64,000 bases of DNA from Natronorubrum aibiense (GCF_009392895.1 NZ_CP045488.1:1550001-1614000); one strand, 5' to 3'; counted from the stretch's first letter, positions 1-64,000 are shown. The notes: generated from the sequence alone by a model not told the origin. Translations and numbers: made by a program.

Positions 1-231
1 ACGTATCTCCGGGACGAAGGGATCCTTGACGACGAGCGCGTCGACGCGATCGGCGCTCGGATCACCGAGGACGTGGCCGACGCGATCGACGCTGCGGAGT
101 CGTACGAACGCCCTGACCCCCAAGAGATTTTCGCTCACGTCTACGAGGGGATGCCCCGGCGCTTACAGCGCCAACTCGAATCCTTCGAATCGCTTCGCGA
201 ACGCCACGGCGACGACGAACTTCTAGAATAA
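1..231 (+). CDS. 2-oxoacid dehydrogenase E1 component alpha subunit, C-terminal part
   Basis: Reading frame 1 is open from the window edge to TAA at 229-231, giving 76 residues that end in DDELLE. The piece is rich in Glu/Asp and fits the helical tail of thiamine-diphosphate E1 alpha subunits. The identification comes mainly from position: the E1-beta gene starts 1 nt after the stop and E2 and E3 follow. The thiamine-binding part lies outside the window. With its neighbours it would oxidatively decarboxylate pyruvate or a branched-chain 2-oxoacid. In haloarchaea such operons do not necessarily encode a pyruvate dehydrogenase, because pyruvate is normally oxidised by a ferredoxin oxidoreductase. 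Confidence 0.85.
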
Positions 232-232
232 T

Positions 233-1231
233 ATGGCTGCAGACTCAGCAACACGATCGGAGAAACTCACGCTCGTACAGGCCGTCCGAGACGGCCTCCA
301 GACGGAGATGGAACGCGACGACGACGTCATCGTCATGGGTGAAGACGTCGGGAAAAACGGCGGCGTCTTCCGCGCGACGGAGGGCTTGTACGACGAGTTC
401 GGCGAGAACCGGGTCATCGACACCCCGCTGGCCGAGTCGGGCATCATTGGCACGGCGATCGGGATGGCTGCTTACGGAATGCGACCGGTACCCGAGATCC
501 AGTTCCTCGGATTCATCTATCCCGCGTTCGATCAGATCGTCTCCCACGCCGCGCGCCTGCGAACGCGCTCTCGCGGGCGATACACGTGTCCGATGGTCGT
601 CCGAGCACCCTACGGCGGCGGTATCCGCGCCCCCGAACACCACTCCGAATCGACGGAGGCGATGTTCGTCCACCAGCCCGGCCTGCAGGTCGTTATCCCG
701 TCGACCCCCCACGACGCCAAGGGGCTGTTGGCCAGCGCGATCCGCTCGCCGGACCCGGTGATCTTCCTCGAGCCGAAACTCATCTACCGGGCGTTCCGCG
801 AGGACGTTCCCAGCGACTCCTACGAGGTGCCACTCGGCGAGGCGGCCGTCCGCCGCGAGGGTTCGGATATCTCAGTCTACACGTGGGGTGCGATGACCCG
901 CCCGACGATCGAGGCCGCGGAGAACCTCGCCGGCGAAATCGACGTCGAAGTGATCGATCTGCGGACGCTGTCGCCACTCGACGAGGAAACGATAGTCGAG
1001 TCGTTCAAAAAGACGGGACGGGCCGCGGTCGTCCACGAGGCTCCGAAAACGGGCGGGCTCGGTGCCGAGATCGCCGCCACCATTCAGGAGGAGGCGCTGT
1101 TGTATCAGGAAGCGCCGGTCCAGCGCATCACGGGCTTCGACACGCCGTTCCCGCTGTACGCACTCGAGGACTACTACCTGCCCGAACCGGCCCGAATCGA
1201 GGACGGCATTCGAGACGTGATGGGGTTCTAA
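233..1231 (+). CDS. 2-oxoacid dehydrogenase E1 component beta subunit
   Basis: The 332-residue protein has the usual length for a transketolase-type E1-beta. It shows the VIVMGEDVG segment near residue 37, the AAYGMRPVPEIQF segment near residue 80, and the C-terminal transketolase domain with IDLRTLSPLDEETI. It forms the alpha2beta2 thiamine-diphosphate decarboxylase and transfers the acyl group to lipoyl-E2. The start at 233 follows the E1-alpha stop by 1 nt and the gene ends 1 nt before the E2 start, so the four genes are surely one transcript. Substrate preference (pyruvate versus branched-chain acids) cannot be read from the sequence. Confidence 0.95.
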   Translation: MAADSATRSEKLTLVQAVRDGLQTEMERDDDVIVMGEDVGKNGGVFRATEGLYDEFGENRVIDTPLAESGIIGTAIGMAAYGMRPVPEIQFLGFIYPAFDQIVSHAARLRTRSRGRYTCPMVVRAPYGGGIRAPEHHSESTEAMFVHQPGLQVVIPSTPHDAKGLLASAIRSPDPVIFLEPKLIYRAFREDVPSDSYEVPLGEAAVRREGSDISVYTWGAMTRPTIEAAENLAGEIDVEVIDLRTLSPLDEETIVESFKKTGRAAVVHEAPKTGGLGAEIAATIQEEALLYQEAPVQRITGFDTPFPLYALEDYYLPEPARIEDGIRDVMGF

Positions 1232-1232
1232 C

Positions 1233-2828
1233 ATGGTTAGAGAGTTCGAACTCCCCGACGTCGGCGAAGGGGTCGCCGAGGGAGAACTGGTCTCGTGGCT
1301 GGTCGACGCAGGCGACGCGGTTTCCGAGGACCAGCCGGTCGCGGAGGTCGAGACCGACAAGGCACTCGTCGAAGTCCCCTCGCCGGTCAACGGCACCGTC
1401 CGCGAGTTACACGTCGAGGAAGGCGAGGTCGTCCCCGTCGGGACGGTCATCATCTCGTTCAATGTTGAAGGCGAGGATGACCTCGAGGCCGAGGCTGAAC
1501 CGGAACCGGAACCCGCCGATGAGGGCACCGACGAGACTACTGCCGGACGTCCCGGCGCAACCGGGGCCGAGACCGACGAGATCGAGACGCCCGAGGACCG
1601 CGTGTTCGCTCCCCCACGCGTGCGACGGATGGCACGCGAGGAGGGTATCGACCTCTCGAGTCTCGAGGGCAGCGGCCCTGGTGGCCGGATCACCACGGCC
1701 GACGTCCGGGCTGCTATCCACGGTGACGCCGGCGGCGAGCAGGCCCCGGTGGAACCGACGCCAACCGACGCGACGACGGCCGACGACTCGAGCGACGCGG
1801 CCGCGGCAGCCGGCGAGGGGGAGCAACCAGCCGAGCCCTCGAGTCCAGCTGTGACGACGGAACCGCCGGCGGGGATGGAGTCCGCCGACCGCGAGAAGAC
1901 CCTCGCTGCACCGGCAACCCGTCGACTCGCCGACGAGGAAGGCGTCGATATCGATGCCGTCCCCGCAACTGAGGAGCGCGACGGCGAGGCGTTCGTCACA
2001 CCCGAGGCGGTCCGGGAGTACGCCGTCGCCCAGCAGCGGGCACAAGAAGCTGACAGGGACGCACTTGCGGCGGGAGAAGCGGTCGGTGCGAGCGAAACGG
2101 CGTTCGCTCCCGGCGAACGTGAGCACCGCGAGCCGTTCCGAGGCGTGCGCAAGACGATCGCCGACGCGATGGTCGAATCGAAATACAGCGCGCCCCACGT
2201 CACCCACCACGACGAGGTAGACGTGACTGCACTCGTCACGGCCCGCGAGGACCTCAAACCGCGCGCCGAGGAGCAAGGCATTCGGCTGACGTACATGCCC
2301 TTTATTGTGAAGGCCGTCGTCGCCGCGCTGCAGGAGTACCCCGAAATGAACGCGGTGATCGACGAGGACGCCGAGGAGATCGTCTACCGCGATTACTACA
2401 ACATCGGTATCGCCACCGCGACCGACGTCGGGCTGATGGTACCTGTCCTCGAGGACGCCGATCGGAAGGGTCTGCTCCAACTCTCCTCGGAGATGAACGA
2501 ACTCGTCCAGAGAGCCCGCGAGCGGACGATCAGCCCCGACGAGCTCCGTGGATCGACGTTTACGATCACCAACGTCGGCGGCATTGGCGGCGAGTACGCC
2601 ACACCGGTTATCAACTACCCCGAAGCCGGCATTCTGGCTATCGGCGAGATCAAGCGCAAACCGCGCGTGGTGACCGACGATCACGGCGCGGAGTCGATCG
2701 AACCACGCTCCGTGCTGACGCTGTCGTTGTCGTTCGATCACCGACTGATCGATGGCGCTGTCGGTGCCCAGTTTACCAACACCGTCATGGAGTACCTTGA
2801 GAACCCACACCTACTATTGCTCGAGTAG
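1233..2828 (+). CDS. Dihydrolipoamide acyltransferase (E2) with lipoyl domain and two subunit-binding domains
   Basis: 531 residues. Residues 1-75 form one lipoyl domain with the lipoylation lysine K43 in VETDKALVEV. An acidic linker follows, then a peripheral subunit-binding domain (about 120-160, APPRVRRMAREEGIDL), an Ala/Pro/Glu-rich linker, and a second similar segment (about 225-265, APATRRLADEEGVDI). The catalytic acyltransferase domain covers about 300-531, with the active-site pattern SFDHRLIDGA near the C-terminus. It carries the acyl group from E1 to CoA and is the core of the complex. One lipoyl domain with two binding domains is less usual than one of each. The E1-beta stop is 1 nt upstream. 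Confidence 0.95.
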   Translation: MVREFELPDVGEGVAEGELVSWLVDAGDAVSEDQPVAEVETDKALVEVPSPVNGTVRELHVEEGEVVPVGTVIISFNVEGEDDLEAEAEPEPEPADEGTDETTAGRPGATGAETDEIETPEDRVFAPPRVRRMAREEGIDLSSLEGSGPGGRITTADVRAAIHGDAGGEQAPVEPTPTDATTADDSSDAAAAAGEGEQPAEPSSPAVTTEPPAGMESADREKTLAAPATRRLADEEGVDIDAVPATEERDGEAFVTPEAVREYAVAQQRAQEADRDALAAGEAVGASETAFAPGEREHREPFRGVRKTIADAMVESKYSAPHVTHHDEVDVTALVTAREDLKPRAEEQGIRLTYMPFIVKAVVAALQEYPEMNAVIDEDAEEIVYRDYYNIGIATATDVGLMVPVLEDADRKGLLQLSSEMNELVQRARERTISPDELRGSTFTITNVGGIGGEYATPVINYPEAGILAIGEIKRKPRVVTDDHGAESIEPRSVLTLSLSFDHRLIDGAVGAQFTNTVMEYLENPHLLLLE

Positions 2829-2912
2829 TCGTAGAGAGACTCACCGCACTATGACCCAGCCACTACACATGAACCTTGACACACCGAATACGGGAACGGA
2901 GGTATCGAACTG

Positions 2913-4355
2913 ATGGTCGTCGGCGACGTCACCACTGGCACAGACGTACTGATCATCGGCGCGGGGCCGGCCGGCTACGTGGCCGCGATTCGTGCCGGCC
3001 AACTCGATATGGACGTCACGCTCGTCGAAAAGGAGGCCTACGGCGGCACCTGTCTGAACCACGGCTGTATCCCCTCGAAAGCGCTGATCACGGCGACAGA
3101 CATTGCTCACGAGGCAGCCACCGCCGAAGAGATGGGTATCCACGCTGACCCCGCGATCGACCTCGCCGGCATGGTCGAGTGGAAAGACGGGGTCGTCGAC
3201 CAGCTCACGGGCGGCGTCGAGAAACTCTGTAAAGCGAATCAGGTCACGTTACTCGAGGGGACGGCCACGTTCGACGACGAACACACCGTCCGCGTCTCTC
3301 ACAGCGGCGAGGGACAGGGGTCCGAGACCCTCGAATTCGAGAACGCAATCGTCGCGACTGGCTCGCGTCCCATCGAAATCCCGAACTTCGAGTACGGCGA
3401 CGAGCCGATCCTGAACTCGAGACAGGCACTGGCGCTCGATTCCGTCCCCGACTCGATGGTGATCGTCGGTGCCGGGTATATCGGGATGGAGCTGGCGACC
3501 GTCTTCGCCAAGCTGGGAACCGACGTAACCGTCATCGAGATGCTCGACTCGATCATGCCGGGCTACGACGACGATCTGAAACGACCCGTCAAACAGCGAG
3601 CGAACGACCTCGGTATCGAGTTCGAGTTCGGCTACACCGCGTCGGAGTGGCACGACAGCGACGACGATGGCGTTCGGGTCGTCGCTGAGCCAGCGCCCGA
3701 GAACGACGATTCGGACGCCGCCCTCGAGCTCGACGCCGAGAAAGTACTCGTCGCCGTCGGTCGCGAACCAGTCTCCGATACGCTCGCACTCGAGGCCGCC
3801 GGCATCGAGACGGACGAACGGGGGATCATCGAAACTGATTCGCACGCGCGCACGTCCGCGGAGCACATTTTCGCCGCTGGCGACGTCGCCGGTGAGCCGA
3901 TGCTCGCCCACAAAGGCAGCATGGAAGGAAAAGTCGCCGCCGAGGTCATCGCCGGCGAGCCGTCGGCGATCGATCATCAGGCGATGCCTGCAGTCGTCTT
4001 CACCGACCCCGAAATCGCGACCGTTGGACTGACCGAGTCCGAAGCGGAAGCCGACGGCTTCGACCCCGTCGTCGGCACGTTCCCGTTCCGTGCCAGCGGC
4101 CGCGCGCTGACGACCGGTGAGACCGATGGATTCGTCAAAATCATCGCCGAGGAGTCCGAGGGTTACGTCCTCGGTGCCTCAATCGTCGGCCCCGAAGCCT
4201 CCGAACTCGTCGCTGAACTCGGCCTTGCAGTCGAGTTGGGTGCAACCCTCGAGGACGTCGCATCCACGGTTCACGCCCACCCGACGCTCTCAGAGTCAGT
4301 GATGGAAGCAGCCGAGAACGCGCTTGGCCACGCGATCCACACGCTGAATCGCTGA
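2913..4355 (+). CDS. lpdA: Dihydrolipoamide dehydrogenase (E3)
   Basis: 480 residues, the usual length. An FAD-binding GAGPAG motif lies near residue 15. The redox-active disulfide is in GGTCLNHGCIPSK, a second NAD-binding GAGYIGMELA motif lies near residue 190, and the C-terminal dimer domain carries the HAHPTLSE signature with the catalytic His. The enzyme reoxidises dihydrolipoamide on E2 with NAD+. It lies 84 nt after the E2 gene and is the last gene of the operon. The ATG at 2913 was chosen because it gives a short leader before the FAD motif. Confidence 0.95.
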   Translation: MVVGDVTTGTDVLIIGAGPAGYVAAIRAGQLDMDVTLVEKEAYGGTCLNHGCIPSKALITATDIAHEAATAEEMGIHADPAIDLAGMVEWKDGVVDQLTGGVEKLCKANQVTLLEGTATFDDEHTVRVSHSGEGQGSETLEFENAIVATGSRPIEIPNFEYGDEPILNSRQALALDSVPDSMVIVGAGYIGMELATVFAKLGTDVTVIEMLDSIMPGYDDDLKRPVKQRANDLGIEFEFGYTASEWHDSDDDGVRVVAEPAPENDDSDAALELDAEKVLVAVGREPVSDTLALEAAGIETDERGIIETDSHARTSAEHIFAAGDVAGEPMLAHKGSMEGKVAAEVIAGEPSAIDHQAMPAVVFTDPEIATVGLTESEAEADGFDPVVGTFPFRASGRALTTGETDGFVKIIAEESEGYVLGASIVGPEASELVAELGLAVELGATLEDVASTVHAHPTLSESVMEAAENALGHAIHTLNR

Positions 4356-4567
4356 GAGACTCGAAGCGTCTTTTCACCAGTTGTCTCCTCTGACACTCGA
4401 ACTCACTCGAGTCGAGGGTCGCGTTCCGGTATGTTCTCCCGCTATCAAAATCCATAGCCACGCGACGGCTGCAACTCACATCGCCCGCACGGCTTGAAAC
4501 CACACATTTCGGTGGCGACACTCGAGGTCACAGCACTGCTCGTCGAGAACGACTGCAGGACCGCTCT

Positions 4568-4864
4568 TTACTGAACGTACAGCGAATACGCGATCACGAG
4601 GAACCCAGCCAGTACGAGCAGGCTCTCGAGTAAAATCCCCATCGCGAGTTGCATACCCAACAGTTCGTACAACAGCCCGGCGAGGACGAGACCGAGCGTG
4701 ACGAGACCGAACCCGCCGGCGAGATAGCCAAGTGCGCGTTGCCGCGTTCGACGGTACGCTTTGAACGCGAAGTACGTGATTGCACTGCCGACGACGAGCA
4801 CGAGCGTTTTAACGGCCGCAAGCAACAGCGCGATTTCGGTCAGTCCAGTCGGATGCGGACTCAT
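4568..4864 (-). CDS. Small membrane protein paired with HTH regulator (DUF7521-like)
   Basis: 98 residues starting MSPHPTGLTEIA, with three hydrophobic helices (about 5-27, 40-62, 70-95) and a basic loop after the first (KAYRRTRQRA). The start is the ATG whose last bases overlap the TGA of the upstream HTH gene (ATGA), so the two are translationally coupled. This pairing of a DNA-binding protein with a three-helix membrane protein is common in haloarchaea. Its function is not known; a membrane sensor or partner of the regulator is a reasonable guess. Confidence 0.75.
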   Translation of the reverse strand: MSPHPTGLTEIALLLAAVKTLVLVVGSAITYFAFKAYRRTRQRALGYLAGGFGLVTLGLVLAGLLYELLGMQLAMGILLESLLVLAGFLVIAYSLYVQ

Positions 4865-5238
4865 GTCTCCTTTCGCACCTCCGACCACAACTCGGCCAGT
4901 CGTTCGTCTGCCGTCCGAGCCGGTCGCTCGATCTGGACTGCCAGCGTTCGGTCGTCGTCTAACACGAGCGTGATCTCGTCGAACGCAACCGCGTACTTAC
5001 TCGCGTGGTGACCGTCCTGACGGATCTCAGTCGACTCCTCGAGTAACGTCGACTCGGTCAGCAACTCCAGCTTTCGGTACAGGGTCGATTGCGGAATCTC
5101 ACACTGGTTCGTTAACTCAGCGGCTGTCATAGGTTCCTCGAGGTTCCTGATAATCTCGCGGCAGTCGGGATCGTCGAGCGCAGAGCAGATCTCTTCTGCT
5201 GACGGCATCGACTCCGAAGCGATCGGGTCCCGGACCAT
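4861..5238 (-). CDS. Winged-helix transcriptional regulator (ArsR-like)
   Basis: 125 residues. Residues about 14-75 form a winged helix-turn-helix (EEICSALDDPDCREIIRNL, then TAAELTNQCEIPQSTLYRKL as recognition helix), followed by a beta-rich tail. It probably binds DNA as a dimer and controls its own operon with the membrane protein that overlaps its stop codon. No metal-binding cysteine cluster is evident, so a metal sensor is unlikely. The ligand is unknown. Confidence 0.8.
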   Translation of the reverse strand: MVRDPIASESMPSAEEICSALDDPDCREIIRNLEEPMTAAELTNQCEIPQSTLYRKLELLTESTLLEESTEIRQDGHHASKYAVAFDEITLVLDDDRTLAVQIERPARTADERLAELWSEVRKET

Positions 5239-5472
5239 TCGTCTGTCCCTTACGACGCACGTGGTTTATCGGCATCGATGCGTCCGCCTGTTCGGTACCA
5301 ACATATGCACATCTGGCAGCTCTCATTTCGCTCGAGTCACGAAGCCTTCTTGCGGATGCATGCTCAAGTGCACTCTACGCGGGTCTCATTCGGTCCGACC
5401 GCGTCTACAAGGGCGGGATGATCGACCGACCTCCGCCCGCGTGACATTCTAAACAGTAAGGATGGTGTACAC

Positions 5473-5505
5473 CTGATCGCACGACAGCCGTGCGGTTAGT
5501 GTTAC
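5473..5505 (+). repeat. Partial copy of dispersed palindromic repeat
   Basis: Contains ATCGCACGACAGCCGTGCG, an inverted repeat (CGCACG/CGTGCG) nearly identical to the central palindrome of the full copy 45 nt downstream. The outer parts of the repeat are not recognisable. Confidence 0.5.
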
Positions 5506-5531
5506 CTCGCTCCAGTCGACACTCTATTGTC

Positions 5532-5607
5532 GCCACTGAAAGTCAATGCACATCGCACGACGGCTGTGCGATGCATGTGTAAACCGTTTCACTTGTTGTG
5601 ATAACTG
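5532..5607 (+). repeat. Dispersed ~80-bp palindromic repeat, copy 1
   Basis: Order of parts: GCCACTGAAAGTCAATGCA, then a palindrome with arms CATCGCAC/GTGCGATG, then ATGTGTAAACCGTTTCA, then a T/A-rich tail. The same order of parts is found at 18171-18250 in this orientation and at 12438-12522 in reverse. All three copies are intergenic. It could be a non-autonomous mobile element or a structured RNA or terminator. No ORF is present. Confidence 0.7.
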
Positions 5608-5722
5608 CGATTCGACTGTCGTGTCCCGACGCGTTCGTTGAGCACCTGTCGATGCGGACTCAAGGAACCCACCCACTCATCGACTCGTGTTCTATCAATT
5701 TATATGCGGAACAGGCGCAATA

Positions 5723-6267
5723 CCACGGCCTTCAGGCCGTGGATACACGCCGTCACTCGATGATGCCACCCACTGACAGAAGCATAGCCCGAGTCTCCAA
5801 TCCTAACGTTCAAATCACAAGAGATCCTACATTATGGCGAGGTCAGGTCGGAACAGAGCGGATTCCGAACGACCTTCGGAGGTCGTTCGAGAGAGCGTCG
5901 CTCTCTCGTGATGACGAAAATCTTTAATTTTCGAACCACGGTCAACCCGCCAATCCAATGAGACAGTATCCGAAACGCCAACGCGGTGAACGCGAATCCT
6001 TGAAGGATTCGGCTCGTGCCCGTCGGTTGAGCAAGCCCGATGATACCTCCGAGTCCGTCGACGCGTCAGCGACTTCCTGCTGGCAAAAACAACAGCTGGG
6101 TGTCAACGATGCTGAGGATAGGAGTAACGGCCACTTGGCATGGCCAGACAGCCACCGACCACGACGACTGGGTTAGACGCGAACTCCCGAAAAGTGGCGG
6201 AGTCATGGTTGTAAACCTGAAACTCCCACCGCTCGGGATTCCTGCGTCTTCAGGCGCAGGAGGATGT
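5723..6267 (+). mobile_element. Decayed IS200/IS605-type (IS1341-like) element
   Basis: The left part has a hairpin with arms CCACGGCC/GGCCGTGG (5723-5742). The right end is a hairpin CCTGCG/CGCAGG followed by AGGATGTCAAG (to about 6267), the same terminus as seen at the two tnpB elements in this window (AGGATGTCA). Between them lie a tandem-hairpin module (5866-5933) and an open frame of 72 codons (5958-6176) that does not resemble an intact TnpB. The tnpB gene therefore appears lost, leaving a MITE-like remnant. Exact borders are uncertain. Confidence 0.6.
5866..5933 (+). repeat. Tandem-hairpin module with TGATG linker, copy A
   Basis: Three adjacent perfect or near-perfect hairpins: CGAACGACC/GGTCGTTCG (5866-5889), CGAGAGAGC/GCTCTCTCG with loop GTC (5888-5908), linker TGATGA (5909-5914), then CGAAAAT/ATTTTCG (5915-5933). 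The arrangement hairpin - TGATG - hairpin recurs at 26290-26334 and 54406-54451 with different arm sequences. Confidence 0.75.
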
Positions 6268-6374
6268 CAAGTTACAGACCCCGTCTGGGCTGCTCACTCG
6301 TTCTTCGAATCTATTAGAATATTTTAATAAATCACTCGGATGATACCGTGTCATGGTATCGGTCCCCGATCGTC

Positions 6375-6670
6375 GGTTCATTCGACGGCCTTATATATGC
6401 ACTTGGCCTTCGATAGTATTGTAAACGACGTGGCGCATGCCGCCACGTCCTCCGGCCGTATCCCGGCACGGAGGGATGCACGTCCGTTCCCGTACTTGAA
6501 CTCTCGGACACGATGTCCGATGGCGTCCTGATCCGACGCCCTTAAGTACATAAGGGAACTCGGATGTGAATGCAAACGACGTGATTGACGCCGCGTTCAA
6601 CTCGTGGCGTCACGTCAGCATGGATCACTCAAGTCCGAAGGGGTTATGTACTCCTGGTGGCTTAGAAGTA
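6375..6670 (+). promoter_or_regulatory. Tandem rRNA operon promoters
   Basis: Three TATA-like cores with the haloarchaeal rRNA promoter style: TTATATATGC at about 6391, TTAAGTACAT at about 6542 (inside the palindrome CCCTTA/TAAGGG), and TTATGTACTCC at about 6646. They are spaced roughly 105-150 bp apart. Each is followed 8-12 nt later by CTTGG, CTCGG or CTTAG, near the expected transcription start. Multiple upstream promoters are typical for haloarchaeal rRNA operons. Confidence 0.6.
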
Positions 6671-6795
6671 GATCCGAAGGGAATGAGGATCCTACCCCTG
6701 CGGTCCGCCGTACAGATGGGATCTGATGTTAGCCTTGGTAGTTCGGTGTCGCCCGATCGGTCGACGATCTTGGGGTCACCGAACGTGGACCCATT

Positions 6796-6810
6796 TATGT
6801 GTGAGTGTGT
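6796..6810 (+). promoter_or_regulatory. 16S rRNA processing stem, 5' arm (probable bulge-helix-bulge)
   Basis: TATGTGT here can pair with ACACATA at 8435-8441 beyond the 16S 3' end, with possible outer GGAC/GTCC pairs and unpaired GAG/CTA next to the helix. Archaeal pre-16S is cut by the splicing endonuclease at such bulge-helix-bulge sites. Pairing was read by eye and is shorter than the 23S stem. Confidence 0.45.
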
Positions 6811-6863
6811 ATCTTAACATTCACCGCCAAGAACCCTCCCGACAATGGTTGGGAGTATATAGC

Positions 6864-8335
<1,472 letters not shown>

Positions 8336-8470
8336 ACAGACCGGGATCAGGACGCTGTCCTGACCCACCAGCGGTTTTCACGTTCGATCGACCCATCGCG
8401 CGGCCGATCGGGCACCTCAGAACTACCGAGGCTAACACATATGTCTCTGTCCGCCCATCTGGGCGGACGT
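8336..8470 (+). other. 16S-23S spacer, part before tRNA-Ala
   Basis: Transcribed spacer. It includes the presumed 3' arm of the 16S processing stem (ACACATA, 8435-8441) and a GC-rich hairpin with arms GTCCGCCCA/TGGGCGGAC (about 8449-8469) directly before the tRNA. Confidence 0.6.
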
Positions 8471-8542
8471 GGGCCCATAGCTCAGTGGTAGAGTGCCTCC
8501 TTTGCAAGGAGGATGCCCAGGGTTCGAATCCCTGTGGGTCCA
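8471..8542 (+). tRNA. tRNA-Ala (anticodon TGC)
   Basis: 72 nt. Acceptor arms GGGCCCA/TGGGTCC with one G-T pair and discriminator A. The anticodon stem CCTCC/GGAGG encloses loop TTTGCAA, so the anticodon is TGC. The T-arm contains GGTTCGAATCC. Its position in the 16S-23S spacer is standard for haloarchaea. CCA is not encoded. Confidence 0.97.
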
Positions 8543-8682
8543 TGACTCGTACCGGTCACAGATCCGTGCCCTTAAGTGGGCGACGGGACTGTGATTGAGT
8601 ACGACTGAACTGATGCACCACTCCGCGCAAGTGTGAGTGGGAAGGGTCAATGCAGGCCGGCCGTCTACCGGCGTGCAGATGC

Positions 8683-8737
8683 GACCGTGTGTACGTGTAG
8701 TCCAGGCGTCCACTGGACCCGTTCCCGGGTCACGATG
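8683..8737 (+). promoter_or_regulatory. 23S rRNA processing stem, 5' arm
   Basis: GACCGTGTGTACGTGTAGTC and the following GGACCCGTTC are complementary to GACTACACATACACACGGTC and GAACGGGTCC beyond the 23S 3' end (about 11709-11759). This forms the long stem that brings both 23S ends together for cleavage. A few mismatches fit a bulge-helix-bulge site. Confidence 0.75.
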
Positions 8738-8767
8738 TTGCGACTCTGTCGCAACGCCGATCCGATG

Positions 8768-11685
<2,918 letters not shown>

Positions 11686-11708
11686 TCATATTACATCGCA
11701 TTGGATCC

Positions 11709-11759
11709 GTGACGCGTGAACGGGTCCGGACGCAAACTGGACTACACATACACACGGTC
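11709..11759 (+). promoter_or_regulatory. 23S rRNA processing stem, 3' arm
   Basis: Complementary to 8683-8737 (see that entry), including GACTACACATACACACGGTC. It lies in the 23S-5S spacer. Confidence 0.75.
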
Positions 11760-11770
11760 GGAGACCACCG

Positions 11771-11808
11771 ATATTGGCATGACGACGGTTCGATTCCGTC
11801 GATCGGCG
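11771..11808 (+). ncRNA. tRNA-like element directly before 5S rRNA (tRNase Z site)
   Basis: GACGG/CCGTC encloses loop TTCGATT, exactly the shape of a tRNA T-arm, and an acceptor-like CCGAT/ATCGG pair brackets it. It ends at the first base of 5S rRNA. In Haloferax volcanii the 5S 5' end is matured by tRNase Z acting on such a tRNA-like structure (established knowledge). There is no D-arm or anticodon arm, so it is not a tRNA gene. Confidence 0.7.
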
Positions 11809-11930
11809 TTACGGCGGCCACAGCGGCGGGGTTCCTCCCGTACCCATCCCGAACACGGAAGATAAGCCCGCCTGCGTTACGGTGAGTACTGGAGTGCGCG
11901 AGCCTCTGGGAAATTCGTTTCGCCGCCTCC
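11809..11930 (+). rRNA. rrfA: 5S ribosomal RNA
   Basis: About 122 nt. Terminal helix arms GGCGGC / GCCGCC. Internal blocks CCCATCCCGAACACGGAAG and GGTGAGTACTGGAGTGCGCG are typical of archaeal 5S. It is the third rRNA of the operon, about 120 nt after 23S. Confidence 0.95.
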
Positions 11931-12062
11931 ATTCATACTTCAGTTACCCCAACGAGCCACAGCTGTGGCTGGCTGGGATTTTATAGTTACGTACGGCACA
12001 TCGTACCAACGATCGTGCCGTACCGCTATGCTTAAACGAACGCAACAACAACGTTTAGATGC

Positions 12063-12138
12063 GCCAAGGTGGCAGAGTCCGGCCGAACGCAGCGGCCTGC
12101 AGAGCCGCCCACCGCCGGTTCAAATCCGGCCCTTGGCT
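12063..12138 (+). tRNA. tRNA-Cys (anticodon GCA)
   Basis: 76 nt. Acceptor arms GCCAAGG/CCTTGGC, discriminator T. The anticodon stem GCGGC/GCCGC encloses loop CTGCAGA, so the anticodon is GCA. The T-arm has CCGGTTCAAATCCGG. It lies about 130 nt after 5S, the usual distal gene of a haloarchaeal rRNA operon. CCA is not encoded. Confidence 0.96.
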
Positions 12139-12700
12139 TTTGAAACAACCATTCATCGTGAGACAGATCTTTCTTCATCGTTATTCAATCGAACTGCTAC
12201 ATTCCAATTAATAATAACCCGAACAGAACGTGCAATGTAACCAATACGTTAAGGATCTTGTCTACAGCTCTCGAGTCGCGAGTCCCTGTGTCACTCCCGT
12301 GGCTCTGTTATTACACATGGTCTGAATTGAGGTCGAAATAAGTTGGACACACGGTTGGACGTGTTAACCGTGCCGTGTGCGATCCAGTTCTGATACGGAC
12401 GACTCGGTGGGACGTTTTCTGAGGATAGGTCAGACCGACTACCGTAACAACTGAAACAAGTCACACACTAATCGTAACGTCATCCGGTCAGATGTGTAGT
12501 GACATTCAACGGCTACTATCGGCGACGTGTGTCCTCAAGCCACTGAAATTCCGTTTCCCGTAGGATGGTCGTCGAAAAAGCAGGTCAGGCGCGAGCTGAA
12601 TACACGGTCGATCGCTTCCTCGTCACCTCACTCACGAGACTGCGTTCGAATGCCGCCAGTTCCGAACCCGATAGCTCACGGATTCGTTCGTCGTTAGAAG
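12139..12700. other. Intergenic region between tRNA-Cys and tRNA-Lys
   Basis: No gene is supported. The AT-rich stretch just after tRNA-Cys probably ends rRNA operon transcription. A reverse-oriented copy of the dispersed repeat lies at 12438-12522. The rest shows nothing recognisable. Confidence 0.5.
12438..12522 (-). repeat. Dispersed ~80-bp repeat, copy 3 (reverse, diverged)
   Basis: Reads as the reverse complement of the repeat: AACTGAAAC, GTCACACAC, ATCG, a diverged centre, then CATTCAACGGCTACTATC. Compared with 18171-18250 the two outer blocks match well. The central palindrome has decayed. Confidence 0.6.
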
Positions 12701-12774
<74 letters not shown>

Positions 12775-12885
12775 TGCATTCCCTTCTTGTCGGGTGGTGT
12801 GGTTAAACGTTTCTTTCTTCGTCGACGTGCCGGTCGATTTGGCGGTCGAATGAACCGGAAATATATTCGGGCTATGACAGAAGTA

Positions 12886-13572
12886 CTACTCGAAGTACTG
12901 CTCGAGTGCGTCACTGACGATGGTTCCGGGTTCGACGCCGTCGATGGAGGCACGGCGACGGAGGTCGCGGTAGGTTGTTGGGGAAAGGGTGAGCTCGAGT
13001 TGGCCCAGTCGAACGCTGTGTTCGGCAAGTGCCTGTTCGATCGGGGTGTCATCGTTGATCGCACTTGCGACGTTGCGGACTTCGCGGACGGTAAGGTCAC
13101 CGTCAAGGGTCGCCCACGCGAGCAGGAGACGTGATTCGCCGCCGACGCGGGCGATGTGTTTGGCGGCCGTTGGTGCAATACGGCCAAGTGCGACCTGTTT
13201 ACGGACTGAGCGGGGAAGATCGTGTACGCGAGCCCACTTTCGGATGAACGAAACGGTTGCGTCACCACCGGCCCGTTCCGCTGCGGCCTTGTACGAGCCT
13301 TCACCGCGAACGAGGGCGGCACAGGCAGCAGCGCCGCGCAGCATATAGAGGTGATCGTCGTTGGTTTCGCCCGCGGCGAACTGACGAACGGTCTTGGCTG
13401 CATCAGCGAGGCTCTCGGGATCGGTTGGATCGAACTGAACGGCTTCGCGGGCGCGAGTCCCGGTAACCGATTCGTCGCCCCGGATAACTGGCGCACCAAC
13501 AGGTGATTCCCGGTCCGTCGGGATCGATCGACCATCTTCGCGACGGCGGTTACCGGGTCGATTGTCGGTCAT
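12886..13572 (-). CDS. Conserved haloarchaeal protein (DUF7119-like), possible DNA-binding
   Basis: 228 residues. A basic, disordered first 45 residues is followed by an all-helical region, including SYKAAAERAGGDATVSFIRKW, which could be a helix-turn-helix, and a C-terminal amphipathic helix ending in DALEQYFE. I recognise it as a haloarchaeal family of unknown function. A nucleic-acid-binding role is only an inference from the basic tail and HTH-like segment. The tRNA-Lys gene lies 111 nt downstream on the same strand. Confidence 0.75.
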   Translation of the reverse strand: MTDNRPGNRRREDGRSIPTDRESPVGAPVIRGDESVTGTRAREAVQFDPTDPESLADAAKTVRQFAAGETNDDHLYMLRGAAACAALVRGEGSYKAAAERAGGDATVSFIRKWARVHDLPRSVRKQVALGRIAPTAAKHIARVGGESRLLLAWATLDGDLTVREVRNVASAINDDTPIEQALAEHSVRLGQLELTLSPTTYRDLRRRASIDGVEPGTIVSDALEQYFE

Positions 13573-13624
13573 TGGAATTCAGTATGTGTCTCGAGGGGAA
13601 AAGTGTCGCTACCTGGTGAATGCG

Positions 13625-13771
13625 CTATTCGCCGCGTTTCTCGGCGAGATGTTCCCAGATTTCCGTGCAACCAGCACCCTCTTCGATATCGTCGAGGTGA
13701 GCATCGTCGCGCTCATCGGAGTCCTGCTCGTGATCGATCGGCTTTGGCTTACATTCGGCCGCATCAGACAT
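13625..13771 (-). CDS. Small acidic protein, 48 residues
   Basis: ATG at 13771-13769, TAG at 13627-13625. The protein starts MSDAAECKPKPIDHEQDSD and ends EIWEHLAEKRGE. It has strongly acidic haloarchaeal composition, two cysteines (positions 7 and 37), and a C-terminal helix. The codon bias matches neighbouring real genes, and the overlapping plus-strand frames do not. It is too short for most gene finders. Its function is unknown. It lies upstream of the DUF7119-like gene on the same strand. Confidence 0.7.
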   Translation of the reverse strand: MSDAAECKPKPIDHEQDSDERDDAHLDDIEEGAGCTEIWEHLAEKRGE

Positions 13772-14478
13772 GGATATCCCTACGAACGTGGGATGTATAA
13801 GTACGGCTTCGGCTGCAAGCGATACCCGTGCTTGGGCCTAGAGGTCAGTGATGCCGCTATCCCTGACACGCTTTACAGACGAATCCGGTGGTCGTCATGC
13901 GGTTGTGATCGATCGGGACGTCATCGACCGTCGCCGGCTGGTACTGCATCCGAGTCCCAGTGAATCGCTGGGGAATCGGCAGTTGTAACACGACCACACT
14001 TAGTATGGTGATTCGAGGTCATCGGTGTGCTGGTGAGGCGGACGGGTGCGGTGCTGTGGTGGCAGTGTAGACACTCAATTGCGATCGGGAACCTCGTGTC
14101 GCGTTGGTGCTGGATGGGGCCGGTCGAACGTCGAACGGTGTCGTCGACTCCTGGGGTGTCGTGTTGCTTTTGGGACTGTCGTGGAGCGCAGCGAGTGGAT
14201 TCGTTGGTTTACTCTTCTGGCAAAAGCAGCCGGTAAGTGGGGCAATATGATACGAGATTAGTGAATTTCTAACGACAGTTTCTACGCTACGCAGCTCTTG
14301 AACTGTCCTGTAATAGGATGCGCCTCATTGTTTCACTCTAAAAGGTATGGGCTTAAGTCTGATATCGCTCGGACGGCGATACACGGTACAGTGCTCCGGT
14401 GATAGTCCTAGTCGTTTCCATTGCCAGCGCCTGTCTTCGCAGGCTCTCGACTTTTTCACATTGCTGGCGAAGCCGCCC
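13772..14478. other. Intergenic stretch with weak coding evidence only
   Basis: One short frame (13851-13988) is listed separately. The remainder (about 14000-14340) is GT-rich on the plus strand, with poor haloarchaeal amino-acid composition in every frame; it may be decayed coding DNA. The leader of the YciF-like gene follows. Confidence 0.4.
13851..13988 (+). CDS. Possible small protein, 45 residues
   Basis: ATG to TAA frame starting MPLSLTRFTDESGGRHAVVI. The sequence after residue 14 (HAVVIDRDVIDRRRL) has protein-like alternation and halophile codon use, but no family is recognised. It could also be the remnant of a longer gene. No ribosome-binding site decides the case. Confidence 0.3.
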   Translation: MPLSLTRFTDESGGRHAVVIDRDVIDRRRLVLHPSPSESLGNRQL

Positions 14479-14973
14479 ATGAGTCTTGAAACCATCCATG
14501 ACCTGTTCGAACACGGCCTCGAGGACATCTATCATGCCGAACACCAACTACTCGACGCGCTCGACGAACTCGAGCAGAACACCGAACGTGACGAGATCTC
14601 CATCGCGTTTGCTGAGCATCGCGAGGAGACCCAAGGACACATCGATCGGCTTGAGGAGGTGTTCGAGCTGTTCGGCGAGCCGCCGGAAAAAGAGGAATGT
14701 GAGGGCATCGAGGGACTGATCGAGGAGTACGAAGAGTTCACGTCGGAAGATCCCAGTCCGGATATCCTCGATTACTACAACATGGCCGCGGCTGAGAAGA
14801 CCGAACATTACGAAATCGCGGCCTACGGCAATCTGATTCCCATCGCCGACCAGCTTGGCATGGATGAAGCTGCTGACCTGTTAGAGGAGAACCTCCGGGA
14901 AGAGCAGGATGCACTGGATGAACTGAAAGAACTTACCGAGGAGTTCGAGATCGACGCGATCCCGGCTGAGTGA
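14479..14973 (+). CDS. YciE/YciF-family ferroxidase-like protein (DUF892)
   Basis: 164 residues from MSLETIHDLFEHGLEDIYHAEHQLL. This is the typical start of the ferritin-like YciE/YciF family, a four-helix bundle with carboxylate and His residues in each helix (EDIYHAE near residue 14, EEYEEF, EKTEHYEIAAYG near 110). The longer upstream frame has no halophilic composition and was not used. Members bind a di-iron centre and are linked to stress responses. A 44-residue acidic gene follows after 5 nt, so the two are probably co-transcribed. Confidence 0.88.
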   Translation: MSLETIHDLFEHGLEDIYHAEHQLLDALDELEQNTERDEISIAFAEHREETQGHIDRLEEVFELFGEPPEKEECEGIEGLIEEYEEFTSEDPSPDILDYYNMAAAEKTEHYEIAAYGNLIPIADQLGMDEAADLLEENLREEQDALDELKELTEEFEIDAIPAE

Positions 14974-14978
14974 TCGAC

Positions 14979-15113
14979 ATGGCAGACGACGAATCCGACG
15001 GGGAACAGACGCAGTATGGGGGGACGGAAGACAAGCAGCTGACAACCGACATTGGCGATTCTGGCGATAACGGGTCCGAAGACGACGCTGGCGATGACGA
15101 CGCGTCTGAGTGA
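14979..15113 (+). CDS. Small acidic disordered protein, 44 residues
   Basis: ATG at 14979, 5 nt after the YciF-like stop; TGA at 15111. The sequence is nearly all Asp, Glu, Gly, Ser and Thr (MADDESDGEQTQYGGTED... ending DDDASE), with no hydrophobic core, so it is intrinsically disordered. The tight spacing and shared codon bias support a real gene in the same operon. Function is unknown; it may assist the ferritin-like partner. Confidence 0.65.
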   Translation: MADDESDGEQTQYGGTEDKQLTTDIGDSGDNGSEDDAGDDDASE

Positions 15114-15257
15114 CGGCACCAATTTTTGCGACCGATCGGGTGCAGTTGAACCCGCGTCTCGACTGTTAGGTGAGACCCAAAGACTCGAGTCGGGAGCAGG
15201 ACCTCAGCCGCTCTCGCGTCGCTACTTCTTTTATCACTCGGTACCGTACGCTCGAAC

Positions 15258-15740
15258 GTGACAACGCAGGCACCCGGGATCGGTAACGGCAGCGACCTCT
15301 CGATTCGGACCGCCAGGCGAGCCGACCTGCTCGCGGTCGTCCATATCGAGAACGAGTCGTTCGCTCAGCCGTGGCCCTACGATGCCTTCGAGCGGTTTCT
15401 CGGTGAGCCGGGATTTCTCGTCGCCCTCGAGGACCCAACCGAGGTCGTCGGATACATTGTCGCGGATGTAACACAGAACTTCGGGCGGCAACTCGGACAC
15501 GTCAAGGATATCGCCGTCCACCCGGACTACCGCACAACGGGCGTCGGGACGGCGCTTCTCACGCAGGCACTCGCCGTACTCGCAGCCCACGGTGCGGACA
15601 CGGTGAAACTCGAGGTTCGTCGCTCGAACGACGGGGCCAAACGCCTGTATCGTGAGTTCGGATTTGAGCCGCTTCGGATCGTTCCCGGCTACTACGAGGA
15701 CGGTGAGGACGCGATCGTGATGCTTCGCAAACTTGAGTGA
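15258..15740 (+). CDS. rimI: Ribosomal-protein-alanine N-acetyltransferase (GNAT)
   Basis: 160 residues with a GTG start at 15258. The GNAT fold shows ENESFAQPWPYDAF near residue 32 (substrate-side motif typical of RimI), the acetyl-CoA loop HPDYRTTGVGTALL near 92, and the C-terminal NDGAKRLYREFGFEP followed by GYYEDGEDAIVM, all classic for RimI/Ard1. It acetylates protein N-termini using acetyl-CoA. In archaea the enzyme has broad N-terminal specificity. The start was chosen as the only start codon giving a short leader. Confidence 0.9.
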   Translation: MTTQAPGIGNGSDLSIRTARRADLLAVVHIENESFAQPWPYDAFERFLGEPGFLVALEDPTEVVGYIVADVTQNFGRQLGHVKDIAVHPDYRTTGVGTALLTQALAVLAAHGADTVKLEVRRSNDGAKRLYREFGFEPLRIVPGYYEDGEDAIVMLRKLE

Positions 15741-15797
15741 GCAACTCAAGCGTCGTCGGACGTGGCCGTTTTATCGCCGGCACCCGTACCTGCGAGC

Positions 15798-16205
15798 ATG
15801 GGATACGCTTGCCCCGTCTGTGAGACCGAACAGGCCGACGCCGTCCATCTCGCGAATCACCTCGCGATCACCGCCTCGCTCGGCCGCCGCGACCACGGCG
15901 AGTGGCTCGAGGCACACGCGCCCGACTGGGCTGACTGTTCTCCCGAGGAGTTAGGCGAGATCGTCAGCCAGCACGCCTCCGAAATCGAGACACCAGACTT
16001 CGAGTCGTCGGGCCACGGACACGACCACGGACGTCCGGATTCGCTCGAGGAGGGCCTCGCCAGCCAGAGCCGCCAGCCCGGTCGTGGGGCGCTATCCACC
16101 GAAGCCGAAGGCGTCTTGCAGGAGGCCAGAGAGTTGACGCGGCAGATGGAGTCCGACGGAACCGATCACGATGAAGGCGACGCGACGGACGGCGCGAGTG
16201 AGTGA
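15798..16205 (+). CDS. DUF5810-like zinc-finger protein
   Basis: 135 residues beginning MGYACPVCETEQADAVHLANHL. The CPVC pair with downstream histidines (HLANHLA) makes a C2H2-like zinc site in residues 5-25. The middle is acidic and His-rich (GHGHDHG near 75), and the C-terminus is an acidic tail. The start at 15798 places the zinc motif at the N-terminus as in the family. It is 45 nt upstream of the DUF5809-like gene, its usual partner in haloarchaea. Function unknown; the zinc finger suggests nucleic-acid or protein binding. Confidence 0.8.
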   Translation: MGYACPVCETEQADAVHLANHLAITASLGRRDHGEWLEAHAPDWADCSPEELGEIVSQHASEIETPDFESSGHGHDHGRPDSLEEGLASQSRQPGRGALSTEAEGVLQEARELTRQMESDGTDHDEGDATDGASE

Positions 16206-16250
16206 GGCGAACGCGTAACTGGTAACTGCCTCCTCCGAGCACGTCGAGGT

Positions 16251-16661
16251 ATGCACACTGTCGGGACGGTTGCGCCGGCGTCGGTCGAGGAGGCACGCGA
16301 ACGCTACGACGACGTCGGTCCCGCAGCACAGACCGTCGTTCGGGAGGTCGCAAAGGCCATGGAGTTCGACCGCGCGGAGTACAACGACCGCGTCACGGGC
16401 GAGGTCGTCGAAACTGCACGGGACGCGCTGTTCGCGAGTCTCCTCCGTGTCCACGTCGGAAGCCGCGAGGAGTTCGACGACTGGCAGGCAGCCTACGACG
16501 GTGACGTTACGGTCGTCGGCCACGAGAACGTCGATCGCGTGGTCTGGCATGCGGGACCCGAGGACGACGCCGTCGCCGCGACGTTCCAGAACGAGGAGGA
16601 TGCGGCCGTTGCAACCCTCCGACGGCAGGCGTTCGGTCGCCTGTATCGAGAGCTCGTTTGA
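16251..16661 (+). CDS. DUF5809-like protein
   Basis: 136 residues starting MHTVGTVAPASVEEARERYD. It is a mixed alpha/beta protein with an N-terminal helical half and a beta-rich second half (DGDVTVVGHENVDRVVWHAGP). No catalytic motif is recognised. Its position directly after the DUF5810-like zinc-finger gene is conserved in haloarchaea and suggests a joint role. Confidence 0.8.
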   Translation: MHTVGTVAPASVEEARERYDDVGPAAQTVVREVAKAMEFDRAEYNDRVTGEVVETARDALFASLLRVHVGSREEFDDWQAAYDGDVTVVGHENVDRVVWHAGPEDDAVAATFQNEEDAAVATLRRQAFGRLYRELV

Positions 16662-16727
16662 GGCGAGTCGGGTTCGAAACCGAGGAAGCGGCAGCTATTA
16701 CGCTCTCGAGCCCAACATTTCGTGCGA

Positions 16728-17327
16728 ATGACGATACCCGACGAGTGGGAGCTCCGTGAGGAGATCACCGAATACGAAACCCCGTGGTACGACGGCGGCT
16801 ACGACCTGCTCGAGCAACCCGACGGCAGCGAAAAACGCTACTACTGGGCGGAGCTGCCGCCGGCGGTCGTGGTGGTCGCACGAATCGACGCCAGCGTGCT
16901 TGAGGACGCCGGCGACAGGATCGACGGTAGCGGTACCGGATCGGCCAGCGGCGATCACCTGTTGTTCGTCGAGCAGTATCGGCCGACGATCCGCGAGACC
17001 CATCTCGAACTCCCCGCGGGAATCGTCGAGGACGGCGAGTCCTACACGCACGCTGCGGCCCGCGAACTCGAGGAAGAGACCGGCTTCAAACCGACGAGTA
17101 CAGCCCTTTTACAGGAGTATGCGGTCGCGACTGGCGTGCTCCGCCACGATCGAGGTGTCGTCTACGCCGAGGGGCTCGAACCCGGCGAACGCGAACTCGA
17201 CAACAACGAGTTCCTCGAGGTGACGACGGTGCCGATCGAGACGGCGCTCGAGCGTGCTCGCGAGCAGCCGGCGAACGACTCCACACTGACGTCGTTGCTG
17301 TTGGCGAAAGAAGACGGTCTGATCTGA
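16728..17327 (+). CDS. NUDIX hydrolase (ADP-ribose pyrophosphatase type)
   Basis: 199 residues. The Nudix box lies near residues 98-120 with all key residues: G, then E after 5 residues, then REL and EEETGF. The N-terminal part, with a YYWAELPPAVVVVAR beta strand and a FVEQYRPTIRE segment just before the box, is typical of ADP-ribose/ADP-sugar pyrophosphatases. It would cleave nucleoside diphosphate sugars with Mg2+. The ATG at 16728 was preferred to the GTG 6 nt upstream; both are possible. Confidence 0.88.
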   Translation: MTIPDEWELREEITEYETPWYDGGYDLLEQPDGSEKRYYWAELPPAVVVVARIDASVLEDAGDRIDGSGTGSASGDHLLFVEQYRPTIRETHLELPAGIVEDGESYTHAAARELEEETGFKPTSTALLQEYAVATGVLRHDRGVVYAEGLEPGERELDNNEFLEVTTVPIETALERAREQPANDSTLTSLLLAKEDGLI

Positions 17328-17340
17328 GCGAGTCGGACAG

Positions 17341-17580
17341 TTACTTCGAACTACGGCTCAGAATCGACCGGAAGCGGTCGTTGTCCGGTGTCTCGAGCGT
17401 TCGACCGTGTTCGGCGAGCGTTGCCATGAATGCCAGTCCGACGATGCAACACAGGATGATCGCCCCGCCGACGAACGTCAGCGTGGTCAGCCCACCCTGA
17501 AACAGGCCCACGACGAGCACGATGGTTCCGATGAGTTGGCCGACGAACAGCCCTTCGAATGCGAGTGATTCACTATCCAT
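17341..17580 (-). CDS. Small two-helix membrane protein
   Basis: 79 residues from MDSESLAFEGLFVGQ. Two transmembrane helices (about 8-32 and 36-58) are followed by a polar tail containing ETPDNDRFRSI. It converges on the NUDIX gene with 13 nt between stops. No family function is known. Confidence 0.7.
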   Translation of the reverse strand: MDSESLAFEGLFVGQLIGTIVLVVGLFQGGLTTLTFVGGAIILCCIVGLAFMATLAEHGRTLETPDNDRFRSILSRSSK

Positions 17581-17796
17581 ACAGTATCGAACGCGTCGCA
17601 CGTAGATAACCGGCCTCGGCGACGTGCTTGACTCTCAACGTCGCTAACCCGTTCCGCCCGGCTCTCGATACCGTGGTCGGATCGTAATGGCTGATTCGAT
17701 CCGGATCGACTTTGTGAACGCTGGTCTCCACGTGGCCGTTTCGCGGGTCGTACTCGACCCGTGGCCTTATTCTGCCGGCGTCCTAACGCCTGTGTG

Positions 17797-18162
17797 ATGG
17801 ACGGTGAAATCTCTCCCGCCGAGGTCAAGGAACTCCTCGATGACGATGCTGATGTCTGTATCGTCGACATCCGCGACCAACGGAGCTTCGAACACAGTCG
17901 AATTCCGGACAGTGAAAACGTCCCGTTCCACGAACTCTCGAGTCGGATCGCGGAACTCGAGGGCGAAGACCACATCGTCACGGTCTGTCCGCACGGGAAA
18001 TCGAGCGTGCAGGCGGCTCGTCTGATCAGTTCGTACGAGGGAACCGCTGACGCCCGCGTCGAGAGCATGGCAGGCGGACTCGATAAGTACGGTATGCAGT
18101 TCGGACTCGTTGGCGAGGAGACCGGGGCTGACGAGTCGGCGAACGCCGAATCGCCGTTTTGA
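17797..18162 (+). CDS. Single-domain rhodanese-like sulfurtransferase
   Basis: 121 residues. Rhodanese fold with the early VDIRDQRSFEHSRIP motif (CH2A type) and active-site loop CPHGKSS starting at C64. The seven-residue loop differs from the six-residue loop of classical thiosulfate rhodaneses. It could transfer sulfane sulfur in tRNA or cofactor thiolation. The start at 17797 puts the domain at the N-terminus; the upstream GTG at 17761 is less likely. A dispersed repeat begins 8 nt after the stop. Confidence 0.85.
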   Translation: MDGEISPAEVKELLDDDADVCIVDIRDQRSFEHSRIPDSENVPFHELSSRIAELEGEDHIVTVCPHGKSSVQAARLISSYEGTADARVESMAGGLDKYGMQFGLVGEETGADESANAESPF

Positions 18163-18170
18163 ACTATCGT

Positions 18171-18250
18171 AGCCACTGACAGTCAAATGCATACCCGACC
18201 GCCCGACGGCTGTGCGATCGGTGTGTAACCCGTTTCAGTTGGGACTATAC
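18171..18250 (+). repeat. Dispersed ~80-bp palindromic repeat, copy 2
   Basis: Parts in the same order as copy 1: GCCACTGACAGTCAAATGCA, an imperfect palindrome (CCGACCGCCC / TGTGCGATCGG), GTGTGTAACCCGTTTCAG, and a GGGACTATAC tail. It fills most of the gap between two convergent genes (rhodanese and flavodoxin), so it may also act in transcription termination. Confidence 0.7.
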
Positions 18251-18278
18251 TGTGACGCTCAGTGAGGACTGGGCGTCG

Positions 18279-19010
18279 CTACTGGTCGGCGGGCCCGTGA
18301 TCCGGCTGCAGTGCTCGAGTCGGCGACTCGTACCGATCGCTGCGGTCGCCCGCCGACCGAGTGACGACCAGCCAGTACGCGAGACCCGAAAGGCCGAGGA
18401 GGAACGCGATTGTGGCTGCTGGCCGAGCGAATCCGCGGGCTGTACCCGTTGACACACGCTCGAGGTCCTCCTGTTGGGCCACGAACGCGGCGAACCCGGT
18501 GGCGAACGCCTCGACATCGTTCCAATCGGTGTACTCGTACGCTCGAGTCGTGTCCGTATCACCGGTCGTCACCAGCGAGACCAGTTTGAACACCAGCCGT
18601 GTGACGCGGTCGTACTCCGGGTACGTGACCGCACCAGCGAACCGACCGACGCGATCTGGTTGCCAGCCGGTGCAGGAGACGAGGTCGCTCACCCACGCCC
18701 GATCTCCATCTCGAGCCCACTCGAACGGGAGTGCGGCGGCAAACGACAGTTGAAAGAACGCGGTCGGTCGCGTCGCGAGCGCCTCACGATTCCGTTCGAC
18801 GAACGCGACGACCGCCGGCAGGTGGGCGCGATCGATGACTGGTGAACCGACGAGCACGGCATCGAAATCGTCGACGGTCTTATCCGGTACCGTTGTAATG
18901 CGTTTCATCGTGACGTCGTGTCCTCGATCGGCGAGAACCGTCGCGATGTACTCGGCGACCGTTTCCGTCTGCCCGTGAGTGCTGGCGTACGCGACGAGAA
19001 CCGAACCCAT
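18279..19010 (-). CDS. Membrane-anchored flavodoxin-domain protein (HemG-like)
   Basis: 243 residues. The N-terminal flavodoxin domain (1-165) has the FMN phosphate loop YASTHGQTET at residues 9-18 and the second loop VLVGSPVIDRAHL near 54, similar to protoporphyrinogen oxidase HemG. A hydrophobic helix (about 205-225, TIAFLLGLSGLAYWLVV) near the C-terminus anchors it to the membrane. HemG-type enzymes oxidise protoporphyrinogen IX with menaquinone. Here the substrate is not proven, and it may be a general flavodoxin-like reductase. Confidence 0.75.
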   Translation of the reverse strand: MGSVLVAYASTHGQTETVAEYIATVLADRGHDVTMKRITTVPDKTVDDFDAVLVGSPVIDRAHLPAVVAFVERNREALATRPTAFFQLSFAAALPFEWARDGDRAWVSDLVSCTGWQPDRVGRFAGAVTYPEYDRVTRLVFKLVSLVTTGDTDTTRAYEYTDWNDVEAFATGFAAFVAQQEDLERVSTGTARGFARPAATIAFLLGLSGLAYWLVVTRSAGDRSDRYESPTRALQPDHGPADQ

Positions 19011-19199
19011 CTCTCACGGGTTTCAGGTTGGCTGGACCTATAAAACGCCGGCGTGGGTCTGCGCTGACCCGGTCGATCCGCTACACGAGTTCGATGTGTT
19101 CGCTAACGATAGCGCTCTCGAGCGGAGAAAACGGCGATTCGCTGAAGAAGCGATACGCGAGCCGTGAGGTACGGAAGTCGTCTCAGATCATCGCGGGCA

Positions 19200-19493
19200 T
19201 CAGGCGACGTTGAAGCCGCGGTCCCGAAGGAAATCTTCGATGCGGCCGGTGTGATTGCCCTGCAGTTCGATGTGGTCGTCTTCGACGGTCCCACCACAGG
19301 CGAACTTGGACTTGAGATCCGACGAGAGACTATCTAAGTCGACGTCCTTCGGATCGAATCCTTCGACGATCGTTACCTCTTTTCCGTATCTGCGCTCGTC
19401 AATGCGGATATTGAGTTGCTGTTGTCCCTTGGCCACGTCTTCGCAGACGCAAAGTTCCTCGGGCAGCCCGCACGTCGAGCAGACTTCCGACAT
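19200..19493 (-). CDS. Translation initiation factor aIF1 (SUI1 family)
   Basis: 97 residues. An N-terminal zinc knuckle ([13 protein letters not shown], residues 5-17) is followed by the SUI1 fold with [24 protein letters not shown] and a C-terminal [16 protein letters not shown]. It helps select the start codon on the 30S subunit. The length is standard for archaeal aIF1. Monocistronic. Confidence 0.95.
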
Positions 19494-19579
19494 TACGTTC
19501 GGTGCTACGAAACGGCCATATTAAACACTATCGGGACCCGTATGCCGTCGCGTGGTTCTTTTTGTGTGAGTGATGAATT

Positions 19580-21886
19580 TCAGCCCTGCCAGCCGATCAC
19601 CGGCAGCTGCGCTCGAGTGAGGTCGTCGACGATCGCGACGGTCTCGTCGGCCGCGGTCTGTGTGACGCCACCGCCGTAGACCGCCCGTTCGTACCGATCG
19701 ACGACCGTTTTCGCTCGTGGGTCGAGTTCGTGATCCGGATCCGTCGCAAGCGCGTCAAGATACTGTCGGGCCGATTCCGATGGGGCTCGCGGGCGATACT
19801 CACGAGCGAGCAGGCGCTCGAGCCGTCGGTAAGCGCGCTCGACGTCTTCGTTAGGGTCGTCCCGACGTCGCTGTCGGTAGAGACCAACCGTTCGGCGAGT
19901 GCGGCCGATCGCCTCGGTTCGGTGGACACCCGCGACCAGGCCGACGAGAGCGACGAGTCCGATCGCAGCCGTCTCGCGGGAGACGGTTACGAGCGCCAGC
20001 AGCCGATCCCAGCCGTTCTCGGTGTTCTCGGCTGAATCGCGTTCCGCCTCGGGAGCAGTCGGTTCGGCGTCAGCGCCACTTCCCTCGGGACTGCTCTCGT
20101 TCTGCTCCGTCTCGTCGGGCTCGTCGAGACCGGACTCAGTTCCGGAAGGCTCCTCAGGGTCATCGGGCTCGAGAGCCTCGGTTTCCGACTCGGTTTCGGG
20201 TTCGGAGACGGGGTCGTCGGCGCTCGAGTTGGTGTCGACGTTTTCGGCGCCGTCTTCGCGGGCCTGTTCGACACGATCGCCGTGGAGCGACGCGCGCGAA
20301 TCGCCCGGTGTGGGATCGAATGGGATCCAGCCGTGGCCGGGGAAGTAGACCTCGACCCAGGCGTGCGCGTCCGTGCCGCGGACGACGTACTCGTCGTCGC
20401 TCACCTGTTGGCCGCTCGTGTAGCCGGTGACGTAGCGCGCCGGGATGTCCTCGGCGCGGAGCAGCTGGACCATCGTCGTCGCGAAGTAGACGCAGTAGCC
20501 CTCCTCCATCTCGAACAGAAACGCCTCGGAGATGTCGCCGTCGGGCCGTTCGACGTCGAGCGAGTACCCCTTCGACGACCGGAGGTGACGTTCGATGGCG
20601 ACCGCTTTGTCGTAGGGCGTCTCCGCGTCGGCGGTGAGCGATTCGGCACGCGCCTCGAACTCGCTCGAGGAGTCCGCGGGCGTCTGCAAGTAGTCGAAGT
20701 CGTCGGTGATCGGTTCGGGGTAGTCCGTGCCCGCGTTCCGGAGTTGGTCCGGGTCGGGGTCGACGATCGCGCTCTCGACGGCGTACTGATCACCCTCGAG
20801 GACCGGCGACTCGGGATGGACCTGTCCGTGTCGGGAGACCTCGGCGTGTTCAGCGAGGTCACCCTCGATCGCGAGCGGTTGGGGTGCCGTCGGCAGTACG
20901 CCGAGGTCGGTCTCAGCGGTGACGACCTGTCGGACCCGGTCGTACTCGCCCGGCGGCTCCTGAATACGGTCCTCATAGGCGACGTTCTCCCCGGTTCTGA
21001 TCCACCCGTCACCGGTGTAGCGATCGTACACGCCCGTTCGCCAGTAGGATTCACGTTCGGACTGGACCGTAAACCGAACTTCCGGCGAGAGTTCGACCGG
21101 GCCGCCGATACCGGACTGTTCGGAGGCGAAATCCATCGTTCCCTCGAGCGTTCCGGGGTCGCTCGCGGTAAACTGCCCCGTCGCGTCGGGGCCGGCGGGG
21201 ACGAACGTAACCGATAGCGAGAGGACGACGATCAGCGCAAACAGCGCTGCGAGCAGGTCGGCGTGTGTGATCGAGCCGCCACGGCGCTCGAGTTCGCCGA
21301 AGCCGACTGCGCCGATCGCGGCGAGCATGCCGACCAGCGTCACCGCCGTTCCGGCGTCGCCGGTCAACACCAGAAAGACGAGCGCCGCCCCGCCGGGAAC
21401 GACGCCGAGTGCGTACCGCCCGCGAACGGCGAGATACCACGAGAGGAAGACGGGTGCGGGGACGAACGCGAGCGCCCAGACGCCCGCCTCCACCATCCGA
21501 AGCAGTGGCAATCCGGCCGCGAGGGCAGCCGTATCGGCGAGGATCGCGCCACCCGCCGAGCGGACGACGCCGACACCGACCCCGGTGTACTCGAGGTAGT
21601 ACGCGAAGCCGGCCACACCAGCGGCAGCGGCGCCGATGGTCGCCGTCCGGGGGCGGATCGTCCACGTGAGCACCGTCGCCGCTGCGAGCACCGCGCCGAC
21701 GAGCGCGAGCAGTTCTCGCGTTCCTCCGACGACTCGCGTCACGTCGTAGAGAACGCTCACGTACGACGCCGTCAGGAGCAGGACACAGCCGATGGCAAGC
21801 AGCCGGAACGGGCCAGTACCGGTCGTTTGCTCGAGGTCGAGCCGTATCGTCCGATCGCCGGCGTGGGAGTCCGACGGGGCGCTCAC
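19580..21886 (-). CDS. Transglutaminase-like membrane protein (DUF3488/DUF4129 type)
   Basis: 768 residues from the GTG at 21886, whose GTGA overlaps the TGA of the upstream DUF58 gene. Six or more membrane helices fill about 25-220. An extracellular domain follows, with the transglutaminase triad: Cys in EEGYCVYFATT, His in TDAHAWVEVYF, Asp in PFDPTPGD. Then come an acidic Ser/Glu/Asp-rich linker, one more membrane helix, and a C-terminal DUF4129-like helical domain (RRLERLLAREYRPRAPSES). It is probably a protease or crosslinker acting outside the membrane. The open frame extends 82 codons further upstream, but that part is Arg-rich and belongs to the antisense of the DUF58 gene. Confidence 0.9.
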   Translation of the reverse strand: MSAPSDSHAGDRTIRLDLEQTTGTGPFRLLAIGCVLLLTASYVSVLYDVTRVVGGTRELLALVGAVLAAATVLTWTIRPRTATIGAAAAGVAGFAYYLEYTGVGVGVVRSAGGAILADTAALAAGLPLLRMVEAGVWALAFVPAPVFLSWYLAVRGRYALGVVPGGAALVFLVLTGDAGTAVTLVGMLAAIGAVGFGELERRGGSITHADLLAALFALIVVLSLSVTFVPAGPDATGQFTASDPGTLEGTMDFASEQSGIGGPVELSPEVRFTVQSERESYWRTGVYDRYTGDGWIRTGENVAYEDRIQEPPGEYDRVRQVVTAETDLGVLPTAPQPLAIEGDLAEHAEVSRHGQVHPESPVLEGDQYAVESAIVDPDPDQLRNAGTDYPEPITDDFDYLQTPADSSSEFEARAESLTADAETPYDKAVAIERHLRSSKGYSLDVERPDGDISEAFLFEMEEGYCVYFATTMVQLLRAEDIPARYVTGYTSGQQVSDDEYVVRGTDAHAWVEVYFPGHGWIPFDPTPGDSRASLHGDRVEQAREDGAENVDTNSSADDPVSEPETESETEALEPDDPEEPSGTESGLDEPDETEQNESSPEGSGADAEPTAPEAERDSAENTENGWDRLLALVTVSRETAAIGLVALVGLVAGVHRTEAIGRTRRTVGLYRQRRRDDPNEDVERAYRRLERLLAREYRPRAPSESARQYLDALATDPDHELDPRAKTVVDRYERAVYGGGVTQTAADETVAIVDDLTRAQLPVIGWQG

Positions 21887-23004
21887 GTGCTCACCCCCGT
21901 ATCGGTTCTGTCGGAGCCGCCGGGACCTGCCCCGCCGGCCCGGCCTCGAGTCGATCGACCGTGCCGACCCACTTCGTCGCGACCCGTGAACTGCTCGAAC
22001 GGCACTGTTCGACCGGCGACGACGACGCGAACGCCCTCGGCGTCGGCTCGGACCAGAACGTCTGCCGCTTGCCGCTGTCGCTCCTCGAGGTCGCCGCCCT
22101 CGAGGATGGCAAGCCGGCGGAGGAGGTCCCACCGGTGGCGGTCGCCCGCTCCCGGTGCGGTGTCGCCGCTGGGCAGAGCCAATCCGACGGTGACGCCGGC
22201 CTCGAGCAGGTACGTCGTAATGGTCGCGACGGCTATCGCCGCTTCGTCGGCCCAGCCGGGGTGGCAGTCGGCGGCGACGGTCACGGTGCCCGCGTCCGCG
22301 TCGGTGTCGTACTCCGTGACGACGAGGTCGTCGTCGGGCCGTTTGGCGGTGGCGTTCCAGTTGATGTCTCGCAGGGCGTCGCCGTGCTGGTACGCCCGCA
22401 GGGAGTCAAACGCTGTTCGATCCTGCTCATCGGTCGATCCGACGACCGTCGAGAGCGTTTGTCGGGCAGACCCGTGAAGGTCGTAGACGTGGGGGTAGAC
22501 GAGCACCGACGACTGTGTCTCGTACTCGAACCGTCGTTCGACGAGGCCGAAGGCGTCACTGACGGTGAGCGTCAGCGGTCCGAGCCGGTGCTCGCCGCGC
22601 TCCTCGAGTCGAACCGCGTAGCTGAAGCGCTCGTCACCCTCGAGGATCGTTTCCAGAACGGGTTCGCAGTCGTTGTCGCCGCTGTCGGTCGTGGCTGCCG
22701 ACTCGTCCCCGACGACCGAGAGCCCGCCGCCGACGGCATCGCGAACGGTCGCCGAGACGGTGCCGGCGCTCTCGATGTCGATGTCGATCGGTCGCCGGTC
22801 GCCGACGAACCCGTCCGAGACGGGAGTCCGCTCGACCGTGGGTCGGTCGACTCGAGCGGTCGTAAGCAGGCCGGCGACCAGCACGACCAGCAGTGGCGTG
22901 ACGACGGCGTTCAACGCTCGCGGGCCGAACTGCCACGCCATGCCGACCGAGGCCGCGAGCACGACGACGACGGCCCAGCCGCGGACGGTCACTCGCATCG
23001 TCAC
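21883..23004 (-). CDS. DUF58 family membrane protein (MoxR-associated)
   Basis: 373 residues with a GTG start overlapping the MoxR stop (GTGA). Two N-terminal helices (about 8-48) are followed by beta-rich segments with EERGEHRLGPLTLTVSDAFGL and the DUF58 core AYQHGDALRDINWNATAK near residue 215, then a von Willebrand-like part with VTVAADCH. Proteins of this family work with MoxR ATPases and membrane transglutaminases. Their exact job in archaea is not established. A second ATG two codons later is an alternative start. Confidence 0.9.
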   Translation of the reverse strand: MTMRVTVRGWAVVVVLAASVGMAWQFGPRALNAVVTPLLVVLVAGLLTTARVDRPTVERTPVSDGFVGDRRPIDIDIESAGTVSATVRDAVGGGLSVVGDESAATTDSGDNDCEPVLETILEGDERFSYAVRLEERGEHRLGPLTLTVSDAFGLVERRFEYETQSSVLVYPHVYDLHGSARQTLSTVVGSTDEQDRTAFDSLRAYQHGDALRDINWNATAKRPDDDLVVTEYDTDADAGTVTVAADCHPGWADEAAIAVATITTYLLEAGVTVGLALPSGDTAPGAGDRHRWDLLRRLAILEGGDLEERQRQAADVLVRADAEGVRVVVAGRTVPFEQFTGRDEVGRHGRSTRGRAGGAGPGGSDRTDTGVST

Positions 23005-23975
23005 TCGACGGGGACGCGCTCAAGGGCGTTCGCGACGATCGTCTCGGCATCGCGGTCGCGGTCGGTCGTCCTGATTCGGTGCGGAAAGACGACGGGGGCC
23101 TCGGTCTGGACGTCGTCGGGGAGGACGTAGTCGCGGCCAGCGATGGCGGCCCGCGCCTGAGCCGCCCGCAGGAGGGCGATGGAACCGCGCGGACTGACGC
23201 CGATGTGAGCGTGCTCGCGGGTGTCGCCGGCCAGTCGGGTGACGTACTCCCGAACCGGTCGCTCGACGCGGACGGTGGCGACGGTCTCGCGGGCGGCGAT
23301 AAGCGTTTTCCGGTCGGTTACCGACTCGAGGGAATCGATCGGGTGGTGGCCGACTGTTCGCCCGAGCAGTTCGGCCTCCGCCTCGGGGTCGGGGTAGCCG
23401 AGTTCGAGTTTCTTCATGAATCGGTCGAGTTCGGCGAAGGGAAGGTCGTAGGTTCGATTCGGCTCGGTGGCGTTCTGAGTCGCGATGACGGTAAACGGCT
23501 CGGGAAGGTCTCGAGTCTCGCCATCGGCCGTCACTTGCCCTTCCTCCATGGCCTCGAGCAGCGCCGACTGGGTTTTCGGCGGTGCGCGGTTGATCTCGTC
23601 GCCCAGCACGACGTTGCCGAAGACGGGACCGGGCTGGAACTCGAACTCCCGAGTTTGCTGGTTGAAGACGTTGACCCCGGTGACGTCGGCCGGGAGGAGG
23701 TCGGGGGTAAACTGGACGCGACTGAACGTACAGTCGACGGACGTCGCAATCGCGCGCGCGAGCATCGTCTTGCCGACGCCGGGGACGTCCTCGAGTAGGA
23801 CGTGGCCACGCCCGAGGATCGCGGTGACGACGTGTTCGATCGCCTCGCCGTGACCGACGATCACGTCGGCAACGTTCGACTCGAGTTCGGTCGCGAGTTC
23901 GGCGACCGCTGTGACGTCGATCGGCCCCGGCGTGCGATTTCCACCTGGCCGTGACTGTGAGTTCGCGTCAGTCAT
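23001..23975 (-). CDS. MoxR family AAA+ ATPase
   Basis: 324 residues. Walker A GVGKTMLA near residue 67, Walker B VLGDEINR near 127, sensor 1 FTVIATQNATE near 167, and the C-terminal helical lid with SPRGSIALLRAAQA near 268. It is the first gene of a three-gene operon (MoxR, DUF58, transglutaminase) linked by two stop-start overlaps. MoxR ATPases are thought to act as chaperones for assembly of the partner complexes. Confidence 0.95.
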   Translation of the reverse strand: MTDANSQSRPGGNRTPGPIDVTAVAELATELESNVADVIVGHGEAIEHVVTAILGRGHVLLEDVPGVGKTMLARAIATSVDCTFSRVQFTPDLLPADVTGVNVFNQQTREFEFQPGPVFGNVVLGDEINRAPPKTQSALLEAMEEGQVTADGETRDLPEPFTVIATQNATEPNRTYDLPFAELDRFMKKLELGYPDPEAEAELLGRTVGHHPIDSLESVTDRKTLIAARETVATVRVERPVREYVTRLAGDTREHAHIGVSPRGSIALLRAAQARAAIAGRDYVLPDDVQTEAPVVFPHRIRTTDRDRDAETIVANALERVPVE

Positions 23976-24121
23976 GACACACCCACGTTCGCGGCGGCGG
24001 GCCAGTCGAACCGTTCATTAGTACGTCAGAAGCGACTTCGGAATATATGTTTTGTGTCGAACGACGTAGCCGTTGCTAGCCGAACGACGATCAGAGAACG
24101 ATACCACTACACGGGGCCGTC

Positions 24122-24316
24122 TTACAGGCGCTCGACGTTCGTCGCGCGCGGGCCCTTCTCGGCTTCGACAATCTCGAACTCGAGTTCCTGACCCTCCTCT
24201 AGGTCGGGGCCGCCGATGTCCTCCATGTGGAAGAACACGTCGTCGTCCGCGTCCTCAGTCTCGATGAAACCGTAACCGCCAGTGTCGTTGAAGAATGCGA
24301 CCGTACCTTTCGCCAT
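24122..24316 (-). CDS. cspA: Cold-shock domain protein
   Basis: 64 residues, a single OB-fold cold-shock domain. RNP1-like GGYGFIET near residue 13 and RNP2-like VFFHMEDI near 27, ending VEAEKGPRATNVERL. It binds single-stranded RNA/DNA as an RNA chaperone. Asp/Glu replace several surface Lys residues, as expected in a halophile. Confidence 0.95.
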   Translation of the reverse strand: MAKGTVAFFNDTGGYGFIETEDADDDVFFHMEDIGGPDLEEGQELEFEIVEAEKGPRATNVERL

Positions 24317-24413
24317 TGCAGGTTGCTAGAACCCCGACTGAGATATAAATGTTCGGGGACGATACGTCACGAACACGACCGAAACATCGGCGGTTACCCC
24401 GGGAAAGGGCCGC

Positions 24414-24655
24414 TTACCAAGATTTACACGCCGGACAGACCAGGTCGCCGTTCGAACGCCAGACGCGTTCGGTGTCGCCGTTACAGCGACTGCAGCGGTA
24501 TGTCCCCCATGCGTACGTCGAGAGGCCGGTGTCGGTCGCCCGCTGGGCTGGCTCGGACTCATCTTCCGTCGTTGAGTCGGCCGCGTCTTCCGCCGTCGAA
24601 CCGAACTCAGAGATGTCGCGTCGTCGGTCACGGCCCCGCCTACGACAGCTGGCAG
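24414..24655 (-). pseudogene. Zinc-ribbon protein (DUF7573-like), 5' end displaced by IS element
   Basis: The core of about 75 codons reads DISEFGSTAEDAADST, an acidic linker, STYAWGTYRCSRC, and ends NGDLVCPACKSW: two CxxC pairs forming a zinc ribbon, as in a haloarchaeal family I recognise. The frame is open to the IS border, but no ATG, GTG or TTG occurs in frame between that border (about 24656) and the core. The nearest in-frame start (TTG, 24734) is inside the IS. A GTG lies at the expected place but one frame off. Either the gene is broken at its start, or it is expressed as a fusion from the IS. Confidence 0.6.
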
Positions 24656-24730
24656 TGTGACATCCTCGCCCGGCGTGAACGTCGGGGCTTCCACCGCAGG
24701 TGGAATACCAGCAAGTGCTTGATTGAGGTT

Positions 24731-26050
24731 TCAAGACGTGTGCGCGTCACCGGTCTCCGGCTCCATCCCCGCCCCCACTGCTGGTGAGCTAGACGAACCC
24801 TTGTCATCGGAACCCCGCCTCTCGGACGGGAGTCCCTCACTCAGAGACGTGTCTTCGTGGGCCTGCCACTGGCCCCCGCTCCGAGGCGAGTCATCGCCTG
24901 CCGATTTCCAAGGCAGGCTCTCTCCCCACGGATTTAGCCGATTGGCTATATTCGCTGCTGCGTTCAAATCCGCCTGATACTCCGACACCCAACACACCTC
25001 ATTCGTACACTTGAACGTACCCTGATGCGGCCTGTACCCAACGTTTTGACACGCATGGCACGTCTTCGACGTGTGGTGCGGGTACACGTATTCCACAGGA
25101 ATACCGCGCTCCGCTGCCTTTTCTTCGATTCGCGACTGCAAGCGGGAGAACAGCCACTTGCCAAGCCGCCGATTCCAGTACTTGCCGATGTCCTCGTCCG
25201 TGATGCCGTTGAGGTATTCGAGGACGATGACGGGGTTCTCGAACTGCGAAGTGTATTCGACGGCCCGATGTGAGGCTTTCTCCACTTCGTCTTCAATGGC
25301 GTCTTGCCACCTCCCCCACACGAGGTCATCGAGGAGGTTCGAGGCGTATCGTGGTTTCAAGCGGTCTTCGGCACTGGCTTGTTTCTGCCGGAGGTGTCGG
25401 ACACGACCACCATCCACGAACAACGGGTCAACGGGCGTGTCGTCTCGGAGGGCACAGCCCACCAAGAGCTTTGATTCACCCACATCGAACCCGACGGGTG
25501 TCACATCGTCACTGTCACACGAACATTCGTGGTTTGGTTCGATTTCGTAGTTCGCGGTGACATGCAACACCCACCGACTGCCGTCGCGTTGCAGGCGGAG
25601 TTCGCCAGCCCAGACACTGTCGTCTTCGTCGTCAATCAGAGAGTGCCACCAGTCTTCTTGCTCTGGGTTCAATTGGAGTGGTATCCAGAAGTTTGTCCCG
25701 CGACCGGGAAGCGGGACTTCCCAGCAAATCTCGTGGTGACGGTCGTCCTCGTGATCGAAGACGGCTGCGGTGTTCGCGTAGCGGATTGGATGGGTGTCTG
25801 CGAGTTGCTTCGCATCATACGTGTCCTCGTCAAGGAGGTTCGGCACGTATTGTTTGAGTGCGTTTTTGGAGTGCCAGTTGAGGTCTTCACCAGTGACGAC
25901 CTCGTTGACGGCACTCATCGTGTCGCACTCGTCGTTGAAACTCTCGTGAAGCAGTGTCTCGTATCGGTCGTGTTCGGTGTGGAGCTTACGCTGCTTGTGC
26001 TGAGTGGGTGGGGCAAGATACGCTTCGAGCGTCTTGCACTCCTCACTCAT
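24731..26050 (-). CDS. tnpB: TnpB, RNA-guided nuclease (IS200/IS605 OrfB)
   Basis: 439 residues and apparently intact. The RuvC-like catalytic set is complete by eye: D189 (VGFDVGESK), E278 (VIVLEYLNG), D361 (EYQADLNAAANIA). The zinc finger has C331, C334, C348 and C353 with the TSKTCHAC context. The C-terminal ~65 residues are low-complexity and overlap the right-end RNA region. TnpB cuts DNA guided by an RNA from the right end of the element and promotes element retention. The start overlaps the TGA of the small upstream gene (ATGA). Confidence 0.92.
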   Translation of the reverse strand: MSEECKTLEAYLAPPTQHKQRKLHTEHDRYETLLHESFNDECDTMSAVNEVVTGEDLNWHSKNALKQYVPNLLDEDTYDAKQLADTHPIRYANTAAVFDHEDDRHHEICWEVPLPGRGTNFWIPLQLNPEQEDWWHSLIDDEDDSVWAGELRLQRDGSRWVLHVTANYEIEPNHECSCDSDDVTPVGFDVGESKLLVGCALRDDTPVDPLFVDGGRVRHLRQKQASAEDRLKPRYASNLLDDLVWGRWQDAIEDEVEKASHRAVEYTSQFENPVIVLEYLNGITDEDIGKYWNRRLGKWLFSRLQSRIEEKAAERGIPVEYVYPHHTSKTCHACQNVGYRPHQGTFKCTNEVCWVSEYQADLNAAANIANRLNPWGESLPWKSAGDDSPRSGGQWQAHEDTSLSEGLPSERRGSDDKGSSSSPAVGAGMEPETGDAHTS

Positions 26051-26181
26051 TCTTCAGCGTCGAGGCCTTGTTCGATGAGTTCGGCGTAGGCGAAGTCCAT
26101 TCGCAGGCCGTTTTCGCGGGAGTACTTCTTCACTTGTTCGTGGAGGTCGCTTCCACGTTCAATGGCGATGTCAACCCGCAT
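26047..26181 (-). CDS. Small protein upstream of tnpB, 44 residues (ribbon-helix-helix-like)
   Basis: ATG at 26181-26179; the TGA overlaps the tnpB ATG. The sequence begins MRVDIAIERGSDLHEQVKKY and ends ELIEQGLDAEE. A short beta strand followed by two helices is the layout of CopG/MetJ ribbon-helix-helix DNA-binding proteins. The stop-start overlap means coupled translation with TnpB. No TnpA is present, so this is the only partner. Possible roles are repression of the element or control of TnpB levels. Too short for default gene calling. Confidence 0.75.
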   Translation of the reverse strand: MRVDIAIERGSDLHEQVKKYSRENGLRMDFAYAELIEQGLDAEE

Positions 26182-26470
26182 CCGTTTTTCAGTACGTTTT
26201 ATCGTACTATAAAAGTTTGTATTGGGTGGTATTCAGAGGGCTGTCGCTCACGGTTTGCGTAGTGGAGTGACGCGATTCACGCCCGTTGAGCAAACCAAAG
26301 GTTTGCGATGCCCATCAGAAATCAAAGATTTCTGAGGACGCCGTGAACGGCGGGATTCTCTCACTGTCTAAAGATAGGCGCTCCGACCGCGCGACCGCCC
26401 GCAGCGATCGGTAGCCGTCGGTCGGCGACGGACCGGCATCACCAAGTAGCATCGGTGACAACCCCCGCAC
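26182..26470. other. Left-end region of TnpB element and upstream spacer
   Basis: No gene. An AT-rich promoter-like stretch (GTACTATAAAAG near 26203) lies directly upstream of the small gene if read leftward. Then come the hairpin module at 26290-26334 and a GCCGT/ACGGC hairpin (about 26341-26351). The rest up to 26470 is GC-rich with no recognisable signal. Confidence 0.5.
26290..26334 (+). repeat. Tandem-hairpin module with GATG linker, copy B
   Basis: Perfect hairpin GCAAACC/GGTTTGC with loop AAA (26290-26306), linker GATGCCCAT (26307-26315), perfect hairpin CAGAAATC/GATTTCTG with loop AAA (26316-26334). It has the same layout as the modules at 5866-5933 and 54406-54451. It lies in the left-end region of the TnpB element. 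Confidence 0.75.
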
Positions 26471-26671
26471 ATGGATACCGTCACACCGATGAACGTTATC
26501 GTGGATAACATCACCGAGATGAACTCACACTTCGCCGACGTCGCCGCGGGTGAGTTGTTTGCACCCCTGCTCGTCCTGATCGGGACGATTCTGGTCGTCT
26601 TCACGCTCGGCGTCTTCGGCGCGCTCACGCTCGGTGCGATTGGCAGCCTGTTTTCGTCCAGCTCGAGTTAA
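26471..26671 (+). CDS. Small single-span membrane protein
   Basis: 66 residues starting MDTVTPMNVIVDNITEMN. A soluble N-terminal 25 residues is followed by one or two adjacent hydrophobic segments (about 30-60) and a Ser-rich end. The composition is protein-like. It converges with the luciferase-fold gene downstream. Function unknown. Confidence 0.6.
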   Translation: MDTVTPMNVIVDNITEMNSHFADVAAGELFAPLLVLIGTILVVFTLGVFGALTLGAIGSLFSSSSS

Positions 26672-26697
26672 TCGGCTCTTCAAGCCTCCGAATCGAC

Positions 26698-27717
26698 CTA
26701 GTTCTCGGTGCGCGACGTCGCTGTCGCCAGCGCCTCGCTCGCGCGCACGACGGCGTCCTCCAGATCCGGCCCCAGCGGCGAGCCGACGACGATGCCGTCG
26801 ACGTGCTCGAGGACGGCCTCGAAGCGGTCGGCGACGGTCTCGGTCGTCCCGGCGATACAGAAGGCGTCGATCATGTCGTCGGTGACGTGCCCGAAGGCCT
26901 CGTTCAGGTCGCCCCGTTCTAGGGCCTCGCTGACGTCGCCTGCGGCCTCGCGGTCGATGTCGTGGCGCGCCAACACGGGATCGGCTGCGCCGCCGACGAT
27001 GAACGCCACGGGCGGGCGGGCCGCCTCGCGCGCTTCCGTTTCATCCGCAGCGACGCTGACGCTCGCGAACGCGAGCGCCTCGAACGCGCCGTAGTCGTCG
27101 GGTCGGTCCGCGAGTCCCTGCTCGAGTTGACCGGCCGACCACTCGAGGTCCTTCGGATGGGCGGCGTTGATCAGGACGCCGTCGGCGTGTTTCGCGCTCA
27201 TCCGGAGCATGTGTGGTCCCTGTGCGCCGACGTACGTCGGAATCTCGCAGGGTTCGAGGTTGAGCGAGGCGTCACGGGCGGTGAACGTCCCCTCGTGGGT
27301 GACGGTTTCACCCGCCCAGAGATCCCGGGCGACGTCGAACGTCTCGAGGACCCGCCGCAGTGGACTGTCGCGTTCGATGCCGAGATTTGCAAGCGAGGAT
27401 CGGTCGCCGGCCCCGACGCCGAAAACGGCGCGGCCGTCGCTGATCTCGTCGATCGTGGCCGTCTGGGCGGCCAGTCGGACGGGGTGGGTCTCGTAGGGGT
27501 TGACGATGCCCGGCCCGAGTCGAATCTCGTCGGTGGCCTCGACCATCCGCGAGAGCGTCACGAACGGGTCGCGGTTGAAGTAGTGGCTGCTCGTGAAGGC
27601 GACGTCGTAGCCTTCCGCTTCCGCGAGCGCTGCCAGCTCGGCGATTCGTTCCGGTGGATGCTCCGGCGTCAGTTCGATACCCCACGTCGGCTCGTCAGTC
27701 GTCGTGTCGTCTGTCAT
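26698..27717 (-). CDS. F420-dependent luciferase-like oxidoreductase (Mer-like)
   Basis: 339 residues from MTDDTTTDEPTWGIELTP. TIM-barrel bacterial-luciferase fold with ASLNLEPCEIPTYVGAQGP near 165 and GVGAGDRSSLANLG near 115, close to 5,10-methylene-tetrahydromethanopterin reductase (Mer). Haloarchaea do not make methane. Such enzymes there are thought to reduce C1-folates or other substrates with reduced coenzyme F420. The cofE gene lies 20 nt upstream on the same strand, which supports F420 use. The upstream 13 codons of open frame were left out because the family start fits 27717. Confidence 0.85.
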   Translation of the reverse strand: MTDDTTTDEPTWGIELTPEHPPERIAELAALAEAEGYDVAFTSSHYFNRDPFVTLSRMVEATDEIRLGPGIVNPYETHPVRLAAQTATIDEISDGRAVFGVGAGDRSSLANLGIERDSPLRRVLETFDVARDLWAGETVTHEGTFTARDASLNLEPCEIPTYVGAQGPHMLRMSAKHADGVLINAAHPKDLEWSAGQLEQGLADRPDDYGAFEALAFASVSVAADETEAREAARPPVAFIVGGAADPVLARHDIDREAAGDVSEALERGDLNEAFGHVTDDMIDAFCIAGTTETVADRFEAVLEHVDGIVVGSPLGPDLEDAVVRASEALATATSRTEN

Positions 27718-27737
27718 AGTTGCAGTCGTATGCGTGT

Positions 27738-28508
27738 TCAGTCGTCGAAACTCCACTCCCGCAGCGCCTGTCGAACGAGGTCGTCCTCGACCGCGCGGAA
27801 CAGTTCGTCGCTGCCCGCGTGGTCGCCGAACGCCCAGTCGCGGACGACGACGGCGGGCGTCCCGCCGGCACCCTCGCCGGTCACGAGGTTCGCCGCCGAG
27901 GCGAGTTCGTCCACCACGGACTGGACGGTGACGCCGAGTTCGTGGCCGTCACGATCCAGTTCGCCGCGCCAATCTCTGCTCGCGGACATCCCCGCCCAGC
28001 CGAGTGCGACGCCACGTTGGCCGTGGCGGAACGGCCGACCGCAGGTATCGGTGACGATCACGGCGATATCCTCGATTCCGCAGGCCTCGAGTCCCGACCG
28101 AATCCGCTCGGCGCTCTCCGTCGGCTTTTTGGGCAGGAGCAAGATGTCGTGGTCCGGCACGTTCGAGCGATCGATACCCGCGTTGACGTTGATGTGTCCG
28201 AATCGGGTCTCGGTCAACAGGAAGGGGGCGTCGATCAGCAACTCCGTGCTCTCCTCCAAGACGGCCTGTGCGAACCGCGGGTCTTTCTCCTCGCCGGTGA
28301 TCCCCTCGAGTCGGTTGGCGATCTCCTCGGCCCGACCGCTGACGGGGTAGTCCTCGAGATCCGCCATCCGTCCCTCCGCTTTCGAGACGACCGTGCTCGC
28401 GACCGTGAGGACGTCACCGGCCTCGAGATCGGCCCGATCCGCGACGAGCGTGGCGATGTCGTCGCCGGGACGGATCTCGGGCAGATCCGTCACTGGGGTG
28501 AGTTCCAT
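27738..28508 (-). CDS. cofE: Coenzyme F420-0:L-glutamate ligase
   Basis: 256 residues from MELTPVTDLPEIRPGDDIA. Family motifs: VLTVASTVVSKAEG near 43, GHINVNAGIDRSNVP near 108, and VIVTDTCGRPFRHGQRGVALG near 155. It adds glutamate residues to F420-0 using GTP. The longer open frame was rejected because its first 47 codons lack coding character. It is followed by the F420-dependent enzyme gene after 20 nt. Confidence 0.95.
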   Translation of the reverse strand: MELTPVTDLPEIRPGDDIATLVADRADLEAGDVLTVASTVVSKAEGRMADLEDYPVSGRAEEIANRLEGITGEEKDPRFAQAVLEESTELLIDAPFLLTETRFGHINVNAGIDRSNVPDHDILLLPKKPTESAERIRSGLEACGIEDIAVIVTDTCGRPFRHGQRGVALGWAGMSASRDWRGELDRDGHELGVTVQSVVDELASAANLVTGEGAGGTPAVVVRDWAFGDHAGSDELFRAVEDDLVRQALREWSFDD

Positions 28509-28590
28509 ACACGGTGGGTAGCACAGCGTCGTCAAAAGCGCACCGTCACCGGAGAATGGAGTCACTGTTTCGAGATGGTGCTCGACGATC

Positions 28591-29334
28591 CTACGACTCG
28601 CGGTCGAACAGCACGCCCGGCCCGTCGCAGTCGAAGCCGGCGGTTTCACAGACGTCCCACAGCGTCGCCCCGTTGCTCGTGATTACTGGCACCTCGAGCG
28701 TCGCCTCGAGGCCCGCGACGGCGGCCAGCGAGCGGTAGTTCGTACAGGAGACGAAGACGGCGTCGACGTCGTCGCCGACGGCCGCGTCTCCGAGGCTCGT
28801 TTTCACCTGCCGGGTCGCGTCCGCCGGCGTCAGTGCGCCGATCTCGGTGTTCGCGGCGATTCCGCGGCCCTCGATCGTCGCCACTTCGAACCCTGCGGCC
28901 TCGAGGAACGCGCGTTCTTTCTCGTCGAGGTCGGCAGTGTACGGCGTCAGGACCGCGATCCGTTCGGCGTCGAGTGCCTCGAGGGCCCGCACGACCGAGC
29001 GAGCCGTCGCGACCGCTGGCACGCCGGCTGCCTTCTGCAGTCGGGTCTCGAGTTCGGCGTCGAACCCGGGTCCGTGGAGCAGGCTACCGGTGGTACAGGC
29101 GTAGGCGACCGCGTCGGCGTCGGCGTGACCGAGCAACTCGGCTGCCCGCGCCGCGTCGTCGCTCATCGCGTCGAGCGCGTCGACGGTCACGGACTCGAGT
29201 GCCATGCGCGCGCCGTGGACGGTGACGTCGTCGGAGAGGGCACGTCGAAACTCTGGCTCGGCCGTCGTGTTCGAGGAGGGGACGATCAGACCCAGTCGTC
29301 CGTTCGTGTCGGTATCGGGGTCCATTGCGATCAC
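28591..29334 (-). CDS. Asp/Glu racemase superfamily protein (maleate isomerase / arylmalonate decarboxylase-like)
   Basis: 247 residues. IVPSSNTTAEPEF near residue 18 is the typical opening of this family. Two active-site cysteines are present: AYACTTGS near 79 and VSCTNYRS near 197. Such enzymes use a Cys pair for racemisation, cis-trans isomerisation or decarboxylation of dicarboxylates or hydantoins. The GTG start overlaps the HyuB stop (GTGA); an ATG three codons in is the alternative. Its place at the end of the hydantoinase operon suggests it racemises or prepares the substrate. Confidence 0.8.
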   Translation of the reverse strand: MIAMDPDTDTNGRLGLIVPSSNTTAEPEFRRALSDDVTVHGARMALESVTVDALDAMSDDAARAAELLGHADADAVAYACTTGSLLHGPGFDAELETRLQKAAGVPAVATARSVVRALEALDAERIAVLTPYTADLDEKERAFLEAAGFEVATIEGRGIAANTEIGALTPADATRQVKTSLGDAAVGDDVDAVFVSCTNYRSLAAVAGLEATLEVPVITSNGATLWDVCETAGFDCDGPGVLFDRES

Positions 29335-30983
29335 GCCTCCTCGTCGCGCTCGGTTCGCTTGCCAGCGGCGCGATCGGCCTCGAGTGCTTCGGGGTCGCGC
29401 TCGTCGGGATCGCCGTGGCCGCCGCCGCCGGGCGTCCGAACCGTTACCGTCGTCCCGGCGTCGACGTCGACGGTCGTCTTCGCCGGGACGGGTTCGCCGT
29501 CGATCAGATTCTCGCCGGTGGCACCGTTCTCGCCGCCGGCGACGCCCCGTGGCGCGTGGCGACGGCGCTCGGTCAGCAGCGACACCGTCGCGTCCGTCTC
29601 GACGGTGACCGTTCGCTCGAGGCCGAGGCCGCCGCGGAACCGGCCGCGACCGCCGCTGTCGGCCCGGAACGCGTAGCGGTCGACCCGCAGCGGGTACTCG
29701 GTCTCGAGCGACTCGATGGGCGTGTTGAGCGTGTTCGTCATCCCGACCTGCACGCCATCCATCCCGTCGCGGTCGGCGCGCGCGCCGAAGCCGCCGGCGA
29801 TCGTCTCGTAGTAGGTAAAGGAGCTGTCCCGGCCGCCGATTGTCAGGTTGTTCATCGTTCCCTGACTCTGGGCGGGGACGCGCTCGGGTGTGGCCTCGGC
29901 GAGTGCGGTGAAGACGACGTCCGTGACCCGCTGGCTCGTCTCGACGTTGCCGCCGACGACCGCCGCTGGAACCTCCGGGTTCAGCAGTGAGCCTTCGGGT
30001 GCGTGGACGCTCACCGGTTCGTAACAGCCGTGGTTCGGCGGAATTTCCGGGTCGGTCACACAGCGGACGACGAAGTAGGTCGCGCTCTTGGCGACCGCCA
30101 GCGGGGCGTTCAGGTTCCCTTCGAGTTGGCCGTCGGTGCCCGTAAAGTCGACGTCGATCGACTCGCCGTCGACGGTCACCGTAACGCGGATTTCGACGTC
30201 GTCGTCGGTGATGCCGTCGCCCTCGAGGACGTCGCTCGCCTCGTAGGTTCCGTCGGGCAGGGCGTCGATCTCGTCGGCGATCCGCTCGTGGGAATAGTCG
30301 ATGACGGCGTCGAAGCCGGCGAGAACGGTCTCGCGGCCGTGTTCGTTGAACAGCGCGGCGAGTCGTTCCTCGGCGCGTTCGTTGGCTGCCAGTTGTGCAC
30401 GGAGGTCGGCGCGGCGCTCGGTGGCGTTGCGGACGTTCGCGAGAATCAGCGCACGGACGTCTTCGCGGGGTTCGCCGCCGTCGACGAGCCGCGTCGGTGG
30501 GAGTCGAAGCCCCTCCTGATAGATTTCTCGTGCACCCGCGGGCATGCTCCCGGGCGTCATCCCACCGACGTCGGCGTGGTGGGCTCGAGAGACGGCGTAG
30601 CCGACGATTTCGCCCTCGTCGTCGCCGTTGGGCGGCGCGAGCGGCGAGACCATCGTCACGTCGGGGAGGTGTGTCCCGCCCCTGAACGGGTCGTTGAGCA
30701 CGAAGACGTCGCCCGGCTTGGGGTCGTACTCTCGGACGGCGTCGACGGACGCGGGCATCGCGCCGAGGTGGACCGGGATGTGTTCGGCTTGGGCGATCAT
30801 TCGCCCCTCGGCGTCGAACAGCGCCGTCGAGCAGTCCCGGCGTTCCTTGATGTTCGGCGAGTACGCGCCGCGGATCAGGGTCTGGCCCATCTCCTCGGCG
30901 ACGCTCTCGAGTTGGTTACGCAGGACCTCGAGGGTCACGGGATCGATACTGTCGGCGGTTGACTGCATTTGGTCTGTCGTCAT
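29331..30983 (-). CDS. hyuB: Hydantoinase/oxoprolinase subunit B
   Basis: 550 residues, full family length. N-terminal IDPVTLEVLRNQLESVAEEMG and GDVFVLNDPFRGGTHLPDV (near 97), SRAHHADVGG (near 145), and the C-terminal Gly-rich VRTPGGGGHGDPDERDPE. With HyuA it hydrolyses a cyclic amide (hydantoin or 5-oxoproline type) using ATP. The start overlaps the HyuA stop by 1 nt (TGATG). The downstream racemase overlaps its stop. Confidence 0.93.
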   Translation of the reverse strand: MTTDQMQSTADSIDPVTLEVLRNQLESVAEEMGQTLIRGAYSPNIKERRDCSTALFDAEGRMIAQAEHIPVHLGAMPASVDAVREYDPKPGDVFVLNDPFRGGTHLPDVTMVSPLAPPNGDDEGEIVGYAVSRAHHADVGGMTPGSMPAGAREIYQEGLRLPPTRLVDGGEPREDVRALILANVRNATERRADLRAQLAANERAEERLAALFNEHGRETVLAGFDAVIDYSHERIADEIDALPDGTYEASDVLEGDGITDDDVEIRVTVTVDGESIDVDFTGTDGQLEGNLNAPLAVAKSATYFVVRCVTDPEIPPNHGCYEPVSVHAPEGSLLNPEVPAAVVGGNVETSQRVTDVVFTALAEATPERVPAQSQGTMNNLTIGGRDSSFTYYETIAGGFGARADRDGMDGVQVGMTNTLNTPIESLETEYPLRVDRYAFRADSGGRGRFRGGLGLERTVTVETDATVSLLTERRRHAPRGVAGGENGATGENLIDGEPVPAKTTVDVDAGTTVTVRTPGGGGHGDPDERDPEALEADRAAGKRTERDEEA

Positions 30984-33061
30984 CAGTTGTTCACCCCCTC
31001 TCGAGTCAGCACGAGGGTTCCATCCGCTTCGATCTCGCCCGCCCAGGTCGGCGGGACGACGGTCGTACTTTCGGCCTGTTCGAGAACCGCTGGCCCGGAA
31101 ATCGTCGCACCCGCCTCGAGGCGGTCGCGCGCGTAGACGGTCGCCTTTCGCGGCTCGGTGCCGATCCCGGGGAAGTGCGCCTCTCGGGTGCCGACAAGCG
31201 CGTCGCCCGCGCCGTCGTGGCGAACGACGGGGTCGGTGCCGGGAACGGTCGCCGTCGCTCGGAGGTTGACGATTTCGATCGATTCCTCCATCGCGTAACC
31301 GTAGGCCTGTTCGTGGGCCTCGTGGAACCGCGTCGCGACCGCTTGCGGGTCGAACGACTCGTCGACGGGGACGGTCAGCTCGAAGCTCTGGCCCGCATAC
31401 CGACAGTCGGCCGCGCGTTCGACGCGTGCCGCCTCGCGGTCGGAGGCGTCCGCGAGCACGTCCCCGACGAGGTCGTCGTAGACGCCCTCGAGCCGGCTTT
31501 GTTCCGCGTCCTCGAGGCCGACGCCGACCGTCCGCACGGCGTCGTAGCTCTCGTCGGCCGCGAGCAAGCCGAACGCCGAGAGCACCCCACCCGGTCGCGG
31601 GACGACGACGCGATCGACCTCGAGTGAGTCGGCGAGTGCCGTCGCGTGCATCGGGCCCGCGCCGCCGAAGGCGACGAGTGCGAACTCGCGGGGGTCGTGG
31701 CCGCGTTCGACCGTCACCGACCGGATCGTCCGGGTCATCGTCGCGTTGGCCACGCGGTAGACGCCGCGGGCCGCCTCGAGCGCGCTCTCGAGGCCGGCTT
31801 CCTCGGCCAGTCGCTCGAGGGCGTCGTGGGCCGCCTCAACGTCTAAGGTCATCTCGCCGCCGAGTGCGGTCTCGGGGCCGATGTAGCCCAGGACGACGTT
31901 TGCGTCCGTGACGGTTGGTTCGGTCCCACCGCGGCCGTAGCAGGCGGGGCCGGGGTCGGCACCCGACGACTGCGGCCCGACCCGAAGCGCGCCGCCGGCG
32001 TCGACCCACGCGATCGACCCGCCGCCCGCGCCGACGGTGTTGACGTCGACCATCGGCGTCCGGATCGGGAGGCCGGCGATCTCGGCGTCGGTGGTCCGCG
32101 CCGCCTGTCCGTCCCGGACGAGGCTCACGTCGCTCGAGGTGCCGCCCATGTCGAAGGTGACGAGCCCTTCGGTGTCGTCGTCGTCGACGGTCGCCGCAGC
32201 GCCGACGACACCCGCCGCAGGGCCGGACATCGTCGTCGTGACGGCGTGTTCGCGAACCGTCTCGGGGTCGGCGATCCCACCGTTTGCCTGCATGATCTGT
32301 GGTGCCGGCACCCCGGCGTCCTCGGCTTCCTCGACCAGCCGACCCACGTAGGTGTCGATCGCGGGCCGGACGTAGGCGTCGACGGCCGTCGTCGACGTGC
32401 GCTCGAACTCGCGGAACTCCGCGAGCACTTCGTTCGAAGCCGAGACGGGGACCTCGAGTTCCTCGCGAAGCGTCTCCGCGACGAGGCGTTCGTTCTCGGG
32501 GTCGGCGTAGGCGTGGAGCAGACAGACGGCGACCGCCTCGACGTCGCGCTCCCGAAGGGTTGCTGCAAGGTCGCGAACGTCTTCGGGATCTACCGGCGTC
32601 TCGACGCCTTCCGGTGTCGTCCGCTCGTCGATCTCGAAGCGCCGTTCGCGTGGGACGACCGGCTCGGGTTTCTCGGCCTCGAGGTCGTAGAGATCAGGCC
32701 GATCCTGGCGGCCGATCTCGAGCACGTCGCGGAACCCCTCGGTCGTCACGAGGGCGGTCTTCGCGCCGCCGCGCTCGAGGAGGGCGTTGACCGAGACGGT
32801 CATCGCGTGGGCGAACTCGTCGATCTCGCTTGGGTCGATGTTCGCGCGCTCGCAGGCCTTGTGCAGGCCCTCGAGGACGCCCAGATGCTGGGGGTCGGTC
32901 GAGGGGACCTTCGCGGTGACGAGTCGGTCGTCGACCGAGAGCGCGACGTCGGTGAACGTCCCGCCGACGTCGACGCCGATGCGTGTGGCCTCGTCGCTGG
33001 TCGCTTCGGTGCTGTCGTTCGATACGTCCGTCGCCGTGTCGTATGTCTCTGAATCTGCCAT
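30983..33061 (-). CDS. hyuA: Hydantoinase/oxoprolinase subunit A
   Basis: 692 residues. The ASKHA-type ATP-binding fold opens with IGVDVGGTFTDVALSV after a 27-residue acidic leader. Others: VTFDMGGTSSDVSLV near 290, VNTVGAGGGSIAWVD near 340, and GAGPMHATALA near 465. It is the ATP-binding subunit of the hydantoinase/oxoprolinase pair. The NRAMP-fold gene lies only 4 nt upstream, so all four genes form one operon. Confidence 0.93.
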   Translation of the reverse strand: MADSETYDTATDVSNDSTEATSDEATRIGVDVGGTFTDVALSVDDRLVTAKVPSTDPQHLGVLEGLHKACERANIDPSEIDEFAHAMTVSVNALLERGGAKTALVTTEGFRDVLEIGRQDRPDLYDLEAEKPEPVVPRERRFEIDERTTPEGVETPVDPEDVRDLAATLRERDVEAVAVCLLHAYADPENERLVAETLREELEVPVSASNEVLAEFREFERTSTTAVDAYVRPAIDTYVGRLVEEAEDAGVPAPQIMQANGGIADPETVREHAVTTTMSGPAAGVVGAAATVDDDDTEGLVTFDMGGTSSDVSLVRDGQAARTTDAEIAGLPIRTPMVDVNTVGAGGGSIAWVDAGGALRVGPQSSGADPGPACYGRGGTEPTVTDANVVLGYIGPETALGGEMTLDVEAAHDALERLAEEAGLESALEAARGVYRVANATMTRTIRSVTVERGHDPREFALVAFGGAGPMHATALADSLEVDRVVVPRPGGVLSAFGLLAADESYDAVRTVGVGLEDAEQSRLEGVYDDLVGDVLADASDREAARVERAADCRYAGQSFELTVPVDESFDPQAVATRFHEAHEQAYGYAMEESIEIVNLRATATVPGTDPVVRHDGAGDALVGTREAHFPGIGTEPRKATVYARDRLEAGATISGPAVLEQAESTTVVPPTWAGEIEADGTLVLTREGVNN

Positions 33062-33065
33062 GTCC

Positions 33066-34271
33066 TTAGAGAATCAAAACGTCGTAGAGCGTTCGGAGGC
33101 CGATACCGACGACGACCAGCGTCACGATGCCGCCGAGGACGTTCTGCAGCGTCGTGTTAGTGTGCTCGCCGAGCAGGTCGTCGTTGTTCATCGCGTAGAT
33201 GAGGAAGACGGCGAGGATCGGCAAGAGGAGTCCGTTTGCGACCTGTGCGAAGACGATCACCTCGACGGGGTTGTAATCCAGCGCCGAGAAGACGATCCCG
33301 GTGCCGAGGATCGTCATCCAGATCGCACGGAAGCGCGTCGACGTCAGGTCGCGCTCCCAGCCGAGTGCCCCCGCGGTGGCGTAGGCCCCCGCGAGCGGGG
33401 CGCTCATCGCGCTGGTGAAACCGGCTGCGAAGAGGCCGATCGCGAAGAACGTGAGCGCGTAGCCGCCGAAGACGGGCTCGAGTTGGTCTGCCATCGCGCC
33501 AACGTCGGCGATCTGAGTTCCCTCGGGGAACACCGACGCGGCCGTGACGACGATCGACGTCGTGATGAGGCCGCCGACGATGATCATCGCGACTGTGTCG
33601 GTCCGACACTCTGCGAGATCGTCTGCCCCGTCCCAGCGCTCCTGGACGGTACTCGCGTGCAGGAACAGATTGTAACCGACGACGGTCGTCCCGATGAGGC
33701 CGGCGATCAGGTACGCCGAACCGTCGGGAATCGTCGGCACGAGTCCGCCGCCGAGCGCGGCGAGATCCGGTCGGACGACCGCCGCGTTGATCAGGAACGC
33801 GAGACCCATGACGATAACGAGACCGATGAAGACGCGCTCGATCAGCTTGTAGTTGCCAGTCCACAGGAGGCCGGCGGCGATCAGCCCGATAATCGGTCCC
33901 CAGACGTTCTCGCTGACGCCCGTGATCGTCGACAGGCCGGCAGCGCCGCCGACGATGTTCCCCGTCTGGAACGCCGCCGTCCCGATTCCGATCGCACTCA
34001 CGACGAGTGCGATAGTGATTCCTCTCGCTACCGGGTTCGAGAACTCGTTTCGGAACGCCTCGCCGAGTCCTTCCTTCGAGATCAATCCCAGTCGCGCACT
34101 CATCTCTTGAAGCACGATCGTCGCCAGAATCGAGAACGCGATGGTCCACACGAGCAGGTACGCGTACTCCGCGCCGATGACGCTCGCCGTCGTTACCGTT
34201 CCCGGACCGATGAACGCCGCTGCAACCAGTGCGCCCGGCCCAATCGCCTTGAGTCGATCAATAACACCCAT
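33066..34271 (-). CDS. NRAMP-fold transporter lacking the canonical metal motifs
   Basis: 401 residues from MGVIDRLKAIGPGALVAAAF, with about 11 transmembrane helices. The overall NRAMP fold is evident (AARLGLISKEGLGEA-type loop after helix 2, GTTVVGYNLFLHAS in helix 6, ATAGALGWERDL in helix 8). Helix 1 has GPGTVTT in place of the metal-binding DPGN, and helix 6 has NLFLH instead of MPH. Mn/Fe transport is therefore doubtful. The B. subtilis oxoprolinase operon contains an NRAMP-like gene, so uptake of 5-oxoproline or a hydantoin is a plausible alternative. Longer starts (34286, 34337) exist. Confidence 0.85.
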   Translation of the reverse strand: MGVIDRLKAIGPGALVAAAFIGPGTVTTASVIGAEYAYLLVWTIAFSILATIVLQEMSARLGLISKEGLGEAFRNEFSNPVARGITIALVVSAIGIGTAAFQTGNIVGGAAGLSTITGVSENVWGPIIGLIAAGLLWTGNYKLIERVFIGLVIVMGLAFLINAAVVRPDLAALGGGLVPTIPDGSAYLIAGLIGTTVVGYNLFLHASTVQERWDGADDLAECRTDTVAMIIVGGLITTSIVVTAASVFPEGTQIADVGAMADQLEPVFGGYALTFFAIGLFAAGFTSAMSAPLAGAYATAGALGWERDLTSTRFRAIWMTILGTGIVFSALDYNPVEVIVFAQVANGLLLPILAVFLIYAMNNDDLLGEHTNTTLQNVLGGIVTLVVVGIGLRTLYDVLIL

Positions 34272-34398
34272 GATATGTGTCCACATGAACCCCTCTCTGA
34301 GAAGGCCAAAAGGCTTGTTAAGCGTTGTACATACCACACTCGTTGGACGACTACTCGAGACGTTCGTCGTATGAATTTGTATGAAAACGTATGAACGT

Positions 34399-34968
34399 CT
34401 ACCTCCCGGCCGACGACGGTCCGCCCTCGGGTACCGCTTCGGTGATGATCACTTTCGAAACGCCCTGATCGATCGTAATCTCGGTCGGAAGATCGACCGT
34501 GCTCCGCTCGATGAATCGCGTCATAAACCAGCGAATCGCCTCCGATGGGAAGACGATGTGGTAGACGCCGTCCGCCTCACAGCGGACATCGAGAAAGCCA
34601 CAGAACGAGAGCCACTCGAGCAGTTCGCCGACTTCCTCGAAGCGGGTCGCGTACTCGCGGGCGTGGTAGTCGGAGACGCGATCAGCCGCCTCGACGAACG
34701 CCGGATCGGGGTCGCCGCCCGCGTGGCAGTGCTCGAGGAAGGCGTGTAAGAAATCGACGTCGAGGAGGACGTGCTCGCCCGACGTGAGCATCCGATAGTA
34801 CTGTTCTAGGTTGTCGCTTGGCTGTCCGCTCGCCGCTTCGAAGTTCGCCGCGTAGAACGTCAGCGCCTGACGGACGATTTCGCTTTGCCCGTTGCCCGTC
34901 TCGGCGAGCAACCGCTCGAGCGCCGCGCTCGAGTCGTCGTCGAGCGATACTGTGACGCGCTGTGTCAT
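34399..34968 (-). CDS. Ribbon-helix-helix regulator with C-terminal sensor-like domain
   Basis: 189 residues from MTQRVTVSLDDDSSAALERL. Residues 1-45 are a CopG-type ribbon-helix-helix DNA-binding domain. The rest is a helical domain of about 140 residues (EHVLLDVDFLHAFLEHC, ADRVSDYHAREYATRFEEV) that could bind a ligand. It lies upstream of the NRAMP/hydantoinase operon on the same strand (127 nt before the transporter start) and is a good candidate for its regulator. Confidence 0.8.
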   Translation of the reverse strand: MTQRVTVSLDDDSSAALERLLAETGNGQSEIVRQALTFYAANFEAASGQPSDNLEQYYRMLTSGEHVLLDVDFLHAFLEHCHAGGDPDPAFVEAADRVSDYHAREYATRFEEVGELLEWLSFCGFLDVRCEADGVYHIVFPSEAIRWFMTRFIERSTVDLPTEITIDQGVSKVIITEAVPEGGPSSAGR

Positions 34969-35056
34969 GGGCGTAGGTAGGACGCGAGACGGGTATAGTT
35001 CACGCACTCGTGACAGCCACGTGCGACGGCGGTCGTCGCTCACGAACCGCTGGCGG

Positions 35057-35245
35057 TTACTTCAGGTCGACCCAGGAGACGCTGCCTGCCTCGAGAACGG
35101 TTTCGGGCTCAGTTGCCGGTCCGGTCGCCTCGTCGACGACGATGCGCATGCCCATGCCGAACATCTCGTGTGGCGGACAGTACAGGCCCCACACGCCCGG
35201 TTCGTCGAACTCGACCAGCCAGTCCGAAACGTCCTCCCCATCGGG
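35057..35245 (-). pseudogene. Plastocyanin/halocyanin C-terminal fragment
   Basis: About 60 codons ending in TAG-type stop near 35057. DWLVEFDEPGVWGLYCPPHE is followed by MFGMGMRIVV, the C-terminal half of a blue-copper domain with Cys, His and Met ligands. The N-terminal half with the first His, the signal or lipobox, and any start codon are missing. Upstream the frame runs into the antisense of the NUDIX gene. It is probably a relic left by a rearrangement or deletion at this locus. Confidence 0.7.
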
Positions 35246-35261
35246 ACCCGTTGGGTCGCGT

Positions 35262-36593
35262 ATGCACGACGAGACTGCTGACGAACCGACGCCCGTCGTC
35301 ACCGGATTTCTCCGCAATCGTGGCGAAGTACTGTTGCTCCGGCGCAGCGACGCCGTCGGCACCTACACGGGGCAGTGGGGTGGCGTCTCCGGCTTCGCGG
35401 AGGGCGACCCCGACGCGCAAATCCGTACCGAAATCCGTGAGGAAACCGGCCTCGAGGTCGACGACAACGTCTCGCTCGCCCGGAGCGGCCGGCCGGTTCG
35501 GTTCGAAGATGCCGACCTCGGACGCGAGTGGGTCGTCCACCCGTATCTGTTCGACTGCGAGACGCGCGACATCGAGTTGAGTGCAGAACACGACGTGTTC
35601 GAGTGGCTCTCGCCGACGGTAATCCTCGAGGCCGACGACGACCGCGAGCCGGTGCCGGAGCTGTGGACGGCTTACGAGCGCGTGGCACCGACGGTCCGAT
35701 CGATCACGGCCGATAGCGAGCACGGCGCGGCATCTCTGTCGATTCGCGCGCTCGAGGTGCTTCGCGATCGAGCGGCGATCGCGACGGCCGAACGAGCCGA
35801 GTTCGGTACCAATCCCGACGGCGAGTGGGACGAGCTCGCCGCCCTCGCCCGGCAACTGCTCGAGGCCCGGCCCTCGATGGCGGTCCTTCGGAACCGCCTC
35901 AATCGAGTGATGGCCGGGGCGGCCGACGATTCTGACGGCGCTGGTGGGGCGCCGGCCGTCCTCGAGGCGGCACGTGCCGGTATCGAACGGGCGCTTGCAG
36001 CAGACGACGATGCCGCGGCGACCGCGAGCGAACGCATCGACGGTTCCGTCGCGACCCTGTCGCGGTCGGATACCGTCCTCGAGGCACTTCGTGAGGGGAA
36101 TCCGTCGCGTGTTTTCGTCGCCGAATCCCGACCGGCGCGGGAAGGGGTCGCTGTCGCCGAAGAACTGGCCGCAGCCGATGACCTCGACTGCCCCGTGACG
36201 GTCCACACCGACGCGGCCGTGGCACACGTCCTCTCTCGCGAGGCCGTCGATCGGGTCGTGGTCGGCGCGGATACGATCCGTCCCGACGGTGCCGTCGTAA
36301 ATAAGACCGGGACGCGGACGCTGACGCTCGCCGCTGCTCGCGAAGGGATTCCCGTCTCGGTCGTCGCCGCCACGGACAAGGTCTCGACACGCGAGGCCGT
36401 CAATCTCGAGTCCGGCGACCGATCGGCGGTGTACGACGGAGACGCCCCACTCGACGTCCTGAACCCGACGTTCGACGTAACGCCGGCCGACTGCATCGAC
36501 GAGTTCGTGACTGAACGTGGTGTCCTCGAGGCCGCCGAAATCGACAACGTCGTTGCCGAGCTACGGGCGTTCGAGGAGTGGCCCGACCGGTAG
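35262..36593 (+). CDS. NUDIX domain fused to eIF2B-like / ribose-1,5-bisphosphate isomerase-like domain
   Basis: 443 residues from MHDETADEPTPVVTGFLRN. The N-terminal NUDIX domain (about 10-145) has GGVSGFAEGDPDAQIRTEIR and EETGLE. The C-terminal domain (about 215-440) is of the eIF2B-alpha/MtnA/R15P-isomerase fold, with VVGADTIRPDGAVVNKTGT near 328 and NPTFDVTPADCIDEFVTE near 405. Such fusions are known in haloarchaea. It may act on a nucleotide or sugar phosphate, with one domain hydrolysing and the other isomerising. The N-terminal extension of the open frame (from 35010) overlaps the plastocyanin relic and is not coding. Confidence 0.88.
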   Translation: MHDETADEPTPVVTGFLRNRGEVLLLRRSDAVGTYTGQWGGVSGFAEGDPDAQIRTEIREETGLEVDDNVSLARSGRPVRFEDADLGREWVVHPYLFDCETRDIELSAEHDVFEWLSPTVILEADDDREPVPELWTAYERVAPTVRSITADSEHGAASLSIRALEVLRDRAAIATAERAEFGTNPDGEWDELAALARQLLEARPSMAVLRNRLNRVMAGAADDSDGAGGAPAVLEAARAGIERALAADDDAAATASERIDGSVATLSRSDTVLEALREGNPSRVFVAESRPAREGVAVAEELAAADDLDCPVTVHTDAAVAHVLSREAVDRVVVGADTIRPDGAVVNKTGTRTLTLAAAREGIPVSVVAATDKVSTREAVNLESGDRSAVYDGDAPLDVLNPTFDVTPADCIDEFVTERGVLEAAEIDNVVAELRAFEEWPDR

Positions 36594-36805
36594 CGAGAAG
36601 CGACAGATCGAAACCCCTCGAGCGAGTACGGCTGACTGGCGGCCGTGACGAACTGTTACCCCCTCCGAGCCCCTTGTGACGAGGCCTTTTCCCGAGCCGC
36701 CTTTCTGAAACCCGACAGCGTGTACTGACCCTCGAGCGACTGCTGTTCTCGACGCGGAACTGATGCGGGCAAAGCTTGAACGTCCCCTCGTTCGTACCGG
36801 GGGCT

Positions 36806-37735
36806 ATGCAGTTCGAACTCGAACGACTCGGTATCCACGACTCGGTCGACGCGGTGTTTCCGCCGTCGGAACTCGACGCTTTCCTCGCCGATCTGCCGGT
36901 CACCGTCGAGGTGGTCGACGATGACGGGATCGACGCCTGCGACGCCGTCGTCACCCGCGACTACCACGAGGCGCTGCTCGAGTGTGCGTGGATCCACTCC
37001 ATTCAGGCGGGGATCGACCGCTTCCCGCTCGACGACCTCGAGGCCAACGACGTCGTCCTGACTAACAGCACGGGGATCCACGACCGGACGATCGGCGAGA
37101 CGGTCGCGGGCTATCTGCTCGCCTTCTCGCGGCGGCTCCACGAGCACGTCGCCAACCAGCAACAGCGCCGGTGGGACCGCCCCGAGTGGGACGAGGCGTT
37201 TACGCTCCCCGGTACGACGGCGTGTGTCGTCGGCACCGGCACCCTCGGTCGCGGCGTCGCCGAAACCCTCGGTGCGCTCGGCGTTCGAGTAACCGGCGTC
37301 CGTCGCTCGACCGACCCCGTTCCCGGCTTCGAGGAGATCTATGCCACCGACGACGTACACGCCGCGATCGGCGAGGCCGACTTCGTCGTCGTCACCGTCC
37401 CCCTGACCGACGACACCGAGGGGCTGTTCGACGCCGCGGCGTTCGACGCGATGCGCGAGGACGCCTACTTCGTCAACGTCGCCCGCGGCGCGGTCGTCGA
37501 CGAACCGGCGTTGATCGACGCCCTCGAATCCGACGCCATCGAGGGCGCAGCGCTCGACGTCTTCGAGACGGAACCGCTGCCCGAGGAGTCCCCGCTGTGG
37601 GATCTCGAGGAGGTCATCGTCACGCCCCACTGCGGGGCCTTCACGCGGGACTACTTCCGCGACGTCGGCGGAATCGTCCGCGAGAACGTCGATCGACTCG
37701 AGGCAGGCGAGGCGTTTCACAATCGCGTCGTCTGA
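36806..37735 (+). CDS. D-2-hydroxyacid dehydrogenase, NAD-dependent
   Basis: 309 residues. The Rossmann motif VVGTGTLGRGVAETLGALG starts near 147. The catalytic set is present: Arg in VNVARGAVVDEPAL, Glu in LDVFETEPLP, His in TPHCGAF. It is somewhat short at the N-terminus compared with glycerate dehydrogenases, which is usual for the haloarchaeal branch. It reduces or oxidises a 2-keto/2-hydroxy acid; the substrate is not determined. The ATG at 36806 was chosen over a TTG 30 nt upstream. Confidence 0.9.
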   Translation: MQFELERLGIHDSVDAVFPPSELDAFLADLPVTVEVVDDDGIDACDAVVTRDYHEALLECAWIHSIQAGIDRFPLDDLEANDVVLTNSTGIHDRTIGETVAGYLLAFSRRLHEHVANQQQRRWDRPEWDEAFTLPGTTACVVGTGTLGRGVAETLGALGVRVTGVRRSTDPVPGFEEIYATDDVHAAIGEADFVVVTVPLTDDTEGLFDAAAFDAMREDAYFVNVARGAVVDEPALIDALESDAIEGAALDVFETEPLPEESPLWDLEEVIVTPHCGAFTRDYFRDVGGIVRENVDRLEAGEAFHNRVV

Positions 37736-37859
37736 TACTGCCGGACAAAACGATTCACGCACCGATCGCACGCAAACGCTCGTCGCCTTCGCCGACGAGC
37801 CGTGAGACGCGATCGGGCGTTTACTGACGTTTGTCCGTCAGTATGAATCGGGCCTCGAT

Positions 37860-38477
37860 TCAGAAGAACTTGAACAGATCGTCCCGGTTTTGCTCGTGGA
37901 GGTGTTCGCGGACGGCCTCGTTCAGCGAGTCAATCTGGCCGCGTTTGGCCGTGATCGGCGCGATGGTTTCCTGCCACTGTTTCCACGGCGGGAGCAGACC
38001 GAGTCGATCACAGAGCTCGTTGAGCCGCTCGTCCGTGTCGTCGACTTTGTCCATCTTGTTGACGGCGACCACCGTGGGTACGTCGAGTTCCCGCAGGAAA
38101 TGAAACATCTCAACGTCGTAGGGAATCTCATCGGGACCGGAGTGGCGGTCGATGATGTCGATGACGCTCTTCCCGTCGACAACGAGAACCGCGACGAGGA
38201 TGTTGTCGGCGTACTCCTCGAGATAGTGGACGATGTCCGTCTTGATCTGTTCGCGGTGGTCCTCGTGGACGCCGCTCATAAAGCCGAATCCGGGCAGATC
38301 GGTGATGACGAAGTCCTCGGGTGCCCAGTCGTAGTGATTCGGCTCGCGGGTGACGCCGGGACTGCCACCGGTGTCGAAGCTGTGGCCGGTCAACTCGCGC
38401 ATTAGCGTCGATTTGCCGACGTTCGAGCGACCGACGAGGGCGACTTCGGCCTCGCGGTCAGGACGGGTTTCGAACAT
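37860..38477 (-). CDS. engB: GTP-binding protein EngB (YsxC/YihA)
   Basis: 205 residues from [20 protein letters not shown]1 [10 protein letters not shown]3 DLPGFGF, G4 NKMD near 130 and G5 ITAKRG are all present. It is a GTPase associated with large ribosomal subunit assembly. The longer open frame upstream is Arg-rich and non-coding. An inverted repeat with arms ACTGACG/CGTCAGT around 37825-37842 lies between its stop and the preceding gene and could terminate either convergent transcript. Confidence 0.93.
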
Positions 38478-38604
38478 ACGCCGTCGTAGGCACGTCACGG
38501 GTTTATACGCACCGCGTCGGCGCCGCCGCGAGCGCCTCAAGAACGCGTCGATCAGCCGACGAAAGCGTCCCAAGTTATGATCCCGGGGGTACTCATCGGC
38601 TCAC

Positions 38605-39897
38605 GTGCGGCTCGTACAGTTGACGATTCCGACGGGCAAACGCCAGACGATCCTTGAGACGCTCGACGAGCGCAAGATCGACTACGTCGTCACCGACGAG
38701 GACAGCAGCCGGGAGTATACGGCCGTCGTTTACTTTCCGTTACCGGCGCCTGCGGTCGAACCGGTTCTCGACGAACTGCAGGAGACGGGGATCGACGACG
38801 ACGCCTACACAGTCGTCGTCGACGCAGAAACGGTCGTCTCCCGACGGTTTCAGGCACTGCGAGAGGAATACGAACACGGCGACGTCGGAACCGACCGGAT
38901 CTCGAGACAGGAGCTACAGGCGGAAGCCGACTCGCTGACGCCGACGTTTAGCGTCTATGCGATCATGACGATCATCAGCGCCGTCGTCGCGACGGCGGGG
39001 CTGTTGCTCGACTCGCCTGCCGTTGTCGTCGGCTCAATGGTAATCGCGCCACTGATCGGGCCGGCACTCGGCGCGAGTGTCGGCTCGGTGATCGACGACG
39101 AAGAACTGTTCAGAAACAGCGTAAGCTATCAGATCATCGGCATCATCCTCGCCATCGGTGCGGCGGCTGTCTTCGCGTGGGCCGTCAGAATAACGAACAT
39201 CGTCCCGCCCGGGCTCAACATCGCTAGCGTCGGCGAGATTTCCGAACGCCTCGCCCCGGACTTGCTCTCGCTGGTGATTGCCCTCGGTGCCGGTGTCGCC
39301 GGGATCATCAGTATTGCAACCGGGACGTCGGTCGCCCTCGTCGGCGTCATGATCGCAGCCGCGTTGATTCCGCCCGCCGCTGCGGCCGGAATCGCGATCG
39401 CGTGGGGGCAGCCCTCGGCCGCGATCGGGTCGACCGCGCTCGTGTTGGTCAACGTTCTGTCGGTAAACCTCGCCGGCCTCTTGACGCTGTGGTACGTCGG
39501 CTACCGCCCGGATAACCTCTTTGCGCTCGGCGAGACACAGCAACGCGTCCGGCGCCGGGTGCTCGGCCTGGCCGTGATCGTCCTCGTCTTCGCGGTGTTT
39601 CTCGGCGCGATCACCTACTCGTCGTACGCCGTGTCGAACTTCGAGGAAAACGCCCGCGGTGAGGTCGAAACGACGCTCTCAGAGGACGAATTTTCGGAGT
39701 ACCAGCTCCTCGAGTTCGAAGTCGTGATGGACGACAACTATCCGTTCGTCGGTCCACAACGGGTCGTCGTCACGGTGGGCGGACCGGAAGGCGAGGTGCC
39801 TCCGGAACTCGCCGACCGGTTACACGAACGGATCAATCAACACACGGACGATTCAGTCGGGGTCCAGGTCAGGTCCGTCGGCCTCGTCGAACGTTGA
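38605..39897 (+). CDS. DUF389 (TIGR00341) family membrane protein
   Basis: 430 residues with a GTG start at 38605. A soluble N-terminal domain (1-105) opens MRLVQLTIPTGKRQTILETL. A membrane region of about six or more helices (about 110-345) carries the family signature GSMVIAPLIGPALG near 137. A C-terminal soluble domain follows. The function of the family is unknown; its signature and topology suggest a transporter or channel. Confidence 0.9.
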   Translation: MRLVQLTIPTGKRQTILETLDERKIDYVVTDEDSSREYTAVVYFPLPAPAVEPVLDELQETGIDDDAYTVVVDAETVVSRRFQALREEYEHGDVGTDRISRQELQAEADSLTPTFSVYAIMTIISAVVATAGLLLDSPAVVVGSMVIAPLIGPALGASVGSVIDDEELFRNSVSYQIIGIILAIGAAAVFAWAVRITNIVPPGLNIASVGEISERLAPDLLSLVIALGAGVAGIISIATGTSVALVGVMIAAALIPPAAAAGIAIAWGQPSAAIGSTALVLVNVLSVNLAGLLTLWYVGYRPDNLFALGETQQRVRRRVLGLAVIVLVFAVFLGAITYSSYAVSNFEENARGEVETTLSEDEFSEYQLLEFEVVMDDNYPFVGPQRVVVTVGGPEGEVPPELADRLHERINQHTDDSVGVQVRSVGLVER

Positions 39898-39950
39898 CCG
39901 ACGACCTCACCGAATCCCTTGGCTGAATCATACCAGATCGGCGCTGGCGG

Positions 39951-40259
39951 TCACCGCAATCGATCGAACAGCGTCGTCCGTTCGCCGGTGTTTTCGGCCG
40001 TGGTCTCGGCATCCGTCGTCGACTCCGCCTCCGTTGTGTCGTCGCGACCGAGCCGTCGGCGAATCCACGTTCGCGGCCCGCCGATCCGGTTGACGAGGTA
40101 GGTCGGGAAATACAGCGCAACTGCGCCGAGCGCGAGGAAGCCAACGCCGGCAACGGGCCGACCGGTCCGGAGAAATTCGACACCGACGACGAACATTGGC
40201 CCAGCCATCGAGAGGCCGGCAGCGGTCTGTACCATCCAGAAGATTCCAGGCCCTTTCAT
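39951..40259 (-). CDS. Conserved haloarchaeal two-helix membrane protein
   Basis: 102 residues opening MKGPGIFWMVQTAAGLSMAG. Two hydrophobic helices (about 5-30 and 35-55) are followed by a basic segment (GPRTWIRRRLGR) and a Thr/Glu-rich tail. I recognise the pattern as a conserved haloarchaeal family (DUF7533-like), with no known function. It follows the NOG1 gene on the same strand with a 53-nt gap. Confidence 0.7.
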   Translation of the reverse strand: MKGPGIFWMVQTAAGLSMAGPMFVVGVEFLRTGRPVAGVGFLALGAVALYFPTYLVNRIGGPRTWIRRRLGRDDTTEAESTTDAETTAENTGERTTLFDRLR

Positions 40260-40311
40260 CGTCGTTCCGAATGCGAGTGCCGCGTGCGATCTCGGTCGGT
40301 CGCTGCCACTG

Positions 40312-41307
40312 TCACCCCTCGAACGGGAGTTTGGGCTCGTAATCGACCGCCTCGACGGCCGCCTCGAGCACCGTTTCGACGTCCTCGCCGGTTTCGACGC
40401 TCATGGTGTAGTCGGCGTTTAGGTCCTCGAGGTGACGCTCGTCCCAGACGTCTTTTCGATCGACCTTGTTCGCGACCGTGAGGACGGGGACTTCCTCGAA
40501 CTGGGCAGCGATCGAGTCACGAAGCTCGAGTTGGGACGCGAGTGGGTAGCCACACTCGGCGCTCGGGTCGACCATGACGAGCATACAGTCAGCGAGGTGC
40601 TCGATGGCGCTGACGGCCTGGGATTCGATCTCGTTGCGCTCCGCCGGGGGTCGGTCGAGCAGTCCGGGCGTGTCGACGATCTGGTACCGAATGTGGTCGC
40701 GCTCGAAGTGGCCGAGGCCGATTCCCTTGGTCGTAAAGGGGTACGACGCCGTCTCGCCACGGGCGTTGGTGACATCGTTGACGAACGAGGATTTGCCGAC
40801 GTTGGGGTAGCCGGCGACGACGATCGTCGGCTCGTCGGGATTGATCTCGGGGAGGTTTCGCAGATCGTTGCGGGACTTGTTGATGTAGAGCAGTTCGTCG
40901 TCGATCTGTTCGACGATGTCCGCGAGCCGTGCGAAGGCCTGTTTTCGGTGCTTTCGGGCCGTATCGACGTCGGTTTTGCGGAGTTTTGGCTGGTACTCCT
41001 CGTGGATCTCGCGGGCTTTTCGACTGGCCCACATCACCTCCGAGAGGCTCTGCCGGAGCTTGTCGACGTCGACGATCGCGTCCGCGAGTTCGTAGTAGAA
41101 CGGATGGACATCGTCTTCGTACGCGAAATCCGGCCACGCCGTGACCACGTTCTCGAGATTGTCAGAGATGATGTTCGCCGCGGTCTGGAGCATCGACTGC
41201 TGGGCCTCGAGGCCGCCTTTGGCCTTGCCGGCCCGCGCTGCCCGCGAAAACGCCTTGTCGATCAGCTCTTCCGACGTGGGCGTCGTCGGAAGGTCTTCGA
41301 AAATCAT
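40312..41307 (-). CDS. NOG1-family GTP-binding protein
   Basis: 331 residues from MIFEDLPTTPTSEELIDKAF. An N-terminal helical bundle (1-155) precedes the G domain with GYPNVGKSSF (near 168), DTPGLLDRP (near 213) and NKVDRKD (near 278). It resembles eukaryotic Nog1, which acts in 60S ribosome assembly. The longer open frame is not coding in its first 81 codons. Confidence 0.92.
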   Translation of the reverse strand: MIFEDLPTTPTSEELIDKAFSRAARAGKAKGGLEAQQSMLQTAANIISDNLENVVTAWPDFAYEDDVHPFYYELADAIVDVDKLRQSLSEVMWASRKAREIHEEYQPKLRKTDVDTARKHRKQAFARLADIVEQIDDELLYINKSRNDLRNLPEINPDEPTIVVAGYPNVGKSSFVNDVTNARGETASYPFTTKGIGLGHFERDHIRYQIVDTPGLLDRPPAERNEIESQAVSAIEHLADCMLVMVDPSAECGYPLASQLELRDSIAAQFEEVPVLTVANKVDRKDVWDERHLEDLNADYTMSVETGEDVETVLEAAVEAVDYEPKLPFEG

Positions 41308-41388
41308 ACCCTCCGCTAAGAGGTGCGGTCTTAAAAGGTCGTTCGTTATGCGCCGAGGGCTTATTTCCGCCCAGCACCTACACATCCT

Positions 41389-41793
41389 ATGACGAATTGG
41401 CGTGCCGTGATCATCGGCTTTCTCGTGGCGACCGTACTCGGACTGTTCGGACTCGTCATCCCGGGCGTCGGCCAGCTCGCGGCGGGCCTGCTCGGCGGCT
41501 TCGTCGCCGGCTACATGGCCGGCGGCGGCCTCGGACGTGGCTTCTGGCACGGACTGCTCGCGGGCGCGCTCGGCGGGATCATCGGCGGGCTCCTCATTGC
41601 CCTTCTCGTCGCTCTCTCGGGCTGGGCGTTCGGCCCCCTCGGCGGTGCCATTTCCGGTGCGACTGGATTCGGCATTCTGCTCATCGCCGTCCTCATCTCG
41701 CTCGTGATGGCACTCGAGAGCGCGATCGCTGGCGCTGTCGGCGGTGTCCTCAACCCCGACCGTCCGGACTACAGCCGACGCGATCCGTACTGA
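41389..41793 (+). CDS. DUF5518-like glycine-rich membrane protein
   Basis: 134 residues, four hydrophobic segments rich in Gly and Ala (GLLGGFVAGYMAGGGLGRGFW, ALGGIIGGLLIALLVALSGW) and a short polar C-terminus. It is a haloarchaeal small integral membrane family of unknown function. Diverges from NOG1. Confidence 0.8.
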   Translation: MTNWRAVIIGFLVATVLGLFGLVIPGVGQLAAGLLGGFVAGYMAGGGLGRGFWHGLLAGALGGIIGGLLIALLVALSGWAFGPLGGAISGATGFGILLIAVLISLVMALESAIAGAVGGVLNPDRPDYSRRDPY

Positions 41794-41810
41794 GAATCAG
41801 CCGATCCGTG

Positions 41811-42095
41811 TCAGCGTCGGGCCTCGAGTTCCGTCTCGAGGTCCTCGAGGCTCATCTCTTTCATCGAGAGCAAGACGAGCAGGTGGTAGACGATGTCGGC
41901 GGCTTCGTAGGCGATTTCGTCGTGGTCGTCGTCTTTGGCCGCGAGTATGAGTTCGGTCGATTCCTCGCCGAGTTTCTCTAACACTGCGTTCTCGCCTTTC
42001 TCGTGGGTGAAAAGCGAGGCAGTATAGGAATCCTCAGGCAGCGTTTCCTTTCGGTCTTCGATGACAGCGAACAGTTCTTCGAGCGTCTCCTCCAT
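41811..42095 (-). CDS. hisE: Phosphoribosyl-ATP pyrophosphatase
   Basis: 94 residues. All-alpha MazG-like fold with EKLGEESTELILAAKDDDHDEI and EAADIVYHLLVLL, the metal-binding Glu/Asp pattern of HisE. It performs the second step of histidine synthesis. The ATG follows directly after the stop of the upstream nuclease-family gene (0 nt spacing). Confidence 0.94.
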   Translation of the reverse strand: MEETLEELFAVIEDRKETLPEDSYTASLFTHEKGENAVLEKLGEESTELILAAKDDDHDEIAYEAADIVYHLLVLLSMKEMSLEDLETELEARR

Positions 42096-42569
42096 TCACA
42101 TTTCACCCGACATGGTGCGGATATCTTCGAGTTGCTCGAACTTTTCGGTGTCGTCTCGGCCGTTCTCGAAGACGGCGTCGGTGACCTCGATCGGCGCGTT
42201 CGTCCGAGCCGCGAGCGCAAGCGAGTCGCTCGGCCGGGCATCGATGACGGTCTCGCCGCGCGGCGTCTCGAGGTACAGATCCGCGATGTAGGTACCTCCC
42301 TGGCCGTCGTCGCGTTCTTTGATTTCGCTGACGACGACGCGATCGACCCGACTTCCCAGTTCCTCCATGACGTCGAGCAACAGATCGTGTGTCAACGGTC
42401 GTCCGATATCCTCGGCCGCTAAGCCGCGTGCGATGCTCGTCGCCTCCTCGAACCCGATGAAGATCGGGACCACGTCGTCTTCGCCGTCGACGCTCAAGAC
42501 GACCACCGGAACCGGCCCCTGTGGCGTCCCTGCGACGCGGACCGCGTCGATAGAAGCCTGCATATCCAT
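42096..42569 (-). CDS. Bifunctional nuclease (BFN) family protein
   Basis: 157 residues from MDMQASIDAVRVAGTP; the second Met is also possible. BFN-fold motifs VVLSVDGEDDVVPIFIGFEEATSIA and ARPSDSLALAARTNAPI are clear. Some members have nuclease activity, but the archaeal role is not established. It is immediately upstream of hisE, without a gap. Confidence 0.88.
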   Translation of the reverse strand: MDMQASIDAVRVAGTPQGPVPVVVLSVDGEDDVVPIFIGFEEATSIARGLAAEDIGRPLTHDLLLDVMEELGSRVDRVVVSEIKERDDGQGGTYIADLYLETPRGETVIDARPSDSLALAARTNAPIEVTDAVFENGRDDTEKFEQLEDIRTMSGEM

Positions 42570-42669
42570 CACATTGCGTGCCACGGAGAAAACACGTCCG
42601 GTCGCGAATGCATGCACCGGTCGTTCGAGTCGCCGACCGCTGCACGGTAGCCGTTCCGTCGGTTCGTCG

Positions 42670-43284
42670 CTACGCGTCCTTGAGCGCCGGCACCGTCGCG
42701 TCGTCGTTTTCGAAGAAGGCCAGCCCGTGGATTCGGCTGTCGGGGGTCAGTTCGGGATGGAACGCGGTGCCGACGACCGGCCCCTGTTTCACCGCGACCG
42801 GGCGGCCGTCCCACGAGGCGAGCACCGTCGCGTCGCCCATGTCGTCGATGGCCGGCGCGCGGATGAACACCGCCGGATACGGCTCATCGAGGCCCGCGAC
42901 GTCGAGTGGGGCCTCGAAGCTGTCTTTCTGCCGTCCGAAGGCGTTTCGCTCGACCGTGACGTCGAGCACGCCGAGTTCCTCAACCCGGTCGTCGGCCGCG
43001 TCGCTCGAGGCGACGATCAGGCCGGCACAGGTCGCAAGGAGTGGTTTCCCAGCGGCGACGTGGGCCTGAATTTCGGCGGCGATCCCCTCGCTGTGGAGCA
43101 GTCGGGAGATAGTCGTCGACTCGCCACCCGGCATCGCGAGGAGGTCACAGTCGGGGACGGTCCCCGAATCACGAATCTCGTGGACGGTGACCTCGCGGTT
43201 GTGGGCCCGCACTGCCCGTTCGATGGCGGCGGCGTGCTCTTCGACGTCGCCCTGGACGGCGACGACGCCAGCGGTCAGTGACAT
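42670..43284 (-). CDS. pdxT: Pyridoxal 5'-phosphate synthase glutaminase subunit
   Basis: 204 residues from MSLTAGVVAVQGDVEEHAAA. Class I glutaminase: MPGGESTTISRLL near 51, nucleophile C86 in LLATCAGLI, and His-Glu pair in GTAFHPELT near 173. It supplies ammonia to the PdxS synthase for PLP formation. The pdxS gene is not in the window. Confidence 0.95.
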   Translation of the reverse strand: MSLTAGVVAVQGDVEEHAAAIERAVRAHNREVTVHEIRDSGTVPDCDLLAMPGGESTTISRLLHSEGIAAEIQAHVAAGKPLLATCAGLIVASSDAADDRVEELGVLDVTVERNAFGRQKDSFEAPLDVAGLDEPYPAVFIRAPAIDDMGDATVLASWDGRPVAVKQGPVVGTAFHPELTPDSRIHGLAFFENDDATVPALKDA

Positions 43285-43448
43285 GCACAGCGCTAGGGAA
43301 GATGGGGTCAAAAAAGTCGCGTCCGGCAGCGATCGGACAGTGTCGAACGCACCCCACGGTCACCGCGTACCGTTGTGGTCTGCCTCAAGTCGATCAGAAC
43401 CAGTCCCGATATGGCCGAGTCCTGACCGAGGAGACGGAAAAACGTCGT

Positions 43449-43610
43449 CTACGAGACGAATGTCAGCAGCTGTACGAGTACGCCGATCATGACGCCGGTC
43501 GCGATGACTGTTTTCGGGTCGATCTGAATCGCTTTCGAGTCCTCCGAGTCGAAGTACCGGACGAGTCCGGCACTCGACATCAAGCCGCCGGAATTTTGTC
43601 CCTTGTCCAT
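43449..43610 (-). CDS. secG: Preprotein translocase subunit Sec61-beta (SecG)
   Basis: 53 residues; ATG at 43610-43608, TAG at 43451-43449. Opens [20 protein letters not shown]; the middle has the family signature [19 protein letters not shown], and a single C-terminal membrane helix ([19 protein letters not shown]) follows. It is the third subunit of the archaeal SecYEG/Sec61 channel. It is too short for default gene calling. It lies upstream of pdxT on the same strand, a common haloarchaeal arrangement. Confidence 0.93.
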
Positions 43611-43825
43611 ACTCGCCACTACGGCCAGGTCAAACTAAAGCTTTCGTCCCTGTTCCAAACTGTGGTCGCACTGATCGGCCGACACCGCCTTTCGAAGCCA
43701 CCTCGCCGCCGGACTCGCCGGAATCCAGGTACGTCGTGCTGTCTCGCCGCGTCTCGTGGCTTGCGGCAAGCGACCCCAGGTGGGAAACCCTTATCCGCGC
43801 TGCGTGGAAACTAGCACTGAACCGT

Positions 43826-44095
43826 ATGACTGTCACACTTAAGGACTTCTACGCTGACTGGTGTGGCCCCTGCAAGACCCAGGACCCGATCCTCGAGGAG
43901 CTCGAGGACGACTGGGAGGGCCGATTCGAGGTCGAGAAGGTAAACGTCGATGAACAACAGGACATTGCCAACGAGTATCAGGTACGCTCGCTGCCGACGC
44001 TCGTTATCGAAAACGACGACGGCATCGTCGAGCGCTTCGTTGGTGTCACCCAGCGCGAAGACATCGAGGACGCCCTCGAGTCGGCGGGCGCATAA
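43826..44095 (+). CDS. Thioredoxin family protein
   Basis: 89 residues from MTVTLKDFYADWCGPCKTQD. The WCGPC active site lies at residues 12-16 and the cis-proline at SLPTLVIEN. It is shorter than typical thioredoxins because the first beta strand and helix are minimal, as in other haloarchaeal small thioredoxins. Disulfide reduction in the cytosol is expected. Confidence 0.92.
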   Translation: MTVTLKDFYADWCGPCKTQDPILEELEDDWEGRFEVEKVNVDEQQDIANEYQVRSLPTLVIENDDGIVERFVGVTQREDIEDALESAGA

Positions 44096-44193
44096 ACGAC
44101 GAACAGACACTCGAGTCGGTGTCGTTTTGTTGCGACGCTGTTCTGCTGAGCACCAGCGCCTTCGATCCTAACAAGAGCCGTCAGTGAACGCTA

Positions 44194-44721
44194 TCAGGGC
44201 TCGTCCGGATCGAGATCGTCAGTGTCGAACTCGTCGGTTGGTGGCTCCTCGCTGACACCGAACGTGTCGGGTGTCGATTCCTCGTCGATGTCGAACGCGT
44301 CGGTCTCGAGTTCCTGCCCGCTGACGCCGACGTTCCCGTCTTGAATTTCGATCACCACTCCGTCATCGTGCTCCGTGGCACGGCCGAGCAACTGGTTCGT
44401 CGCCGATTCGACCTCTCGGTTGACCGACCAGACGAACCGGAGGACAGCCTCGAGTTCGGTGCCGACCTCCCGGAGGCCGCGTTCGGGCGAGAGTTCGCCG
44501 AGACTCGGTGCACCTTCGGGATGGAGATACTGGATCGGATGATCGGTCGGCACCTCCTGAAGGTCGACGTCGAACGACCAGAGATACGGCAGCGCCTGGA
44601 GTGCGTACCCGTTCGGTTTCGGTGCCTTGCGGCCCGCAGCTGTCAGTGCCACGCCGATCGCTGTCGTCCCGGAATCGGTGTCGTAGTAGACGCCGGGAAC
44701 ACCTGGAATAGAGAGACGCAT
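44194..44721 (-). CDS. Conserved haloarchaeal protein of unknown function
   Basis: 175 residues opening MRLSIPGVPGVYYDTDSGTT. A compact first half contains the helical VGTELEAVLRFVWSVNREVE segment. The second half has a short beta strand (GVVIEIQDGN) and then a long Asp/Glu/Ser tail. No known motif. The composition is clearly coding. It neighbours an SDR gene on the same strand with an 81-nt gap. Confidence 0.65.
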   Translation of the reverse strand: MRLSIPGVPGVYYDTDSGTTAIGVALTAAGRKAPKPNGYALQALPYLWSFDVDLQEVPTDHPIQYLHPEGAPSLGELSPERGLREVGTELEAVLRFVWSVNREVESATNQLLGRATEHDDGVVIEIQDGNVGVSGQELETDAFDIDEESTPDTFGVSEEPPTDEFDTDDLDPDEP

Positions 44722-44802
44722 ACACGAGCGATGACGCCCACCACGGGTGAGTGCACACCCGGCACCTTCACGGTCGTTTTATTGGCGGGAGAACAGCGAT
44801 CG

Positions 44803-45546
44803 TCAGAAGCTGTCTGCGAACTTGTCACGCCGATTGACGTCGATCTCGCTCACGCTCGATCCCTCGCGTGTGGCGGCGAAAACGATCGCCTCGGCGACCT
44901 CCTCGGGTTCGCTGGCTTCGCCTTCCTCGAAGTGTTCTTCGAAGGTCGTCCCGTCGGTCGTCTCGAACTCGGAACGGACTTCAGCTGGGTTGATAATCGA
45001 GACGCCGACGCCGTCGTCGCCGACCTGCGCGGCGACGCTTTTTGCGAACCCACGGACCCACCACTTCGAGGCAGCATAGACGGGATTGAACGACCGGGGG
45101 TACTGGCCCGCAAAACTCCCGACGAAAAGCAGATGGCCGTTCCGCTCGCGGACGTGGGGGATCGCCGCCCGTGTCGCGTAGAAAACGCCGTCGACGTTCG
45201 TTTCCTGCATCGTCTCGTAGTCGTCGGTCGACAGCGCTTCGACGTCGCTGCCCCGCGAGAGCCCCGCGTTGTTCACCAGCACGTCGAGGCCACCGAACGT
45301 CTCGACGGTGGTGTCGATCAGGGCGTCGACGGCGGCCTCTTCGCGAACGTCCGTCGGCACGACCAGCGTCTCGACGCCGTGAGTCGACTCGAGATCGGCC
45401 GCTAACTCAGTCAGTCGATCCTCGCTTCTGGCTGCGAGGACGACGTTCGAATCCTCGGACGCAAGCGCCCGGCAGGTCGCCGCGCCGATACCCGTGCTTG
45501 CGCCCGTGACGATCGCTGTCTGTCCCTCGAGTGGACTGTCTGTCAT
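44803..45546 (-). CDS. Short-chain dehydrogenase/reductase
   Basis: 247 residues from MTDSPLEGQTAIVTGASTGI. NAD(P) motif TGASTGIGAA near 14, LVNNAGLSRGSD near 87, and the catalytic YAASK near 153 with the preceding Ser in FVGSFAG. Classical SDR length. Arg/Asp at the end of the second strand (AARSEDRL) suggests NADPH. Substrate unknown. Confidence 0.93.
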   Translation of the reverse strand: MTDSPLEGQTAIVTGASTGIGAATCRALASEDSNVVLAARSEDRLTELAADLESTHGVETLVVPTDVREEAAVDALIDTTVETFGGLDVLVNNAGLSRGSDVEALSTDDYETMQETNVDGVFYATRAAIPHVRERNGHLLFVGSFAGQYPRSFNPVYAASKWWVRGFAKSVAAQVGDDGVGVSIINPAEVRSEFETTDGTTFEEHFEEGEASEPEEVAEAIVFAATREGSSVSEIDVNRRDKFADSF

Positions 45547-45692
45547 AGCCATATCCACGGGCATCGTGCCCTAAAAATCGCGCTTTCCGGAACCTGTGAC
45601 GGGCCGTAACCGTCTCCACGAACACTCCATCGCCCGTGGAAATCATCGATCCTTGACATAGGTATTTATGTCAGATCGTGCTACATCGACCC

Positions 45693-45881
45693 ATGAATCC
45701 GGAGGCCGAACGCCGGTGTCACCTGCTGATCGGCATCTCGTTAGTTTTGTTGACAATTGGGATCGGCTACGACTTCCTCGTTGGGACGGAACTAGCCGAC
45801 TTTCTGGTGATCATCGCCGGCCTGTTCATCGGCTGGGTAGCTTTCCTGTACTGTCTGGGTAACGCCGCGTTCTGGCGATAG
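45693..45881 (+). CDS. Small two-helix membrane protein
   Basis: 62 residues from MNPEAERRCHLLIGISLVLL. Two transmembrane helices separated by a short loop (YDFLVGTELAD), with a C-terminal GNAAFWR. It has a typical haloarchaeal composition and an AT-rich promoter-like stretch (TATTTAT at 45662) upstream. Unknown function. Confidence 0.65.
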   Translation: MNPEAERRCHLLIGISLVLLTIGIGYDFLVGTELADFLVIIAGLFIGWVAFLYCLGNAAFWR

Positions 45882-45925
45882 TCAGGACGTGGGCTGGTCG
45901 ACGTCTACAGACTGAACAGGGCGAG

Positions 45926-46276
45926 TGCCTCGGGGCTTGACCCCGTGGGTGAAGCCCGTCAAAATATTTAACAAACCACGTCTTGTCGCATAGGGTAACG
46001 ACCGCGAAGGATATTGAAGACCTCAGTATGAAGCGGTCGTTTGGCTGATGGAATGCGACTCCTCTCAAAACCCGCCACTGGCGGTGAGACGGGAGTTGTC
46101 GGGTCGTGGTGGAGCGACCGACACTCACGGACACCGGCGAGGTGTTTGGGTGTTAATTCCAACCGACCCAGTTCGGGAAGGTCGAGGGGAATTAAACTCA
46201 TCTGCGTCCGTCCGCCCATTTCTGGGCGACATGGACAAAACGGTGAAGCCTCGGGGCTTGTCCCCGAGGTACTTCA
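45926..46276. mobile_element. IS200/IS605-derived non-autonomous element
   Basis: Two nearly identical terminal hairpins in the same orientation, both containing CCTCGGGGCTTG plus CCCCG: the left copy at 45928-45947 and the right copy at 46248-46269, the latter extended by GTGAAG/CTTCAC. Between them are about 300 nt with no intact gene, but with an inverted repeat AACGACCGC/GCGGTCGTT (about 45991-46038). The hairpins resemble right ends of haloarchaeal IS1341-type elements. Either this is a MITE, or two stacked IS ends. The right hairpin overlaps the stop codon of the M32 peptidase. Confidence 0.55.
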
Positions 46277-47803
46277 CGCTTCGAGGTCGTACAGTGCGCC
46301 GTACTTCGCCGTAACGTACTCGAGGAAGTGGTCCGCGGTCAGTTCCTCACCAGTTGCGCGCTCGATCAGCTCTTGTGTCGTGTACTGCTTGCCGTGCTGG
46401 TGGATCTGTTCGCGAAGCCAGCCGTTCAGTTCGTCGAAGTTGCCCTCGCGAATGTCGCTGTCGAGGTCACCGAGGTCGGCTTCGGCGGCCGCGTACAGCT
46501 GTGCGGCGAGCACCGACCCGAGCGAGTACGTCGGGAAGTAGCCAAAGGAGCCGTGAGACCAGTGGATGTCCTGCAGACAGCCCTCCGCGTCGGTCTCTGG
46601 CCGGACGCCGAGGTACTCCTCGTACTTGTCGTTCCAGACCTCGGGGACGTCCTCGACCGCGAGGTCGCCCGAAATCAGGTCGCGCTCGATCTCGAAGCGG
46701 ATCACGATGTGCAGGTGGTAGGTGAGTTCGTCCGCCTCGACGCGAATGAGGTTGTCGTCGTGGACCTGGTTCGCGGCTTCGTAGGCGTCTTCGGGTGTGA
46801 CGGCCTCGAGACTCGGGAACCGCTCGCGGGCGACCGGGAGGAACTGCTCCCAGAACGGCCGAGAGCGACCGATGTGGTTCTCCCAGAGCCGCGATTGGGA
46901 TTCGTGAACCGAGAGGTCTCGAGCCTCACCCAGCGGGGTGCCGTAGCCCTCGTCGGGCAGGCCGAGCGTGTAGTTCGCGTGGCCGAACTCGTGGATCGTC
47001 GAGGTGATCGAGCCGAGCAGGTCGTCTTCCTCGAAGCGAGTCGTCACGCGGGCGTCGAACTGGGTCCCTGAGGAGAACGGATGCGGGGCGGTGTCTAGTC
47101 GGCCGCGATTCCAGTTGTACCCCAGCGAGTCGAGGACGTCACGCGCGAGTGCTTCCTGATCGTTGTCTTCGAACGTGCCCGCGAAGGCGTCGGTCTCGAG
47201 GTCGGTGTCACTGTCTCCGACCGCGTCGATCAACGGGACGAGTTCGTCGCGCAGGCGCTCGAGTATCCCCTCTGCGGTCTCGAGGTCGATGTACGGCTCG
47301 TAGTCCGAAAACAGCACCTCGTAGGGATCAGCGTCGGGATCGATGTGGTTGGCGTACTCCCGTTTGAGTTCGACCAGTTTCTCGAGGGTGGGCGCAAACG
47401 CCTCGAAGTCGTCGTTCTCCTTGGCCTGTTTCCATTTGGGGTGGGCGTTGGCAGTCGTCTCGGAGATCTCCTCGACAAGTTCCTGTGGAACGCTGGTCTC
47501 TCGGTCGTAGCGTCGACGGACCTCTCGGACGACGGCCGCCTGTTCGTCGGTGAGCTCCGTTGCCTCGAGGTCGGAGAGTAGCGCTCCGGTCTCGTCGGCC
47601 GTCAGCAGTTCGTGGCTGATCGACGACAGCGTCGAGAGCTGCTGGGCGCGGGCGGGCGTCCCCTCGTCGGGCATCACGACTTCTTGATCCCACTGGAGGA
47701 TACCGGCCGCGTTCGATACGTTCGCGATTCGCGTGACGCGCGTTTCGAACTCGTTGTACGTCTCGGATGACGCCCCCTCGGTCCGGGGCTGATCGGTCGC
47801 CAT
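46274..47803 (-). CDS. Carboxypeptidase, M32 family
   Basis: 509 residues. The zinc site HEFGH lies in SITSTIHEFGHANYTLG near 268, with the downstream metal Glu in VHESQSRLWENHIGRSRPF and IRVEADELTYHLHI near 350. It is a cytosolic metallocarboxypeptidase of broad specificity. The length is standard (about 500). The stop codon lies inside the terminal hairpin of the adjacent IS-derived element, so the last residues may be altered from the ancestral protein. Confidence 0.95.
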   Translation of the reverse strand: MATDQPRTEGASSETYNEFETRVTRIANVSNAAGILQWDQEVVMPDEGTPARAQQLSTLSSISHELLTADETGALLSDLEATELTDEQAAVVREVRRRYDRETSVPQELVEEISETTANAHPKWKQAKENDDFEAFAPTLEKLVELKREYANHIDPDADPYEVLFSDYEPYIDLETAEGILERLRDELVPLIDAVGDSDTDLETDAFAGTFEDNDQEALARDVLDSLGYNWNRGRLDTAPHPFSSGTQFDARVTTRFEEDDLLGSITSTIHEFGHANYTLGLPDEGYGTPLGEARDLSVHESQSRLWENHIGRSRPFWEQFLPVARERFPSLEAVTPEDAYEAANQVHDDNLIRVEADELTYHLHIVIRFEIERDLISGDLAVEDVPEVWNDKYEEYLGVRPETDAEGCLQDIHWSHGSFGYFPTYSLGSVLAAQLYAAAEADLGDLDSDIREGNFDELNGWLREQIHQHGKQYTTQELIERATGEELTADHFLEYVTAKYGALYDLEA

Positions 47804-48012
47804 GGACGTATGCTAGCGAAGATACGGTATCAACGTCGTGGTTCCGGCACTCGAGTGTGTCGTTTCGGCCAGCGATCCGGTCGAAATGATGCGTGCGGCG
47901 CGACAACATTCGACACGCCAGGCGGCGACTCGAGACGTACGCGTCCTGTGATACCGGTGTAGAACACGCAAGCACGTGACTGTTCGGGCTCCCTGACGAC
48001 TCTCTTGGTACA

Positions 48013-48369
48013 ATGGTAGTCGCTTCGATAATCGTGTTCATCGCGAGCCTGTTGATCGGTGCACTGGGTATCTACGTCAGCGCGCGCGTCATCGTCGGCG
48101 CTGGCAGCTTCGACCGCGCGATCGTCACCGCGATCATCGGGGCGGTCGTCTGGGCCGTCGTCGGCTTCTTCGTCGGCTGGATACCCCTATTGGGGCCGCT
48201 GCTGGCCCTGCTCGCGTACATCGCGGTGATCAACTTCCGGTATCCCGGCGAATGGACCGCCGCCGCGATGATCGGCCTGCTCGCGTGGGTGACCGTCTTG
48301 ATCGTCCTGTACGCACTCGCCGCGGTCGGGATCACCAGCTTTGGCGCAGTTGGCATCCCCGGCCTCTAA
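48013..48369 (+). CDS. Four-helix membrane protein
   Basis: 118 residues opening MVVASIIVFIASLLIGALGI. Four hydrophobic segments (about 3-25, 33-55, 58-75, 80-105), almost no polar loops. Haloarchaeal composition; no known family function. Converges with the M20 peptidase gene (55 nt apart). Confidence 0.7.
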   Translation: MVVASIIVFIASLLIGALGIYVSARVIVGAGSFDRAIVTAIIGAVVWAVVGFFVGWIPLLGPLLALLAYIAVINFRYPGEWTAAAMIGLLAWVTVLIVLYALAAVGITSFGAVGIPGL

Positions 48370-48424
48370 CCCGCTACCGCATAGCAGACGGCTTACGGCT
48401 CCGGCCCGCCACCTCGAGCCCGCA

Positions 48425-49525
48425 CTACGGCCACGACGCCGCGACCCGCTGGTAGGTCTTTCGACACCGCTCGAGCACTGCGAGCGAGACGCTTTCGGTT
48501 TCCGTGTGGGCCTCGCCGGGCTCTGACGGCCCGCAAATCACGCATTCAGTCCCGGCCTGGGAAAGCCATCCGGCATCGGTTGCGTGGGGTTTCGTCACGA
48601 GTGCCGGCGTCCCCGATTGGGCGGCGTCGGCCGCCTCGCGGACCGCCTCGGCGAACGCCTCGTCCGTACACCGCATCGGCGGGAGGTCCTGATCGACGGT
48701 CCACGTGATGCCCTCGAGGTCCTCGAGGCGCTCGAGCGAGGCCCGCTCGCCCGGCACCGTTCGCTCGTCAACAGTCAGCGTACAGCGGTCGGGGATGACG
48801 TTCATCGCCACCCCACCCTCGATTTCGGTGACGGCGAGACTGCCCGCGAGCGTCTCGCCCGCCACGTCGATCGCCGGGGCCTCGAGGGCGCGAACGAGGT
48901 CGACGGCGTCGGTCGCGCGGTAGATGGCGTTCTCGCCGGCGTCGACTTCGCTTGCGTGGGCGGCCGTGCCGCGAGCGGTGATCGTACTTCCGCGTCGGCC
49001 CTTGTGGGCGACGGCGACGTCCGTCACGCCGGGGCTTGAATAGCCCGTCGACCCTTCGCCGACGATGGCGTAGTCGGGGGAAAAGCCGTGCTCGATGGCG
49101 TGTTGTGCGCCAACGCCGCCAACTTCCTCGCCGACGAAACTGGCGAAAACGAGTTCCCCGGCTGGCGATGGGTCGCTGTCGCGGAACGCGAGCATCGCGG
49201 CTGCGACTGCGCCTTTCATGTCCGCCGCGCCACGACCGTAGAGGCGACCGTCTCGCTGCTCGACGACGTACTCGAGGTCATCCGCGGCCGTCTCAGACGT
49301 ACCGACAACTTGCGACGCCGCGGGCTCGACGACGTCGTGGTGGCCGACGAGCGCCAGCGTCCGGTCGCCAGTTCCCTTCCGTGCGATCACGTTCCCGGCC
49401 ACATCGCGGGTGACCTCGGCGTCGGTCTCACGTCGCAGCCACGTCTCGATGTGATCTCCCGCGGCCGTCTCGTCGTCGTGGCTCGGAATCGACACCAACT
49501 CGCGCGTCAACTCACGGACGGTCAT
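48425..49525 (-). CDS. M20 family metallopeptidase (ArgE/DapE/carboxypeptidase G2 type)
   Basis: 366 residues from MTVRELTRELVSIPSHDDE. Metal ligands: His in LVGHHDVV near 66, Asp in GRGAADMKGA near 101, the Glu pair in GEEVGG near 130, and a final His in EAHTETESV near 342. A dimerisation lid covers about 170-275. It would deacylate or hydrolyse an N-acyl amino acid or dipeptide. The exact substrate is not clear; succinyl-diaminopimelate desuccinylase-like annotations would be guesses. Confidence 0.9.
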   Translation of the reverse strand: MTVRELTRELVSIPSHDDETAAGDHIETWLRRETDAEVTRDVAGNVIARKGTGDRTLALVGHHDVVEPAASQVVGTSETAADDLEYVVEQRDGRLYGRGAADMKGAVAAAMLAFRDSDPSPAGELVFASFVGEEVGGVGAQHAIEHGFSPDYAIVGEGSTGYSSPGVTDVAVAHKGRRGSTITARGTAAHASEVDAGENAIYRATDAVDLVRALEAPAIDVAGETLAGSLAVTEIEGGVAMNVIPDRCTLTVDERTVPGERASLERLEDLEGITWTVDQDLPPMRCTDEAFAEAVREAADAAQSGTPALVTKPHATDAGWLSQAGTECVICGPSEPGEAHTETESVSLAVLERCRKTYQRVAASWP

Positions 49526-49589
49526 GGCGACCACTACGACGCGGTGGGTGTTGTGTCCATCGAGCGATCGCCCTGCTTTGCGTGATGGC

Positions 49590-51230
49590 CTACTGGACTT
49601 GCTCGTACACCGGCCGGTCGTCCTCGTCCTCGTCGTCGCCTTCGGTCAGTCTCGAAACGGTCTCGCCGACGCTCTGGAGGCTGGCGGTCTGTTCTTCGCT
49701 GGCCGCGGCGACCGACTCCGTCGCGTCGGCGACCTGATTCGCCGTCTGCGAGATGTCTTCGACGGTCGTCGCCGCCGTCTCGACGTTGCGCGCCTGCTGG
49801 TCGGTCGCCGCCGCGATGTCTTCCATCTTCGATGCCGTCTGGTCGACCGCGTCGTGGATCTCCTCGAGCGAGTCCATCGTCTCGCGAACCCGGTCGGTGC
49901 CATCGTCGATTCGCTCGGCTGTCTCTTCGGTCGTTTCGACCGTCTTCATCGCGTCCCGGCGAACGCCTTCGACGGCGTCTTCGATCGCCGCGAGGTCGCG
50001 TTTGGTCTGCTCGGCGAACGACTCGACTTCGTTTGCGATCACACCCATCGTCCCCGCGTTCGCGCCCTCCGAGCGCGAGGCCTCGATTTTGGCGTTTTTC
50101 GCCAGCACGGTCGTCCGCTCGGCGACGTCGTCGAGTCGCTCGAGAACCGCGTCGATCTCTTCCGTTCTGCTCTCGAGGTCGTCGGCGGATTTGGTGACGT
50201 CTTCGGTCGCGTCCTCGATGGCCTCGAGTTCGTCCAAGGCGTCGTCGGCCGCTTCGACGCCGTCGGCGGTGAGCCGTTCGGCTCGTTCGCTCTCCGAGCG
50301 GACGTCGTCGGCGACGCTCGCGACCTCTTCGATCGCGGCGCTCAACTCGCCGAGTTCTGTCGCCGCCTGATTCGTGTTTCTCGCCTGTGCGTTCGTGTGG
50401 CTGCTGATCGTCTGAGCACGACCGGCGATCACTTCGCTCGCGTTGTGCAGTTCCTCGATCGGGCCTTGGACGTCCTCTTCGACTTCTCGCGCCAGTCGCT
50501 GGCGGCGCTCGATCGAGTCCTCGAGTCGCTTCGCGTAGGAGTCGACGTACGTGTCGGTCGCGATCTGCATGTCGAGGTTGATGATGCGCAACAGCGAGAG
50601 CACGTCCATCATCCCGTCGTCGACCGCGTCTCTGACTGTCGCCTCGAACGATTCCTCGAGGCCGTCATCGTCGTCGTCGCCACCGAAGCCGAGCGCACTG
50701 ACGAAGCCGCCGATGCCACCGCCTTCGGATTCCTGCTCTTCGACCCACTCTTCGATCGCGTCGACGACCTGCCGCTGGGCGCGCTCGTTGAGCCGATCGA
50801 GCAACAGCGTGTAGTAGACGCCGTACTGACCCACGTAGTGTTTCAACGGCATGTCGAGGATCTCGTGGAGCTTGCCGACTCGAGCCCGGTTGGCGAAAAA
50901 CGATTGGTCGTAGTCGCCCGTGGACAGCGAGACCATATACGCCCGCTGGGTCTGTTTCAGTGCCGGAACGTCCTTCGGCGAGCGGTTGATGACCGCTCTG
51001 GTCTGTTTGTACTGCAGAATCTTGTCGTAGAAGTCGTCTGCAATCTCGTCTTGGTTCTCGCGCAACAGCGTCTCGAGGTCCGCTAACCGCTGTTCGTCCT
51101 CCTCATCGAAGCCGACGAACTCCTTTCGCCACGCGATCTCGTCGTTGTCGAGCCCGATTCTGTCCACAAGCTCATCAACTGAAAGAAAATGGTTGAGTCC
51201 CCCTTGTCCGAACGTTTGTTCCGGATCCAT
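49590..51230 (-). CDS. HemAT-like globin-coupled sensor transducer
   Basis: 546 residues, no membrane helix. Residues 1-175 form a sensor globin; H122 in RVGKLHEIL, followed by PLKHYVGQY, fits the proximal heme ligand. A linker with a Gly/Asp-rich stretch (about 190-205) leads to a methyl-accepting signalling domain (about 290-530). The hairpin tip reads VAERTTVLAKNAKIEASRSE, which departs from the usual DQTNLLALNAAIEAARAGE. HemAT proteins mediate aerotaxis via CheA. The start at 51230 (MDPEQTFGQGG) is preferred over the longer frame. Confidence 0.9.
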   Translation of the reverse strand: MDPEQTFGQGGLNHFLSVDELVDRIGLDNDEIAWRKEFVGFDEEDEQRLADLETLLRENQDEIADDFYDKILQYKQTRAVINRSPKDVPALKQTQRAYMVSLSTGDYDQSFFANRARVGKLHEILDMPLKHYVGQYGVYYTLLLDRLNERAQRQVVDAIEEWVEEQESEGGGIGGFVSALGFGGDDDDDGLEESFEATVRDAVDDGMMDVLSLLRIINLDMQIATDTYVDSYAKRLEDSIERRQRLAREVEEDVQGPIEELHNASEVIAGRAQTISSHTNAQARNTNQAATELGELSAAIEEVASVADDVRSESERAERLTADGVEAADDALDELEAIEDATEDVTKSADDLESRTEEIDAVLERLDDVAERTTVLAKNAKIEASRSEGANAGTMGVIANEVESFAEQTKRDLAAIEDAVEGVRRDAMKTVETTEETAERIDDGTDRVRETMDSLEEIHDAVDQTASKMEDIAAATDQQARNVETAATTVEDISQTANQVADATESVAAASEEQTASLQSVGETVSRLTEGDDEDEDDRPVYEQVQ

Positions 51231-51420
51231 TACCTCCACCTCTCCTGTGTAAGGTGTAATATCCAACGAATGTTCTCGCAGAATAGGAGTACTGCCGTGG
51301 GGCGATTGTTCGGGTTTTTCGCGTGGTGTCGCTCGCCGCCGTCACCCCTTGCGTACCGTGAGTCGCGTGCCTTTGCTGGTGGAACACCCTTATAGGCGTC
51401 CGTCGACCAAGTTACCGTAT

Positions 51421-53298
51421 ATGCACGTCGTGCCGGATACGAGCGTGGTCATCGATGGCCGCGTCTCGGCGACGATCGATGATGGGCAGTTCGAGGGAGC
51501 GACGATTTCGGTGCCGGAAGCCGTCGTCGCGGAACTCGAGGCGCAGGCGAACGACGGGATCGACAGTGGCTGGGACGGCTTAGAAGAGCTCCAGCGACTC
51601 GCCGCCCTCGCCGACGAGGGCGTGATCGCCCTCGAGTACATCGGCGAGCGTCCCGACGCGATCGAACGGGGCCACGCCGCAGAGGGCGAGATCGACGCGC
51701 TGATCCGCGATCTCGCCGAGGACCTCGAGGCGACGTTCCTGACGAGCGACGTCGTGCAGGCCGAAGTCGCGAAAGCGAAAGGCCTCGACGTCGAGCACGT
51801 CTCGCCGGAGGTCCGCAAAGTGGGCACGCTGACCGTCGAGAACTACTTCGACGACCAGACGATGAGCGTCCACCTCAAGACGGATACGGTTCCGATGGCC
51901 AAGCGGGGCGAACTCGGTGAGATGCGCTACGAGCAGATCGCCGACGAACCGCTCGACGAGGCGACGATGGACGAGTACGCCCGCGAGATCGTCGACGGCG
52001 CGAAGGAGTCTCCAGAGGGCTTCATCGAACTCTCCGAACCGGGCATGAAGATCGTCCAGTTCCGGGATTATCGGATTGCCATCGGCCGTCCGCCGTTTGC
52101 CGACGGGATCGAGATTACGGCCGTCCGACCGATTGCCCAGACCGACATCGAAGACTACGAGAAAGCCGACGAACTGAAAGAACGGCTGCTCGAGCGCCAG
52201 CGTGGCGTCCTCATCTCGGGGGCACCGGGGGCCGGGAAGTCGACGTTCGCACAGGCGGTCGCTCGCTACATCTCGGAGCACGATTATGCCGTCAAGACGA
52301 TGGAGAAACCGCGGGACCTGCAGGTCGGCCCCGAGATCACCCAGTACACCGAACTGGGCGGCGAGATGGCGAAAACGGCGGACGCACTCCTGATGGTCCG
52401 TCCCGACTACACCATCTACGACGAGGTCCGCAAGACCGACGACTTCGAGGTCTTCGCGGACATGCGACTGGCCGGTGTCGGCATGATCGGCGTCGTCCAC
52501 GCGACGCGCCCGATCGACGCCCTGCAGCGCCTCGTCGGCCGGGTCGAACTCGGGATGATTCCCCAAGTCGTCGACACCGTCGTCTACATCGAAGCCGGTG
52601 AGGTAAACACCGTCTACGACGTCAAGACGGAGGTCAAAGTCCCCGCCGGCCTGACCGAGGAGGACCTCGCTCGACCCGTGATCCAGGTGACGAACTTCGA
52701 GACGGGCGACCCCGAGTACGAGATCTACACGTTCAACCGCCAGGTCGTCACCGTCCCGCTCAAAGACGAAGAAGGTGGCCCCGGCAGCGAGTCCGGCGTC
52801 GATCGGATCGCCAAAAGCGAGATCGAACGGGAGATCCGCTCGATCGCCCGCGGCTACGTCGACGTCGAACTCAAGAGTCAGAACAAAGCCGTCGTCTACG
52901 TCGAAGAGGACGACATCTCGAGCGTGATCGGCAAGGGCGGCGGACGGATCACGGACGTCGAGAACCGGCTGGGGATCGATATCGACGTGCGGACCCACGA
53001 CGAGAACCCCAACTACGGCGCTGGCGGCGGTGCCAGCGCAGGTGGCGGTGGCGGACAACGCGGCGGCGGCCAACCAGCAGGCCAGATGGTCACCCCCGAG
53101 ATCACCTCGCGACACGTCGTCGTCCCCGTCGACGGCAACCACGGCGAAACCGTCGAAGTGCAAGCCGGCGGCGAGTATCTGTTCACCGCGACGGTCAGTC
53201 GCGGCGGCGAAATTCAGGTCTCTCGAGGAAGTGCAATCGCCGACGAGCTAGAGCAGGCGATCGATCGCAAAGAGCCGATTACGGTCGTCCCGTCTTGA
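51421..53298 (+). CDS. PINA: PIN domain - AAA ATPase - KH domain protein
   Basis: 625 residues from MHVVPDTSVVIDGRVSATID. PIN domain (1-125) with acidic residues at D6, E38 and others; ATPase domain with Walker A GAPGAGKST near 268 and IYDEVRK near 337, of the PilT/secretion-ATPase type; KH domain (about 490-535, VIGKGGGRITDVENRLGI); Gly-rich linker; C-terminal beta domain. In Sulfolobus, PINA promotes Holliday junction migration with Hjm/Hjc. The stop codon is contributed by the IS end sequence TGACATCC. TATA-like TTATAGG at 51390 fits a short leader. Confidence 0.92.
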   Translation: MHVVPDTSVVIDGRVSATIDDGQFEGATISVPEAVVAELEAQANDGIDSGWDGLEELQRLAALADEGVIALEYIGERPDAIERGHAAEGEIDALIRDLAEDLEATFLTSDVVQAEVAKAKGLDVEHVSPEVRKVGTLTVENYFDDQTMSVHLKTDTVPMAKRGELGEMRYEQIADEPLDEATMDEYAREIVDGAKESPEGFIELSEPGMKIVQFRDYRIAIGRPPFADGIEITAVRPIAQTDIEDYEKADELKERLLERQRGVLISGAPGAGKSTFAQAVARYISEHDYAVKTMEKPRDLQVGPEITQYTELGGEMAKTADALLMVRPDYTIYDEVRKTDDFEVFADMRLAGVGMIGVVHATRPIDALQRLVGRVELGMIPQVVDTVVYIEAGEVNTVYDVKTEVKVPAGLTEEDLARPVIQVTNFETGDPEYEIYTFNRQVVTVPLKDEEGGPGSESGVDRIAKSEIEREIRSIARGYVDVELKSQNKAVVYVEEDDISSVIGKGGGRITDVENRLGIDIDVRTHDENPNYGAGGGASAGGGGGQRGGGQPAGQMVTPEITSRHVVVPVDGNHGETVEVQAGGEYLFTATVSRGGEIQVSRGSAIADELEQAIDRKEPITVVPS

Positions 53299-53348
53299 CA
53301 TCCTCCCCGCCCTGAAGGGCGAGGATTCCCGCGTTGGGAAATTGTGGT

Positions 53349-54684
53349 TTACGACGTGACCTGTTCTTGAGGTGCGAACGCACCAGTTTCCTTGTCAAAC
53401 AAGAACGTCGATGGCTGTGCCAACCAGCCGTTACTCCTATCACCGCCATCTGTGGCGAGACTCGGAGATACTTTCTGTCGAATATTCTCAGCGCCGTTCA
53501 CATCAGCGTTCGCTACTGTACCGCACTCATCGCACACGTACAACCCGCGTTCAACACGGTTCGCCTTACGCTTGCGACCACAACACGAACACGACTTCGA
53601 CGTATCACGTTCAGACACCTGCTCGACCGCGATTCCTTCCATCTCGGCCTTGTATTCAAGCAGGTCGGTGAAGCGGTCGAACGCCCACGAATGCAGGTCA
53701 AGGTTGCCGTGATTGCCCCAACTCTTCGACTCGTCGTTCTCCTCGTCCTCACGGATACCAGTGAGGTCACCAACCACAATCGTTCCAACATCTTCGTCTA
53801 CACATCGCTGAACGATATGTTTGGAGAGGGTATGGAAGTAGTGGGTTCGGCGAGCGGACTTCTTCTGGTTCAACCGCGTGGCTTGCTCGGAACCAGAGTC
53901 ATCACAGCGAGCGATACGCTTGCTGAAGTAGTAGTCGTCCTGCTTCAGGCAGTTCAGCGGGTACAGTTCGGCGTGACCGTCTTCGTAGGCGAGTGCGGCG
54001 AAGTTGTTGATGCCAAGGTCAACACCCACTGTCTTCTCACCCGGTGCTTCGGACACTTCGACCTCGACTTTACACACGAAGTGCAGTTCCCATTCATCCC
54101 CTGTCCAAACGGCCCTGACTTGTTGAACGCCCTCCACGGTGGAGAGGTCAATGTCGGGACGAGTTTGGTATTCGCAGAGGATGAAGTCCGACCAGTACTC
54201 CTTGAGGTTCGACCCTTTTGAGAGTCGAACGCGGTTGTACTGGGTGTCGAGTTTGAAACCAGCGGCTTTGAATGTGACTGTGGAACGTGGGTGTTTGTCG
54301 CCGTGTTTGCGGTAGCCGGGCGGGTTCGCGTTCGTATCTCCGTTGCGTCGTTTGCCGTACCAGCCGTTGAACGCTTCAGCGAGTTCTTGAAGAACGCGCT
54401 GTGCTCAATGAGCGAAGCTCATTGGCATCACGAGACGGCTTCGCCGTCTCGAACGAACTTGACTGAGAATGCAGGTCATCATAGCGTTCGTGGGACTTGA
54501 GGTAGGCGGTGAGTTCGTCGTGTTCGGGGATGTAGTCGATTTCATCCCAGATGCGACTGCACGTCCACCGTCCGACGTTCCAGAGTTTCGAGGCGGCGAA
54601 CCCGAGCGAATCGAGGTCGTCTTGCACCTGTTGCTGGTTCCTGATGGAAGCAGTGTAGGTGCGGGTGACAACCTGTTTCGCCAT
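53349..54684 (-). pseudogene. TnpB homologue (IS1341 type) broken by a 52-nt hairpin insertion
   Basis: The N-terminal part reads from ATG 54684 (MAKQVVTRTYTASIRNQQQV) to the insertion. The original frame resumes as QRVLQELAEAFNGWYGKRRNG and runs to TGA at 53349, about 425 codons without the insertion. The insertion (54400-54451 approx.) shifts the frame and gives a stop at 54376. RuvC motif I GVDLGINNFAAL and motif III ANADVNGAENI are kept. The position of the catalytic Glu reads VVGDLTGI, that is Gly in place of Glu. The zinc finger has CSCCGRKRK and CDECG. It is therefore doubly unlikely to act as a nuclease. Confidence 0.85.
54406..54451 (-). repeat. Tandem-hairpin module with TGATG linker, copy C (inside tnpB)
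   Basis: Read on the minus strand: perfect hairpin CGAGACGGC/GCCGTCTCG with loop GAA (54451-54431), linker TGATGC (54430-54425), perfect hairpin CAATGAGC/GCTCATTG with loop TTC (54424-54406). It forms the core of the ~52-nt insertion in the tnpB homologue. The first hairpin and linker resemble copy A (CGAGAGAGC/GCTCTCTCG - TGATGA). Confidence 0.8.
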
Positions 54685-54823
54685 ACATAACCTATGTAGA
54701 CAAACCTACTTGAAGGTGGGGATTACGCAGCGTGGAATATCCAGCTGTGCCATCGAACGGTGGACTGTGAAGGGTAGTATCGGATTCATCCCCGCGCTAA
54801 CGCACGGGGCTTTCTCCTTGACT

Positions 54824-55053
54824 TTCCGTAAGCGGCGACCTGCTCTCGTCCTATACGAGCAGTTGCCTTTCTCGCGGTTGAGTTCGCATTCGTAGTCTTC
54901 CCCGAGAAAGAACAGTGGATTCTATACCAGATCCCGGCACTCAACGACTGATTGTTTATCAATGACACACTGATCTACTAGCTGTTTAAGGACCAGGCAT
55001 TTATACAAGACGAATGTTTGAATCGAGTATGGATAAAATGGAGTTTGATCGCT
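54824..55053. other. Spacer between IS element and nadE, with probable nadE promoter
   Basis: No gene. TTTATACA at about 55000 is TATA-like and would put transcription start near 55025, about 30 nt before the chosen nadE start. The rest is AT-richer than surrounding genes. Confidence 0.5.
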
Positions 55054-55956
55054 ATGGGCGCTGATAGACAGACGATCGGGTACTCGAATGCCGGAACGAC
55101 GATGGGATCGTTCATTACGGACCCCGACGGCCTCGAGCGAGCGCACTCGCGGATCGTCGACGATATCCGAACGACGGTGGACAACGCGGGCGCACAGGGT
55201 GCCGTGGTCGCGATGAGCGGTGGGATCGATTCCACCGTCACGGCGGCGCTGGCCGTCGAAGCACTCGGCAGTGACCGCGTGCTCGGGCTGGGGCTGCCCT
55301 GTCACAAGAGCGAACACCCCGGCGTCAGCGAGGCCCGGACTATCGCGGACGGGCTGGGCATCGAGTTTACCGAGATCCAGCTCCGACCGTTGCTCGAAGC
55401 GTTCGAGGAGACGGCGGCGTGTGCCCTCGAGGCCGACGTCGAGACGGACGAGGACGGGCGGCCACACGAGCGCAACCACGCGCTCGGGAACGTGATCGCG
55501 CGACTGCGGATGTGCTGTGCGTACTACACGGCGAACCGCCAGCAGCGACTCGTCCTCGGGACGGCGAACCGCTCGGAGTGGCTGCTCGGCTACTTTACGA
55601 AGTACGGCGACGGCGCGGCCGATACGTATCCGCTCGGTGACCTCTACAAAACGGAGGTGCGAGCGCTCGCGACACGGATCGGCGTGCCACGCCGGATCGT
55701 CAATAAAGAGCCGACGGCTGGGTTCTGGGCCGACCAGACCGACGCCGACGAACTCGGCGCGTCCTACGACGTGATCGACCCGCTGTTACAGCGGCTCGTC
55801 GATGATGGTAAGTCGATCCCCGAGGCCGCGGCGGCACTCGGTATCGACCACGAAACGGCACGCTCGCTCGCGTGGCTGTGCGCCGAAACGCAACACAAAC
55901 GAATCACGCCGCCGACACCCGGCATCGGCGATCGGGACGTCAGCACCAGCCGATAG
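55054..55956 (+). CDS. nadE: NAD synthetase
   Basis: 300 residues from MGADRQTIGYSNAGTTMGSF; the second Met at 55102 is also possible. PP-loop VAMSGGIDSTVTAALA near residue 55, LGTANRSEWLLGYFTKYGDGAAD near 180 and NKEPTAGFWADQTDADELG near 225 are the NadE signatures. There is no glutaminase domain, so it uses free ammonia. It converts nicotinate adenine dinucleotide to NAD with ATP. Confidence 0.94.
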   Translation: MGADRQTIGYSNAGTTMGSFITDPDGLERAHSRIVDDIRTTVDNAGAQGAVVAMSGGIDSTVTAALAVEALGSDRVLGLGLPCHKSEHPGVSEARTIADGLGIEFTEIQLRPLLEAFEETAACALEADVETDEDGRPHERNHALGNVIARLRMCCAYYTANRQQRLVLGTANRSEWLLGYFTKYGDGAADTYPLGDLYKTEVRALATRIGVPRRIVNKEPTAGFWADQTDADELGASYDVIDPLLQRLVDDGKSIPEAAAALGIDHETARSLAWLCAETQHKRITPPTPGIGDRDVSTSR

Positions 55957-56034
55957 CGTACTGGCTGTCAGGCGATATCTCTTACTTGAGTCGCCGAAAA
56001 CGGGTGGACGCACGATATCTCGCGTATCGTCCGC

Positions 56035-56448
56035 TCAGGTGCTGGCTTCGATGCGATACAGATTCGGGTTCCGCCACCAGAACAGCCCCCACGACAGCAT
56101 GAATCCGGCAGCCATCGCGGTAATATCCTGGATGAATCGGGGGAGACCGATATCGATGACCGCGACGAGTGCGATCGCCGAGCCGATCGCCGCACCGACA
56201 ACGACGAACACCAGATCACCGGCGATGTGTTCTTGGCTCTGCTCCCAGTATGGCTGACGTTCTTCGTCGTACCAGACGCCGATGTAGATCAACACCGGCG
56301 CCATCGACGTGATGAGTGTAATGACGTGGTACTGTTCGGGAACTCCGATCCGCTCGAGCACGGCGACGTTGAGAACGTTCGCGACGATCATCATCGCGAA
56401 CAATCCGACCAACAACCAGCCCCACCGCGGGAGCCGTTCTTTGTCCAT
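56035..56448 (-). CDS. Four-helix membrane protein
   Basis: 137 residues from MDKERLPRWGWLLVGLFAMM. Four hydrophobic helices (about 8-28, 38-58, 72-95, 102-122). A charged loop DEERQPYWEQSQEHIAGD sits in the middle. No recognised family. Follows the HTH gene on the same strand (47 nt). Confidence 0.7.
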   Translation of the reverse strand: MDKERLPRWGWLLVGLFAMMIVANVLNVAVLERIGVPEQYHVITLITSMAPVLIYIGVWYDEERQPYWEQSQEHIAGDLVFVVVGAAIGSAIALVAVIDIGLPRFIQDITAMAAGFMLSWGLFWWRNPNLYRIEAST

Positions 56449-56495
56449 GCTCGAAGACGGGTACCGCCGCAAAATAATCTGCCGCTCGCGCTCGG

Positions 56496-56789
56496 TTACT
56501 CCGCGCAGCAGGCGTCCTTTTTCGGGGACTCGTCGACGCCGTTGCCGTCGGCTGCGACCGGTTCCTCGAGTCGATAGAGACTCTGCCGAGCGTCCGCAAA
56601 GTAGATATCCTCGTCGACCATTCCGATTCCTTCTAGGCGTTCGAGTGCGTACCGGACGGTCCGGGCCGAAAGCATCGATTCTTCGACGATCTGTTTCTGG
56701 GTCAACGGCCCATCGTACTCGAGAACCTTGAAGACGAGTTTGGCGCTCGGTGGCAAGTCTTCGATGTCCTCCCCGTCGGTCTCTGCCAT
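56496..56789 (-). CDS. MarR-like winged-helix regulator
   Basis: 97 residues. LPPSAKLVFKVLEYDGPLTQ opens a winged helix-turn-helix, with recognition part SMLSARTVRYALERLEGIG and wing IYFADARQSLYRLEEP. The C-terminus ends KKDACCAE with two adjacent cysteines, which could bind metal or sense redox. It probably forms an operon with the downstream membrane protein. Confidence 0.82.
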   Translation of the reverse strand: MAETDGEDIEDLPPSAKLVFKVLEYDGPLTQKQIVEESMLSARTVRYALERLEGIGMVDEDIYFADARQSLYRLEEPVAADGNGVDESPKKDACCAE

Positions 56790-56983
56790 ACTACGAATCG
56801 AACGTCCCCAGCGTCATAAAAGTTGAGCCTTACGAGGAGTTCTTGACATGAAAAATTCCGAGACTTTGTGGCTGGTAAAGTACGACGAGAACGCTCGTAC
56901 AGCCGCATATCCTGTCCTGACTGGCTGGTCAGATAGTGGCGGATCTGCACCAACCGAGAACCTCGCTGCCGGCTCCGGTGGCG

Positions 56984-58594
56984 TCATCCTTCGCCGATCA
57001 TCCGGTCTTCGTCTTCCCACTCCTGCTGGCGCAGTTCATACTTCTGGGTCTTGCCAGTCGCCGTCTTCGGCAGCTCCTTGACGTACTCGATCCGACGGAC
57101 GACCTTGTAGCTCGCCAGTTGCTCGCGCGAGAACGCGGTCAGTTCGTCCGCCGACACGGGTGGGTCGTTCGGATCGCCGTTTGCGGGCACGACGAACGCC
57201 TTCGGCGTCTCACCCCACTCGTCGCTGGGTGCCGGGATGACGGCCACGTCAGCGACCGCGTCGTGGTCGAACAGCGTGTCCTCGAGTTCGATGCTCGAGA
57301 TGTTCTCCCCGCCAGAGATGATGATGTCTTTCTTGCGGTCACGGAGGGCGATCATGCCGTTCTCGTCGACCGTCGCGAGGTCGCCCATGTGGTAGTAGCC
57401 CTCGAGGCGGTCGTTGAACGCCTCTTCGGTCTCCTCGGGTTTGTTCCAGTAGTGGTCCATCACCTGGTTGCCACGGACGACGACCTCGCCGAGCGTCTGG
57501 TCGTCGTGTGGGACGTCGTCGCCATCCTCGTCGACGACGCGAACGTCGGTGCCGAGGACGCCCATTCCCTGCCGTTTCTTGATCTCGAAGCGGTTCTCGT
57601 CGTCGATGAGGCGCTTGGCGTCGGAGATCGTAATGAGCGGACCGGTCTCGGTCGCGCCATAGAGGTGCTTGAGATACCAGTCGAACTCGTCTTCGACGGC
57701 GCGGATCGTCGCCTCTGGTGGCGCGCTGCCGGCCGTGGTCACGCGAACCTGATTGTCGCCGCTCATCTCGGGCTCGTCGTGTGCCTCGTAGTAGTCGATC
57801 AGCTGGTTGAGCACCGCCGGTGCGGCACAGAGGATCGACACGTCCTCGGACGTGATCGAATCGACGACGTCGTCGGCGTTGACACCGCGCGTACAGACGT
57901 GGGTCGCACCCATCCCGGTCACCGCGTAGATGTGCCCCCAGCCGTTGACGTGGAACATCGGCAACGTCCACAGATAGACGTCGTCGTCGGTGATCTCGTG
58001 GTAAATCGTCATCAGATAGGAGTGGATGGTCTCCGTGCGGTGTGTCCGACAGACCCCCTTCGGATCGCCCGTCGTCCCCGAGGTGTAGTTGATCGTGATG
58101 ATCTCGTCTTCGTCCATCTCGGGCTGGTCGAACGCGGTGCCCGCGTCCTCGAGGACGGTCTCGAAGTCTTCCCACTCCCCGTCGACGACGTCGGCGTCGT
58201 TCGTGATGAACGTCTCCGTGGGCACGTCGTCCCGAATCGCCTCGACCTTCTCTGCGTGTTCGTAATCCGCGTAGATCGCGTCGACGCCCGCATCCGAGAG
58301 GATGTACTCGTAATCGTCGGGCGTGAGCCGATAGTTCAGCGGCGTAAACACCGCGCCGATCTGCATTGCCCCGTAGGCCGCCTCGAGGTGGTAGTGTGTG
58401 TTCGGATCGAGCACGGCCACCCGGTCCCCTTTCTCGATACCCCGCTCCTGGAGCGCCGCCGAAAATCGGTCGACGCGCTCACCGAGTTCGTCGTACGTGA
58501 ATCGATCACCATCGACGCCGATGACGGCTTCCTCGTCGCCGTAGTACGTCCGCGCTTGCTCGAGGAAGTCCGTGACGATGAGTGGTGTTTCCAT
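56984..58594 (-). CDS. Acyl-CoA synthetase (AMP-dependent, fatty-acid type)
   Basis: 536 residues from METPLIVTDFLEQARTYYGD. Adenylation motif INYTSGTTGDPKGV near 175, LYGATETGP near 315, and the C-terminal GGENISSIELE near 435 with KTATGKTQKYELR containing the catalytic Lys. It activates a carboxylic acid with ATP and CoA. Medium- or long-chain preference is not determined. The antisense frame is also long, due to GC-rich codon bias, and is not a gene. Confidence 0.93.
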   Translation of the reverse strand: METPLIVTDFLEQARTYYGDEEAVIGVDGDRFTYDELGERVDRFSAALQERGIEKGDRVAVLDPNTHYHLEAAYGAMQIGAVFTPLNYRLTPDDYEYILSDAGVDAIYADYEHAEKVEAIRDDVPTETFITNDADVVDGEWEDFETVLEDAGTAFDQPEMDEDEIITINYTSGTTGDPKGVCRTHRTETIHSYLMTIYHEITDDDVYLWTLPMFHVNGWGHIYAVTGMGATHVCTRGVNADDVVDSITSEDVSILCAAPAVLNQLIDYYEAHDEPEMSGDNQVRVTTAGSAPPEATIRAVEDEFDWYLKHLYGATETGPLITISDAKRLIDDENRFEIKKRQGMGVLGTDVRVVDEDGDDVPHDDQTLGEVVVRGNQVMDHYWNKPEETEEAFNDRLEGYYHMGDLATVDENGMIALRDRKKDIIISGGENISSIELEDTLFDHDAVADVAVIPAPSDEWGETPKAFVVPANGDPNDPPVSADELTAFSREQLASYKVVRRIEYVKELPKTATGKTQKYELRQQEWEDEDRMIGEG

Positions 58595-58767
58595 ACATGG
58601 CAGGCTTTCGCCACCTCTTTGATACATATTTTGATTACAGACTCCCCGGAGACGCCACGACGTACCCGACTCTTCGGACTGGACCACGATACAAACGGTG
58701 TCGACGCTGGCCGACCGTCTCTGAGTCGAGTCACACCGGCTCGACCACTCGAGCCGTCCGGAACCGA

Positions 58768-59943
58768 TCAGAGTTTCTTCCAGACGTCTTCGTCGTCGTC
58801 GAACCCACCCTCGTCGGGATCGCCGAACTCGTCTCTCCCTTCGAGCTCTAACTCGTCGGGCGAAAACGTCGGTTCTTCGTCGGCCGGCCGGGACTGTTTC
58901 TGGAGGTTCAGCTCCGGCCACGCGGTCTCCTCCCAGAGCCCGCGCTCGCTGTAGTAGTAGACGACGTCGTCGCCGACGACGGCGAACAGCCCGCGCTGGC
59001 GGTCGTGGACGACGCGTTTGTTCGTGTCAATCGCGACGTCGACGACGTCCTCGAGTGTATCGAGCGAGATGTGGTAGTCGCCGACCCACATCGGAATCGA
59101 GCCACGCGAGATCCACTCGGCGTAGCGCTGTTCGTGGACCGCACGCCGAGCGGCCTCCTCGTCGACCGGGGCTCGCCGCGCGACGAACGCGGCCCCCACG
59201 AGTGCGAACGTCCCCAGCAGTGAGAGCCCGGCGATCGTTCCGAGACTCCGCGATTCGGTGGTCTGTTGGGTGCCCGTCTGATAGGTATGGCTCTCTGACA
59301 CCGACAGCGACTCAGCCAGCCAGTAGGCGTCGTCGGTCACCTGAAACGCCGTCGACGCCTGCTGTGTGCCCTGACTTCTCCCGGTGTCGTACTCGACACG
59401 GAACGCCAACTCGAGGTCGACCGAGCCGACGCCCGAGAGTTCTCGCTCGAGTTGGCGCTGGCGGTCGCGGTAGGAGTCGACGTCGATCGTCGCCGTCGAC
59501 GTTGCGACGCCGTCCTCGACGGGTGGCGATTCGTCGATGACGGTGTGGGTCTCGTTCCAGAACGACTCGCCGTCTCTGGTCGCGTCGAACCGAAGGATCA
59601 GTTCGTGGTGGACGTCGGCGTCGTCGATCGCCCCCTCGGTCTCGTCTCGCAGGCTGGTCTCGGGCTCGAGGGTGAGCTCCGGCGTGGCGTTGCGCACGTA
59701 GACGCCGCTGTTCTCGAGGCGGTCGCCCTCGCTCCAGAGTTCGCCGTCCCGCACGACGACGGCACTCGTCCCGACGTTGCTTTCGACGTGTTCGTCGCCG
59801 TACTGCGTGGTCGTCTCCGTCGTCGGATTCGCAACGGCCCAGCCCGTCGCGCCGAGTGCAAGCGCACCGACGACGATCAGTGCAATCGTGATTAGGCGAC
59901 CGTACTGGGCGAGTACTAACTCGAGTCGTGGATTATCGATCAC
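58768..59943 (-). CDS. DUF5305-like membrane protein of the surface-protein cluster
   Basis: 391 residues from the GTG at 59943 (VIDNPRLELVLAQYGRLITI). An in-frame ATG at 60045 would add 34 residues. One helix near 15-38, a beta-rich extracellular domain to about 235 (VYVRNATPELTLEPETSL, GVATSTATIDVDSY), a second helix near 240-262, then a cytoplasmic domain with RAVHEQRYAEWISRGSIP and VVHDRQRGLFAVVGDDVVYYYSE-like strands, and an acidic tail. It ends the minus-strand cluster that includes the signal peptidase, so it may help assemble or anchor the secreted proteins. Confidence 0.8.
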   Translation of the reverse strand: MIDNPRLELVLAQYGRLITIALIVVGALALGATGWAVANPTTETTTQYGDEHVESNVGTSAVVVRDGELWSEGDRLENSGVYVRNATPELTLEPETSLRDETEGAIDDADVHHELILRFDATRDGESFWNETHTVIDESPPVEDGVATSTATIDVDSYRDRQRQLERELSGVGSVDLELAFRVEYDTGRSQGTQQASTAFQVTDDAYWLAESLSVSESHTYQTGTQQTTESRSLGTIAGLSLLGTFALVGAAFVARRAPVDEEAARRAVHEQRYAEWISRGSIPMWVGDYHISLDTLEDVVDVAIDTNKRVVHDRQRGLFAVVGDDVVYYYSERGLWEETAWPELNLQKQSRPADEEPTFSPDELELEGRDEFGDPDEGGFDDDEDVWKKL

Positions 59944-60098
59944 TGTTCGGATACCCCCGTCGACCGGCCCCACCGGTTTGCTCCCCTCCCTAATCCGTAT
60001 CCGACCTGTTACAACGGATCGGAGAGCGGACTCACATGCGTACATTCACTTTTTGCAACCATTATAACGATGTCGGCCACCTCTGCCCGAGCAGGCGG

Positions 60099-61268
60099 TC
60101 AGAGCCACTTCCGAAGCTTTCGCTCGAGTCGAGTCGACAGCGGAACGTGTGTGCCGGCGGAGCGAAGGCGCAAATCACCGCGGCCGAACACGACGAGGAC
60201 GATTACGACGGCAACCCCGACGATGACTCCGTTGACGGCGGCGATCGCGACGAGGGGATGAAGCCCGTGGAGCCAGACTAAAAGCGCCGGCGGCAACACA
60301 GCGAGATAGCGGTACTCGCCGACATGGCGGGTGTACTGGCCGGTCGTCTCAGGTGCCGTCAGCGAGACCGTCGTCTCTCCGCTCGAGCGAATCCCGACCG
60401 TCTGCCAGGGTGGGTCCGTCTCGACGTTGTTACTTCTGGCTTCGTGGACGACGACGATTGGGAGGTAGCCCGCGTTATCGATCGTCCGTGTGAGTTCGCC
60501 CGTCTCACCGGGGGCGAGGATCTGTGGATTATCCTCGGGCGTTTCGGTACTCACGACTTCGTACTCGGTGGTACCCGACGGCACGACCATCGCTGCGGTC
60601 GCGAACGTCACGAACACGAGCAAGACCAGCCCGAGCGTCGTCCAGAACGCGAGCACGTTCTCCCGAGAGCGCGAGCGCCGCTTCTCGCGTCGTGCAGGCC
60701 CGATTCGCTCGAGGAGCACGCCGAACCCGAGCAGGGCGATGCCGACGGCGACCAGCAGCGAGCCGGTCCCCTCCGAGTCGGGCGACGTTGTCAGCCCGAG
60801 AATCGGGCCGATCGTCCCGACAGCTGCTGCTGCAGTGTTCTGAACACCCATGATGGCCGTCCCAAGGTGTGGGATCGTGACGACCTCGCCGTTTACCTGC
60901 CATGCTTTGGCAACGATCTGGCCGTCCGTGACGTGGGGTTCGCCGCCGTCTTGGTCGGTAAACGGGTTGGCGTCGCCTTTCGTGATGTATCCTTCACTGG
61001 TCTCGCCGACGACGCGATGAGTTGTCAGCCCGCCGCCGTGAAGCTCTCGCGCGTCGAAGACGACCACATCACCGTCCGCGACCGACCCCGAAACGGCGGT
61101 CGGGATCGCGACGAAGCCGTCGCCGGCGTTCATCGTCGGCTCCATACTGCCCGTCGCGACGTACCCGAGCAGGATCGGCTGTCCCAGTAGCTGGCCGACC
61201 AGCAACAACACGATGGCAAGTGCGACGACGACACCGAACACTCGCTTGAGGAGCGTCGTTGACGTCAT
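60099..61268 (-). CDS. Signal peptidase I, archaeal/ER (SipW-like) type with large C-terminal extension
   Basis: 389 residues. N-terminal helix, then nucleophile S41 in VATGSMEPT, H84 in LTTHRVV (His instead of the bacterial Lys) and D99 in TKGDAN: the Ser-His-Asp type. After about residue 150 the protein continues with a helix, a basic stretch (RREKRRSRSR), another helix, an immunoglobulin-like beta domain (about 225-320) and two final helices. Ordinary archaeal signal peptidases end near 200-300, so the extension suggests a dedicated partner protein. It is placed between the CARDB-type and DUF5305-like genes. Confidence 0.88.
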   Translation of the reverse strand: MTSTTLLKRVFGVVVALAIVLLLVGQLLGQPILLGYVATGSMEPTMNAGDGFVAIPTAVSGSVADGDVVVFDARELHGGGLTTHRVVGETSEGYITKGDANPFTDQDGGEPHVTDGQIVAKAWQVNGEVVTIPHLGTAIMGVQNTAAAAVGTIGPILGLTTSPDSEGTGSLLVAVGIALLGFGVLLERIGPARREKRRSRSRENVLAFWTTLGLVLLVFVTFATAAMVVPSGTTEYEVVSTETPEDNPQILAPGETGELTRTIDNAGYLPIVVVHEARSNNVETDPPWQTVGIRSSGETTVSLTAPETTGQYTRHVGEYRYLAVLPPALLVWLHGLHPLVAIAAVNGVIVGVAVVIVLVVFGRGDLRLRSAGTHVPLSTRLERKLRKWL

Positions 61269-61371
61269 TGGCTCGTCCTACGGACGTTCATGGAAACCTG
61301 ATTGTTCAACTATACTGATATTCGGAGTCGATCATCTTAAACACCTTGTGAGGTGTCTCAAGTCGCCACGC

Positions 61372-62502
61372 TTACCTCGAGACGAGCGCCCACCGGCGGT
61401 TCGCCGCGGCTGCCAAGAACAGGAACCCGGCAGTCATCGGTGGGGCGAGCGCTGCCGTCGTCGCCGCCGAGAGTTCGCGGTTCTGAAGCGTGAACGGCTC
61501 TGGTTCCTCGACCGTAATCGAGCCCGCCTTGACGCCACTGACCGCGATCGCGTACGTGCCGGGCTCGGTGAACTGCCGGTCGAACGTCACCATCCGCTCC
61601 GAGTTCGGCTCGAGCGTCACCGTTCGCGTATCGACGACGATGCCGTCGACGGCGAGCTCGAGGGTGCGATCGACTCGCCTCTCCGTGGGGTTCCTCACCG
61701 TCGCCTCGACCGTCGTCGTCTCGCCCACCGTGAGTTCGCTGTCGGCAACCGAGGCGTCGAGCACGTCGATCGGCGGCCCCTCGGCGGTGACCGATTCGGT
61801 CCGCCCGTCGACGCCGATCTCGTACGTGCCGGGCCACTGTAGCTCCCGTTCGAAGACCACCGAGGTCGTCTCGCCGGGGCCGATCTCGAATGTTTTCGTG
61901 TCGACGGTGATGCCATCGACGGTCAACGTGGCCGTCCGCTGTCTCGTCATGGCCCCGTCGTTCCGGTAGGTCGCGTTCACCGTCACGGTATCGCCCGTCC
62001 CGACGGTCGTCCGATCGAGTTCGACGGCCTCGAGTTCGACATCGGTCGGCTCGTCATCCTCCTCGTCGTCCTCGTACCGGACGTGGATCGTGAACGTCTC
62101 GGTGCCGCTTTCGGCGAGGTGCGTATCGATCGCTACGCCGATGCTCGTCGTCTGTCCGGCCGTTGGCTCGAGTGGGTTCGACGCCGAGACGGTCGCCGAA
62201 CGGTCGCCGTCCGCGTAGAACTCGAGGCCGTCAACCTCATTTTCGATCCAGATTCGCTCGACGGCGTCGTCGTTGACTGCAATCGTGAAGACCCCATCCG
62301 CGCGTGTGATCGCACGGTCGTTGAGTTTCTCGAGGTCGAGTCGGAGGTCGCCGTCTTCGATTGTGGAGTAGGAGGAGGTTGGCTCGAGGACGACGTCGTC
62401 GGCTGTCGTGTCTTCACCCACCGTGATTGCTACTGTTGGGACTGCCAACGCGAAGAGAAAGCAGGCTGCGGCGGCAGTGAGGAGGATCTTGGTGGATGGC
62501 AT
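61372..62502 (-). CDS. Secreted, membrane-anchored protein with CARDB-like domains
   Basis: 376 residues. Signal peptide (1-26, ILLTAAAACFLFALAVPTVA), an N-terminal domain (about 30-140) of DUF1102 style, then two CARDB/Ig-like repeats (about 150-240 and 245-335), each with TVGTGDTVTVNATYRNDG / TVGETTTVEATVRNPTERR opening and an RELQWPGTYEIGVDG / RQFTEPGTYAIAVSG ending. A C-terminal hydrophobic helix precedes WALVSR. It is probably an envelope protein cleaved by the adjacent signal peptidase and displayed outside the cell. Confidence 0.82.
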   Translation of the reverse strand: MPSTKILLTAAAACFLFALAVPTVAITVGEDTTADDVVLEPTSSYSTIEDGDLRLDLEKLNDRAITRADGVFTIAVNDDAVERIWIENEVDGLEFYADGDRSATVSASNPLEPTAGQTTSIGVAIDTHLAESGTETFTIHVRYEDDEEDDEPTDVELEAVELDRTTVGTGDTVTVNATYRNDGAMTRQRTATLTVDGITVDTKTFEIGPGETTSVVFERELQWPGTYEIGVDGRTESVTAEGPPIDVLDASVADSELTVGETTTVEATVRNPTERRVDRTLELAVDGIVVDTRTVTLEPNSERMVTFDRQFTEPGTYAIAVSGVKAGSITVEEPEPFTLQNRELSAATTAALAPPMTAGFLFLAAAANRRWALVSR

Positions 62503-62579
62503 TCAGAATTTCTTTTTCGACGAACAGCGTCATTAATCACTTATTATTGTCTGTTCAAGAGAAGGTTCGATAAGTTCGT

Positions 62580-63131
62580 TTATTGTCCCGATGGAACCGC
62601 TTCGATAGTGATTTCTCCTGGAATATCGTCTTCTGTTGGATTATTTACGCCAGTGAATTCAAACACAACATTGAATGTTTCACTGGCCTCTGGTGAGAGT
62701 GTGAGGATATTTCCAGTAAGGGTGTTGTCAGTGTCCACAAAGTTCATTCCAGACCCCTCGGCAATACTATTACTGTTGACAAGAAGATCATTTTCATTTG
62801 CATCCTGAATCGTGATGTCAATGTCGCCGATATCGGGATCACCGGTATCGGGACTTGGGTCATTGTTGGTAATCGTGAGAGCTTCAGAAAATGTGGTCAC
62901 TGCGTCAATGTTAATATCAGCGTCAAGATCAAATTGGATAACATTCTCGGTCCCACCGGCAAGATCACCACTGACGTCTAATCCAAGGAGTGCCGCGCCG
63001 TCACCCTCGGTACTGATGTTCACTGTCCGATCCGCACTCACGCTGCTAAACGCACCAGTGCCCAGTGCAGCTCCGCCGCCCGCGACGATCGTTCCCAGTC
63101 CAACTAACACATTGCGTCGGTTCATGCTCAT
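62580..63131 (-). CDS. DUF1102-like secreted protein (candidate fibre subunit)
   Basis: 183 residues from MSMNRRNVLVGLGTIVAGGG. Twin-arginine-like NRRN plus a hydrophobic stretch and GTGAFSSVSADRTVNI make a secretion signal; the cut is expected near GTGA/FSS or SA/DR. The mature beta-rich domain has EGDGAALLGLDVSGDLAGGT and the ending IPGEITIEAVP. The GTGAFS-SxSADR start resembles TasA/camelysin and DUF1102 proteins, which SipW-type peptidases process into biofilm fibres. The gene is clearly poorer in GC than its neighbours. A longer start (63146) is possible. Confidence 0.8.
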   Translation of the reverse strand: MSMNRRNVLVGLGTIVAGGGAALGTGAFSSVSADRTVNISTEGDGAALLGLDVSGDLAGGTENVIQFDLDADINIDAVTTFSEALTITNNDPSPDTGDPDIGDIDITIQDANENDLLVNSNSIAEGSGMNFVDTDNTLTGNILTLSPEASETFNVVFEFTGVNNPTEDDIPGEITIEAVPSGQ

Positions 63132-63611
63132 GATTGTAGTCTCCATGTAACCACGCCGCGACCCTCGCCGCTGGGTCCGGAACGCGGTTCTTGCTCCTCC
63201 CTTGGAATCCCACCCACTTTGTATTGAGTACCGAGACACTGTTCAAGCTTGATAATACCCGTTGCAGCAACACCGCAATCACCTTCAAGACCGGCCTGAA
63301 CGGCCGAAATCGGCCGTCTCGAGTATTTGGACTGCTGTCAGGTCACATACTCTCGAGCGACACGACATCTCGAAACACCCGCAGCTGTCGTACGCCTATT
63401 GCGTCCGGGGCAATCGGCGACACTTGAGACAGATGATCGACTCCGATGGCGTCCCATAGTGAGTCGAGGCCAACCGATATATGATCTTTTGTGACAGTAC
63501 AGTGTACTTATATATGCCCGTCTCGTAGCTATTATACGGATACAGATGTCCGAGACGGGAAATTGAGCCAGTTCGCAACATCTGGGATTATCACACATAC
63601 AGTACTCCAAC
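63132..63611. promoter_or_regulatory. Divergent intergenic region of the surface cluster
   Basis: 480 bp without a supported gene, more AT-rich than the genes around. TATA-like ACTTATATATGC at about 63506 could serve the rightward gene, with a leader of about 75 nt. A second AT-rich box GCTATTATACGG at 63528 is an alternative. On the leftward side AT-rich sequence near 63218-63226 could serve the DUF1102-like gene. A hairpin with arms GGCCG/CGGCC occurs around 63300-63315. Confidence 0.5.
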
Positions 63612-64000
63612 ATGACACGTCCTTTCACAGGTATTGCGATCGTGTTCATCCTCCTCGGCGTAGCGGTTATGGCCGGGCCGACGTTCGGCTTCGACACGAT
63701 CGCCGCCGATCGTGGTGTGAGCGTCGCGACGGCCGACGACTCGAGTGCCTATCTCGGCCTCGAGGACCGTTCGGGATCGGCGGCGATCGACTCGCCCGCG
63801 GATTCAACGGTCGTCTACACCGTGACCGACAACTTCGGCGGGGCTGATCCGGCTACCGTCGACACATCGGTCGTTCGGATCACCGACGACAACAATGACC
63901 CGGTCACGTCGACGGCGCTTTCGGCGACAGTCCAGCCCGGCAGCGAGGCCAATACGTTCGACGTCCAGCTTGCATGTGACGATGCAACGTCGCTCGAGGG
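63612..64000 (+). CDS. DUF1102-like secreted protein, N-terminal part
   Basis: ATG at 63612; the frame is open to the window edge (129 codons seen). Signal peptide MTRPFTGIAIVFILLGVAVM ending near GPTFGFDTIAADRG. The mature part opens ADRGVSVATADDSSAYLGLE, matching the ADRTVNISTEGDGAALLGLD block of the minus-strand DUF1102-like protein: ADR, a strand, two acidic residues, and LGL. The following beta-rich repeat with VVYTVTDNFGGADPATVDTS is CARDB-like. It is divergently transcribed from the signal-peptidase cluster and is probably a second substrate. Confidence 0.82.
   Translation, partial: MTRPFTGIAIVFILLGVAVMAGPTFGFDTIAADRGVSVATADDSSAYLGLEDRSGSAAIDSPADSTVVYTVTDNFGGADPATVDTSVVRITDDNNDPVTSTALSATVQPGSEANTFDVQLACDDATSLE

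Follow-up and report, generated by a model that had tools for sequence, protein, structure and literature searches.

We analysed a 64,000-nucleotide stretch of the Natronorubrum aibiense genome (GCF_009392895.1, NZ_CP045488.1:1550001-1614000), hereafter the window, whose last part (58768-64000) carries five genes in a divergent arrangement, where an earlier note made from the sequence alone had placed a five-gene surface-fibre cluster. Positions are counted from the first letter of the window.

58768..60045, minus strand: gene A, DUF5305 protein (PF17231, 163 bits)
60099..61268, minus strand: gene B, extended S26 signal peptidase (TIGR02228, 58 bits; full-length conservation in 14 orthologues)
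61146-61148, 61017-61019 and 60972-60974, minus strand: catalytic residues S41, H84 and D99 of B (invariant columns, 14 orthologues)
60099..60836, minus strand: C-terminal extension of B (hydrophobic spans at residues 166-191, 203-234 and 324-368)
61372..62502, minus strand: gene C, CARDB protein, TafF counterpart (CARDB 46.4 bits; hhalign to TafF and to D)
62580..63146, minus strand: gene D, fimbrial subunit of the TafE clade (TafE 81.6 bits; 9P0A pilin; tree; model)
63051..63125, minus strand: D signal peptide MNRRNVLVGLGTIVAGGGAALGTGA, twin-arginine type (RR in 38/38 motif-bearing D-type genes)
62979..63050, minus strand: D mature N-terminus FSSVSADRTVNISTEGDGAALLGL, proposed donor strand (F1, A6 and R8 invariant in A1)
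63147..63611, no strand: divergent intergenic region between D and E, with conserved block AATACAAAGTGGGTGG inside (nine-species alignment)
63612..64000, plus strand: gene E, TafC-like, 5' part within the window (TafC 29.6 bits; bactofilin 31.7 bits; orthologue model)

The window end cuts gene E, leaving 129 of its 277 codons inside; the gene runs on to 64445. Downstream of it, past the window end at 64575-65117 (L003:8575-9117), lies a DUF7344 HTH gene, which is a further member of the cluster and a likely candidate for the regulator of the fibre genes. This gene adjoins E here and at many other loci, TafA-bearing ones included. An alignment of nine species shows block AATACAAAGTGGGTGG, upstream of D at 63210-63225 on the minus strand, to be mostly conserved between flanks that are not; it is possibly a regulatory element. 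Close to the genes of such loci there is often a gene for a large DUF7289 protein, 800-1100 residues long and type IV pilin-like at its N-terminus (L003:9330-11753, L117:9978-12683, L041:4957-8079, L046:4884-7517, L118:10808-13879 and L040:13953-17288), and one copy carries a VWA domain.

The readings of A, B and C as a two-span DUF5305-like protein, a signal peptidase with a long extension and a CARDB-type protein were borne out. The product of B exceeds the cut-off of the archaeal S26 family TIGR02228 (51.85 bits), and its S41, H84 and D99 are the Ser-His-Asp residues of an archaeal type I signal peptidase. It is conserved along its whole length in the 14 orthologues, including the extension of about 240 residues, in which the spans 203-234 and 324-368 enclose an outer domain of some 95 residues. 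The closest named orthologues all belong to Natronorubrum, a genus of the family Natrialbaceae (N. sulfidifaciens, 94%; N. bangense, 91%; N. thiooxidans, 91%). Direct membership in the SipW family, by contrast, was rejected at the profile level, the resemblance being weak (36.2 bits against a cut-off of 190). We regard B as a candidate for the enzyme that processes D and E. Other genomes of the family hold a separate set of loci (L059-L078) with a more divergent clade of the peptidase, 43-49% identical to B, together with DUF5305 and in many cases a pair of adjacent D-like genes.

The A protein scores 163.1 bits with PF17231 (gathering score 29), and its two membrane spans (residues 41-73 and 267-290) flank an outer domain and leave the C-terminus in the cytoplasm; it may be an assembly or anchoring factor. 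Comparison with a 392-aa relative in L039 indicates that its true start is probably the GTG at 59943. The Natronorubrum genome also contains a lone DUF5305 gene (L128:5644-6951, on G000:C2), with no recognised peptidase or subunit adjoining it, and a third, short DUF5305 piece with a 109-aa frame (G000:C3:255769-256047), both of which are possible remnants of lost fibre loci.

Gene C encodes two CARDB stretches, a D-like N-terminal domain and a hydrophobic C-terminal tail, which is weak. A direct search with the TafF model did not reach gene C of the window; hhalign relates C to TafF at 97.3% (E 2e-11) and to D at 96.4% (E 1.1e-9, 101 columns), so that C shares the body of D. The donor motif described below is absent from it. 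The DUF1102 family (PF06510), to which the earlier note assigned D and E, was discarded for both, with no match at E<=1; the sole weak match is to the N-terminal domain of C (15.6 bits, cut-off 22.2).

Of 20 loci sampled across the family for the closer clade of B, 19 retain the order D-C-B-A; the exception is L052, which lacks C. Among 125 Natrialbaceae genomes, D is present in 108, DUF5305 in 114 and B in 114, and every genome with D also carries the other two, as the fibre proposal anticipated. Fisher tests give p ~7e-12 for D with B and likewise for D with DUF5305, values that overstate independence, the species being related. Together, the retained order and this co-occurrence exclude chance as the origin of the cluster.

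Gene D starts with ATG at 63146 or at 63125 and encodes a twin-arginine-type signal (MNRRNVLVGLG), which points to export via Tat. In NCBIfam searches its product falls below the cut-offs, with 81.6 bits for TafE (cut-off 155), 50.6 for TafA (cut-off 190) and 25 for TafC. The sole convincing PDB match is chain C of 9P0A, named 'Pilin' (E 3.6e-15); a profile built only from the mature chains of D-type proteins recovers this sequence too, at E 1.2e-14. This entry, released 2025-07-23, is entitled 'Structure of Natrinema sp. J7-2 Tafi pilus'. Its pilin is identical over 214/214 residues to a gene of genome G054 that takes the place of D, ahead of the orthologues of C, B and A; thus, the D-position gene of this operon type encodes the subunit of a solved fibre. 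The J7-2 pilin itself reaches only 77.3 bits with TafE, which shows that the Taf cut-offs mark close relatives rather than the entire family. The structure has 188 modelled residues of 215, the last being residue 215, and we infer that the mature chain begins at F28 after cleavage at GTGA/FSSVEADR, which fits the modelled count. D and the J7-2 pilin agree in operon position, clade, signal, mature N-terminal motif and the absence of TafA; they differ in the mature body, where identity over 118 structurally aligned residues is low (23%).

The predicted monomer of D (pLDDT 73.5, a middling confidence) has an all-beta body preceded by 18 residues modelled mostly at low confidence; the position of the motif and this predicted disorder agree with a free N-terminus acting as a donor strand. 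Foldseek returned no matches to the model at E<=0.001, and AbpA bundling pili of Pyrobaculum calidifontis (7UEG, Z 7.8 over 116 residues) and 9P0A (Z 7.2) ranked top only after re-alignment, at Z values of 7-8, close to those of unrelated sandwiches. AbpA is 10% identical to D and comes from a different archaeal phylum, and TasA was not among the structural matches listed for D. In substance, the idea of a surface fibre of the TasA/AbpA type survives through the matches of D to 7UEG and 9P0A. Descent of D from type IV pili was rejected because its solved relative is a beta-sandwich fibre.

Gene E encodes a Sec-type signal, a donor-like segment, FDTIAADRGV, from 63690, an Ig-like body and a beta-solenoid. 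Its resemblance to the TafC N-terminus is 29.6 bits (cut-off 410), and the part beyond the window end is a bactofilin-like solenoid (31.7 bits, cut-off 27.9). Its fold was taken from the predicted model of the N. sulfidifaciens orthologue, whose N-terminal domain matches Ig-like, cadherin-like and PapD-like sandwiches and whose solenoid matches pectate lyases (Foldseek, VIA-align); Taf pili, AbpA and TasA are not among the structural matches listed for E, in itself a weak piece of evidence. The ADR...LGL block that the earlier note saw directly after both signal peptides is indeed common to D and E, in the form F-x-x-V/I-x-A-D-R...LGL; it lies inside the mature chain, at the place of the donor strand in TasA. 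Outside this N-terminal strand segment (44 columns, E 1.9e-7) the two proteins are not alike. Given this limited likeness and the Ig-like body and solenoid of E, the two do not form a pair of like shaft subunits, as the earlier note would have it.

The motif F-x(2-4)-A-x-R is found in 38/42 D-type and 36/44 E-type proteins, in 1/34 C proteins, where the single entry is a gene fragment, and in 9/396 neighbouring genes. A twin-arginine pair accompanies it in all 38 motif-bearing D-type genes but in only 5 of the 36 E-type ones, so D and E are probably exported by different routes. The heads of E differ as well, being a beta-solenoid here and Laminin_G_3 in other families. Three E-like proteins (L090:3417-4037, L091:1626-3272 and L092:2468-3847) have very different C-terminal parts, among them GGGNNGVGN repeats and long beta-solenoids, and comparison of these sequences suggests that the head domains are exchanged fast.

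How such a fibre might assemble can be proposed by analogy with TasA and AbpA, in which case donor-strand exchange would operate in the cluster as well. The TasA/TapA/SipW system of Bacillus subtilis resembles the cluster in outline, with a dedicated S26 peptidase beside secreted subunits and, in the TasA precursor, the order A-F-x-x-I/V where the peptidase cuts and the N-terminal strand begins. Each TasA subunit lodges this strand, which includes F29 and I32, in its neighbour (PMC9674648). Unlike that system, the cluster has a Tat-type signal on D and a large extension on B, which scores under the SipW cut-off.

For the pairing of peptidase and substrates, the assignment of tip and base, and regulation, we infer the following sequence of events. 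D would leave the cell by the Tat pathway, and B would cleave its signal at GTGA/F, freeing the N-terminal strand FSSVSADRTV... to complete the beta-sandwich of the next subunit, as TasA does. E, with the same donor segment, a different body and a beta-solenoid head, would start the chain as the tip protein. C, the proposed basal acceptor and anchor, would take the strand of the last D and hold the fibre at the cell through its D-like domain, CARDB repeats and hydrophobic tail. A would aid assembly or anchoring, and the DUF7344 gene product would regulate. Because the motif occurs in D and E and not in C, although C has the body of D, E and D would be the donors and C the acceptor; the tip position of E is favoured by the variability of its heads. 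We put the order of E at the tip, D in the shaft and C at the base at a little under even odds.

TapA offers a precedent for the opposite polarity, in which E would sit at the base and supply the initial donor strand there, on the side of the cell, with C capping or linking the other end or the S-layer. TapA too resembles TasA in N-terminal donor residues only and initiates fibre growth (PMC9674648), and E likewise has just the donor segment in common with D. No second membrane span was found in E, however. The hydrophobic tail lies at the end of C, and the TafF relatives retain a D-like domain and a tail with membrane-like segments; variable heads, lectin-like ones included, also suit a tip. 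A basal E is the less likely placement, if still a serious contender.

The fibre system itself is not unreported, as the earlier note had assumed. Galeva et al. (2025, iScience 28:111793), as cited in PMC12687288, described Tat-fimbriae of haloarchaea as thin Tat-exported filaments with TafA as core component. The cluster has the content of a Tat-fimbria (tafi) locus: a TafE-type D with a Tat-type signal, a TafC-like E and a TafF-like C, surrounded by the extended S26 peptidase, DUF5305 and the DUF7344 HTH gene. In another haloarchaeal family, Haloarcula-type loci combine curated TafA, TafC, TafE and TafF with the same extended peptidase, DUF5305 and DUF7344. Compared with Tat-fimbriae, the cluster has no TafA and scores under the NCBIfam cut-offs; its C has a CARDB stalk where TafF has a Gly/Thr-rich linker, its E head is a beta-solenoid where TafC has Laminin_G_3, and its peptidase, C and A genes all lie on the strand of D. 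Our main reading, to which we give a probability of roughly 80%, is that the cluster is a tafi locus of a TafA-less type with D as the shaft.

Apart from D itself, a search of the Natronorubrum genome found no gene of the TafA type. The same holds for G054, and only about 8 of 125 Natrialbaceae genomes have a separate, roughly full-length one. A tree of 26 sequences separates a well-supported TafA group from one that unites the TafE proteins with D and the 9P0A pilin. Since TafA is absent and D and 9P0A belong to the clade named for the TafE 'adapter', the TafE-clade protein seems to be the shaft in such loci. The solved pilus establishes this for Natrinema J7-2; by operon position and clade, D is likely to be the shaft in Natronorubrum too. 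The sister species G108 has a TafA-like gene (112.8 bits) between D and C, which means that TafA was gained or lost within the genus.

The NCBIfam name itself would make D, as a member of the TafE clade, a minor adapter only, with the shaft formed by another protein encoded elsewhere in the genome, and G054 does have additional D-like genes outside the operon. We consider this improbable: in G054 it is the TafE-clade protein that makes up the solved pilus, and the Natronorubrum genome, besides lacking TafA, has a single D-like gene other than E. That the products are separate surface or S-layer-associated proteins forming no fibre is more improbable still: Natrinema J7-2 builds a pilus from the D counterpart encoded at this point of the operon, and haloarchaea are reported to have Tat-fimbriae (Galeva et al. 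2025, as cited in PMC12687288).

With D as a TafA-less shaft, a more general 'tafi code' may be put forward tentatively, somewhat less firmly than the assembly order itself: proteins with F-x-x-V-x-A-x-R would donate (E at the tip, D in the shaft) and the motif-less C would accept at the membrane, heads would be exchangeable (beta-solenoid, lectin-like), and TafE would be the shaft wherever TafA is missing, as is usual in Natrialbaceae. The placement of D and 9P0A as TafE-clade shafts and the TafA-less majority go beyond the published names that we found.

Although the tafi system is already known, the window holds a TafA-less member of a real and conserved fibre system. Such loci seem to be widespread among haloarchaea: DUF5305 is present in 277/341 sampled Halobacteria genomes, a TafA match at E<=1e-15 in only 33. 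If the TafA-less form is the usual one, calling TafE an 'adapter' misnames what is the shaft protein in many species. The pattern in which the donor motif occurs provides a directly testable assembly order for a fibre whose locus has no recognised ATPase or usher, and it is relevant to the question of how TasA-like fibres came to be common to archaea and bacteria.
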